A stretch of 64,000 bases of DNA, from the NCBI GenBank assembly GCA_964036295.1, contig OZ038465.1, positions 10,423,667-10,487,666 on the forward strand, in the 5' to 3' direction. This DNA comes from Plumapathes pennacea. Lineage: Eukaryota; Cnidaria; Anthozoa; Antipatharia; Myriopathidae. The notes under the pieces were generated by a model. That model made no database searches and was not told where the DNA came from. It saw only the letters and a list, made by a program, of their open reading frames with translations. Of the stretch, positions 1-64,000 are shown in pieces (the stretch's first letter is position 1; every line of letters starts with the position of its first letter). A program made the translations under genes and the position numbers.

Positions 1-826
1 GACTTGAACCTTGTCTGCCTAAATTGAAATGAGTCACGATCCTTATAAACGTGAAGCAAGAACGGTGCGAGAATCAGTGTAGCACGTACCCAATGCACGT
101 TAGGACCAAAGAAACAACAGCTTGAAATACGATTTGGTACATTTCGTGGAATCGTAACAGCAACACTAACTCGCAAGTTCCTAAGAATATCTGTTTCGTA
201 GCTTTTAGTGTTGAGTAATGTTTTCCAGGTTGTTTTGAAATGACATGCTCGAAGTTTAGTTCGAATCGCTTTTATGCTACAGTAAAACGTCCGAAAAACG
301 CGTCTTTCAGTCGGACTTGACGGACGCAGAACAATTTATGAAATTTTTAAATTTTTAAGTTCGTCTGCCCGGTTGATCGTTTTTACGTTAGACGTCTCAG
401 ACGACTAATTCGACGTCTTCAAATGAATTGATCATCTACAGTATAAATTGAAGAAGAACTTTGTTTCCAATCTCCGTGTCTCCATATACACTGATTGTAT
501 TAGTAAGACATTCTTGCATGTTACATAATTAGCGGAATAAAGTAACTGCGCATGTAGAAAATGATAGAAAATGTTTTTCAAAAATCTTAACAATTTAATA
601 GTTTTAGAATTGCTAAATAAGTATCTGACGCTGTGATTATGTTGATCAATTAAATTGAAAAAGAAATCCCTCTAGAACTATCATATTGTTAGTATTTTTG
701 AAATACATTTTCTACCAGACATTTCAGACCTGCACAGTTACATGTTTCTGCTAGTATATAAAGGTTGAAATAACATATCTTACTAATATTTTTACTTTGT
801 TTGAAGGGTTGACCGTAACGACCCAC
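1..826. other. No gene seen; possible SNX14 terminal intron
   Basis: AT-rich sequence left of the last SNX14 exon found. I looked on the minus strand for the terminal helix and stop codon of SNX14 and found no convincing splice acceptor with matching coding. This stretch is most simply the last intron. Confidence 0.4.
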
Positions 827-3800
827 CTGCTTATTAAGTTTGCGATGTTGGAGGAGCTCAAAGAGTAACGTGATGCCAGCTTTGTGTCTGTCACCACCAA
901 TGACTCTCACAGCTGGATCTACATGGACAAAGGATGAATTGGTAACAAAAGTGAAAACAGTCCCACCCTGTACTTACCTCCTTTACAAACTTTTCTCAGC
1001 CAATGTATTGTTGGTTATATTTGGACTGTTTCAGAAACGACTATAGTTAGTAACGTAACTACAGTCAAACCTGTATATAACGGCCCTGTATATAACGGTC
1101 ACCGAACAATTTCCCGAAAATCGTGCCTTATATTTACTGTAAAGTTTACCTGTGTATAGCGGTCACTCGTATATAATGGACGCGGTCACTCTTTAGACTT
1201 CCCAAATCCACAATTTCATTATTTTTTACTTGTATATAACGGTCACCAAATTGGACTACGCTCATGGACTACAATCATGACAAGCTTTATTTGACAGCTC
1301 ATTAAATTGTAGCTACAAGGGCAAGGGTCGCATACAAATACAACTATTATACTAAATACAACTACAAATACATGTCATTGCCTGCGTCCGACACATGGTT
1401 GCAACAGATAGCAACAAAAGTGCCAATGTCCTGCTCTCGGGAGCGGGTCATATTGCGTTCAAACAATAGTTTCTGTCTTCGAACTAACACCCGTGTTTTC
1501 CGTACCAGATTGTATTCACTTTCGAATTGTGCACCCTACATGAAATCAAGCTTCGCGTTCCGAAATCTCAGAAAACCATAACAGAGTTTTCAGAATCCAT
1601 GCTGTTACTAAGAGTAAAAGCGTCTATGGTTCGCCTTTCCTACAAGGAAACTTAGGAGAAACTCAAGTATACTGCACCTCCCTAAAAGTACACCACAGAC
1701 ATTTGAGGGGCCTTTTTCACGTATTTTGAACGTTTCTGTTAATTGTTTTTGTCAATAAAATGTAAATTGAGTGATTATATCCACATAAAAACGTTTATTC
1801 ATTAACTTCCAGTAGAGTTTAAGGAAATCTGTATATAGCGGTCACTCTGTATATAACGGTCACCTGGCCATTTCCCAAGGATGACCGTTGATGTATACAG
1901 GTTTGACTGTACATCCTACTTGTTATGGTGCTCATGCTCTGATTGGTCAATGTACAGGTCCATAACTTGGGCGTGGACCAGCACGTTCTTTTCTCAGCGG
2001 AAAATGCCACATAAACATCTTATTAACCCCGTTCACTTGGTCCGTACGATACATTTATTGCCTCGAGTGTTCACACCTCACAATTCAACCCTCTAACAAA
2101 GACCATAATTTTGCTTTCACTGTAGCTTAGGCTTACATGCAATATTTATAACAGACTTCAGAGAATGTGTTGGATGACATTACGAGAATTTAACCTATTC
2201 AGCACAATTGGGTCAAAGGTCATAGGGTAAATCATACACGATAGTTCAAACGGCAGTGTTCATCAGATTTTCTTCAACGTTCTTATATTATCATTACTCC
2301 GGTGCACCGACGCCCGAATGCGTTATAAAGTGAATGTTTGCCTCACCTGGAAGAAAAGCCAATAATTCCTTTAATGACTCCTCTCTCCGTTCCAACTTCT
2401 GAGAATCAGTCCTGCAGAACAACAAGGAAAGTTTGTGAAATCTTTACACTGTCCACAGGAGTTGTATAGCCTCTGGGTAACATGCTCTGACGAGAATAAT
2501 ATCAAAGAAGGCGAAAAGCAACAAAACATTGTCTAGAGCATTAAATAACCTTCGAACAGGAGCAAAACAAGACTAACTCTCTGATATTTTCTAGATGTCA
2601 TACCGAACATACGTACACCAAAATATTAACATCGTATTCTGGTACTATTTTCATGTCAAATTATCCAGCAGAACATAGGTTCGTTTTATAACATTTCATG
2701 CAAGTGATATCAGTTCAAAACAGCCAAGCCTTCGTCTTACCGTGGTGGGTCTTGATCAAAGAAGATTGCATCTGAAACAAAACAAAACAATTCCTGCTGA
2801 CAGACCCAACAAAACCAATTTGACACGAGACTAAAGAGTTTATGTGTAAAGCAGCATCCCAAAGTATAAAACTACCGTTTTCCTGTTGAATGCAAAAATT
2901 AATGAGGGCCTCTCTCTTCCCCCCTCCGCAAGATTCCAAGGATAAAACAAGTACCAGGCTAATCCTACCCCAATTTTACCACAACTTGCATGTGTTTAAA
3001 AGTTCATGTAGTTAATAGTTTATACTAAAGTCGGTCTAAAATGAGCAACATTATACTGATAGCAATCGTTGATTTACTTGGACCTGTAATTCTTACCTCT
3101 TAACAAGTGAATAATCATAACGAGGCGTTGTTCATCCTTCAGCAGTTCTAGCTTGCCAGCAAGATATCTGTCAATACAGAGCAAACCGCAGATATAAGAA
3201 GAAATGGGCACAGAAGGTGTGGAGTTTGTTTATATAATCCAAAAACTAATTATATAAAACACACAAGTACCTACAGCAATTTACAGACCCCAGCATGCAT
3301 GTTCTCCATGACACAATCTCAAACAAACGATAAATGAATGCTTGGGGTGCTACCAAACTTAACAATCAAATGGAAGTTGTCAATAAATACATTCTCACAG
3401 GAGGGTGTGGTATAAACTTCTCAATTTTTACAAAACGTTTCGAAGTCATTATACTTATAAACCTCGGTACTGTAGAATAATCACTTACTGTTCTGCGAAC
3501 GCATCCAAAGTCTGTTGAACCAGGACTTTGGAACAGGAGAGGATACTCATCAGCCAAGTTTGAAGTTTGAAGAGATGCTCCACTACAAAACCAAGACGAG
3601 GAGAGCTTACTATATAATACGAGTGTTACATTGCCAACCAAAAACAAAGAAAATAAAAGAGGTGAGATTGATTAGGGTCCCAGCTTGGCAAACCCTATAT
3701 GTACTATGAAAAACAATACTAATAAGGAAGTAACAAAGCAAAATGTAATGACAGAAAAAAAAATTAAGTACAAGGAGATGAGTACAAACATGAAGCGTGT

Positions 3801-5945
3801 ATAAATGCTACCTAACTAAAGTTCTTAGCAGCAAAAGAGTCTGCCAGTAGCCTTCCAATGGAAGCACACAGTCTTTTTAGGATCTCACCCCGTTTGTATG
3901 AAAGACCAGTGTTTACATTCTTGTATTCATTTACAAATGTTACAACTTCTCAGGTAAAATTTACGTGCAGATATAATATTGAGTGAAACCTGTCTCACTT
4001 TAAAGCTCCATGTCTCTATTACGTTTGCTTTAAACTTTTTTCAGGGTTCAACATTATCGTCAGAAGACATAAGTATGAGCACGTAAATCAGCTTTGCACT
4101 TGTTTTGGCTCTTATTAACACGCAAATGTAATTTACACTACTTACAGTGTGGCACTGTATGGCATAAAGTAACTCAATGTCAGACAGTGTGCTACAAGAC
4201 TCCCAAGTACTTAAATAGCTCATTCACCAGCACATTTCGTGATCAGGTGGATAATTCAAATAGGTACTTACATAAAAACAGAATGTAGTCCGTGATTCCA
4301 TTCAGCTTCAACTCAGGTTTGGTCGGCACTGATGGGTAAAAACACCAACCAGTCTACTCAATATCATCATTCTTCTGCTTTGGGTTACCCATTGAGAACA
4401 CTGACGTGCGATCATATCTAGTTTGTATCATGTTGTGTTTTCTGTTACTGTAGATTCACAGGCAAAAACTACACACCGTTGCTTATGTCTTCAAGCTTTA
4501 GCCTTCCACCTCTGAAAGATACAGTGTAATTCTCACCAATTGTAGAAAACAAAAATGAATATACACAGGAATGCATGAATGAAAAAGGATAAGGAAAGAG
4601 AAGAAAAAAACAAGTTCAACTGTAAAGATGTAAAAAAATGACCTCGGAAATATGGGATGACGTAAAGATGGATGAATAGAGGAAAACAGAACACGAGGAG
4701 TAAAATTGTAGAAAAAGGAAGCAAGACAATTGAGGTATCGATAGACGGATGAAAGGGTAAATGATGAAATGAAAGGAAGGGAAGAAAGAACGAGTGAAAA
4801 AAGGAACTAAGGATAGTTGGAGAGGAACTGATCATAGGGCCTTCTGCTACTCATGGTGGCTTCACTGTATAATGTATAAGACAAGCATTACGGGGCGTTA
4901 TACTCATGCAGTTCTTACATTATCTCGTGGCATAGTACTTACGAACTTCTCTTCCGCTTGTGATAAAATCTGTCCTGCAAACCATAATACGAATTTACAC
5001 TATTTAAATGCTTGGAAGAAATATGGATCACACGCATAATTTAAACACCTAACGCCTGACTCAAATATCTCAGGGCGGACGATATTCGAATGATAATGTG
5101 GATACCTCTTTCGCCATTGGGTAGCCTCTTGCACCTGTGTCCAACATGTTCCTGAAATCAACATGCAACGAGTAACATGAAAGTAAAACACTTTTATTGA
5201 CAGTGTTCATCTTATAGCAAGAGATTGAATGCGACCAAGGCCAGCTTTATCCTGCAATGCCCTTACCTTGGGAGAGGTTTTCGTTTAGTTGGTTCAAATG
5301 TGGAAGACATAAAGGATGCCAGGAAGGGCTCCACATTTTGGCCTCTCTGAAATTCAAGGCATACCAATGGAATGTCTCAGTGACTAAGATTGTGACCATA
5401 AAAAGCGTATAAAAAAGAAATTAAACACAGTAAGCAAGGAAAAACCTCTGTAATCTAAAGAAATATTGGCAATGAAATGTCTGAAGATGCTTATGCCCAG
5501 GATTATATATAGAGAGGATATTACACGGCGGCGCGAAGATATGAATTTTATTTTCGAGTGGTAAAAACAATATTTTACGAACGAGCGCTTCGCAAGTGAG
5601 TAAAAATATTGTTTTTACCACTCGAAAATAAAATCCATATCTTCAAGCCGCCGTGTAATTTTCTTTTTATTATATTAGACACGAGTGTTTTACGAGAAAT
5701 TGCACAAACAACCGTGCAAAAGCGGGAAATGATGCCAACGATATCCTCACTAGTGAGGATATGGAAAATACGCCACTCGGGTCCCGGATGTAGTTTCGTA
5801 TGGATTTTACGCACGGTATATTTTCCAGTAAAACACTCGTGTCTATATAATAAATGGACTTATCACTGCACTTTCCCGCCCAAACCCACAAAGGGAGAAC
5901 CCACCTCTTTTTTCAAGATGGTCGTCATTGATTTAAATTTTTTCC
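827..5945 (-). CDS. SNX14: SNX14 exons 28-38: C-terminal nexin domain, incomplete
   Basis: Exons 5905-5945, 5267-5346, 5106-5151, 4943-4974, 4477-4511, 4272-4328, 3489-3582, 3097-3167, 2741-2771, 2347-2411 and 827-918. Landmarks: GKKFKSMTTILKKE, NVEPFLASFMSS, LNGITDYILFL, LVQQTLDAFAEQ, YLAGKLELLKDEQRLVMII, DAIFFDQDPPR, LKELLAFLP and ITLLFELLQHRKLNKQ, each alignable to the C-terminal nexin helices of SNX14. Exons 30-32 are short basic linker exons (DRFYHKRKRSS) supported mainly by phase and splice sites, so they are the least certain. The final exon, expected to encode a helix after KLNKQ, was not found in 1-826. Confidence 0.88.
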
Positions 5946-8900
5946 CTGAAATTAAATGGATGTACTCATTCGTTGTTGCCATATTAGAGTATGAGTGTGT
6001 TGACACCTATGCTAAAATAGAGAAAACGTAAGATTGAATATTACTAGTTGACCAGCTTCATAAAATACAGCTGGAAAGATTATCTCTGTGTTGAAATCAG
6101 TGATATGATCCAGTGTTCTTTCAAATGTAGTAATTACTCTACACTTCCTCAAATTAACTTATCAAAAAAAAGTCCCAACAAATATAAGATAGTATATCCC
6201 CTTTGCACACACCTGCAATGTCACCAACAGTATCTGACCCAAACATTTCTTTGCACTCCTTCTCAGGTGACAAAAAGTTGAACAGCAGGGCACTCCCCCT
6301 GAGTAGAGGGTTGTTCACAAGCGACTGAGGGACAAAAACAGCAACGGTAAATAAATGGTAGCTCATTACAGAAATCTAATCACTCAGGGATGAACATAAA
6401 ATTTAAAAAGTGCTGGTCAAAACAGTATACCATAGCTTGTCAACAAAAGTAAGAATAAAACAAGGTTATGCAATTTTCTATGCTTGTACCTGCAGATACA
6501 GTTCAAACTGCTCCTGGCAAGTTTCAAAGTATGCAGAAAGCTTTTTCTGAGACAGGCTCATGCCGCTGCTTCGTTTTGGTGGTAGAAATGTATCTTCGAT
6601 GGAACCTGGAAGGGTGACAACATAACATAAAGCAATTACAGTTTACCACAGCTAAAACAAGGTTAGTATTCTACTTGGAAGACAAAATTATGGTTATTTC
6701 AGATAGCTCACTGATGTTACCCTTCTTTTTATCATATTGTCCATCCCCACATACAAAGTACAAGTTGTACATCTTTCACTGGTCAACAAAAGCTAAACAT
6801 GGATTTTACGATTTTGTTCTCATCTCATAAGTGTATGTCTTACCATGAAACTCCTTCAATTTGCTATGCAACACATAAAACTCTTTGTAGGACCTTGAAA
6901 CGAAGAAAGTAATATTTATGAAGCATTCACAGACTTGGTCACTGTGGCACCAGGAGCCTAAGGGTACAGTAGGTATCTAAAGTGATGCAAGTGGGCAGAG
7001 TGAGTGCAGGTTGACAGAGATACATTGTATGCGAAGCTAAAAACTAGTGGTACCTCCGACATCCGCAACACCAAAGCACACAAGGCAACGCAGGTATTGA
7101 ACATACCACTAGTTTTGTTACTTGATGACACTAATCATGCAATTTGTATTAAATGAATAACTATAAACTATAAACTATGTAACTGATAAAGATCCACGCA
7201 GATTATACATGATAAATATAATTCGATCATCTGGCTCCATCCAAAGGATTCTAACACAAGTTTTAGAGTCACTGTCTCGGACTAGATTTTACTGGTAGTC
7301 ACGTGAGCTGTAAGCTGAAGAAGGCCATGGGTTATGGCCGAAACGTTCTTCGTTTCATACTCAATGTCCAGTAAGTGATTCAAATCTTTCTACTGATATA
7401 TAAATAGTAACATTTGTTTTGGAAACATTAACTTACCTGGCAACATCCCAATGATCAGCTAGTGAAATAAAAATCAGAACACTCATTAGATTCTGATACC
7501 AATTATCATCATATGAAATAAAACTAGTCAGTTGCAGCTTTGTTTTATCTCATTAACTCTAACCCAAACTCTTTCCTTCTTCCGAGATTTATATAGCATG
7601 TACCTTTCGCAAGATCGTTCCTTTCCACTGAGATGATATACAAACATTTCTGTGAAAATAGTTTAAGAAACTGTGTTAAAACTCTGGAAAAAGTGGAAGT
7701 GCATGTAGATTTTGGCAATTGTAAGGAATCAATCCTTATTTTCGGTACTTGGGGAAATGATTTATTATCCTCAGTTGAGTAGAACAATGCGTAAGCAAGG
7801 AGACAATAAATAGTTTACCAAGAAAAAGGATGGAAGGATGTGAAGAAGTGTAATACAGTAACTACAATAAATATTTGAGTGTGAGAAGTGCGCACATACG
7901 AGAACAAGGTCATACTGAATATGACATAAACTCCAGGGCCCGGTTTTTCAAAGCACGATTAGGCTAATCCTGGATTAGGTCTAAACTTTCTTGTCATTTT
8001 TTAGCCAGAAAACGTAAAAGTTTCGTTCACAACGACTTTCTTGATAACGTTTTAAGCTGGAACAAGCTTTCTAATCCATCTTCGAATAAAACCTTGCTGT
8101 TTATTGGGAGAGAGGTCGAGAGAAATAATTGCATAGTTCGTTAATCCTGGATTAGCTTAATCGGCTTTCGAAAAACCGGGCCCAGAGAAACAGGGTAAAG
8201 GCATCTTTATGTGAGCGAGATCACTATGAAACTAATATAAATAAGAAATGTACACTCAAGTAGCTTGCCTGTTTTGTCTGCATAATCATGTTAGGGACGG
8301 TAAGGGTCCACAAACTGAGGTCTCGCAGTGTCTCATCTTCTTCAGCATCATCCATATCTTCTTCCTCTTCACTTTCGAGTTCAAAATCCTGCATCATAAT
8401 AAGCAAGGCAAAATCAACCATCCATGCTTCATACAGACGTGTATCTCGCCATTGTACAAATTAAGAAAAGTATTACCCAAGTAAAGCGAGATTAACTTCT
8501 GCCAATGGTTCAAGCCAGTCAAACTACGAATTCTCTACAACTACTGATTAGGAAATCTGAGCAGGCTATACGCATTTTACCTCAACATATGCCCTACACG
8601 TACACAGTTTGAGATGTCTAACACCTAAATACAAGATGTAATTTAATATCATTTAATATGACTAATTTGCAACTAGCAGAACGTAGTTACTGATGGTTTT
8701 TTGGACCACGTCCAGGACATTTACGGCAAACTACTTGCGAACAATCGTCCAATAGTCCCAGGTAACAAATTAGGCCCGGTCCACACTAATCCGGATAAAT
8801 TTAAAAACGGATATTTACCAAGACGTGTTTTCAATGACCGAAAACGGATATTTTCGAAACGCGTTTTAGTGTGGACAGCAAAAACGACTCGAAAACAGTA

Positions 8901-11900
8901 GTGTGGACGCAAAACTTTCGATGCGTTTTCATACAAAACCTCCGTTTTCAAATTTACCCAGATTAGTGTGGACGGGGCTTTAACGCATTTTTCATTCTCT
9001 TTACACGTGGGCCTACGCAAATCCACGGCAAGTATAGTACACTGTCTGCAATGTGAGGCCTGATGTGGAAAGTTTCAACGCCTGGAGAATACAGTATGGC
9101 ACTGGCTAAAGTTTCAAGCATAATTAGACCACTGTCAGAGCCTGTTTGGCAGACTGTACAGCCATTTCTTGGCAGTCATTTACTTGGTAGGTTCTGAATT
9201 AACTGCCAGAATGTCCTTACCGGCGGAGTGTGTGCTGGGACAAATGGATCTTCTTCAAATGGAACTTCATCTGAGGAAGACCAGAAGATTAACAGTGATG
9301 AACATGATTGTAAGACACAAAATACTGGATTTGGTGCAGATGATATTAAGCGATCTAAATACTAAATTACAGTTTGGTTAATCTGAGTTTCCTTCCCTTT
9401 GCACTTTATCCTGTAAATGACATCTCTGAATTCACTGCTAATATGAGAGGAGGATACTGTGCAATATAGTGGGAAACATTACGATTGGCAGTTGGAAAAA
9501 CTGTATTAAACAACTTTTGCAAAGTAGTCAAAGTATGAAAAGCTCGTCTTCGGTATAACAATTAAAACCCTCCGTGGAGAAATGGCGTTATTGACGATTG
9601 TGTCTACAATTTTCTTTTTGGTCAAAATGCACTGTGAATTTGTTTACTGGCTCATCTTTACGTAAAGAAAAAAGAAAGAAACGTCCAAGTGTTTTCAATT
9701 ATACCTACACTTGTATCATAAATCTCAAAATTTATCAAGACAGCAATATAAAACATCTCTCTTTGATATCGTTTAGCACCTGGGCCTGGTTTTTCAAAGC
9801 ACGATTATAGGCTAATCCCCGATTAGGTCTAAACTTTCATGTCATTTATATGCCTGAAAATGTGAAGGTTTCGTTCACAACAACTTCCTTTATGTATTTT
9901 TAAGCTGGAACAAGCTTTTTAGTCCATCTTCGAACAAACTCTGCGGTTTATTGGCAGAGGGGTCGAGAGAAAGAATTTCGTTAATCCTGGATTAGCTTAG
10001 TCGACTTTCAAAAAACCGGGCCTGAACTGCATGTAAGAGTAGCTTCGGGCTCGGAAGACTAGGAAACCGACAAGCCGACGAGCCGACGGAGAACGAACGG
10101 ATACCGACACCGACGACGACGAGAGCTTGAAAGTAAACGTTCAGCTGACTAAAAATATTTTCTAAAACTTTAAACAGGACATAAAACTGAGAGCTTGAAC
10201 ACAGGAAACAAAAGTCCTGCCTTACCTCTGCTTGGGTTCAAAACCTTGTCTTTCAGCTTGCCAGCCAACTTTGAAAACTCTGCCAGAGGATCAAACTTCT
10301 TCTTTGACGCTCTGAAAGAATCAGTTTATTGACAAATTCTTTTGTATTAAAAATGTAATACTCCTATGTATGTATTGCTGCACAATGTATCTTTCACTAC
10401 TATCACAAATTTCCACAATTAAAACAATGCTGTTTGCATGAATACTCATTGTTGCTTTGTAGTTGTAGGTTGAGGCCCAATTCTCCTCAGACAGTAAAAA
10501 GGGCAATCCTGTCAAATAGATTGACGGTAAAAAAATCTACTAGAAATACGATAATCGCATATACCCCCTCACTCTGCCATTGATGGGACTTTTACTTTGG
10601 TAACTCCCAATAAGAGTAGCCTTTGTTTTACCGAAATGTTGACTCAATCTTTTCTTCGAACTCAAGTGCTACACGCAAAGGAAGGAGAAAAAGAATGGTG
10701 TGTGCTATACTTTTGCGTTGAAAAAAGAATCGATTGCGTGACGAAGTACGTATTTCCCACGGTCGGCACGTCAAATTAATTCATACAGTCTGCCAAGCAC
10801 GTTCTCGAAATTTAATACTCAAAGTTTGAAGTTGGTCGGCTGTCGTAGTACGGGAAAAAAGGAACACTGATTTTCCAATTTTGAATTCATAGGCAGTACA
10901 ATTAAATAGGCTTCCTGTGCGATTTGTTTTTACTACCGCATGCACCAGACTCAGGCATGCATATTTAATAGGCTCGAATTGTTTTGTATGTGAACCCACT
11001 CAAAACAGCAAAAGTTCTCCCAGAATCAAAGCAAAACTTGAACAGTTTACTTCAAATTATACACGGGCTTCAGACCCAGTAATACTTCTAAGGGCTTGTG
11101 AACGATTCTCGCTGCAATCACCGCGTGTCAGATTACAGAAAAATAAGACATCTGACTAAATCATTCAAGACTCCAAGTTCCGATTGCTCTGAGCAAATAC
11201 GGTAGCCGAAACTGGCGACAGAAGCGTAGTAAAACAATACTTCGAGGGAAAATGATCAGCATACAGATTTTAATACATTCTTGAAGTGATCGAGTTACAA
11301 AATATATATTTGTCACGGTGATTGTTCGATTTCCACTGACTAACCTTTGTTGCTTGTCCTTTCTAAATAAGTATCTGAGTTTAACACAAAACGGCGTCTG
11401 AAGCTCCCGATTTGCTTTCAAGCGCTGTTCCCTTTGCGGAGTTGTCTGTGTTACCCGCTTCTGTTCATGTCGCTTTTGGTCGGCATTCATGCGCTGTTGT
11501 CTTAATTTGCGGAGTCTTCTCTTCGGCCCGCTTTTTCTCCTGAAGTTTCCGATTTGCGTTCAAGCGCTGTTCTCTTTGCGGAGTTGTCTACGTTACCCGT
11601 TTCCGTTCATGTCGCTTTCGATCGGTATTCATGCGCTGTTGTTCGCTCGTTTCACGATTTCGCCTTGCTCGTGCCTGTTCCCTTCTCATTTGAAGACGAG
11701 CTTCGCGAGACTGTTGTGTTTCAAGTTTTTCAGTTAAGTTTTCCATTTTCGTGAACGCAGCTACAATATATTGTTACTTCGTTCAAATCTAAATGCTTCG
11801 TTCAAATCTAATTTCTCTAAGTTATTCCGAGTAAAACAACAGGGCCCGCGCCTAAAGTCGTACGCCAGACTGACAGACAGACAACGTTAAATTTCGAGAT

Positions 11901-14900
11901 GGCGACAGGCTTGGAGTCCCCAAGTAGGCGGTATAATATTACTGCATTAGTGTCGTGAGTATTTCCCTCACTTCGTTCGGGGACTAAACTTAAATTATAC
12001 AAAATACCTCAACTTACCTCTGAGTTGGCTTGGAAAGTGGTTTTGCAGGTAATCGACTTCCACAAAGCAAGGAAAAATACTGAAGACAAAAAACCACAGT
12101 AAATATCTCCTAACATGAGAATACAGCAACAGCTCAAGGTTAATGTCCATGAAAAAAACGAGAAGGCTTCTGTCTAGTGCAGTATCAAGACTAATAGTGA
12201 TCAAAGACAAACGTTTCCTTTCAATACAAAGTCAGCCACAGCACCATGCATCCAGTTCAGCTTATCAGACTTTCATTTCGCCCAAACAACTGTACACTTT
12301 TGTTCAGACATGTTAGGAGTATCATGCCCGAGATTAATTTTGGTTTAAATAATTCAGACAAACAATGTTACTTCTGTACTATATACTTTATCGCATTCGA
12401 AATCTTTCCCTGGAACAAGTAATAAATATTTGTTCCAGGGAAAGATTTCGAATGCACTAATACATTCTAATTCCCACTGTGAGAAGATAAAAGTACTTAC
12501 ATCGTCACTTTGATAAAACAGTGGAAGAAAAGTACATTCCAGCAAATTGTAGGCATGTTCATAGGCCCTGAAAAGAAAACACAAACCACCAATATTACAG
12601 TAGGGAAAATACCCCTCTCTTAAAAGTCACACAAGCATCACAAGAGACCTATACTGTGACGAAACGTGTCTTTGGTTGCACTCAAACCGCGATGTTCAAA
12701 TAGGTGAATATAAGTAGTTAACAGCAACGTCAACAACACTACCAGACCCACATGGTGCCTGGCGAGACTTGTGTCTTTCGCTATAGCTTATTTTCTTGTT
12801 CTAGTGGTTACAGCACAGCGATTCGACCCCTCCTCGTCAGGAAGGCCTGCGGGAGCATGAAGGTTATGCAGTGCATGAATGATCTAAACAAACCAGAAAC
12901 AGGAAACGTGCCTGTTTATGCTGAGGACAATGTCAGCCAGCACACTTCACCACAAACGCCCATTACCAAGGAAGTCCTCATCACAGATTCCTAAATTCCC
13001 AAGCGAAAAAGAAGGGCAATTGTAGATGGAGAATAGTAAATCAGGCTAGATGGAAATGGTTAACCAGTACAAAACATGCACCTAGCTGCGTACCCGTAGC
13101 TCTCAGAATCTGGTTTAAAGATACCTTAGACAACCTCTAGCAGCAAAAGCTCATCGCGCCAGTAACCGGCCCAACAGCATGGTTCAGTTCAATGGTCATC
13201 ATGCCTAAGAAGAATGGCAAATGTTTGGATCCGAAGGGCCTCAATTGTGCAATTCGATGTGAGCACCACTGACTGCCCACAATAGAGGATGTAGCAACAC
13301 ACCAAGCTAGTTGTCTGCAGTGGATTCTAGCACGTGATTCTGGATGGAAAGCCATCCTATCTCGCAATATTTAACACTCTAATTGGCAGATACCGATGGA
13401 AAACAATGCCCCCTGGAACTAGCTAAGCCCCTACAGTGTTCTAATAGAAGATGTACGAGCAAACTGAGAGACTACAAGGGATCAAAGTCATATAGCAGAT
13501 GGCTTTGTCACAGTTGGATATGATATGACGTATCCTACAAGAAGCCAATTGTGACCACGACAAGAACCTCGTGGACTCCTACACAGATGCGAAGAACAAC
13601 GTGTCCAATTCAACAGCAAGAAGTTTAAGCTCAGACAGATGGAAGTACTCATTGGGCACACCACTACAACCGAGGGTTTGCACATCGATCCAACGAAAGC
13701 TCGCGGGCCTCCTCCGAAAAGGCAGGAGTCTAGATTGTTGGGCCTAGCTCAGTACCTCGCAAAGTTCTTGCCATATCTGTCCGACATTACTAAGGCACTA
13801 AAAGAACTTATAAAGAATGACATCTGGATGCTCAGCAAACAGGGCTAGATAAATCTTGTGCAGTCTCAAAGTCGCCGGTACCGCACTACTGCAACCTGGT
13901 GGAGCAAATGACCATCATAATCAATCTGGATTTGGAGTAGCACTAACGCAGAACGAACAGCCCGTAGCCTACGCATCAAGAGCACTATAAACACCATCTA
14001 AAACCCGGTACGCTCACATAGAGAAAGAGTTGCCGGCGACAGTCTTGGGAGACTACATCTACGGCCATGAAACAATGCATCTGGAGCCTGACCATAAGTC
14101 ACTATGGAATCAGCCCATTGTGTTCAAGCCACCCAACTTCACACCCGACACCAAAACAGTTACAAAGAACGGCTATAAAAAGTGCTTCTGAGCTCCAGAA
14201 ATACAATGTGGTGCTCCAGTGCAAGAAAAGGAAAAGACATGAATCCTTCCTGCAATTTCACAAGCGACCTAGAGGGAATAAACAACCAAACATCACTACC
14301 CGTCAACGAAGCACACTGGCAACATATGACACCCAGTGCTACAGCAACTTATATGGGTAACCATCAGGCAAGAATGGCCCTTAGAGTGATTTCCGCGATA
14401 AACTGGCCATCCAAAATGAGCAAGTATTCAAGGTTTGTGGAGCTACAACAACAAAGATAAGTGCTCCACATACAAGAGAACCCCCAACATTTGGTTCGGG
14501 TAGGTGAGCCAGCTATTTCTGGTGTCCTTATTGACATGGCGTCAAATCCTGACAGGATCTGTCCTGCGCTAAAACCATCAGAAGACTGACCGGTTTGACC
14601 CTCCAAAACACCAGCCACTGGCTATCAGTGCCTCAAGTGGATTGCGACAATCCCAGCAGAACCATAGGCTACCAACTTCGTTATCGAACTATGTGAACAG
14701 CTACTGTAGACTAAAACTCTGTTGCACTCTCACTAAAATACGACAAAAACGTCCTGTTTACACTCAACCCACGATGTCCAAATCAACGACTGCGGTGTCT
14801 GGCGAGATTTGCCTCTTGAGTACATTCAATCTTATGCAGGGAGATATTTAATTGAATGAATTACAATGTAAAACATTATGCAAGATAAATATTGGAGGAC

Positions 14901-17900
14901 AACATCACTTACTTAGACATTAGACTTGCCATCTTTAGTCTTTGCATTTTATCTAGAGGTTTCGAAATAACTGAAATGGAAATATGCCAAAACAACAACA
15001 ACAACAAAACAAGAAGAAACAGTTGTAAACACTTTAGTTGCAGGGCAGATCCACCTTGTTTAGAAAACAAAGAGTCTCGAAAAATGATTATTATTCAACA
15101 AAATAATTCAATAGATACTAATTCACTCACCTGTTTTGAGGCCATCAACAATGTCAGGCTGGAAATGTATTCTGTCCACTGCATTGGTATCAAAATACAT
15201 GCTGTAGATTTCCTTGGCCTTCAAGAGCAGAGCAAGTCGGAACGTGACTCAGGGAAGGACTTTTCAAACTGATCTTACTGTTTGATATCACTACTTCTTT
15301 CACCCCCAAACCTTATAAATTTCTCAAAACCCCTTTCGTTTTTCTCACTTTCCAAACTGCATGTTCTCAAATTTGCAAAGCAAGACTTGCACATACAAAA
15401 AATGGACTTCCACGACTGGGACAAAAGTGTGAGTTACCCAACAATAATGTGAGGCTTGCAAACTTCAACATCAATACAAATTCAACTACAGTGTATATGT
15501 GACCTCCCACGCGAAAACGTACACTAATGCTTTTTCGTTAAACGGGTCAGTTTAACGGATGCATAATGCTTTTGCAAATCGTTTAACGATTTGGCAAATT
15601 ATTTAAACGGGTATAGTCTGGAAAAGTCTTGATGATTTACAAAAACCGTTTAAACGGTTTGGCTTGAAAAAGCTAACAGTTTGCCAAAACATTTCAAACG
15701 TTCGAGCAAACATTTTCGCGAAAATTTAACGCTTTGGAGGGAGTGGGCAGTCATATTATGATGTTTATTATATGGAGAGGATGATATCGTACAGTAAGTG
15801 ATCTCTATAATACCTTGGTGCAAGTTGGCCAGGTCATCAATATTCTCCCTGCACTACTCATACAATATTGTTTGAGATAAGTTAAAGTTTGATTATGTCA
15901 TATCAGTTGGAAATGCTCACCTCTTTTGCAAGAGACAATTCCTCTTGTCCGATCACTTCCTCTGAGGCAAACACTCTCTTATTGAAGTCCTCTGTCAAAT
16001 AACAAAGAGCCAAAAATTTGACTGGTTGGGCTTTTATTGTGAAATTTGGAATATTGAGGTGGAATTGAGCAGATGTACATTTTGCAGTTGGTTTATTCCA
16101 CAATATTTGTATAAATTTCATTCTGAGACTGTCAAAACCTGCTGAATACAGTGAATTCAGCTGATCTTCTTCCAGATTAGTGGCAAACCAAAATACTCCA
16201 GCTTTATTGTAGACTCCAATTATCAAAACAAACTATTAAACACATAATATAATCCCATCATGTGATATTTAAACATCCTCACCTACTGTCAGACAAAATT
16301 GCAGGACGTTCAGTGCTGCTTCACTCTTCATGAACTGCATGAATGGAAACAAGGCCTTCTGACTGTGGAGTATATCTGCTACAGACAGATGGAGAGCCTG
16401 AAATGAACAAAGATAGACAAATAAACACAGAGAGAAAGCCATTTATCCCTACCCTGGCTCCACCTCTACCCCTCTGTTTTCAGTACCTACTCTCTCTAGT
16501 CTGCATTAAGTCCTCCATATTGCAGTACATGTAAGTCTACCCTGCCTGTCCCCTATTATTTCCCATCATGCCCAAGATCTGTGCCCAATCCATGCCACCC
16601 CTCTTAACCTAGTGCTATTTTATCATTGACCTTGCTTTTTCTCTGGTCCATGTTCCTAAATCTTTTTAGTTTATTGCCACTTAATCCCTTAACCTGTGAG
16701 TCAGTTGTTACTTACTGAGTTTTTCTTAGGAGACCTTAGTTGACTGAAGTTGGAAAGAATGTGCACTTTAGGGGATGGGGGCTCTCGCGAGGCAACCATC
16801 TGCAAAGGAAAGAAAAATATCAAAATGAACCCACAGTAACAACCCAGGCGACGGAAATTCTTAAAAATATGATAACGGTTCCTTAATTTCAACCGGGTTT
16901 TATCATCATAATTTTAATACCCTCTTTACACCTTTGGAGAAGAACTGTCCTTCTAATATAGTCCATTATACAGTTAGTAGGAAGTGCCCCAAATACCCAC
17001 GAGTGCAATAGACAGCATAGTACACTATTATTTGGAACACTGAAAAATACTACCCGAGTATACTTACAGGATTTTCATCAAGAAAAAGTAGCAGCAAACT
17101 GTTGACAAAATCCTGAAAATAGAAACATTTCTCATGAGTTTATGAAGGAAATCATTGGTTGTCATTATCCTCTTTGGCAAAAGGTGGTGCAGTAAAGGAA
17201 GGTGGTATGTCTCTCATGTAATCAAATGTCTGGCATGTCATGTTGATTCATCTTTGATCAGTGTAAGTATGGTGTTACGATGGCAAGGCCAGCCAGAAAG
17301 CATGGCAGAGCATGTTCTTCTACCCCTCCCTCCCTTATCATTCTATTGTCTGATTCAGTGTGACACAGTTGCCTGGTCAGTTTGTGGACACTCATGCTTG
17401 GGTTGCTGGAGATGGTGCTGGCCCAGGCAACCTTGACCTCAGTACAGCAAAACAGTTGACAATTTAATCAACTCACTGGATCAGATAATTTATCCATTGC
17501 AGGCAGCAGAACCACTCCTGAGAGCAACTCCCTTAGCAGTGACAGAAGGCTCCTTAACAAAAAACAAAAAGAGCAGTTCAGCTATATACCAATATAATGT
17601 CTCTGGTGAAAGACTACAAGAGAACATTATTTTGAAAGTTGAAAGATAAACTTGAACAGTATACTGTACAGCAGTTTTTAGATGACTGTCAACATTTTGT
17701 GTTTGCTATGCCTTTGGAGTACTCTAAACAAGTTTGGTGGCATTCTATGTGCTCTTTTTGCACAACCAAGCAAGTGGTAATGGTCTAGTTGATTGGTCTC
17801 TCCTTTGAAGTATAAATAATTGGCGGGATGGTGTACACGTACTTTCAACAGCCATCAGAAAATCGTTCTATCCTTCCACTGTGACATTGTTTAACTTCAA

Positions 17901-20900
17901 CAAAAAATATAATAATACAATAGAACTTTTTAACACACACTGCTTTATAACTGACCTGCAGTGTAGAGAATTTGGAGGTAGCAGGAATGGGAAGATTGAC
18001 TCGGAGACTTTTCTTAAGTACTGTAGCTCTACAACTCGACTCTGAAGAGAACAGTGCATGTGCGGGCCAAGGCATTCTAGAATGGACGTCTGTACATCCT
18101 GTCCCTCAGTTGAAGATAGAGTAACTAGAACAGAAAACAATAAAATTGAATGGAATTTAGCAGTAATTATTATAAACTCAGAGATGGGACTGCCATTTAA
18201 CATGGTCATCCAAAGCAAAAGTGGCTGTGCATGGCTTTGACAAGTAGCACTTGAACCTCAGCGTGAAGATGATCATGACTGTAATCCACCTTCACTGACT
18301 TTAAGTTTCATACTCTACTTTATTAATTATGTAAAAGCACACAATCAGCACCAACTGATCTAGAACAAACTTTCAGCTTCAAAATGTTAAAACTGTTGTA
18401 AGAATAATGCCCAGAAAATCTTTATGATTATGAGTATGAGCAGGACATCCCATTTCTTACCTTTACCTCTGGTGTTAATATAGAGATCTAAGTGCTGCAG
18501 GGCCACTTTTCCAAACTTTTCAGAGATTAAAGTCGGAAGATCAATCTAAAAGAAAAGGTAAATTGATAATTTACTATTAACTATTAAAAAATGTATCAAT
18601 ATGAACACTAATTTACCTCTAGTATTATTTAGTATGTAAGCTATAAAACTACTTATCTCTCAAAAATTGTATTAATTACAACAGCAAAATAATATAAATT
18701 CCCCAGCTGGTAGGCTTCCCAGGAAATCCCCTAAAATCTTATTCAATCAATTCTCCTACTGACTTTCAAAGATCCACAGTAATTTAATTACTAAAAGTGT
18801 AATTGACCCTCCAGTGACATTATATCCCCCCTCCTCATTACCCTTACCATCTTGACTCTTCTAAGCATCACAGAAGCCATGTATCTCAAGCTGGTCCTTA
18901 GTTCATCTATGCATCTCTCGTTACAGCTAAGCTCTCTACAACGAAGAGCAGGCATAGAAAACCAAGTTCACAAATTTGAAATACACTGAGTAATACAAAG
19001 AATACAAGACAAAAGACACAATTTGTTATACCCTAAATTAAGGATGTTCAAAATCATACTATTACAAGACAATGTAAATCTGTAGGTTGTCACAATATTT
19101 GCAGGAAGTATAGATGTGTAACAAATTATAAAGTTTAACAGTGGAACCTCCCATAAGCAACCACCATTCATTCGGCTTTAAGTTGTGGCTTACAGGAGGT
19201 GGTTGCTTACAGGAATTTTTCACCGTGGGGCAATCTCGAAAAAAAGTGTTGACACACCCCTCCCCCCATTCAATGTTGATAAATTAATTATTTAGCCACG
19301 GTTTTCCATCAAAGTCTTACTGGAACTCTTCCAAATTCAAGCTACAACATTGATATGGGGAGGGGGTGGGGGGGGGGGGGGGGTGATTATAGCAGTTTCC
19401 TTTGGAACTGGATGACCCACAGCATGGTAGTTTTGACAAAAGTATGACATTTAAAGCAATGTGTCAACACATTTTGTCTGGGATTGGGAGGTCTAAGTAA
19501 GATCCAGCTCTGAGCCACAACCAATGTCAAAAAAAGTTTAAGTCCCTTTGGAACAAAAGGTAATTCTTACATGCCAAGCCCACATAAATTATGTGCTATT
19601 ACCATTGGGGTTTTCATTTTGTATTTTAATAAGCAAGGAACTCACCTGTACCAACTGTAGATGTTTTTCTCAATCAAGAGGCTTAAGAACTGTAAAAAAC
19701 AGAGGGTGAATATGAGCTTTAAGGACCGTAAAAAGTGAAAAAAAATACTCAGCATACATTTAAATCCAGGAACTTAACAAAAAGTATTTTTTCTTATGCA
19801 GTATGAAATCAACAGCTACGGCATCATTTTTTTGGCAACCTTTTTACATTATATAACATCCCCCCCCCCCAAGCTTTCTCATATTTCTTGTACGATCTCA
19901 CTAGTTGGTAAACAACTGGTGGACTTAAAATGCCAAATTTTAAGGGCATACAAATCTGAGTAAGAAAAATATGGAGTGTAGTAAGTTGTATTGAATAGTT
20001 CATAACTTACTTCATCCAAAGCTGTGTCCACATTTTCTGGGATGAGCAATCCTTCCCAGGGCTAGAGTACATGTAGGGATGCAATATTATAAAATTAAGT
20101 CTACACCTCACAGTACTCCTGATGAAAGTTTGAATATTCTAAACATCCCACTTCCCCTGGTGGTAGTCTGATAATTTCCTATTGGCTGTTCTATTTTTTG
20201 TGCTTGTGTTATAAACCAATTTTATTTATTGGGCTGCAAATGCATTTTTAATTGTGGTATCTGGATAATTTCATAACAAGAAAATTTCTTAGGTGTGCAT
20301 GTGCACTCGATCATAAGAAATATGTTCATCTTTTCAGTTAAGTGTAACTCTCAATCAATAAAATGCTCTATTAAAAAATGCATTGTTATCATCCAGTATA
20401 TTTTTCATCTATTGCAGCCAAGCAGTCACCCTAAAACTGTAAATGTTATGCACTGCACTGCTAGACTGTACAAAACACAACAATAACAGACAGACAGACA
20501 GACAGACAAATAAACAAACAAAAACTGTTTGTTTACAATCTCAGACACATATCCAGCATGTGTGATCCACAACAAACATATACACTACCTGTATTGTTAT
20601 TCTTGAAACTTCTGGCCTGAGAAAGAAAATATATTTTACAATTCACTGTAACATTATATAGTGCTATAAATAGTAGAATGTGAAATTGGCAATTTCTTTC
20701 ATTTGTACAAAAAATAATTATTATGCAATTCAATTATCATAGTTAAAATAATTATTTGTACAATCAGTGATTGCTGTAAGCTTAAAAATGTAAAGTATAA
20801 AGCATTGTACTGCAAACTCGCCCAGGAACAACTTGAATCTGAGCCAGAGATCATCCACTGTCAGTAAGATTTTTTTTTCATGCTGAACTACAATATACAT

Positions 20901-23108
20901 GTACATGGGTGTATCATGTATCTGTTAAGTGTTAAAAGGCCAAGTTTGCCTCTGATCATTCTTCCTAGTTAGAACTGCATGCCTTGTACAGATAAATGTA
21001 CTGTTAGTACAAAAAATGTCCAAGTTATAATTCCTAAAAACTTACACTGGTATTAATGCATAATACATAAAATGTCAGGTGACAAATTACACAATTTTAA
21101 GAAAGACAGCCCTATGTACTGTGTGCCTGATACTCACATTTTAGCTGTGGTTATACTGTCATATAAAAACGTATATGTACTGTTTGTACTTTGTACTTTT
21201 ACCAAAACTCAGAACAAACATAACTACATGTACCTGTGTCTTTGACAGCTAGAGTTTCCACAAATTGTGCATTTTCCAGGGCTCTGTAGTCGTAAATCTT
21301 CCTGGAAACAATTCTGTGGACAGAGTGAAGAAAAGTTATTGTGAGTGTTACCTGACAAAACTTTACAAAGATACGATATAATCAAGAAACTCATGGATGT
21401 GTACAATCCAAAAAACACATCCTTCTTTCAACAAATGTTGTTGACAATAAAAAGAATATTATCATGCTGCAGGATGTCATAAAAAAAGCTGGCACCTTTC
21501 TCCTTGGCTTGTAGTTTAGAAGCAAACATGGCATAACTGGATAGAAACTGGAAAACAAGATAAAACAAACACAATAAGCATAAAATTACATAGATCTCAT
21601 TACTTTTATTACATGATTACATAGAGCGTGAATTAGGTCCTTGGTTTAGAAAATCTAAGATCTAGATTGTTTGAAATTAACAGCAGACAGCCAGACACTA
21701 CTTTGATTTTATTTATAATATATTATAGTTTATCTAATTATATAATAATATACTGAGTCTGTCCATCTGTGTGTAACGCTCTTTCCCCGGCCTCATCATC
21801 ATAAAAAATCGAAGATGGGCAGCCACTCGAGAGCAAAAGAAAGTACAAATATCGGCTTCTTGTGCCAACCATTGTTCCTTTGGAAATCGGAAATGAGTTA
21901 AGAAGGAGAATTTTAGGTGTCAGATGGCTGATGCTGCCTCACGTTTGAAAAACACTGTTTCACTTTCTTACCTAAACAGGACCAGACCAGCAGCTATCCC
22001 TGCAGCAAGCATCCACATACCGAGGGCAACGAATGGGTAACTAGAAGTCAGATAGCAGCAATGATTAAAATCACTGGGCACATTTCTGTTTTTATAGAGG
22101 GGTTGGGAGCTGGATTTTTACTAAAACAAAATTATTCATACTTCAGATACTAAGTATAGTATTATAAATATAATTGATCATTATATATAAACAAATAACA
22201 AAGTGAGACGTACAGTAAATACCAGCTTTTGGATGATTGTTGAAAACCAAAACTGTTAGGAAATAGATCACAACCTGGTTTTTCTTTTGTTCCCGACTGG
22301 CCAAGAATGCTGCTAAACTTGTTTTGATCAATCCGAAAGCGTAGAGAACGCAAAACTATAGCAATCACAACATATTATTTTTGACAGTCATTCCGAAAAT
22401 GACTCCATATAATATATTAATAGCGTGTTTGTTGGCTATTTAAAATTATGTTGGCAATCGGGCCACACTGATTTTCGGATGAAAGCAGAAGTAGTAAGAA
22501 ATTTAACTAGCCTGCTGCTGCCAATAAATAAATAAATAAATGCATCAAACGATAAAACTGGCAGATATGATTTGCAAAAATATCGTATTTATAGTAACGA
22601 TATTAAATGAGAATCACAGATTTCAATTGATCTTTATGGCTTCAACAGAAGTCGGCTGTCTCCCGTTTGTTACAATGATGGTACCGTGCGTATGCTGATA
22701 AAACAATGATCAGATTTCAGTAAACACAATCAGTACACGTCTACCACTCTCTCGACTAACCCGGTCCCCACCTTGCGTGTATAATAACTGATTCACATAA
22801 AAAAAGCACTGCAACCCTCTAGATCTGCTTAAAGTTTGAAATAAGGGCAAACGTATCTAACCGTTGACTCTTGCCACAATGCATCTTAAAGTTGTACAAA
22901 TCATACTGAACTCAGCAGCAAATGACGATCGCTCGACGGAATTCAAGCATCAATGAAAACCCACCTACCTCAGGAAATAAAATGTAAAAAGTACTAAGGA
23001 GATGGCTCCAGTTGTTACCGCAGGCTTTACGTTATTCATGTCCAGTCGTTCGGCGTCATTTCCGCTTTTTACCTCGGTTTTCTCATTTTCTTCCTTCTTG
23101 GTCGCCAT
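827..23108 (-). CDS. SNX14: Sorting nexin 14 (SNX14), 38 exons, 3' end outside window
   Basis: Multi-exon gene read right to left. Exons join in frame with GT-AG borders (one GC-AG) to about 904 residues; human SNX14 has about 946. Order: two N-terminal membrane segments, a Cys/His motif, PXA, RGS, PX and C-terminal nexin domains, the SNX14 architecture. Family role: an ER-anchored protein at ER-lipid droplet or endolysosome contacts that affects lipid handling and autophagy. Diagnostic strings include CTICGNSSCQRHR, ELQYLRKVSESIFPFLLPP, VLQFCLTVEDFNKR and FNFLSPEKE. The ATG at 23108 is the start because it opens the frame just before the first membrane segment and sits in AAGATGGCG. The last exon read (827-918) ends KLNKQ at a donor, so only about 20-40 residues are missing beyond the left edge. 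No exon carries a stop or frameshift. Confidence 0.95.
1062..1909. mobile_element. TA-flanked inverted-repeat DNA element (Tc1/mariner or pogo type)
   Basis: The 848-bp element begins CAGTCAAACCTGTATA and ends with its reverse complement (TATACAGGTTTGACTG), with TA on both sides as expected for a Tc1/mariner-superfamily target. Subterminal copies of GTATATAACGGTCAC repeat at both ends. It lies in the SNX14 intron between exons 37 and 38. No transposase reading frame is visible, so it is non-autonomous. Confidence 0.8.
5511..5853. mobile_element. Palindromic foldback repeat, copy 1
   Basis: It starts GGATATTACACGGCGGCG and ends with a run containing AAAACACTCGTGTCTATAT. It has two internal hairpins: ATTTTCGAGTGGTAAAAACA facing its complement around 5545-5635, and ATCCTCACTAGTGAGGAT near 5744-5761. 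The same sequence recurs at 29515-29858 and, shortened, at 36571-36733. It sits in the intron between SNX14 exons 28 and 29 and codes for nothing recognisable. Confidence 0.75.
6213..10311 (-). CDS. SNX14: SNX14 exons 20-27: acidic linker and PX domain
   Basis: Exons 10226-10311, 9221-9270, 8269-8388, 7604-7649, 7437-7458, 6844-6893, 6490-6605 and 6213-6324. A basic stretch (KLAGKLKDKVLNPSR) is followed by an acidic linker (EVPFEEDPF, then ELESEEEEDMDDAEEDE) and the PX domain: SLWTLTVPNMIM, LYIISVERNDLAK, ADHWDVARSYKEFYVLHSKL, FLPPKRSSG, CQEQFELYLQ and FNFLSPEKE. The PX motif that is usually RRY is RSY here, keeping the first Arg. Exon 24 is a 22-nt microexon. The intron after exon 22 starts with GC (CAG|GCAAGC), the only donor that keeps the frame. 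Confidence 0.92.
7300..7375 (+). other. Hammerhead-like motif, probable retroelement tail
   Basis: CTGAAGA (7315-7321), a six-pair hairpin GGCCAT-GGGTT-ATGGCC, then GAAA and a short ACG-TTCTT-CGT hairpin follow the order of a hammerhead ribozyme core (CUGANGA, stem II, GAAA, stem III). The outer stem I does not pair well. Such motifs occur in Penelope-like and other invertebrate retroelements. It lies in a SNX14 intron. Confidence 0.35.
7936..8183. mobile_element. GGGCCCGG inverted-repeat element, copy 1
   Basis: The 248-bp element begins GGGCCCGGTTTTTCAAAGC and ends CTTTCGAAAAACCGGGCCC, near-perfect inverted termini. Subterminal ATCCTGGATTAG motifs sit at both ends. It lies in a SNX14 intron. 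Two more copies occur at 9782-10022 and 43016-43400, so this is a dispersed non-autonomous DNA transposon (MITE). Confidence 0.85.
8773..8978. mobile_element. Inverted-repeat element with GTCCACACTAATC termini
   Basis: About 206 bp. The left end reads GGTCCACACTAATCCGGAT and the right end ATTAGTGTGGACGGGGC, inverted repeats of roughly 35 bp with a few mismatches; internal CGGATATTT and AGTGTGGAC motifs repeat. It is a MITE in the SNX14 intron between exons 21 and 22. Confidence 0.75.
9782..10022. mobile_element. GGGCCCGG inverted-repeat element, copy 2
   Basis: About 241 bp, matching copy 1 over most of its length with scattered substitutions. It starts GGGCCTGGTTTTTCAAAGC and ends CTTTCAAAAAACCGGGCC. 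It lies in the intron between SNX14 exons 20 and 21. Confidence 0.83.
11161..11754 (-). pseudogene. Arg-rich repeat ORF, transposon-like, broken
   Basis: On the minus strand an ATG near 11745 opens a frame rich in Arg, Gln and Glu (REARLQMRREQARARRNRET, then RMNTDRKRHERKRVT) that meets a stop and continues in pieces. A related unit of about 165 bp follows (11390-11530 against 11535-11680 on the plus strand), so the region is an imperfect two-copy tandem repeat. Such ET-EQR-R repeats are typical of the N-termini of transposon-encoded helicase-like proteins in invertebrate genomes; that origin is a guess from composition. It lies in a SNX14 intron and has no link to SNX14. Confidence 0.4.
12018..16799 (-). 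CDS. SNX14: SNX14 exons 13-19: RGS-like domain
   Basis: Exons 16716-16799, 16283-16397, 15921-15991, 15131-15218, 14913-14970, 12501-12567 and 12018-12079. The reading runs EPPSPKVHILSNFSQLRSP, FPFMQFMKSEAALNVLQFCL, EDFNKRVFASEEVIG, AKEIYSMYFDTNAVDRIHF, KMQRLKMASLMS, AYEHAYNLLECTFLPLFYQS and YFSLLCGSRLPAKP. This is the helical RGS homology domain of SNX14; family members are not known as efficient GTPase activators. The 2.3-kb intron between exons 17 and 18 holds a decayed Ty3/Gypsy fragment. Exon 17 is 58 nt and was found only by phase and homology. Confidence 0.92.
12393..12455. repeat. 26-bp inverted repeat near SNX14 exon 18
   Basis: GCATTCGAAATCTTTCCC at the left is mirrored by GGGAAAGATTTCGAATGC at the right; the arms are about 26 bp with an 11-nt loop. 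It sits about 45 bases downstream (in transcription) of the exon 18 donor and would form a strong intronic hairpin. Confidence 0.85.
12660..14835 (+). mobile_element. Decayed Ty3/Gypsy-type retrotransposon fragment
   Basis: In shifting plus-strand frames, 13085-14330 shows reverse transcriptase and RNase H signatures: MVIMPKKNGK with a following LDPKGLN near 13195-13250, GLAQYLAKFLPYLSDITK at 13740-13795, and an RNase H-like tail with SHYGISPL and LQKYNVVLQCKK near 14095-14225. Stops and frame changes interrupt it throughout, so it cannot encode a protein. Two diverged, similarly oriented segments sharing ACTCAA-C-CGATGT and GTGYCTGGCGAGAYTTG (about 12685-12770 and 14760-14810) flank it and may be LTR traces. 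It lies in the SNX14 intron between exons 17 and 18. Confidence 0.8.
17068..20061 (-). CDS. SNX14: SNX14 exons 6-12: PXA domain
   Basis: Exons 20011-20061, 19646-19689, 18848-18935, 18467-18545 (or 18461), 17956-18124, 17477-17552 and 17068-17112. They encode the PXA (PX-associated) domain: IEKNIYSWYR, ERCIDELRTSLRYMASVMLR, IDLPTLISEKFGKVALQHLD, SRVVELQYLRKVSESIFPF, LLRELLSGVVLLPAMDKL and DFVNSLLLLFLDENP. Each block aligns without gaps to the human counterpart (for example DELRITLRFFASVLIRR). Exon 9 has two possible donors 6 nt apart (GTAAAGGTAAG), which would insert or omit two residues without changing frame. PXA domains of this family bind lipid at membrane contacts; that function is inferred from the family. 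Confidence 0.93.
19139..19215. mobile_element. Fragment of a CAGTGGAACC inverted-repeat element
   Basis: CAGTGGAACCTCCCATAAGC is followed by GTGGCTTACAGGAGGTGGTT, a subterminal inverted motif. The CAGTGGAAC head resembles that of the complete element at 45897-46048. No matching right terminus was found, so this is one end only. It lies in a SNX14 intron. Confidence 0.5.
19363..19384. repeat. G-rich simple repeat
   Basis: GGGGAGGGGGTGGGG followed by a long G run in a SNX14 intron. Confidence 0.9.
20487..20521. repeat. (ACAG)n and (AAAC)n tetranucleotide repeat
   Basis: Five to six GACA units followed by AAAC/AAAT units in the intron between SNX14 exons 5 and 6. Confidence 0.9.
20589..23108 (-). 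CDS. SNX14: SNX14 exons 1-5: membrane anchor and Cys/His motif
   Basis: Exons 22969-23108, 21972-22040, 21496-21547, 21234-21313 and 20589-20616. Exon 1 starts MATKKEEN, has a charged cytosolic lead and ends in a first hydrophobic helix (GAISLVLFTFYFL). Exon 2 is a second helix (ALGMWMLAAGIAAGLVLF). Exon 3 gives FYPVMPCLLLNYKPRRK, matching the KYKPK turn that follows the helices in vertebrate SNX14. Exon 4 carries CTICGNSSCQRHR, matching the CxxC..C.RHR motif of SNX14. Exon 5 is only 28 nt (RPEVSRITIQ). All junction phases agree. The double helix anchors the protein in the ER membrane in characterised members. Confidence 0.92.
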
Positions 23109-23225
23109 CTTGGATTTCAGATCAAAAAGACTAAGTACCAATTTGACTCCAGGCCCTCGCACTTTGCGACGCCGCAAAACGATGCAGCGCGCATTTCGGC
23201 GGGAAGTTTAACGCGCATGCAGAGT
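23109..23225 (-). promoter_or_regulatory. SNX14: Likely SNX14 TATA-less promoter and 5' UTR
   Basis: The 120 bases before the SNX14 ATG are CpG-richer than the surroundings and lack a TATA box. Read on the minus strand they hold TTCCCGCCGAAAT, which resembles an E2F site, and GCATGCGCG, which resembles half of an NRF1 site. The start codon lies inside CAAGATGGCGACC, close to the YY1 consensus AAGATGGCG. These resemblances fit a housekeeping-type promoter, but factor binding is inference. Confidence 0.4.
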
Positions 23226-23459
23226 GCGTTTTGATCTTTTTCATTACATATATTTTACCATAATATGGTTGTAAATAATAATTACGTAACTCAACCCTTT
23301 AGGTTGCAATGTGACTTTAGTAAGCTATCTGTCTAATTAACTAGTGGAAGCCAACTAATGTGGACTGTGATTTATCGCGCGTGTTTCTCTAGTGAATGTT
23401 TCACTTCGCTGTTGAACTTTCAAGTTTAAAATGTTTCAAAACGTATTGTCTAATCTAAA

Positions 23460-23855
23460 AACACTTTTCCCGGCATGACCACAACAAACTACATCAGTGT
23501 AAACGAATACATACAGTTTAATAATAGCACCAACACAATGTACAATTTTAACCTTTCAAACAACTGGTTTGCGTTGTAGCAATTATGTTTTCAAACAGTG
23601 AAAGTTTAGGCGCATCAACAAAGAAGTTCATGCTTTGCTTGAAACGTTGCAACTCATCTCATAAGACTTTTCCCGGCATGATAACAACAAACTACATCAG
23701 TGTAAACGAATACATACAGTTCACAAAAAGAAACAACACAATGAACAATTTAAACCTTTCAAACAACTGGTTTGCGTTTAAGTGTAGCAATTAATTTTTC
23801 ATACAGTGAAAGTTTAGGCGCATCGACGGACAAGCTCATGAATTGCTTGAAACGT
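23460..23855. repeat. Two-copy tandem repeat of about 200 bp
   Basis: The block from CTTTTCCCGGCATGA (near 23464) through AAAGTTTAGGCGCATC (near 23608) recurs from 23660 to about 23825, around 200 bp apart and about 85 percent similar by eye. The right copy includes the last coding part and stop codon of the small secreted gene; the left copy repeats the DAPKLSL segment in the same sense but is interrupted upstream by a stop. Confidence 0.85.
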
Positions 23856-26800
23856 TGCAGCGCAAGTTTTTGGTTCTTGCGGCGTTTCTTTCCTTTCCTC
23901 GCCTTCCGTCGTTTCTGTACTTTGCGCTTGGCGGTCGTCAGTCTGGAAAACACAACCAAACAAACTCTCGTTAGTATGATTGAGTAAGACAGTGCTATTT
24001 GCGTCATTTCGTTAAACATATTCGTCCTTCCTGAGCTGTTTTTTTCTTCTTTTTTTTCTTTTTTTTTTTCTTTTTTTCTTTTTTTATCAAACAATTCCAA
24101 AACACGAGGCTTAACAACACAATAGCAAAAGATGAAAGAACTTTCATCCAAATACAATAGAGATCCCTAAGAAGGCAAAGAAAAAGAAAAGAAAAGAAAA
24201 AAAACCCTGCAACACTTTAAACTTATCTTAAAGATAATTGTTTCCTTTATAAAAACGACACATAATTTGTATCGTTTATAGCTAACACAGAAACTAAGCA
24301 TAAGACTATCGTATCTATATTTCGGTTCTGTATTTTGAAGACCCTTTCTCAATGCAGAGCGGCCAAACCAAGTTCAGTAAAACTTTGACGATGAGAAACG
24401 AAGAAAAGAACGAGGCTTTGTGTGATCTCCTACCCGAATGTCCGGCGAGTGACTTTGTGCACTACATACGCTTCCACAAACACCAATATTATCAACAGTG
24501 CGTACTGGTTTGCGTTGAACTTTCCATATGTGTTGCCATGTGCGCCTGTCAAAGAGATCAAGAGCAAAGTTTGCAGTCAGCTGCCTGGTTGTTATTTTCA
24601 TTGCGTCTTTATGTCTTAGAAATATGTTTTTTGTGTCGTATATATGTGGCCATGTGGGTATACACAGTGAATGCAATACCGTATGGTTACTGTAATACTA
24701 TTATAGGGAGTTTTAAATAATAATATGAAAACCTATTAGGAGGGGGAACATGGTAGTAATGTCAGACGGAGGTTCACGTGACATGTTTCCTTTACTATTC
24801 TGTATTTATATCTAACTTGACATTTTTTTCGGAATCAACGTATTGTAAGAGAGAGGAAAGCTCGCTGTGGCTTGCTTAGAGAGGTTACCGGAGGATCAGG
24901 AACGGAGGCCTCTTTTAAAATTAGTTTAATTGGGGCGATAACCAAATTTGCACTTCAGGGTCTCAAAGTTCTCTCTCTGGCAAAACTAGGTGTGCGCGCC
25001 CTTAAGTACGGACGCTAACTCCAGCTCTAATTAACTGTCCATCAAGCACTAGGAACCAATAAGGATAAAATAGAACGTCACTACTTAGCGACAGAAAGGC
25101 TAGACGAAAAGGGACGCGCACTTTTGACTAATTCATTCTTCAACAGTTTACAGATAGGTAGAGATGCTCAATGTACTAAATATTACGCTTGTCGGTAGAG
25201 CGACGGGCGCGTTACAACTGGCTGTAAAAATAATAGAGTCTTTAAAGTAGTAACGGCTGTAAAAAGTACTTCACAACTAAGGTTGCGTAGTCAACAAACC
25301 TATCTGGATTATATTACGTAATGGTTTACGGAGTTTTAACTAAACTCCGCCTTCAGAAAAGAAGCGTAACTTGTCGTAAACAACTTAATTAAGGGATTAA
25401 GAGAGAGCGTACTTTGTTTGAACGATGAGACCATTGAACAATACTTAGTTGCATAACCGGACGATTGATAACAAAAGAATTGTACACTACAACAAAAGCC
25501 AGTACACTTAATTAAATTCAGTCCAGGCTGCATTGGTCGATCAGGTTAAAAAACTCAATTAGTCAGGCCAGGTAAGATTTGGCCGACCGGATTTATAGAT
25601 ATGCCCGTAATGCTAAGGTATTAATCATACTAAATTGTGAATATTAATCAACTAATATTTAATCAAAATCTCTTCCGTAACAGTATATTCGTGTGTAAAA
25701 CTGGGTGATTTTCATGTCCTTTTTACCTGCGCGTTTTCGCCGTTGTTTTGAAGTGGCATGTTTCGACGCTTTTGATTTATCCGATCTCTTGGTCGATGAG
25801 CGCGTCAAATTTCTGCCAGTAGGCTGCAACACTTTTTTTGTCACAATGCTGTCACGTGCACCTGATAATAAGAGCAAAGCTTGCAGTTGGCCGCCTGGTT
25901 GCTTGCAGTTTTCGTCTTTGTCAGTGTGACTTATGCGTAAGTGTATACTGATATATACATTGAATGCAATCTTGCGGTTTCATGCAGAGATTAATATAAA
26001 CAACTATATTTATAAAACCCGGTAACCATAATGCAATACAAACTGATTTAGTTCTCCTACATAATAAATATGAAACACCTAAAATGGGGGACGTGATAGT
26101 CATAGTATGGTTATGGTGTCAAGAGATATCTATATTTGACTATACACTCCCTGTATTGAAATATGACAACCTTTTCGGGTTTGACTGTTGTTTTAAGAAT
26201 AATTAACGCGTGAGCGTGTAATACAGCCTTATGTTAACACGCGGGAAGTTGGGAGAACACGAGAGTAGCGTAAGAAAACCACGAGGCTGTCAATAAATAC
26301 ATCCCTTATGAGATCAATTAGCGTGTCATACATTCTTATCTAACATGGCTTTTTAGCCAATTATGTTGAGCGTACCATCATAATTGTTTTATAAATTTGT
26401 GAGTGAAAGTGTTTTTTTTTTTTTTTTTTTTTTTCGTGTCTTTTTTACCTGGGCGCTTTTGCCGATGTCCTGCATTTGACAAGGAGTGTTTAGTGACCTT
26501 GGTATCAGGTTTGATTCTTCCAGAAACCGCCTTTGGACAAGTTATCGATCCATTAAGTGGTTCCGATCCATTTAGTGGTCTTGCTGGCGATCTCACAGGA
26601 TTGAGATCATCAAGAATATCCGATGAAAGCGCGTTCTCCCAAATTCCGCTGATTGACTTCTGATCGAGATCATCAAGTTTATCTGATGGAGGCGCATTCT
26701 TCCAAATTCCGCTGATTGACTTCTGATCGAGATCAGCAAGTTTATCCGATGAGAGCGCATTCCCCCAAATGCTGCCTGGCAGCAGGAATATTTCTCCTGT

Positions 26801-27007
26801 TACAAGAAGAAAACAGGGAGGAAATTATTTTCCGGAGATAAAAATATGTGCCAAGAGAAAAACGAAAAAAAAAAAAAAATCATGAGATGAACTTTCGTGA
26901 GTTGCGTAAATGAAAAACAAAACAGAAGAAAAAAAGTTACCTTTCCAAACAGGGGCATGAATCATTGCCACTGCCACAAAGAGTAGGAACACTATTGTCC
27001 AAATCAT
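23759..27007 (-). CDS. Unrecognised secreted, repeat-bearing, highly basic protein
   Basis: I do not recognise the family. Exon 1 (26941-27007) starts ATG and encodes a clear signal peptide, MIWTIVFLLFVAVAMIHA. Exon 2 (26449-26796) carries three 21-residue repeats around SISGIWKNA and DKLDDLDQK, then a linker and a basic end (HRQKRPG). Exon 3 (25727-25861) is basic (TKRSDKSKASKHATSKQRRK). A candidate exon 4 (24434-24545) has no homology support but is the only one found that repairs the phase to the last exon, 23759-23942, which encodes a polybasic run (RKVQKRRKARKGKKRRKN) and ends SLYEKLIATLKRKPVV then TGA. Total about 281 residues. Splice borders are good and phases fit. It could be a matrix, cationic or peptide-precursor protein; none of these is shown. 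Confidence 0.5.
24400..25975. repeat. Duplicated acceptor-side segment inside the secreted gene
   Basis: The stretch 25868-25975 (AGAGCAAAGCTTGCAGTTGG onward) resembles 24563-24675 (AGAGCAAAGTTTGCAGTCAG onward). Both lie immediately upstream, in transcription, of a splice acceptor. This suggests that the exon 3 acceptor region was duplicated to create the acceptor of candidate exon 4. Confidence 0.55.
26410..26434. repeat. Poly-T tract of about 24
   Basis: Lies just past the exon 2 donor of the secreted gene (A tract on the transcribed strand). The frame reading through it gives a poly-Lys run, which I treat as intron. Confidence 0.9.
26580..26795 (-). repeat. Three 63-bp coding repeats in the secreted gene
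   Basis: On the plus strand ATTCCGCTGATTGACTTCTG and GATCGAGATCATCAAGTTTA recur 63 bp apart, with a third, more diverged unit at the signal-peptide side. In protein terms the units are 21 residues with a fixed IW, an NA pair, SD and a DLD or DLN end. The period is a multiple of three, so the frame is kept. Confidence 0.85.
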
Positions 27008-27948
27008 GTTGAATAACTTCACAATGTTTTCACACTTCGCTTTTTAACTTTTTGCTCAGAGCAATTACCTTGAACTGCAGTGATCAAAGTTCTTTTCGTA
27101 CTGAAGCTCTGTCAGTATCTGCTGTGACGTAACAATGTGCGAGCTCTTGTTACGTCACCAACTGTCAAACATGCGCGCGTACCTGAAATACGTCTAGAGC
27201 TGGAGTAAACTATTTGGTAAATCTGCAGTTTGTTTGCCAAAATCACAAGAGACAGAATTTAGTTAACCGTGGATTAGATTAACCGAGCTTTGAATAAGCG
27301 GAATAGTTGAATGCGTCGATAGAGGTCTAGTACTTTGTTGGACGTGGTAATAGTGATAGGAAACCACATTTTTCCCACCCCTCACCCCAAAAAATCATCT
27401 ATCAGCAGCTTCATGTAGTGAATTAACGAGTATCTAGCGATCTTTATTGAAAATTCACTGGATTTTCTCCGTTTTCGAATGAGTTTGTTTAAGGTTATTG
27501 TCGGACAACATCTTCCCTTCCGAAATTTTTGTCTGAACAATTTCAGCGGAGGTTTCAGACGCACATTAAATCAATCTCTTTATCAAAGCTAATAATAATA
27601 ATAATAATAATAATAAATTTATGTATTTAGCTTTTACAAACTAATTAGGGACAGTGTAAAGTAATTTGTTGGCAAAAGTAATTGGGAGGTTAATTATTAG
27701 CAGAGAACTGTCAGTAAACATGTGATTCCCTTCCGTGTCTCGTCCCACACAAATATGGAGGGTTGTATAACTTTGACCTGCCCAGCAGCAGTCTCGGCCA
27801 GACTTAAATGACAGGTTACACTTTGTCAAACAAATGCATATGTTGCGAATGTTACCCTGATGGTAGGCAAGTTTGTAATTTACAGCGCACCATTTACAAT
27901 AATTTTTCTCCACATAAATCGTTGCTGAGATCGCGTTGTACAAGAGGT

Positions 27949-28084
27949 TATTACACGGGAAGGAGTGCAATACGGCGGAGTATTTTTACGAGTCGGTTTT
28001 ATTTTTTCGAGCCTGCTTCAGGCGAGAAAAAATAAAACTGACGAGTAAAAATACAGCCGTATTGCACGACTTTTCGTGTAATAA
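27949..28084. repeat. Foldback element centred on 28016
   Basis: The left arm carries TTATTACACGGGAAGGAGTG and the right arm CACGACTTTTCGTGTAATAA; inner parts pair as GTTTTATTTTTTCG with CGAGAAAAAATAAAAC. Arms are about 60 bp with mismatches. No coding is apparent. Confidence 0.8.
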
Positions 28085-28879
28085 ATTGTTTATTATACGA
28101 CAAACGAAGCAGGGCAAACGTTCTCGCCGCGCGCAAAATGGAACAAAAAAATGACGCGTTCGTAAACTTTGCTTGCGAAAATTGATCACGTAAGGTAATA
28201 AACCAGTTGATCTGGTTCCTGACGAGTGCAATACGCTCCCATATTTGCACTCGTTTTGGCCCGTATTTGCACTCGAAAATGTGAAGTCGTGTAATAAAGT
28301 GCAATATCCCACTTCTACTGCTGCAACGATAATTTTTAACTGCGACACAAGTTGCTGAGAAAACTGAAGTGTAACAGCGGCTTAAGGGCCACACCATGTA
28401 ACTGAAAACACATCACATTAGACATTTAATTTTGAAAAACATAAATGGCAACAGCGTAAAAAATATGTACAAATACAAAATTTCAGGTCTGCGGCATTAT
28501 AAGATCAATTTGAAAAGTTAAAACATAAGGAGATTTACATGACCTTGCAACGGCCCATTTACTATAGAAAAAAATGTGCAATTTTTGCGGCAATCTTAGT
28601 GCAAACAAAACGGAATAAAAACTTGAAGGAGAGGCCAGTTAAATAGGTGAAATTGCCTCTTTCAACCAAAACAGGTTTCCAAGGTTCTCAAAATCAATCA
28701 AACAGGATATGCTTTCAAATAATGTAGCAAAACTGTGAAACACGGGACAGGCCTGCGCCGTATATAATACCGTACATTAAGGAGAAATATAAACAAAAAG
28801 AAGTAAAACAGGGTATTTGTGCTGCTCGCTTTTCGTCACAACTAAAAATGAACGTCACTTGTAGTTTTGTTAGTAAAGC

Positions 28880-29228
28880 CCTGGCCAAACGAGATGCAAG
28901 TCGACGCAAGTTTATGCAACTTTTCAAACTTCGCGGAATGACGTTTCGTTTGGCGAAGTCCATTTGCACGCACTGGAATTGAATTGCATCAAATTGAACT
29001 TTTTCAAATTTTCATGCCTGTCGACGCAAGGTTTTCACCGTTTAGCTACTCAACGCCGGCAAGTCATTGCAAAACGACGCAAATTTTTCTGTTGTTAAAA
29101 AAATGTTTTCTTACTGACTATCACCTATTTGTTGTACTTTGTGATCAGAAAAAGACGTTCAAATAAAACCCTTATACGAAACTTGCATGAGCTTGTATAT
29201 CGTCTTGCGTCTCGCTTGGCCAAGCCGG
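28880..29228. mobile_element. Inverted-repeat element with TGGCCAAACGAGATGCAAG termini
   Basis: The left end TGGCCAAACGAGATGCAAG pairs with the right end CTTGCGTCTCGCTTGGCCA (two mismatches in 19). GACGCAA motifs recur inside. About 349 bp with no reading frame of note; a MITE-like element just downstream of the TRPA1 stop. Confidence 0.75.
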
Positions 29229-29307
29229 GTTATAAGATAAAATCCGAATAAAATATTAAAGAAACAAAGGGGATTTGTTAGGCAATGTTTTTGCTTGCAT
29301 TGTTTCC

Positions 29308-31263
29308 TCACAGCTGAAGAAGAACGTCCTTGGTCGAATTAGTGGACCGAGAGTTTGCCTCCACGGCGTTTGCGATGCTTTCCAAAAGTGTCCGCTGACA
29401 CCTCAGCTCTGTGCTCAGCTCCTCTATTCTGGAAAGAAAGAATTTCAGTGTCATGAGTCACGCGCAGTATAAAAAGTTAAACAACACAAATAAAGGACTG
29501 CAGCGGGAAGAATACATAGAGGATATTACACGGCGGCGCGAAGATATGAATTTTATTTTCGAGTGGTAAAAACAATATTTTACGAACGAGCGCTTCGTGA
29601 GTGAGTAAAATATTGTTTTTACCACGAGAAAATAAAATCCATATCTTCAAGCCGCTGTGTAATTTTCTTTTTATGATATTAGACACGAGTGTTTTACGAG
29701 AAATTGCACAAACAACCGTACAAAAGCGGGAAATGATGCCAACGATATCCTCACTAGTGAGGATATGGAAAATACGCCACTGGGGTCCCGGATGTAGTTT
29801 CGTATGGATTTTACGCACGGTATATTTTCCAGTAAAACACTCGTGTCTATATAATAAATGAATATATGATACTTGTGTGCCAAGAGTTACCAAAGAATCT
29901 TAATGCTAGGACTCGATACTTAACTGAAAGTTAGCTCACCACGTTATCTAACATGAGCCGTGTGCACAAGAAAACCAAGCAGTTATGGCGACGAACGCTG
30001 ACCAACGGAAGTGACGTCAAGAACGTAATTCCCCGTATCGGAAAAAAAATGTTTTTCAGGATTTTTTTAATAAAACCGACAAAAGTTTGATTCCCGTTTC
30101 CGAAACAGTAAACTTTGAAAGTAACCTAATCGCAGTCTACTCTACGTTTAAAATGCGCGAATCTCTACTGATACCTTGAGGGAACAACAGTTGGTTTATT
30201 TACCTGTTCTTATGCTCCACCAAAGTTGCATGGATCAACAAGAGATGTTGGGCTTCATCGTTTTCAGGATCAGCAGCTTGTGAACAGCTGAATCCCAGAT
30301 ATTTCTAAACACAAAAAAATAACACGTAAACAAAAAATCATCAGCAGAAACAGACAGAGAAACACACAGGCATTTGAAGAGGCAGATTTGACTGGGAATG
30401 TTGAGTGTTAGCAAGCATCAAATGTACGATTTCCGCGGTGTCTTTTGACTGAGGCATAGTGCAAAGTGAATCTGATTTAAACGAAATGAAAACGCGAGTA
30501 GAAGAGAATTTACAAGAAAAGCTTCGAACTTGGCCTCCTTTTAATCAGAGAAAACCACTGGTATGCAAGTATAAGTTGATCATGGTATTGAAGGAAAGTT
30601 TGTCGTAGTGTTCAAGAATATATCATTGACACAGAAAAATTTGTTGCTGTATTTTTGGTTTGCAACCAACCCCCGAAGTTAATAAGCTAATAAATAAGTA
30701 AATAAGTTTTGTTAAAGAAGAACTGTATGCAAAAACAACAATTTTTAAATGACTATTCAAAGTATAAATGGTCGATTTCCAAGATATTTTTTTGTGTTTT
30801 ATTTTTTCTCCTCCTCCGTTTCTTGTATCCAAAATACCAAAAATATCCGCTGACACGCGAATTCTGCGCTGCGGTGTTGGCGCCTCAAATCGAACAGAAA
30901 ACGATTTAAGAACTCGGAAAGCGCAACATGCACAAAGCAACTTAAAATTACTTTTTGCATGCAGTTCTCTTTTAACGTTCATTCAACATGGCTGACATGA
31001 CATCACATAGCCAACATGACCGCCAAGACGTCACATATTCAACATGGCCGCCATGACATCACATGAAAACCAAAATAATCACAGGACCCCCAAAACCTAG
31101 ACTCACAACACCACCTTGCTACAGTACTTGTAGCCGTATTTACCATGAATTTCTTTATGAAAGATGCGGTTTCTTTGTTGGGCATCACCACCACTTCTCG
31201 AACGTACACTCTCCTCAGTAACATCGACGGCATCTTTTCTTCAAACTCGTGCAGCGCCTCCAC
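29308..31263 (-). CDS. TRPA1: TRPA1 exons 27-29: cytosolic C-terminus and coiled coil
   Basis: Exons 31144-31263, 30204-30304 and 29308-29428. Exon 27 begins VEALHEFEEKMPSMLLRRVY, the block following the TRP helix in TRPA1. Exon 28 is KYLGFSCSQAADPEND with AQHLLLIHATLVEHKN. Exon 29 has heptad-like hydrophobics (IEELSTELRCQRTLLESI) and ends TKDVLLQL then TGA. The family assembles as a tetramer through this coiled coil. Confidence 0.92.
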
Positions 31264-34200
31264 CTGAAAGGAAATTCAAATTATTTCATCCTCAAGAGCG
31301 GTCAGCTCATTTTCGCCTTTCACCACACTGTCACTGTAGATATGTCATGCAATATGAAGAATTCAGTTTTTGATAGCTTGCTCATCGAATGAAAGCTGAC
31401 AAAGCTATATTTCTCACTACATTAACAAATACATTTTCATACAGTTTCATAAATTTTCTTCTCAAAAGGTAGAAAAATCTGCATTTTCAACGTTTCAAAG
31501 CGACGACCAAACTGATCAATGCAAAGCGATGATTTTGATTAGCACAAAACTGTGAATAAGAGTAGTTGCAATATGAAAGGTTTTGCATTTGGGCGCAATT
31601 TCTCACCTGCATAGAAAGACGCTTCACCTCGGCGTTTTTCTGAACTGACTCAATATCACCAACAGCAAGACCAATCTGGACAAGACGAAACAATAAAAAT
31701 CAGTAAGGAAATACGAGTCTCTTTTCTGACACAGTGATCCCTTTGTCACATGACACTACAGCTTCTTATTTCCAGTGGCCGTTCTCCTTCATAGCTGTCA
31801 ATAAAACAGATAATTATAGTCTGTGTGCAACACACGACAGTAGCATATGCAGAATGTTTCTATGAACACGTGGTTGTTTTACTCACCAGTAGATTCATGA
31901 AAGCGATAGACATTATGCAACCAAATGTTAAGAACATCCAGCGGCCCATCCACATCTGCAGGCTCTTAAAAACAGTTTCTTTTGCTCCTTCTTCCTCTAC
32001 GAAATAGGTTGAATATTCCACCTCCCCGATCATCATGTCAAACACTTTAATCACAGACATCGGTAAGGTTTTGTACGCGACCTGTAGAGATAAGAACAAC
32101 GTAATAACATGTAACAAAAGTGTTCAGAGCGGGAAGCTTTTCACATTTTAGTTTTCTCACACAACATGTTACTATCCAATAGATAAAAGGATACCGCAGA
32201 AAACTTGATAACCAACCACTGATGCTTAAAAGGCAGGGTCAAATCCTTATTTAACAATTCTAAAACTATATAATATTGTTGAGATTTTGAGTTATATTTT
32301 CTACCTGCACAGTTATATTTTCCTATATAAATGTACATATAATCTCGCTTATTATTCCTGCCATGTTTTTTAGGAGAGCACCATCAAACTGAAGTCCATA
32401 CCAGCCTTAGTTCGTGCCGCAAGGGACAGGCCGCCATGCTGGTGTACTGAAGTTGTACTTAAACATGGCGGCTGTATACAAAGTTGTATCAAATTTTCTC
32501 AGAGAAAGTATCAATAAACTTACAATGTACGATCTGTCTAAATTTGACCCAGCCAGAGTATGATTTAATTCAATGGTTTACAAAGTTCACGTTACATTAA
32601 ACTCACCTCTTCCTCCAATAAAAGATAAAAAATAAGTCCATAAGCAAAAATCAGTACTGTGAACAACACGATGACCTGTAGGTAAACAAGGATGGTACAC
32701 GAAGTGAATAAAGGAGACTTAATTGTAAAGTGGCCATCTCAACCATCCAGTGTTTTTGTTTACATTTGGAAATGCTCAAAAAAAGAACGGCACTTAACAC
32801 GGTTCCTATTACGAAAAAAAAAATCAAAACGTGTTAGGTTGTGTCGGAACAAGGTGGTGATTTTTTTTTTCGTAAAAGATAAAAGTTTCAAATATTTTGG
32901 CCTTAAATAGGTTTCCATGACGGCATGGTTAGATTTCGAAGAGTTAGAAATTGGCACCCTATGAGCTGCAAATTGCAGTAAGTTTGTATTTATAATCATA
33001 ACTCTGCAAAATCTTCTCCTGTCGTTACTAAACATGTCAGTAGACAAACTAACCTTCAGGAGGGACTTGAGCACTTCAAACAGCATCATGACATAGATAC
33101 CAGATTGAAAAATACTGAAGAAAAGAAGTGTGTTGATGAAATCTCCTTTGCCAAATGCCCGCAAAATGCTATGCTGGAAAGTTTATAATAAAATTATGAA
33201 GCAAAATTTTAAAACTCTGAATTACTTTATTAGACACTATTAGGCCTTTCATACTTCATAAGTGTTGTTCCAATCGGTTAAATATTGAGGGCAATAAAGT
33301 TAAAAAATAACATATATATATACAGATCTTCTGAGCTCGGTACCCACAGCAACCACCACTGCAGATTGTTTTACAACAAACAGTTTTTGTTTTATTAAAC
33401 AAGTATGGCTCATTTGGGGGTGTGATATATTAACCCTTTTATCCCCACGATCTAGTCCGTGATTCCCCCAAACTTCCTTGAATAAAATGTATGATTAGTG
33501 TTATGAAAGTTGATAGTCCCAGATCACCCGCCATTTTAATTTCTTCATTGTGTATGTACTGCAAGGAGAAGTGAGCTATGAACACTTACGGTATACTTAC
33601 AGTTGGAAATAAACTAAAATGGTAATGAAGCCAAACAGCAGTGCGTTGAGACCCAACGCATACTGCTGGATGGTTGGCCTCTCTTGTACCGGCAGTAGCG
33701 TTAGCAAGGTCAGTATGAATGTCGTCAATTCCAGGAAATTACTGATGCTCAAGTATCGCCATCTCTGTGGAAAGTTATAAAAGTAATAAATGTCCAGTGT
33801 TTACGGCGGAAAGCTTTTCACATATTAGTTTTCTTACACAAGCTGTTATTATCCAGTAGCTAATAGGATTTCGCAGAAAATTTATGGTAATGAAAGAATG
33901 TCCAGTATTCAGGGCGGAAAGCTTTCCACGTATCAATTTTCTCATACAAACGGTTTCTATTTTTCAATAGATTATAGGATTTCTCAGAAACCGTCATATT
34001 GACTGTTTCCAGAGTGCTCAGTGTTATGTCCATGGACTCTTATACAAGCTCTTAAAATGTAAAATATGCAGAATAGAAACGGGAAAGCATTTTATGTTTA
34101 CATGCTTTGGTCTTCTAACCTTGTAACAAACAAATAGCTATTTACCAACATAATATTGACCCTTTTTTTTTTGGTATTAGTTATTATTTCGTGCAAAGCA

Positions 34201-34620
34201 TTTGAAAATGAATTTTTCTGTCGTACATGCGCAGTACCTTGACATCGTCCTTTTAAGCGCTTTATTCTTATTCCCGTAAATGTGCGCACATGTTTGTACA
34301 TCGGTGGGGGGTGGGGGGTTTGAGAAAATGTGGAGTTTACCTCTGTTCTCACCTCAGTATAGACCTGGTAACCTTCCCACAAGATATTCACAAAGGCAAA
34401 TGCGATTAAGAACATCTTCAAAGATTTGAGGAAATCGCAGTTGCAGCCATTACGAGGCGTAAAGTTCTGTTATTAGATGTGGCAAAAACAAAAACAAAAA
34501 AACAAAAAAAAACAAAAAAAAAAACGATAACATAGAGACACTTGCTTATCCTCCGCTTCTGCCCCCGTTTGGCTCCGTTTTTCTCTCCTCCTTCTTCTCC
34601 CCCTCCCTTCTCCCCCCCCC

Positions 34621-34681
<61 letters not shown>

Positions 34682-37600
34682 TTTCCGTCTTTCTTTGTAT
34701 TTTTTCTATCCCTTTGTCTGTCTCTGCCTGCCTTTGTCTTTGCCTCTAATTCTGTCTGTCACATCTTACCCCCATAGAACAGTTCTTGGGGCCCATCATC
34801 TCATGCATACAGTACATGTACTGTGAAAGTACGCCCAGGAATAATGCATACACTAGGGCACCGAGACAGAAGACTGGCAAACCAATACGTGTCCTTTAGA
34901 GAGATAAAAATATATTCGTTATTTCTCTTTTCATGATTACAATCCTCTGGCAAAGAGCTAATTTTGAAGTTAGACAGAGTGCCTACGGTCTTCACCTCTT
35001 GGGGGGGGGGGGGGGGGGGCACTCTACAGTATGGAGCCAATTTCTTGAACGCTCTTTATATTCTCAGTATGTGGTCTGGGAAGGCTGTAACCCTTTCACT
35101 CTCAAGTTCTAAATGCAGCTCTCTCTCTCTCTCAACCTTTTAAGAAGAAATTTATGAGCGATTTAATGAGAATTTATAGTTTAATCAGCTTTAATCTGAG
35201 CAAGACATCAAAAGTCAAGTTCTCCATACTGTACGATATATCTTTGGTGAGGAACCCAAAGAACAAAATTGAATTTTACCACAACACACTAGTTTCTCGC
35301 TCTCTGATTGGTCGATTTACCGTGGTAAATAAGAGTCCAGACAACGATGCTGACGCCAGCATGTCACGTTTTGCAGCGAAATACAACGAAAGTTTCCTGT
35401 ATATTTCTAAATGTTGTGGTAAAAAACAAATTTCCACTGGTTTGCCGTGGTGTGGACTCTTATTTACCACGATTTACGTCATCACATGGTCAAAATTAGT
35501 TGCGGACTCACTCGGCGAAGCGCCTCGTGAGTCCACAACATTTTGACCATGTGATGACGTAAATCGTGGTAAATAAGAGTCCACACCACGGCAAACCAGT
35601 GGAAATTTATTAAATTTATCACTCTTGTGAGTGAAAGGGTTAAAATTTGCAAATCCCCACAAATTTCCCAAAACACAGTCTGTGTGTGTCCTGGTTGCTT
35701 ATGTTTTCTCCTACAAACCTGAGGAAGGTTATAAGTTTATACAGCCGTTTTCGGATGGCTGTCGAATGTAATCGTGTGATTGCTTTAGTTTTGCGTTTGC
35801 TATGCTCCAAACAAATTTAGCAGCGTTCGTGGTTAATCGGTAGCAAAAGCAAAACCTGATCCCGATAACGCAAGTCACTTTGGCTTCTGATTGGTTGAAG
35901 GTGTTTTCTTACAACTTCTGTGATTGGCGGAGTACTTACTTCAGTTTAGTTTTCGACAATCATCCAAAAACAGCTCTATTAATAGCTAGTAAAATAGTGT
36001 AGACCCCCGTAATTAAATTTGCGTACCATTTGAACTGAATCAACTTCCTGGTGAGAGGATGAAAAAGCAAGTCCTCGTTGCCGCTCTGCAATATGGACTG
36101 AAAGTTGAACACAATTTTAAAAAGAGGTCATCAGGTTATTTCAATTTGGTTCAGTAAAGTAAATTTCTCCACAGTGTTTTCCTTCAAAACAACTGCATTG
36201 ACCAGTGTTTTATCAGTTTTATCATCACGTGGCCGGCCAGAATACCCCGCCTCAACAACTGAATGTGCATAAGTGTGAAAGTGGATTGATGATTAGTTAC
36301 TAACTTCTAACTTGTTTGCAAAGCAAGTAGCAGGAACTGCTCAACTTAGTTTCAATTTAATTTTCTGAAAGTTTTGTTAATCCCGCAAAGCACTATGGGC
36401 AGACCCTGCACATGCGCACAGCCTTGAAGTTTCTTCCTAACTCACCAAAATACCACAGTACTGCACGCCATTCTTGTCGTACTTCTTATCCGGATCGGGA
36501 GAAAGATACTGGAAGTCATAAGTTATCTGCAAGAAAACGATAGTTAAAGTGACCCTCGCAGTTACGAAGCAACGTATATTATATAGACACGAGTGTTTTA
36601 CTGGAAAATATACCGTGCGTAAAATCCATACGAAACTACTCACTCGCAAAGCGCTCGCTCGTAAAATATTGTTTTTACCACTCGAAAATAAAATTCATAT
36701 CTTCGCGCCGCCGCGTAATATCCTCTATATATAGCAACACCTAGTATAGCTTGTGGGGTCGTGTAAGTAGCAATTGTAAGGATAGCCCGAGAAAAATGTT
36801 TCAAAAGATTTGAGTAATAACATCCACGGTATGAAAAGGTCCAAATAAGATTCAGAACAGTCGTGTAACACACTCTCCTCCCCTTTTGTTGTATTTTCCC
36901 TTTCCTTCTCTCAGTGCCCTGTCTCGTTGTGTGAGCACAAAAGAAACATTTTGACGGAGAATGCTGTAATAATTTCGGGAAAATACACTAATTTTAAGCT
37001 TGGGGAATAAATCTTAGTTGAAATGTCAAATAAGCATGACCCAAGCCTTCGATTTGATACACGAGTAAAGGTGATGTTACACGACAAAGTTTTTTAAGTC
37101 AACTTTTTTGCGCTAGACTTCTTGTCTAGTAATTTTCTAAACTATCAATTAACAGCAATCTTTGCACAAAATTCTGCCTTTGCCAAAGGCTTGCCGTCTT
37201 TGAAATAGGAGCTAAAACGCTAGTTACACAGTTGTAAGTGTTGCGCGAAAAATCGTTGTTAAAAATCGTGCTTACTCACCGAGTAGTCTTCGTAGGTTCG
37301 CAGGTGAGAAGAATAAGCGATGCACTTGTCCATGACAATCTGCAGACGGAGGCAGTCAAATTAACTAATTTAAAATGGCCACAAAAGGGGCACATTTAAA
37401 GGTCGTTTAACACGTTGGTTAGTGTTTTTCGAGACAGTGTTTTCGACTTTCTCACGACAAGAATCGCATCGTAAAAATCAACTCTACAGCACACAAACAT
37501 TTTAGTAATGTCGTATGCGAATTGTAAGCCAAATCGCACCGCGTGAATCGGCCTTAACATTACCAAGTTTGCGAATACGACTTTTTTCAAAAGAAAGTCA

Positions 37601-40600
37601 TCAATATTTCTAGCACGAGCAAAATATGAGAGAAAGAGAGTTGAGAAGATGTAGCTTTATAAGCATGTCTTTTTACCCGAGGTATTGCTAAAGGTGACAA
37701 GTCAACAGCAACAATTTGATAGAGAGAAAGAGAACCTTAGCAATGCAGGGCATCCTCTCAACAAGACGTCGCATGGCAGTTATACCATCATGTTTTGTGT
37801 TGTTCAAAACTTCTCGCCATCTGAGGAGAAAATAAGAAGTATATTCAGATCTCGCTTCTCTGGCTTCAATGCAGTGCCTCGCACTAGTAATATAGTTCTG
37901 TTCGCCTAGCTTTTTTACGTTGCTAGTTGGGTGTCGCATTTGTGTATCTGCCTCACCTCTCATCTGCTATAATCACACGGCACACTTGTGTTTCTCTGGC
38001 TTCAATAGCAGCATCCAGACAGTTCCATCCTGTGCTGGAAACGCTCGCAATGTTTGCACCCCTTGACAGAAGAAGTTTGACCACATCAACACTACCACAC
38101 CATGAAGCCAGTATCAAGGGTGTTTTCTGAAATAATAAATTGTTTGGTAAAACTACTTAGTTTGTCAAACAGAAAATAAATCACGCTAAACAATCATCTC
38201 CGCAAGGCGCGTCTGAGTTATCTATAATTTTACGTTTTCTCTATTTATCAGTAACATCCTAAGATCTTCCGCTCTTTTGTCACATAATCATGCCACACTA
38301 CTTTCCCTGTCGTAAAATTTTCTTCCTTTCCTCCATCTGCACCCTTCTCCATTTCTTTCGTTCGTAATGCCTTTTCATTCTTCTTCCTTTTTTCCCCTTC
38401 CTTCTTTCTCTCCTGTCTTTCTTAATTCCATCTGCTCTTTTCTTCAACTTGTAGTTCTTTTATCCCCTGCCTTCTTTCTTCACCTTTCTTCCATCTTGCC
38501 TTTCTATTCTTTTTCTACCCTCTTAAATACAGGTAAAATTCATATTGTCTGCAAGCCTTGTTGTTGTTATTGTTGTTGTTATAGTTTCTACGCTCCTTCT
38601 CTGCCTTCAACTCTTCTTCTTGCATTCTTTTCGTTCTTTTACTTCCAACAACGTCGCCCAATATCCCGACAGCAAACTAGACCCACTCTGTTTTTGTCCA
38701 AGGTATTAATGTCAGCTCCATAATCCAACAGAGTCCTCACGGTTTCCGGGCAGCCACTCCTGACGGCATGACCCAGAGGAGTCAAACGGTCATCATCTCT
38801 ACAGAAAAAAAAAAAAAAAAAGTCATGACAGGTGGCCGGGTACATCTTCGTTCCCAGGCTCTTCTCCCTACCCCGCTCCACAGTAGGGAAGAGCATGGGA
38901 AACAAGGATGAGGTTGCACCACACTACGACTTCTACGTAGGCCTGAAAATAAGTCGACTTCATAAAACACTTGTTAACTGAGTACAGGCCAATCTTTGTT
39001 CACGCTTTTGCCTCATTAGCATAAATCAAGTTTCAAGTTATAAACAAAGAAACAGATTCAGTAAATCGAAAGTAGACGTCAGACGCAATAATTAAAGAAA
39101 ATGTAAACGTTATGCGTTGAATACGTCTGGAGAAACGACATTATCAAAACTGCAAAAATTACGAAGAATGTATTACCGGGTGGCAAGAGTTGCTAATGAG
39201 GCAAACATGTAAACAAAGATCAGTCTGTACAGTCCCTTTTCCTGCAGTCCCCTACAGTCCATTTCTTACCTGTAATCCACCTCAGCTCTGTGTTTGAGCA
39301 GAAGAGTGCACACCTGAGCTCCACCTTCAGAGGCCGCCAAGTGTAAACATGTAAACAAAGCTCAATCCGTAAAGTTCCCTAAAATCTATTTCTTACCTGT
39401 AATCTACTTCAGCTCTGTGTTTGAGCAGAAAAGCGCACACCTGAGCTCCTCCTTTACCGGCCGCCAAGTGCAAAGGGGTGCAGGACTTGTAGTCAATGTC
39501 ACTAATGGACTCGGGACAAGCTTTCAGAAGCTCTCCCACAGTCATGGCATTGCCACGTCTGTAAAGACAAATAACAAAATAGAACTGACTCAGACATATT
39601 TGTGAATACGTATTAATATATCGACCTTGAGTTGATTTGAATAAGCTGGAAGCCGTAAAACTGGTCTCAACTGACGTTTAGAGCGTTAGTTTTTCGTCGA
39701 AGCAAGTGACTCAGTGGCCGAGCGGTAAGGGGTGATAGACCCGAATCCGTTATGAAGCTCTGAGCAAGTAATTCCCAGGGCCGGCAATAGTATAGGGAGG
39801 TTTTCCATCCGGGGAGGCAACTCTAGCGCTTTTTCGTTTACAAAACAGTGCCGATCAAGACATGACAGAACAGGGCAGTTAAGCGAAGGAGCAAAAGACA
39901 GCAGGACGGGACAAAACTGAGCAGAACAGCCTGGGCAGAGAAAAACAGAGCGAGAAAAAAAAAAGCAACAACAACAAAAAACAAACAAACAAACAAACAA
40001 GGCCAAAGCAGCACAGATCAAGACACGGCAGAACAGGGCGGTGATATGAAATGTAAAAGACAGTGAAAACGACGAGACAAAACTGAGCACAGAACCGCCT
40101 GGGCAGAGAAAAACAACAACAACGACAAACAAGCAAACAAAAGGACAAAGGTGAAGTGCAAAAGACAGCAGGACGGGACAAAACTGAGAAGAACAGAGCA
40201 GAGCGCTACAGTAGAACAGGGCGGTACAAAGCAGAGCTGGGTCAGACAGTCAAATATTCTCTTCACTTACTCAGCAGCGTAATGGAGGGGAATTCTCTCT
40301 TCGCCATCTTTGGCCTGTAAATCCGCTCCAGCAGATACAAGTAATTCGATGATCTGAAGAAAATGAATAATGGACTGAATCAACTTGACACGAAAACTTG
40401 GTTGTCGTCGGACAGGCCCGTATCAATAGTATATAACGTCACAAGAGTCTTTTCCTCTTTTGTCAGTTTGTCTCGCCGCTTCGAAAAAAGTTGGCTTTCT
40501 CGGCACATAGTAAACTTTACGTAAAATTACCGACGTATACTTTGAGAGATTTGTTATAAAACGAGGCGCTTAAAAAGTGAGGTTCGATATTATTATCCCC

Positions 40601-42822
40601 GCACCATTTGATGACTTACCGCCAACTGACAAGTAGCAGCAGAGTAGTGCAAAGGCGTCTGTCCGTGATTGTCTGTGCTGTTAAGAAGACTGGTGCCACC
40701 AGCCTGTGAGAAAAATAACAGCAGCTGCTGACAAAACCTGAAACATTTACTACATGACCACAGCAGTTGGAAAACCCGCCCTGGAATAAGCCACACTCAC
40801 ACTCATACGCACTTCTTGAGGCTGAGATGTTCTAGCGGGCCACTTGAAGATCAAACTTGGCGGGCAGAATGGAAAAGTATCACATTTACTCCATGCATAT
40901 ATAACAAGCCATATAAAAACGTACCTCCACAAAGGGTATCGTTTTGAAGCCTATTAGACTGAAATAGGGTACTGATTTTGTCTCATTGACATTGGGTGCA
41001 AATGTTTGAGATACAGGTCTGAGAAAAAGGAAAATATTTTTTGGAATATAGGTCTGAAATGGGATAAGATTTTGAAAACCGAGCGGCACACTTCCACCCA
41101 AATTTATGAGGAGTATGACAACCCATGCAATATTTCTCTCTCCACTTTTCATCTACGAAATGCAGCTACTAAGTCGCTGGTAGCAAAGTGTTAATCACCT
41201 CTAAAATAATTTGGATTGATTTGACGTCTGAACATTTGACAGCCAGATGAAGCGCAGATCTCCAACAGGTATCCTTGACGTCGATAGGTGTACCGCGGTC
41301 TAGCAGGAACTTGACGGCTTCTGGCTGGCCTCCCTCCACAGCACACAAAAGGGGGACTAGCACGTTTTGCCTGCTCAGTTTTTCACTGTATAATTCTGAT
41401 CCCTGGGAGGTGAGAAGAGTCGGCAATGTGAGCCAGCTTAACAAACTGCAACACTGCACAACCCTTGACAAGAAGAGAACTTTTCACTTGACTCGGAAGA
41501 TGACTGGTCAGTCACCAACAACAGTTTTCCTGAATACTAGGCTCACCCGGACGATCAAATTACATTGAACTAAGTTATCGAAAAAGCCATATTTTCAGTT
41601 TGATAGTATCCCTCAGTCGTATATATGTACGGACACTTTGCTCAAAGGAAAGTCTTGTGAACACATCCTCTGGTCAATGAGACATAGCTGTTGCCTGGTT
41701 GGTATACGTATTGGTGATATGGAATAGCATTTCGTTGGCATGCGATGTTTTTAGTGCAACATTGCGGATACATGTTGGCTGGTATGCCGCTTTTAGGATT
41801 CAACAAAAAAGAAGTGCCATGTCACAGAAAAGAGATATATATATTTTTTAAGTCAAATTTTGATGACACAAATCTTCAACCAAATGTACCTACCTATGTA
41901 ATTACGACTACGTTAAAGAAAATTTCACGGAAATGTCGTTAAACACAGTGTAGAAGTTAGAACAAGGCAAATAAAGAAACAGAAGTTTCATACTTGACTC
42001 AGGAGGTACTCCATGACTGGCACGTGACCTGCCTCTGCAGCCCTGCACAAGACAAAAAGGGGAGGGAAGGGGGGAAGACAACTTATTAGACATAACACAA
42101 GAAATATGATGTTCGCATATGCTTTTTCACCCAAATGGAAATGGCTCCACGACTGCTTGATTTCTCACGACGCATATTTCATTGGCTGATTGCAAATATA
42201 AAACTGCAGTAAAAAAACGTATGCAGCTTGTCCAACCTCAGGCGGCCCCAGGCTCTTGTGGTATTTAATGCCTGGCAGAAGATTATAAGGAAATGTATGG
42301 GGAAAGGTAACAATCGTTGTAAATCATAGGATTTCGGAATGAAATTCAAAAATAAATTTGCTGAACCTGTTATTGTGGTCTCTCGTGTGCCTTATGTCGA
42401 TTTGAAACCTCTAAGATTAGTATTGCAACAGTCATAGCCAAAGACTTTTGTCCAGGATTCCAGTCTCATTTAATGTCTGTTTGTGTTAGGAGATGACGTC
42501 AGTACCTGTGGAGAGCCATCATTCCCATGTCGTCCTGCGCCTTCACGTTAGCACCACACTTCACTAACATCTTGACAATATCCAGCTGACCATGACTGCT
42601 GGCAAGATGAAGCGGTGTACCCAGGTCTCCCTGAAATGTTCAACATGTCGTAATGATTCTAATAAGCGCCCTGTCTCATAAGCGCCTAGGTTCCAGCCTT
42701 AGTTTTTTTTTATCACGCGGACTACACGCAGGCCAAGTCGCAATTTGTTGTTGATATTTTTTATCTTCGTTCCCAGTTTATTGTTAAAGCGGGCAGCCTT
42801 ACCGCCCTTCACCCCTCCAACC

Positions 42823-42869
<47 letters not shown>

Positions 42870-45800
42870 ACACACAGCACATACCTGGACTACACAGCAG
42901 TCTGCTCTGAGTTCCAGACAAATCTGAGCTACCTGAGAATAAAATGCAATAAATCAAAATCAAAACCAAAATCCTGTCTTTTTGGTCTATAAATAGGGAG
43001 CTATCTAGAAGAACTGGGCCCGGTTTTTCAAAGCACGATTAGGCTAATCCTCGTAATCAGAATACTGCACAATGTGATGGTAAGCTGAAGCCACAGAATA
43101 GGGCACAAAGGCCACGGTGGTAGCGGGCATTACCCCTTGATCTACCAAAAAAAAAAAAATTATTGTGAGCCCAAGTAATAGCAGGCTAATCCTCGATTAG
43201 GTTTAAGCTTTCTTGTTATTTATAAGCCTGAAACCGTGAAAGTTTCGTCCACAGCGACTTTCTTGATAACGTTTTTAAAGCTGGAACAAGCTTTTTAATC
43301 CATCTTCTGACAAAACTCTGCAATTTATTGGGAGAGAGTTCGAGAAAAATAATTTCGTTAATCCTGGATTAGCTTAATCGACTTTCGAAAAACCGAGCCC
43401 TGCATGCAACAGCAGAGCTCAATTAAGGTACAAGTTGTAGAACCCTATGAAAATGCCACAAAATTTTTTCCTTTGTTCAGTGTTGTTCTACCCGACCGTA
43501 AAATACCAAAGAACCCCCTTTTTTGCACCTGAGGCTTGGAAGGGGATATGAAACCAACGGTGGTTTCAGAATTCTAGTTCAAATAATGGTACTAAGTGTC
43601 CTTCAATCCTGGAACATCCTGATGATTCAACTACATCTACAATATAAATATACTGCATAGATCAGCTGTAATTATGGCAAAGTATTCAAGTCACCTCATA
43701 ATGACCGCCCTTTATGGCAGAGTGGAGACAAGTGTTTCCATAATTGTCCTTCACATCCAGTTCTGCTTTTGGGGAATGACCTTTCCTCTTCGCTAAAATG
43801 AGGGTAATGTTCATTTGATGAAATACAAATAATGACACACAGTCGAACCGCGCTATTTCGAAGTCGCACGGGACATGAAAAAACGTTCAAAATAGTGGGG
43901 TTTTTTTAAAATAGCCGATAGTAAATGACTGAAAAAACAAATCCAAGGGGATTCAGCTTGACTTCGAAATAACGGGTACTTCGAATTAACCGAGTTCGAA
44001 ATAGCGACGTTCGACTGTACACTAAAGGCCAATTCACACTGGACGCGTCGCTACACGCCGTAACTGCACGCGTTGTCGCTTTGAAATTAGCCCTTGTTCT
44101 ATTTTTACGGCGTCGCTCTGAGTTGACGCGTTGTCGCTATGTTTGCGCCGTGTCCGGTGTGAATCGGATTGAAGGAATGACCGGGATCTAATTTTGTCGC
44201 GTTGTCACGTGCAGTTACGGCGTGTCGCGACGCGTCCAGTGTGAATTGGCCTTAACAGATAAAAAAAAAATGATGAGATAAACCCAGCTTCACAGACACA
44301 GTGACAGGAAGAGACAGAGAAATATTTCGAAGAAACCAGATGTTTTGAGCAACACAAGATTAATGCAGATATGATGCTGAATCTTATATAGTGCAAATTC
44401 CATGTAGTAAATATGACACTTGGGAAATTCTCTGCTCTCCTGGAGTGTTCAAGTTCTTCAAAGTTTCTCATATCTGTTAGTGATCAGGTTGACAGACTGT
44501 TAAGAAAGTTGGGCTGACATTCCAAGATTACTCCCACAAAAGGCTAATGCCTGAAACGTCAGTTCAAATTTCTTAAGGTGTCCAGTTTTCATACAGACCC
44601 CCAGGTAATTCATTGTGAATAAATATTTACTTAGATCTACAGGTACTGTACTACTTAAGGTGATTCCCTAGTTTTGCATTGTGCATCTTTAGTGCGCATA
44701 ACACTTTTGAGATAGTGGACATTAAGAACCATCAAAATTTCAAGATCAAAAGTTCTTTACACTCTTTACATAAGTTTTATTTATTATCATTCCTTGTGGG
44801 AGCAGCCACCTAGAAAGTTGAAACTCATCCCAGTCTTCTCTCGGAAAGACATATTTTGAAGTGAATATTCGCCCTTTCCTGACAAATGCACAAAAATGAG
44901 CACGGTGACCCCCATTTTTTATTCCATAATTTTAATAAGAACAGTGTCCCCAGTAAAACAGGAAAAAATAGGCAGAAATCTATGGACAGATTTTACACAG
45001 TTGAAAGAGATGCTACAGATCAGGCCACTTCTGGTTCAAGACAGCACATCAACTTCCCACCAAATTTTGGTGCTAAAATAAATTTGGAGTTATTCACATA
45101 TATTTTCTGTGACATAGGCAAATAATCAATAGAATAAAGTTGAGGGTTTTGGTGATAATTCAGACTTTATTAAAAATCATTTATCTTATTTCCCAGTATC
45201 GGGGTGTGCACAACAGACACTAGAACACCATTTTCGTCAGCTTATGCCGTAAAAACGAGCAGGGTGACCCCTTGTTTTTTTTGCATCATTGTGACCCACT
45301 TGAGTTGTTGTACAATTGTGCCAAGTTTCATTACAAATCTTTGACAGATTCTTTTTCTAGGGAATCACCTTAACTATTTATTTTAAATGCATGGAAACAT
45401 TGCTGTGTATCAGTGTTGTAGGAGTTCTAGTGTATGAGGATTAAAGAAACACTTTGATAAACAGACACTAATGGACAGAGAGGTCAGCTGTCACTTAAGC
45501 ATTGTATGTGGTGCACTGATGCACTCATCTGATGGTCCTGCAAAACATACCTTCATAAATCAGCTTCCTTAATATGTTGCTGTGTCCTTCCCTAGCTGCT
45601 AAGTGGAATGCCGTGAAGCCATCATTGTCTTTCAATGTTATGTCTCCTCCACGATATAACTGTATCGTCATTTTGAAAATCAAATACACAACAAATTAAG
45701 TGATTTTGATCTGAGTGAAGTAAAGTGTAATGAAATCTGAGGTGACAAAGTTACTTGAATTCCCGAGTGAAAGGATGGAATGCATGCATCAAACATTTAC

Positions 45801-48800
45801 TGTACATGTAAATACAGCATGTGTGAAGAAGTTGTCAAAAATAAATCTGAAGGATACTATAGCAGTATCAACAACCCTTACTGTAAGAAGCAAATACAGT
45901 GGAACTCCATTAAAATGGCCACTATCAGGACATAAAAATCTGGCCATATTAACAGGGTTTTCATATAAGAAAATGACTGGGCGTTTGTTCCGCGGGACAA
46001 AAAATGGTGGCCGTAATAACGGGGTGACCGTAAGGTGGGGTTCCACTGTAGGGCCAGAGTCCTTGCAGTGGTGTTATACTGAAGCAGGCACATTTAAAAC
46101 ATTTTTTAATTCATTGCAGTTTGCAATTTTAAATAATTTATATTATAATAATTATAATAAAACCTTTGTACAAACTTGTCAACAGTTTGACATACACACA
46201 TCTACAACCACATGACCATATGATAATAAAGATTATTTTGTTTTTCTCACCAGTTTATCCACAACTTCATCCCTGCCAGCCTGCACAGCTCCATGAAGTG
46301 CGGTGGCATTATCATTATCAACTTCATTGACCCTTGCCTCGCCATCCACTAGAAGAATCTGATAATTTTGCAAAAAGTGATGTTCAGCTTAATATTACAA
46401 AAAAGATTGACATTTCATGTTACGTCTGGCCAAACAGACTCCCAGGTCGAGCCAACTCAACCCAAGTTTTTGACTTGGGTTTGACTTCTAGGCATCATTT
46501 GGCCACCTCAATTTGGCTTAGCCTGGCTTGACTTTGATGGAGCTCAAATTTCCAACAGGTGACGATAAACTCTACAGCTGCAGCATAGCGTAACAAGAAT
46601 GTCTGGTAACCCCTGGCTAGTGGACATAGCTTCCATCATGCCTTATGTAATCTATACTTTTCTCATGTAACAATATTATAACTGTAAGTTGCCATTAGAC
46701 ACCCACAGCACCTCAACACACTCCACATGTCCTCTTCGTGCTGCATAGTGCAGAGCTGTCTGTCCATAAATGGTGCGAGCCATAACATCCACACCATTTT
46801 TAACCAGAAGACGGCAAGCAGCTTGTGCATTGAATTTGGCAGCCATGATAAGAGCAGTACATTTCTGAGTAATACAAGTCCCATGGACCTTGATATCTAG
46901 TCGGATGATCAAATAAGAACAACAAGAGCGTGAGATAATGGGAAATGAAGAGACAAGGCATAGTCTATGCAGGAGACTCCCACATGATGCAGGGTTGTTG
47001 TTCTGTTTGTGTGTTGTGCTGATGGTTGTGCATTCCACTAGCTGATCATGCTCTCAAATTGAATATGACAATAACTGATGCAACCATCAACTTCCATGTT
47101 ACGTTCATTGGGAGATTTCCTCACCTTATTCCGAGTCATCATTTTAAAGAATCATGCAAATAATATTGTTACAAGACCACAGTTCACGCCATGTAAGTAA
47201 AACTAAGCCAGGAAACTCAAAGATTAGACACAGCTAGTACTTGATCGTGATTTAATTGAATGTACAATAAATTATAATTTTTCTGTTGTACCCAGGAAAA
47301 TAGGGCTAACTTGCACATGACGTGAACAATTTCCAATTGTCAGATGGTGATAGTGATGATCGCTAACAGTAATATTAAATAATGAATTCATGTCAGCTAT
47401 AAACTAGCTGAAAATTATTACCAATTGTATAGATTTAGATCTATACAGGAATAGCACTTCCATGCATGAAGTCTCAATTTACCGGCTCCAGCATCCAACA
47501 ACAACTGAATAATCTTGCATTGGTTTGTGCAAGCTGCATAGTGGATTGGTGCCAGTCCATCTTGATCCAATTTGTTGAGGCATTCCACTGTGCAAGATTT
47601 CCTGGAAAGCAATTCCTTGACCAGGACTTCACAGCCATCACGACAAGCCTGGAAACAGAAAATACTACAAATTCTGAAGAGAACAAAATTACAGGCTAGG
47701 GATTATCTTTGGTTATGTAATACAAAAGCTGTAAGCGGATGAATTGGATTTTTCAGAAGCAAAATTTTACCTCGTGCGGACGAAAAGCCGTGATGCAAGA
47801 ACCATAGTCTGCTCATAACACAGTGAAATATAGAAAATAATGGTGCCTTTCTGGTTTGAACGATTCATCCGCCATCTTGGAAGTGAGTCCCGCAGAAGGT
47901 TGGGTCCCAAGTTGTTCCCAGTCTCCCCGCGGGGTTTTACAGCAATTTCGTCGGCTATGTTAATATACGTTTTGCGAGTTCAGAATGCAGCACAATCACA
48001 CTAACTTGTGAAATGAGATCTCTAATAGTCATGCATTCAAAAAGTATATATATTTTTACAGAGCCTGCTTCCGGTGGTGTAAATTTCGAGGTCACAACCT
48101 CCTGACATCTTTCCATCAAAAATTACTTCAAATATACGTTTATTGTCCTCCGCGAAGATGTGGGCTAAGAGCTGAACTGAATTAAAACAGGCTGTAATGC
48201 TCACTGTAATATTCACTCCACACAATGACGCTTCCTCACCTCCCCCCTCCCCACTTGTGTGAAATTGTACCATGCCGATTTACACAGTCACGCTTCGCCA
48301 CACACAGTGGGAACATATTTAAAGAACTTTATTTGCTACATTTCATTTTCACAAGCTACTGAGTTGATAATATACTTGGAACCACAAAAAGTTGATGGAA
48401 CATGCAAACTAGGAACTAGGGCTAGGCCGCTAGGAACACTCTGTTTTGATACAATATTGCCCTCGGCAAACTCTTTGTTTTCAGATAGTTGCATTTGACT
48501 CCACCGACTCAGAACAAATTGTATTTAATTGAAACTGACGTGGGTTCCGATGCAATGTCACTTTTCATTTTAAATTTTCTCCGTTCTGTCAGTGACGCGG
48601 AGCAGATCCAATGTCAATTAAATTAATGTCTTGAAATAATATTTGTTTTAGCTGGCCGGCTGTGATTGAACTGAACATAGCAACTTAGGATTATTGTCCC
48701 TGAACTTCTCTTGAACGCGATTGCGCAGGGAAAAAAAATGAAACAAGTGTTGCCTTAAAACTTCAGCTATCTTACCTCGTGAAGTGATCTGCGCAAATTC

Positions 48801-48997
48801 AACGGCAATCCCTTGAAGATCAAATCGTCTTCCACTTGTGAAACGCTTTCATTGGGAAGCACGAGAGAATTGTCCAGCGAATTTGTTTTAGTTTCCGTAG
48901 GTGAGCCCATTTCGACTTCGGACGAGCCTGTCTCGACTTTGTTTAATTCTGTCCATTCTGAGCTAGAAAAGCGCTGTTCACCCTCCATTTCTTGCAA
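29308..48997 (-). CDS. TRPA1: TRPA1-type ankyrin-repeat cation channel, complete with first exon a
   Basis: Twenty-nine exons join in frame to 1137 residues plus stop (human TRPA1 is 1119). Order: first exon, 16 ankyrin repeats, a pre-S1 linker, S1-S6 with pore, the TRP-type helix starting LLIGLAVGDIESVQKNA, and a C-terminal coiled coil. The linker (RWREVLNN, ITYDFQYL, LLFHPLTRKLIQFKW) and post-S6 segment match TRPA1 rather than other ankyrin TRP channels. TRPA1 channels are plasma-membrane Ca2+-permeable cation channels gated by electrophiles, temperature or other noxious cues depending on species. Stop TGA is at 29308-29310. Three further first exons (51223-51345, 52884-53060, 55233-55403) could replace exon a. 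No coding lesion was seen. Confidence 0.95.
29515..29858. mobile_element. Palindromic foldback repeat, copy 2
   Basis: Nearly identical over its whole length to 5511-5853, including GGATATTACACGGCGGCG at the left, the central hairpin and the AAAACACTCGTGTC right end. The high identity of the two copies implies fairly recent activity. It lies in the last TRPA1 intron. Confidence 0.8.
31607..33168 (-). CDS. TRPA1: TRPA1 exons 23-26: S4-S6, pore and TRP helix
   Basis: Exons 33054-33168, 32607-32675, 31887-32081 and 31607-31675. They encode LRAFGKGDFINTLLFFSIF, VMMLFEVLKSLLK, the S5 helix VIVLFTVLIFAYGLIFYLL, a pore segment with MMIGEVEY, S6 (FLTFGCIMSIAFMNLLIGLA) and VGDIESVQKNAEVKRLSMQ. The human filter is MMLGDINY, so the acidic position is Glu rather than Asp here. 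Exon 23 has two AG acceptors 5 nt apart; only the second (CATAG) keeps the frame. Confidence 0.94.
33601..37820 (-). CDS. TRPA1: TRPA1 exons 16-22: pre-S1 linker and S1-S4
   Basis: Exons 37736-37820, 37280-37339, 36446-36526, 36027-36097, 34770-34893, 34353-34466 and 33601-33764. The linker reads WREVLNNTKHDGITAMRRLV, IVMDKCIAYSSH, ITYDFQYLSPDPDKKY and SILQSGNEDLLFHPLTRK. The first membrane helix follows (GLPVFCLGALVYALFLGVL), then MFLIAFAFVNILWEGYQ, LELTTFILTLLTLLP and LGLNALLFGFITILVYF. By alignment with human TRPA1, the Cys in DKC corresponds to Cys641 and the nearby MPC lies close to Cys633, whereas the position of the highly reactive Cys621 (KCPIT) is occupied by HDGIT. Electrophile sensing may therefore differ; that is inference. 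Confidence 0.93.
34608..34677. repeat. (C)n(TC)n simple repeat in TRPA1 intron 20
   Basis: About 22 C residues followed by about 23 CT units. It fills a large part of the 303-bp intron between TRPA1 exons 20 and 21; on the transcribed strand it reads (GA)n(G)n. Confidence 0.95.
34999..35019. repeat. Poly-G tract
   Basis: A run of about 20 G residues upstream, in transcription, of TRPA1 exon 20. Such tracts are unstable and prone to sequencing error. Confidence 0.9.
35146..35260. repeat. Dispersed repeat of about 110 bp, first of four copies
   Basis: The copies at 35146-35260, 49345-49455, 52290-52400 and 59430-59540 share TTTAATCAGCTTT, then GAGCAAG or a variant, AGTCAAGTTCTCCATACT and a GATATATCT-GGTGAG core. 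Two of them lie between alternative TRPA1 first exons. No termini were recognised. Confidence 0.7.
35429..35608. repeat. Large near-perfect palindrome in TRPA1 intron 19
   Basis: The left arm contains TTTCCACTGGTTTGCCGTGG and GATTTACGTCATCACATGG; the right arm gives the complements CCATGTGATGACGTAAATC and CCACGGCAAACCAGTGGAAA. The arms are about 85 bp with few mismatches around a centre near 35519. A partial copy of the GGTAAATAAGAGTCCA motif lies at 35331, so the element may begin near 35270. Confidence 0.88.
36571..36733. mobile_element. Palindromic foldback repeat, copy 3, shortened
   Basis: It carries ACACGAGTGTTTTACTGGAA at the left and CACTCGAAAATAAAATTCAT with a GCCGCCGCGTAATATCC end at the right. 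It is the 5511/29515 repeat in opposite orientation, lacking most of the middle. It lies in the intron between TRPA1 exons 17 and 18. Confidence 0.75.
37957..47648 (-). CDS. TRPA1: TRPA1 exons 2-15: sixteen ankyrin repeats
   Basis: Exons 47483-47648, 46712-46896, 46251-46358, 45551-45659, 43695-43792, 42885-42932, 42506-42630, 41994-42042, 41199-41402, 40620-40703, 40271-40353, 39397-39558, 38687-38798 and 37957-38126. Canonical cores include APIHYAACTNQ, TALHYAARRGHVECVE, TAFHLAAREGHSNI, TPLHLASSHGQLDIVKMLV, TPLHYSAATCQLAIIELLV, TPLHLAAGKGGAQV and TPLILASWCGSVDVVKLLL. Repeat 5 carries an insertion (AKRKGHSPKAE) and repeat 16 (NCLDAAIEARE) is divergent. The exon 3 donor GAG|GTGCTG was chosen because it keeps repeat spacing and phase. 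In characterised channels this region forms a long cytosolic stack used in gating. Confidence 0.94.
38804..38821. repeat. Poly-A tract at the TRPA1 exon 14 acceptor
   Basis: A run of about 18 A, read as T on the transcribed strand, lies right before the exon 14 acceptor (TTTTCTGTAG) and forms an unusually long polypyrimidine tract. Confidence 0.85.
39270..39343 (-). pseudogene. Partial duplicate of TRPA1 ankyrin exon 13
   Basis: The last 74 nt of exon 13 and its donor are repeated about 127 bp downstream in transcription. The duplicate reads HLAASEGGAQVCTLLLKHRA then EVDYR and a GTAAG donor; the real exon reads HLAAGKGGAQVCAFLLKHRA. The frame is open and several changes are synonymous or conservative. 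It lacks the first half of the exon and a clear in-phase acceptor, so normal use is unlikely. Flanking intron sequence (TCTTACCTGTAATC) is also duplicated. Confidence 0.75.
39700..39780 (+). other. tRNA-like A-box sequence, possible SINE head
   Basis: TGGCCGAGCGGTAAGGGG matches the A-box pattern of Leu/Ser tRNAs (TRGYNNARNNG). No B box is found at tRNA spacing, and the cloverleaf cannot be completed. It may be the 5' part of a tRNA-derived SINE in a TRPA1 intron. Confidence 0.3.
39850..40255. repeat. Degenerate minisatellite, unit about 163 bp
   Basis: GATCAAGACATGACAGAACA near 39856 recurs as GATCAAGACACGGCAGAACA near 40017. GGACAAAACTGAG and GCCTGGGCAGAGAAAAAC recur at matching offsets, and a third partial unit follows. 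It fills most of the intron between TRPA1 exons 12 and 13. Confidence 0.75.
42828..42876. repeat. (C)n(CA)n simple repeat beside TRPA1 exon 7 donor
   Basis: About 27 C residues followed by about 11 CA units end a few bases from the exon 7 donor (42884). On the transcribed strand the donor GTATGTGCTG runs directly into (TG)n and then (G)n. Confidence 0.95.
43016..43400. mobile_element. GGGCCCGG inverted-repeat element, copy 3, with nested insertion
   Basis: Its ends match copies 1 and 2 (GGGCCCGGTTTTTCAAAGC and CTTTCGAAAAACCGAGCCC). A 129-bp insert at 43054-43182 splits it and is flanked by a 13-bp direct repeat, AGGCTAATCCTCG. The insert holds a run of 13 A. It lies in the intron between TRPA1 exons 6 and 7. 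Confidence 0.85.
43840..44017. mobile_element. Inverted-repeat element with CAGTCGAAC termini
   Basis: 178 bp from CAGTCGAACCGCGCTATTTC to GAAATAGCGACGTTCGACTG; inverted ends of about 20 bp with mismatches. TA follows on the right and CA precedes on the left, so one flank has mutated. MITE in the intron between TRPA1 exons 5 and 6. Confidence 0.8.
44024..44256. mobile_element. Inverted-repeat element with AAGGCCAATTCACAC termini
   Basis: About 233 bp. The left end AAGGCCAATTCACACTGGAC matches the right end GTCCAGTGTGAATTGGCCTT exactly for 20 bp and then extends imperfectly (GCGTCG, TTACGGCGTG). It adjoins the previous element with only a few bases between. Confidence 0.88.
44659..45369. mobile_element. 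TTAA-flanked inverted-repeat element, piggyBac-like
   Basis: 711 bp with GGTGATTCCCTAG at the left and CTAGGGAATCACC at the right, each bordered by TTAA, the target used by piggyBac-type transposons. Internal GGTGACCCC motifs occur near both sides. Short open frames inside (44886-45125) show no transposase features, so it is non-autonomous. Confidence 0.85.
45897..46048. mobile_element. Short TA-flanked element with CAGTGGAAC termini
   Basis: 152 bp starting CAGTGGAACTCCATTAAAAT and ending GGTGGGGTTCCACTG, with TA on both sides. A related single end lies at 57350-57386. MITE in the intron between TRPA1 exons 4 and 5. Confidence 0.85.
48776..48997 (-). CDS. TRPA1: TRPA1 alternative first exon a
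   Basis: 74 codons from ATG at 48997 (a second ATG three codons in) to a phase-0 donor GAG|GTAAGA. The sequence is acidic and Ser/Thr-rich and ends VSQVEDDLIF then LNLRRSLHE. Joined to exon 2 it gives SLHE-ACRDGCEVLVKE. It resembles exon c (VSQAEDDAIYGG, LNIRRSLHE). The closeness to exon 2 makes it the default start. Confidence 0.8.
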
Positions 48998-51222
48998 GCC
49001 TCGAGAAGCCTGCGCCGGGAGCTTGCGTGTTTAGACAAAGCCTAACAGCAGGAGACTTGGAATGACTCTGGCGCAGGAACAAAAACATAATTGACGTCCC
49101 ATGAACCCTTCCACACATGAACCCAGATTTACGACTGGTGTATACCGGAGCCGGGCTAGTGGTGTAAAACTGTTACCTTTGATTGGGTATAGCTTTCCGA
49201 GCAGGACTGAAGTTCATAAAAGGTCTTTCGTTTGTTCAAACTGGATCAGTGACGGCTGCACTTATTATTTTGTTCAGTATATTGACATGAACACCTTTCA
49301 ACCCTTTCACATTTTAACTGCTCAAAATGCAGATTCTCGCAACTTTTAAATGCATGAGTGATGTAGTGAGAATAAAAGTTTAATCAGCTTTCATCAGAGC
49401 AAGGTATCAGAAGCCAAGTTCTCCTTACTCTATGATGTATTTCTGGTGAGAAACTGAAGGAGAAAATATGAGTTGATTATTCTTGGCCGGAAGGGTTAGT
49501 GTAGTTGACTATCGAAAAAGCATTAATGGCGAAACCAATGTTTAACTGAATTTGTAGTTGATGAAAGCGTTTGGCATGGACTGATCTATCCTGCCCTGCT
49601 GTGTTGTGTGACTTGCTAGAGAAATTTTCTCTCGCAACAGCTATAATGTTATTAGTCTTGAAAAATAATCACAACAAACGCACTACCGCATATTCATGAG
49701 TTTCTGCGTCCTGCCACTCTACTCTAATACTAAAAACGCAATAAAGAAACTACGGCTATCAATTACAGGCTCATACATCGTGGTGCCGCCCACACGCTTG
49801 TCGACAATGTAAACGAACTAGCTAAGCCATTCATTGTGCAAAAGTAGACCTTTTCAAGTGTATGATGTATTCTCTCATAATTCCTAATGACTGCCATTTA
49901 AGATTGGTTGACTATGACCACTTTTCGGATCAAAAATAAAATACCGTGTTCCCCGATTGAATATTAATTATAATTACATATTATTAGTTACCACTGGCAG
50001 AACATCGGTGTTTAGTTCGGATGCGGCGCAGAGAAAACCGACGGCCTCTTGACACCAAAACCGGAATAAATTGCTGTCTTTCTCTAAAAGAAAGTCATTA
50101 AATTAATCAAGCTTTCAATTCTTTTTATGAATCTAAAACATATATCTGTTTGGAAAACTTAAAAACCACTAATTTAACTTCTTCTACTTTTGGGTTATAA
50201 TGCTGAGGCAATGATCTTCAGCATCAAATTATATGTTATTATTCGAAGACTGAAGTGGTTCCGGCAAAACTGAAACCCCATCTTCTTCCACTATTGCAAC
50301 AATAGGAGAGAACACCTTTATATACTGAAAGCTGTGCCAAAACAGCTCGACAGTTCGCACTATTTTAATCAATTTACCTGTCACATTCTGAAATAAAGTT
50401 GATTTCATGCACAATCTATAATAATTAAATTCAGTTATTGAGCAAATCCTAATTATGTTTTGCTTCATTGACTATTCATCGGTAAAACATCGACATCGTT
50501 TTAGATTTATCAGTCTTCGACTAGCATCGCATAAATCTTAGAGCGTGACTCGGCACATATAATACCGAATGGATCGTAAGGTATGATCATTCAAACTAAA
50601 AGCTCTCCATAGTTGCATTCCAACAGCAATATTACCGTTGCTAGTGAAACTTCCAGAAATTGGTCCGCGATCGTTTTTGGTTTAAAGTCGGCATTTGGTT
50701 TAGTTTTTTTGCACCTGAAGTTTTATTTATAGACAGAGAAACTGACATGGAAAATTTGGGCGTCATTTGGACACGCAGCCACTGTCTTATAACTGACCAA
50801 AGGATTACGTGATAACACTTCAGTATCTGAAAGTGAGTTCGACTTGCCCGCGCAGCTCTAAACATTGTAATACTACCGTCAATACCAACTTAATAAAGTT
50901 GCGGTCACTTACAAGTGAAATGACTCATAACATGATATATAAGGCACTGGTTTTCGCAGTTATGAAGCAACTATGTCTTGAATGGCTGCCTGAGCATTTC
51001 ACAGGGCACCTCAGTTGAAGTAATCTGAACAAAACTCAAGCAAACTATTTTTTTGGACATTTACATCTTGATGTGAATTACATGGGTAGCACCGCCAGTA
51101 GGATACCAGCAAAGAAAAGAAAAACAAGCTGGGAATGATACCTTAATAAAAATTGAAATTAATATTGTCTCTCTGGGGTACAAAAGTATAGATTTTGTGA
51201 ACGCTGTTTTGCATGTATTTAC

Positions 51223-51345
51223 CTTGTGTAAGGACATCTCACCTACTGAAACACCCACATCGATGCTATCATTGCCTCTTAACGGCATCTGACTATTGGA
51301 GAGATCTGAGACGCGTCGAGAATTCCATTTTTTCATCAACTTCAT
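51223..51345 (-). CDS. TRPA1: TRPA1 alternative first exon b
   Basis: 41 codons from ATG at 51345 to a phase-0 donor CACAAG|GTAAAT. It reads MKLMKKWNSRRVSDLSNS and ends GEMSLHK. The RRVSD block and SLHK end resemble exon d (CRRVSD, SLHQ). The donor phase fits exon 2 exactly. Transcription is not shown by the sequence alone. Confidence 0.6.
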
Positions 51346-51724
51346 GATTGTCCTCTAATTAGCTTCAGAAATTGATTTTTAGCTCTTTCGGTTCCATAAA
51401 ATAAAATTTATGTATTTACAAATGCTGCAATTGTAATGTTAATGTACCAGAGACATTTGAAACTGACCGCTTTGTGTGCGGGGGCGAATAAGTGTCCGGT
51501 TGGTCACTTTACACAAAAGATGACATCACTAAATACGCAGCTGTATTGTCTGAGGTTACGAACACTGACAACTATGATCTACACATCTGACACAGTTTTA
51601 TGCAATTGAACTGATTGAACTATAAGTATTCTGCAGAAAATCTGAACCCCATTTGACTGAACCCCATGTGACGACCTATCTTTGGGGACGTGGAAAATAG
51701 CTGCTATATTTCTTGCCCTGCAAG

Positions 51725-51784
51725 GTAGTACCTAGTCTGCTCGCAGCCGTTGCGACCACAAAAACGGCTGCGAGCAGACTAGGT
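51725..51784. repeat. 24-bp-arm palindrome between first exons a and b region and window 52 kb
   Basis: TACCTAGTCTGCTCGCAGCC is mirrored by GGCTGCGAGCAGACTAGGTA with a loop of about 10 nt. It sits upstream, in transcription, of first exon b and resembles the head-to-head ends of a small transposon. Confidence 0.85.
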
Positions 51785-52883
51785 AGTAATCCCAACACTT
51801 GTGTTTTGCGGTCTACCGTCTGTGGCCGCGGAGGATTCCCGGACCGCGCGCCATTCTGGGATATGATTTTTAAAACTGCAAAATGGCGGGCGTAAATAGA
51901 TCCGTGCGGGGTCTAATGTTTGATGCATTCTTATACGTCGAGCAATCATCGAATTTGATTCTAGCAATCCAACTCGGCAGAACGGCGACGTCTAAAATGG
52001 AATTCCTCGGAATTTTCGTTAAAAATGTATGAAAAATCGATGACAGTGGTCCGTGGTGTTCCGCAAATTTGTTGCAAAATTTTGAACGATTTAAAAAACT
52101 TGTGACATGTTGCAGCACAGCAAATATGGCAAAACTGAGCGTTCGAGATGCATAGGGTGTTCCACCTGACCGAGTTTTATCGCAACACTTAGTATCGTTG
52201 CAAATCGACCAGAGTGTAGCACCAGCTAATAATAATAATCAACATTTTTAATCCTGAGCTCAAAATGCAATTCTCTCACCTTTCAAGAAGAGCTAATGTA
52301 TGAGTGGTGTAATGAGAACTGATAGTTTAATCATTTTTCATTTAAGCAGGCCATCAAAGTCAAATTCTGCATATAACGTATGATATATCTCTGGTGAGAC
52401 CTCCCTGAGGAAGAAATTTGAAGTTGATCCCTTTTGGAAGAGTGATTGAACAGCTGCTGTGTCCACACGCCTAGCAACAAAGTATGCCTAATTGACCATG
52501 TTAAGTTTTGCTCAAAAGCCGGGAGTTTCAAGTGTACAATGTCACTTGAATGATACCATACCTGTTAAGTTAAACTCAAAAATGAATTTTTGCACTAAAC
52601 ACTAAAAACTGGGTGTAATGCATAAAAAAAGAAAAAAACGAACAACGGTGGCTTGATTGAGTATTGATGGTAACTAGAACAGATTATCATTTATCAGTGG
52701 TAGACTAGAAAACAAGCCTCGTTCACACCAAATTAAACCTATTAAAAATAATTATATTGATGAGGCTTTCAATTTTTTGGCCAAATTTGCATGAGTTTGT
52801 TTCTAAAATGTCTAACAAATATAGCAACTTGGAAATTGATCTTCTGGCCTTATCTTCTTGCTGTGAATTTTCAAATGTCTTAC

Positions 52884-53060
52884 CTCATGAAGTGATCTGC
52901 GAATATTTAACCTACAACCACCGTAGATCGCGTCGTCCTCCGCCTGTGAAACGCGTTCATCATTGAGCACCAACAGACCACTCCGAAGAGAAATTGTTTT
53001 AGTTTTAGAACACGAATCTGTCTCCTTGGACGCTTTGATTTTGTTTGATTTTCTGTCCAT
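52884..53060 (-). CDS. TRPA1: TRPA1 alternative first exon c
   Basis: 59 codons from ATG at 53060 to a phase-0 donor GAG|GTAAGA. It reads MDRKSNKIKASKETDS, then RVSQAEDDAIYGG and LNIRRSLHE. It is a clear paralogue of exon a, including some similarity upstream of the ATG (AAGCCAACAACAGG near 53120 against AAGCCTAACAGCAGG near 49038). Confidence 0.7.
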
Positions 53061-55232
53061 TCTAAGCGAGATAGACAGTATTCTGCATGCACTGATTCCT
53101 GAAAAGGCTGTGTGTTAAGGCAAAGCCAACAACAGGGAAGGAGGCCGAGCAGTTCTTCTAATGAAATTGACGGAGCGAATCACAAAAAACGTGACATTCC
53201 CTTTCAAATTACTACATACGTCACTTTATAAAGCGAAATGAAAAGATAAGCCTCGAACCGTTCATAAGTTGGACCAATCAAAAAGCCAACATTATTGGTT
53301 TTATAAAGACGCATTGCCAAGTGGCCTTACTCGATTAAAAAAAACACCTGCACTACTTGAGCTGAGTATTAGGTCAAAGGTAGAAATTTCGTCTGGCCAT
53401 TATAGGTTCAACTAAAACATTACGTGTCTATTCCGGGCTGGATCGCGGCCGTAGTTCGTTGCGAAAAACCACTGAAAAATATATCGCGAGATAGAATATA
53501 CACGACGAAAACACGGACACAAGTGCTTCCGGAAACGTCAGGAAATGAGAGACAGTAGTATATTTCGATAAACTCATCTCTTGGACAGCAACAAAAGAAG
53601 CATAGGCTGAGGAGACGCTGTTTATACTAATTACTCATCCAGTTCAGTGCCGCTGGGTCTCCGCAGAGCTTTTACACACAGTTCAAGGCCTCATGCATGT
53701 GCAAGCGACTTTTATTTCGACCTCTGTGATTGGCGGCGTACTACATTTTTCGTCCGCACTCACACCAGTCCCGCGCTTAGCTTTGTTGAAATTAAAAGCT
53801 TAGCGACCGCGCCTTTTAGCTACATGTTGTTGATGGGTAATCAGTAGGTGAATATACTTTGTCTGTTGGAATAATTAGATGCTCAGGGTGGGTTCATTCG
53901 GTGCGGTACTTATGGACCTTCGGGGGTCATGTACATATATACACATATAAGCCGGCGGCAAGATAAATCTGGAGAAACATGGTGACGAAATTAGGCCTTG
54001 AAACAAACTTCAATCAAAATTAAAAGTAAGAGGTTATCTCTAGAGCTTGCTAAACATGTCAAGCCAAACAAAGGCAAAGTTAATGGTACAAGATGAACTA
54101 TCATTTTTCTTTTTTTCGGAAGGCACCTGTTTTGGCGAAAACGCGGACTAAAAAGCGAAGGGCAAATGTTTGACCTGCTGCAGTACTGACTCAATATGTG
54201 ATAAAACCGTACCATAAAAGTACCATAAATTTAGAGCTACGCACATGTAAGCTTATAGCTGTCCATTTGTTGCGCAAATGCGCAGCAGTTTTGACATATA
54301 AATATACCGCGGTGCCCTGATGATTAGAATTGAACGATGTTTTCTTAATTTTCATTTATACCACCGGCGGAGAAAATACGGACTTTCGATACTTAATTCT
54401 ACGCGACCGTTTTTTTTTTCCGACAGAAAATTGTCAAATTATTCAGGATACTATTTTATTTTATTTTTTTAAATCGTAAAGAAACATCACGTTCGACAAA
54501 CCACCATTACCAATTCTCGGTTACTAACAGCTACGAGAAAACGCGGAGCTTACTTAAAATGATATCCGTTTGAGGTGAAGTGTTGTAGCAAACAAGGACT
54601 GAGAGTCTTGAAAGTCTGAAGTAACGAATTTCTGCTGCATTCTGAATTGTTTGTGGACTAGAAAACACGTGATATAATGACTAGTCGAGTTCGCTGGTGA
54701 GTGTAATTATTTGTCAAAAAGTAAACATTCTTTTTTGAAAGTTATACACCCAGAAAATATATGTACTTCTTACATCGAATTCTACCGTATACCAACTAAT
54801 TTCTCGGTACATGTTTTGTTTGCCTAAAATGACTGCAAATCAAAATAAGCTAAGTTTGCCAGAAGAAAAAAAACGACTGTCTACTAATAATTTTCCCTGA
54901 CCCTCTTGCATTAGAAGAGTGACGCAGCAATAGTACAAGTTTCAATAACAGATAAGCATCAGCGGCTACCGGACTCACGCATCATATTTATTAATTTGAG
55001 CAAACTTCAGATGACATTTTTGCATCTTTAAAACAATTATTTCTGATAAGGTTGAAGCTGAAAGTTTTCGAAAGGCTTTTGATTGATAGTCGAGGGAATT
55101 AAATAGAAAACATAAAAAAGGAGAGCAACACTAAGAAAAAAATAAAAGCAAACTAACTTGAAGACGAAAACTAAAGTTGGCTTCGTATGGTTAATAAAAT
55201 AGTTAAAAAGAGCTATAAACATCCGCCGTTAC

Positions 55233-55403
55233 CTGATGTAGGGACACTTCCTTGCACAGACCTCTGGTGACGGTATGCAGGAAATCCGAGACCCGTCGGC
55301 AAGTCCTCTTTTTGAGCCGCAAACTCATGTCGAACGAGTTACCTTCTGAAAAATCGTTCTCTATTTCTAGATCAAAATATTCGTCACTAAGCGTTTCCTG
55401 CAT
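55233..55403 (-). CDS. TRPA1: TRPA1 alternative first exon d
   Basis: 57 codons from ATG at 55403 to a phase-0 donor CATCAG|GTAACG. It reads MQETLSDEYFDLEIEND, then CRRVSDFLHTVTRG and KEVSLHQ. It is the most upstream candidate, about 7.6 kb from exon 2, and a paralogue of exon b. Confidence 0.6.
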
Positions 55404-57394
55404 TTCTGGCTCGAAATCTCACCTGTCAATAATCGTTGCGTTGAGTCTTTCGTCACAATAGAACATGAACGGCGGTTGGTCCACCGCCTGAAGGCTGGAA
55501 TAATGTAAAGTAAATTAAAGTTTCCTGATAATGCCATGTTTTCATCCTCCAGACTTTTTTATTACATTTAGAAGGAGACACCCATCACATTGGCATCAAA
55601 CAAATTTCCATTAGAATAGTGCCGCGAAATTACACATTATAAAGATGACACACATTACTTTCTTAATACAACCTTCAGTGATATTTAAGAACGACTTGCC
55701 GCGTGTGCGCGATAAAATCACCGAAAAAAGACACCACTTCTTAGAAGCGCACCAACTTGAAAAAGATTAATTGCATGTTGCAGTCACTTCAAATCGACAA
55801 TGAACATTTTCAGCCGTAAAACATAAAGTACACATTATATAATTACAAAACTGAATCTTATAATCTGGATGTCTTATTAACTAATGCTGAGCTGAAGAGA
55901 CTGATCTGTCGAAGAGATTTAGCGGATGTTTCATTAGTGCCGAACGAGGACATTTCCGCTCTGCACTGCCGTTCCTTTGTTTTGTTTGCTTATACAAAGG
56001 TATGTTTGTATAAGAGAGATAAACATATCTAGCCCCTGACGACGGCAAACAGAAAAGTACTCCTGAATTTGTATGCTATCAGAACAGCTACAGTTGTTTT
56101 TGCAATTCAAAACGAAGAATGGAACTACTGTAGATGAGGAGGAATTAAAAATTTATACTAACTTCAAATGACAAGCGCTCACATGGAAAAAAGGGTCAAA
56201 GTGTCGTAAATTTCGTATTGAAGAACCACGCCTCAAACTTGTCAACCTGTGTCTTGTCTTGTCTTGACGATGTGATGTGACACGAAGTTCACCTACATGT
56301 ATTAGCATATCAGTAGCCGTGTACTAACTTTTTGTGGCCGTCAAAATAATGCAAATAGTCGAAACTAGGTGTCAAATAATTTTGTACTGAAGAAAAACAA
56401 GATAAAAAGACGCCTACATAAAACATACCGTACGTACACTGACACTTGCACACATACATACACTTACATGGCATACATACATACGACATACAGGCATAGT
56501 TATGAACCTGATACATAGATTTTTTTGCATACGAACGTACCCATACGTACACACACACACACATACAAACGGCATAACTTTCATAACATAGATTCATCTA
56601 CATGTAGAGGGATTCGAAATGCTAAATTAATCTTGTAAAAATCTAAGAATTGGACGCCCTTCAGAACACGCTGGCGTGAGAATCGAACAGCTTCTTTAAA
56701 TTATGGTACGAAGGACACAATAAAAGTATGATGAAAAAAGTAAATATAATAAACAAAACTAATACTGTAATAAGACATGCACTCGGCGGGGTATAAACAA
56801 CGTCGTCCGAAGATTTAAAGTGGGAAATGTGAAGAGCATCATATTTGCGAGCTTCTTCTCCATGGCAATCAGTTTATGGCGTGCAACATGAATATTTGCT
56901 TTAGCAATGAGTAATGATTTGTTGTGAGAAAAGTGACTAACTAAACTAACTGACTTGTGTGGCCGGAGATGTCAACCACTTTGCCCCCTGGTAGACTGGA
57001 ACGAGACAAAATATGCGTCAGCTGATCACTCGAGCCTTCGTCAGCCATCAGGTTAATTCTTTGCAGGTATAATAGCATTTTTATGTTTTTACAACAGTTT
57101 TGCCTCTCCCACCTCCCTTTTCCTCGCCCCAGTCCTCCCCCGTTACCGCCCCCAGCCCTTCTCGCCTTTTCTCCACGCCTTTCTCCATTGTCTGAAAGCC
57201 TGTAATAGGCTAAGTATTATGTGAATAAATAAATGGAGCCAAACCTTTTAGGCACTTCTATACCATCGTTAGCGTAAGCGTTCACGGAATCTCAAGATAC
57301 TCGCAAACAGTTCACCTTAGTAAGTCAAATTTCATTGTATCCGACATTGCAATATTTGAAAGGTGGCCGTATTAACGGGATTCCAATTAGTAAG
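55404..57394. other. No gene seen; simple repeats and one transposon end
   Basis: Contains CATA/CACA-rich sequence (56440-56590), a pyrimidine-rich tract (57100-57200) and, at 57350-57386, the end of an element related to 45897-46048. A 35-codon minus-strand frame at 56941-57048 has a good start context but no supporting features. Confidence 0.5.
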
Positions 57395-57895
57395 CATTGA
57401 GTCGTCCGGTGCTTGAGGGTTGGTAGAGACCCCAGTGTTGCCTTGAAGAACTGATCTGAGCTCACTGATTAACAACAACAAAAAAGGCTGTAGAGTTGGT
57501 GAAACCTCGTGGTTCTGACAGGTCTGAAGACCGCTTATTATCGTTTCTGTACCCAGAAAATTTGCAACCAACGAAGCCTTAGATCTTCAACAGGCAGAAA
57601 TATATCCATTTCAGTATAAGCCTTCCTGGACTGTTGTGACACTCCAGTACAGCGTTCGTGAAACATTATGTCTCCATTTGGCTGTATAACCCAAGTGTAA
57701 ACTCTGTGGGAAACTAATGTAAAGGAGACGACTGTGCTTTTCAGAGCTTTGGCCACGTTACAGATTCCATTTTGGTCTGATACCTGGTCTTCAATGACCA
57801 TTTCATGTGCGTAAGAGTTGGAGGAGAGCATTAGTTCAGCAAGTGCTATTGCGCATTCTCTTTCGGCAATAACAAGGGCTTTACCTCTTTTTTTT
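57395..57895 (-). pseudogene. TPR/CHAT-protein fragment (TTC28-like), frameshifted
   Basis: The minus-strand reading from 57888 gives GKALVIAERECAIALAEL, then VVSFTLVSHRVYTWVIQPNG and CTGVSQQSRKAYTEMDIFL. This resembles the end of the TPR array and the start of the CHAT region in large TTC28-like proteins, which are very abundant in corals. Near 57555 the frame shifts and continues as FLGTETIISGLQTCQ. There is no start, the rest of the protein is absent, and a long T/A tract (57890-57918) abuts it. The family assignment comes from memory of the motif style and is moderate. Confidence 0.45.
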
Positions 57896-57919
57896 TTTTT
57901 TTGTTTTTTTTTTTTCCAG

Positions 57920-60900
57920 AAACAGAAGTGTTAAAATTGATCTCTTATAGGCAGAAATACACGTACCGATATCCAGGTTTGGTGAATTCTTAAATAATTC
58001 TTCGAAACGTGCCATGAGTTACTAGGAGACTTCTCAAACGCTCCGCTCTGATTTGCTGTAACCAAAAGTTACGCCAGTACGGCGTTCGTAAACTGAAAAA
58101 AAGAATAGTTTACTACTAAATAAACGAAACTTTTTGTCTTTTTCCTCATTCTACAAAGCACCCTGAAATCTGTGACAATATTGGCGGCGTATTCAGTCTG
58201 CAATTAGCACGGCACTATTAATTCTACCTAAACTCCAACCACAGACCGTGTAGCTTGTGTCCTTTGAAGTAAAACGTCAACGCGACAATTTACTATTGCT
58301 TGGCCATTCTATTAATTTTATTATCATTTCGAAATAGCTCTTTTAGCCATGTCATAATGAGATAATGATACTGTATTACCAAAACACGACGAAATATGGC
58401 GGTTTTTAGTTGAAGTATAGTAGCGTTAAACTCTTTCACTCCGGCCCGGCAAGAGTGATCAACTTCAGTGTTTTCAGTTCAATGCATAAATCATACAGGG
58501 CAATCTGCATTTTGAGCTGGGGACTGAAAGGGTTATCTGAAAATCTGGATACTGAAATATTTCTCTCAAAGTTTATTTGACACGTCTAAGTTAAAAATAG
58601 CTGTTCGCTGGTTTTTGATCAAACCTTGGCACTAATTGACCAAGGTCTTGGAAGAGGATATTTGGATATCCCTGGAGCTTTTAAAACAAACAACTCCTGA
58701 CAACTTCATTCTGTCACCAGAGATATCTCATACAGGTTATCAAATCTGGTCAAATGCTCATTTTCCACTCTCCAAACTGTTCGCGAGGAAAATGTATGAC
58801 GGACTACCGTATCAAATTGCTCAGCCTTGTGATACAACATTCTTCTTCTAGTATTCTTGTATGAGAAGAAAATCGTGTTGATTTTCTGTCGACTATCTGT
58901 CCAAAGCATATTTAAAACCCTTAGCCATCTAACCATTACAATGAAAATGTATTACAGGTAGACACAAATTGGGAATTGATCATTCCATAAGCTTTTGTCT
59001 GGGCAAACTATCAAACGCCAAACTCTTATCACTGCATGTTATATTTCTGGTAAAGACTGAAAAGAGAAAATTGACCACTCTAAGTTAAAGCAGCACAAAT
59101 CAATATTATTAATATTTCTAATAATAACTGATAACCCAAACAACTTCAGACTGACAAGTCCACTGTTTTGTTGCATGGAAACACTTGGTAAAATAAGATG
59201 GAAATCACTTTTCTACAATAACCATCACTAAAGTATAAATCAGGTGCAGTGATTTGATATCTTACCATAAACTACAGCCCTACATACCGGCCATTAGACT
59301 AGCATTATATCTTTTGAAGATTTGCGTGCAATTCCACTCAGAAATTGCTTGTCACTTAGTACTTTTAATTTAAACTTGTGATTACTGAGCTCATAAATAT
59401 AAATCCTTCCACCCATAAGCAGAAGAAAATGGATGAGTGACATCGTGAGAATCTATAAAATGCTATTATCAGCTTTAATTTGCGCAAGATATTGAAAGTC
59501 ACGTTCTTCATATCTCTAGTCCGTTGAGAAACTGGAAGAAACATTTGAAGGGTTGTGAAAATAGATTAACCATGTTCAACAATAAATCACAGCACTGCTA
59601 ACAAACAACCCAGTCCTCATACTACAAGTGTTATCGTTTAACTGTAGATAAATTCTGTAATTGGCTGAGAGCAAATGGCATAACTATTAATATCGTAGAT
59701 TTTTAAGGTGCAATGATTTTACAGCTCAAGTATCCTCACAAAGTTCATTATAGCCATATGATAAACAAGTAATTAATCACATGAGGTACTTGTGCAATGG
59801 TTTACATCAACTGTGATGTTTGAGAAAAACAATCCATTGACTGATACAATTTTCAAACATGTAATAGTTCTCAAATATCACAACACAAGAGTGATCTATA
59901 TCCTTAAGTTCATATTCATATGTTTATTTACCTATTTATCCCAGTGGTGTAGACAAAAGTGTAAGATTCAGATTAAAAGAAAAAAGGTGATTTGAAATGA
60001 TACTAGCAAAATAATATTATTGGCCCATGTTTAGTCATGAAACATCAACTTTAACAGAAAATCACAACATCGTCACCTTTCTTCAATCAACTGAAACGAC
60101 CCACACAGACCGAAGTAAAAACTTACATGATGCAAAACATCAATGATGCAAGGAAAACATGCCAGCAAATATCAAAGACGCTTCCACAGGAAGAACAGCA
60201 GCACTGACTGCGTTTACATAACATGTACATTGTACTGTACCAGCAAAATACTTCCTACCTCAATCACCAAGAAATGTCGCAGCTCATTCCACAACTTCAA
60301 AAGCTTGCATCAGCTAACTCTAGCAGAAGGTGAGACCAAGATATATCTACAGTATTTTAAAGACAAGTGTTACAGTAAAAGTTTTGAGGCATTAAACACC
60401 ACCTGAAAGCATGCTGGTGGGCATATACCTGAATATAATACACAAAATTACAAGTAATACTACTATTATCATTTAGCCAATCAGAGCAATGTCTCAAATG
60501 AAACAAACATTTCTCCTCATCTGTTTCACAGCCTGTAATGAACCACAATCTTCTTCCTGTGGCATATACCAGTACTCCATCAAAACAAGTATTTTCCTTC
60601 GAAGCTGTACCACACTCAGATCTTGTTTTAAGCTTCTTTTTTTAAATTTCTACCAGCAAATGGCAATATTGTTGTTAATTCCTCTTAAATAGTTCTCTGT
60701 GACAGCTAGCCTTGAGGTCAGGTCTTCTCCCTCCACTGTTTTCCATGTCATACATGGCTTGCTGCAGTTCTGACGACTTGGATGGAAGCGAAGATCTACT
60801 GTGACTATTACTATTTGTTCCATCGTGAAAATCCACCTACAGCACCAGCTACGGGAAAGGCATGCTATGTATGTCCTCAGGTGCCTGCTCACTTAGCAAG

Positions 60901-61095
60901 CAACAAATAAAGAGACCAGCTCATAACTCAGGACACGACCTGCACAGCATGGAAATTGACTCAGGGACGGTTCCACTGAAATTCCCAATTCCTCAATAAT
61001 TTGCCTTGAAGAGAGATAACTTGCCAACTGCATTTTCCAAATCTCAACCACAAGATGCCTTCCCAAAGGTTCTACACAATGTTTTCTTTTGGTTG
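57920..61095. other. No gene seen; probable FOXK 3' UTR at the right end
   Basis: AT-rich sequence. A dispersed repeat copy sits at 59430-59540. The part next to the FOXK stop (60700-61095) has no splice-bounded coding and is a likely 3' UTR. Small open frames on both strands have no recognisable content. Confidence 0.5.

Positions 61096-64000
<2,905 letters not shown>

Follow-up and report, generated by a model that had tools for sequence, protein, structure and literature searches.

Does the 5′ part of this hexacoral gene provide a single coding start for one channel, or several interchangeable ones? A first-pass annotation of the window, by which we mean the whole 64-kb stretch of DNA that was analyzed, had claimed four first exons for a TRPA1 gene and a single tandem duplication as their origin. 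Our reading is that a TRPA1-type gene has four alternative coding starts in its 5′ part, which in the direction of transcription are exons d, c, b, and a, each of these first exons being predicted to splice in phase 0 to exon 2. On the genomic sequence, we give this reading a probability of roughly 0.7.

A TRPA1-type channel gene

Four minus-strand features identify the membrane part of the gene, namely an exon with the pre-S1 TRPA1 stretch (35951..36094; LLFHPLTRKLIQFKW), a membrane segment exon recognized by sequence match (33597..33764), a pore and S6 exon (31884..32108; MMIGEVEYSTYF...MNLLV), and a C-terminal TRPA1 stretch (31604..31675; IGLAVGDIESVQKNAEVKRLSMQV) that is 71% identical to the human protein over 24 residues. 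When the membrane pieces, as assembled by us, were joined and compared with PDB at a cut-off of E 0.001, all nine matched sequences proved to be TRPA1, including those of human and fly, with a best E-value of 2.6e-31. No membrane-channel family exceeded the Pfam cut-off with either of the two pieces given: the joined membrane piece matched no Pfam family, and the pore exon alone matched PKD_channel below the cut-off. Ankyrin exons occupy the stretch between 47.6 and about 38 kb, giving the long N-terminal ankyrin domain. Exons a, 2, and 3 together matched Pfam Ank_2 (E 1.3e-22), and exon 2 aligned with repeat 1 of human TRPA1 (residues 64-122; 31%; E 0.006), while the ankyrin part alone matched many ankyrin proteins, with TRPA1 not at the top. 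By these matches, the gene is a TRPA1-type channel gene, and to that extent its earlier identification was correct. A TRPA1-like clade has been named in cnidarians by a review (PMC11526382).

Five other places in the genome matched the membrane query, but at 32-37% identity, so that we saw no further close copy. Long open frames of 222-331 codons were observed in other TRPA-like membrane regions on one contig (C1), at 9.97-10.09 Mb and 14.07 Mb.

We take the electrophile-sensing residues before S1 of human TRPA1 to be C621, C641, C665, and K710. In the corresponding region here (37820-36450, minus strand), inspection by eye revealed a C641-like cysteine (MDKC) and a K710-like lysine (QFKW) but no cysteine at the C621-like (TKHDGITAM) or C665-like (YLSPD) place. 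Electrophile residues alone do not define TRPA1 proper. Elsewhere in the gene, the end of an ankyrin exon (about 39479-39390) is partly repeated in tandem, with its donor, just 3′ of the original, at 39352-39270 (minus strand); by eye the copy has no acceptor and is probably an intronic remnant.

Surroundings of the locus and the mitochondrial contig

Upstream of the locus, a minus-strand exon at 63453-63818 encodes a forkhead domain (Pfam E 8.4e-17), which we take to be FOXK-like. Between this gene and exon d lies an open frame of 130 codons with no Pfam match (57538-57930, minus strand). A palindrome at 51788-51726, detected as a 66-base inverted self match of 82%, is perhaps a small inverted-repeat element.

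The contig that represents the mitochondrial genome has 17,711 bases and an A+T content of about 60%. With genes named by eye, ND5 is split around ND1 and ND3 only, COX1 is also split, an endonuclease-like frame lying between its parts, and ND6 is followed by ATP8, with COB elsewhere. An ND5 intron holding only ND1 and ND3 is described for Actiniaria, Antipatharia, and Zoantharia in two papers, with at least seven protein genes at this place in stony corals. The mitochondrial block given there for actiniarians, cox2-nad4-nad6-cob, is unlike the ND6-ATP8 order observed here. Length and A+T content agree better with Antipatharia than with Zoantharia, and the animal is therefore most likely a black coral or a near relative rather than a stony coral. 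COX3 and COB each continue in adjoining frames, which looks like the result of single-base assembly errors.

Four candidate first coding exons fit one second exon

All four candidate starts are read from the minus strand. The first of them, exon d (55403-55233), comprises 57 codons and ends in ...EVSLHQ at donor GTAACG; exon c (53060-52884) has 59 codons, ending in ...IRRSLHE at GTAAGA; exon b (51345-51223) has 41 codons, ending in ...GEMSLHK at GTAAAT; and exon a (48988-48776) has 71 codons, ending in ...LRRSLHE at GTAAGA. Each thus leaves in phase 0 at a GTAA donor and fits one common exon 2 (47648-47483, minus strand), which begins behind the acceptor TTTCCAG, encodes the remainder of ankyrin repeat 1 followed by repeat 2 (ACRDG...LLDAGA), and leaves in phase 1. 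Further ankyrin repeats follow in exon 3 (46896-46712, minus strand; 3′ end approximate). The four ATG frames with their SLHE, SLHK, SLHE, and SLHQ ends are real features of the sequence, at the positions first assigned to them. Since an in-frame stop lies 12 to 57 bases 5′ of each of the four ATGs, d, c, b, and a can be regarded as start-bearing coding exons, preceded by a leader exon or by none. In having several ATG exons that share one exon 2 in the same phase, the locus agrees with TRPA1 genes that use alternative first exons.

The shared ending is not due to chance

We looked on either strand across the 64-kb window for ATG frames of 30 codons or more that run into the junction [ST]LH[EKQ] followed by GTAA, and we obtained exactly four, namely exons d, c, b, and a; the same scan yielded none in 100 shuffles of the 9.85-kb region. 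In its loosest form (.LH. at GT), the pattern had six matches in the window, compared with 0.15 per shuffle; of the two additional ones, one lies within exon d and the other at 13.9 kb. Across the 290-Mb genome, a 16-base pattern for the shared ending, TCNYTNCAYVARGTAA, occurs at 62 sites, four of which are these exons, on one strand and within 6.5 kb; the same pattern read backward, as a control, occurs at 127 sites. From the 62 genome sites, simple arithmetic gives an expectation of ~0.001 SLHx/GTAA sites per 10 kb of one strand. These patterns were devised post hoc, with the exons already seen; even allowing for this, two extra sites beside a and c would not be expected by luck at such a frequency. 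The common SLHx ending of the four exons is not a product of chance.

A structural account of this ending is at hand. Ankyrin repeats start with x-x-L-H-x-A-x-x-x-G, and the joined sequence SLHE/ACRDG is this start motif interrupted by intron 1. Intron 1 would therefore split the first ankyrin repeat between x-L-H-x and A-x-x-x-G, and any start exon ending in S-L-H-x would rebuild repeat 1. A usable start exon would thus have to provide S-L-H-x or something similar, which would explain why all four exons end alike and suggests a structural reason for the position of the switch point. We compared the predicted forms with a, b, and d against Pfam: ankyrin matches span the exon junction in the form with b (residues 34-96) and in the form with d (residues 52-112), while in the form with a the best ankyrin stretches among those listed lie further on, with a below-cut-off match at residues 66-124.

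Exons c and a are duplicates, and d and b are probably homologous

Likeness among the start exons is clear for c and a and moderate for d and b; comparison with shuffles revealed none for the remaining three pairs, d and a being treated below. Exons c and a are 68% identical over 211 aligned bases (E 3e-12), and their proteins, both of which carry an acidic E-D-D, align with a score of 90, which none of 2000 shuffles reached (their mean was 23). As a further control, 2 of 2818 random window pairs were as good, in a window that holds repeats. The alignment continues 5′ of the ATG, as had been asserted, for about 100 bases: the flank of c at 53109..53206 aligns with that of a at 49024..49113 (both minus strand) and may represent a promoter, leader, or splice region. 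Only 1 of 500 shuffles was as good for 100, 150, and 200 bases of flank, with 4 of 500 at 300 bases, and from 200 to 600 bases 5′ no likeness was found (195 of 500 shuffles as good). Downstream, ungapped identity is 14 of 20 over the first intron bases and then falls to 5-6 of 20, and this drop suggests that the exons were kept while the introns decayed. In the reading frame, ps is 0.454 and pn 0.263, a relation reversed in both wrong frames, over only 39 codons. Exons a and c thus look coding and kept, and by their alignment they clearly arose by duplication.

The likeness of d and b had also been claimed, from their common RRVSD and SLH. It holds up in part, and we grade their homology as probable. 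With SLHx excluded, 11 of 2000 protein shuffles were as good; at the DNA level, this was true of 1 of 300 shuffles, and of none of 500 when the exons were compared by themselves. Random window pairs cut to the length of the exons did as well in 5 of 4681 cases, and when flanks were included about 1% of 2812 pairs did so; the flanks themselves are not alignable (122 and 256 of 500 shuffles as good). The common part, M-x-L...K-K...R-R-V-S-D, is in frame and begins at the second in-frame ATG of d (55328), so that MSLRLKK..CRRVSD there resembles the start of b, MKLMKK..SRRVSD. The R-R-V-S-D of both exons fits a basophilic-kinase site, and their SLH is encoded by different synonymous codons. Exon d also aligns with a at the protein level, where 29 of 2000 shuffles were as good, but at the DNA level 261 of 300 were; since d scores on a nearly as it does on b, the protein values for d and b are only moderate.

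These values bear on whether all four exons are used. Perhaps only one or two are, namely a and possibly c, with b and d being decaying copies or chance frames; the modest d/b homology and the unalignable flanks of both exons would be in keeping with this. Against it stand the intact frames, donors, and SLH of b and d with their synonymous changes, as well as the low expectation for further SLHx/GTAA frames and the failure of any of the 100 shuffles to yield such frames. We regard so restricted a use as unlikely and retain the reading with four starts.

One block copy or separate events

The simplest history proposed for the array was duplication of a single 4.06-kb block holding two promoters, supported by near-equal distances between ATGs. 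The d-b spacing of 4058 was reproduced, while that of c and a is 4072 rather than 4063. Moreover, the ATG of c aligns within exon a in another reading frame, and since the ATGs are not homologous, their near-equal spacing was rejected as evidence for a block. Homologous anchors lie 3980 apart for RRVSD in d and b and 4108 apart for VSQ in c and a. Alignment of the two blocks, put forward as a check, recovered exons c and a with their ~100-base flank; the interiors from d to c and from b to a scored 56, which 18 of 279 random window pairs equaled, and the introns showed no likeness beyond chance. The same interiors beat 100 of 100 shuffles, but we hold window pairs to be the fairer control.

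A match of 71% between 52428-52258 and 49477-49320 was also considered and rejected as block evidence, because its offset is 2951 instead of about 4000 and the element is a dispersed repeat. This repeat, of ~160-190 bases on the minus strand, has one copy between c and b and the other between b and a. Used as a query, 52440-52250 matched itself and at least 39 other places on many contigs (40 scored of 2746 first-look candidates); the 49.4-kb copy was not among the 40 matches listed.

Exons c and a on the one hand and d and b on the other may therefore have been duplicated in separate events, or d and b may not be homologous, the 4-kb block never having been copied. Interiors and introns no more alike than random window pairs would be expected in that case, and the two anchor spacings differ by 128 bases. 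The alternating order d-c-b-a argues the other way, as does the in-frame d/b alignment, and the 128-base difference is near the length of the 158-base repeat piece at 49477-49320, which lies only between b and a. We consider separate events possible but the less probable history. The order d-c-b-a and the similar distances favor a two-exon block copy, which remains the simplest reading and a plausible one: a single old copying of a two-exon block would give both d/b and c/a, and its non-coding parts could since have lost their collinear likeness by decay. Thus, of the proposed block duplication, order and approximate spacing stand, while interiors, introns, and ATG spacings lend it no support.

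A genome search with exons a, 2, and 3 as the query gave at least 123 matches (150 of 489 candidates scored). Among these, the matches to the exon a part were exon a itself and c, the latter at 55% over residues 24-72; all others fell in the ankyrin part, apart from one long ankyrin frame that begins at residue 37.

Choice of start and proposed function

The sequence with its frames and donors, the homology of c and a, and the TRPA1-type identity of the gene are established here; that each start exon is used in mRNA is our inference, as are the one-block history and the function. Each start would place its own cytosolic tail, of 37 to 67 residues, before the common ankyrin domain and pore, and the choice among them would be made by separate promoters or by splicing from a common leader exon. 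Only for c did a simple filter detect a TATA-like site (at -245). Pyrimidine-rich acceptors are present 5′ of d (55495), c (53158 and 53062), and a (49068 and 49042); b has none within 200 bases by a crude filter, and simple filters revealed neither a clear acceptor nor a TATA-like site 5′ of it. The earlier suggestion of two promoters in the duplicated block therefore loses its exclusive standing, as a common 5′ leader exon fits too, given plausible acceptors near d, c, and a, though not b.

With a single promoter, a non-coding leader exon 5′ of d would be joined to one of four mutually exclusive starts. The acceptors 5′ of d, c, and a are compatible with such an arrangement, as is the position of the Scaptomyza start exons 5′ of others within TrpA1 (PMC12132172); the lack of an acceptor near b speaks against it, and so do the mite isoforms, which are attributed to separate initiation sites (PMC4929936). 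On balance, we rate a single promoter as a possibility with clearly less than an even chance. Whichever way the four starts are selected, their tails might govern the response of the channel to temperature or chemicals, its level at the surface, or the cell type, by analogy with TRPA1 of fly, mosquito, and mite; this is a tentative proposal, to which we give slightly less than even odds.

Comparison with known alternative starts

Tandem duplicated start exons on one common exon set are known from UGT1A and the clustered protocadherins. The variable exons there are large and many, whereas here there are four short tails, with one pair clearly duplicated.

Closer in kind are Drosophila and Anopheles TrpA1, in which one channel body is joined to different 5′ exons, each bringing its own start codon (PMC5068967, PMC11471635). 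With the resulting N-termini, fly and mosquito TRPA1 isoforms are reported to respond differently to temperature and to chemicals (PMC5068967, PMC11471635, PMC6934445), although in Aedes the heat difference between isoforms was not significant (PMC6934445). These genes have two alternative N-termini, compared with four candidates here, and a MAFFT comparison revealed no similarity between the tails. The parallel with insect TrpA1 drawn at the outset is nonetheless a fair one, and it is sharpened by the position of the fly switch, apparently at the same residue of the first repeat. The part in which the fly isoforms differ is given as the N-terminal 62 residues (PMC10073219), from which figure the exon border would fall exactly between residues 62 and 63. 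In the solved fly chain, residues 59-67 read DYLE/AAESG across this point, the counterpart of SLHE/ACRDG here, and the fly switch thus appears to lie at the matching place in the first ankyrin repeat. This comparison rests on the ankyrin motif together with a pairwise alignment that is weak (score 18); a MAFFT alignment of all N-termini was dropped for this purpose because it misplaced the fly sequence. Repeat 1 of the human protein aligns with the second repeat of the fly protein, so the split repeats are possibly not orthologous. If the swap of tails at an old phase-0 intron in repeat 1 predated the split of cnidarians and bilaterians, fly and hexacoral would switch at the same residue because the switch point was inherited, and this lineage would have doubled the set to four by tandem duplication; we think so ancient an origin unlikely. 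Among the matches listed from the open-licence literature, no title or abstract opening mentioned a cnidarian TRPA1 with alternative first exons.

The TRPA1 gene of the Tropilaelaps mite resembles the present one in having unique ATG-bearing 5′ exons on common downstream exons; its three unique 5′ exons, attributed to different initiation sites, yield three isoforms and alter chemical sensitivity (PMC4929936). Two of the three mite isoforms share extra upstream exons, and the isoforms were tested experimentally; the available text of that report describes no duplication of start exons, in contrast to the duplicated c and a (PMC4929936). Scaptomyza TrpA1 offers a further likeness, in that start exons (L and S) were added at the 5′ end within a lineage (PMC12132172); that gene, however, belongs to a drosophilid fly and its transcripts were verified, while the array described here is read from genomic DNA. 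By means of alternative N-termini, arthropods put one TRPA1 gene to use in different senses. In a hexacoral, a four-way version would, if true, show that this device also occurs beyond the bilaterians, and a single channel with four natural tails would provide material for studying how the N-terminus tunes TRPA1.
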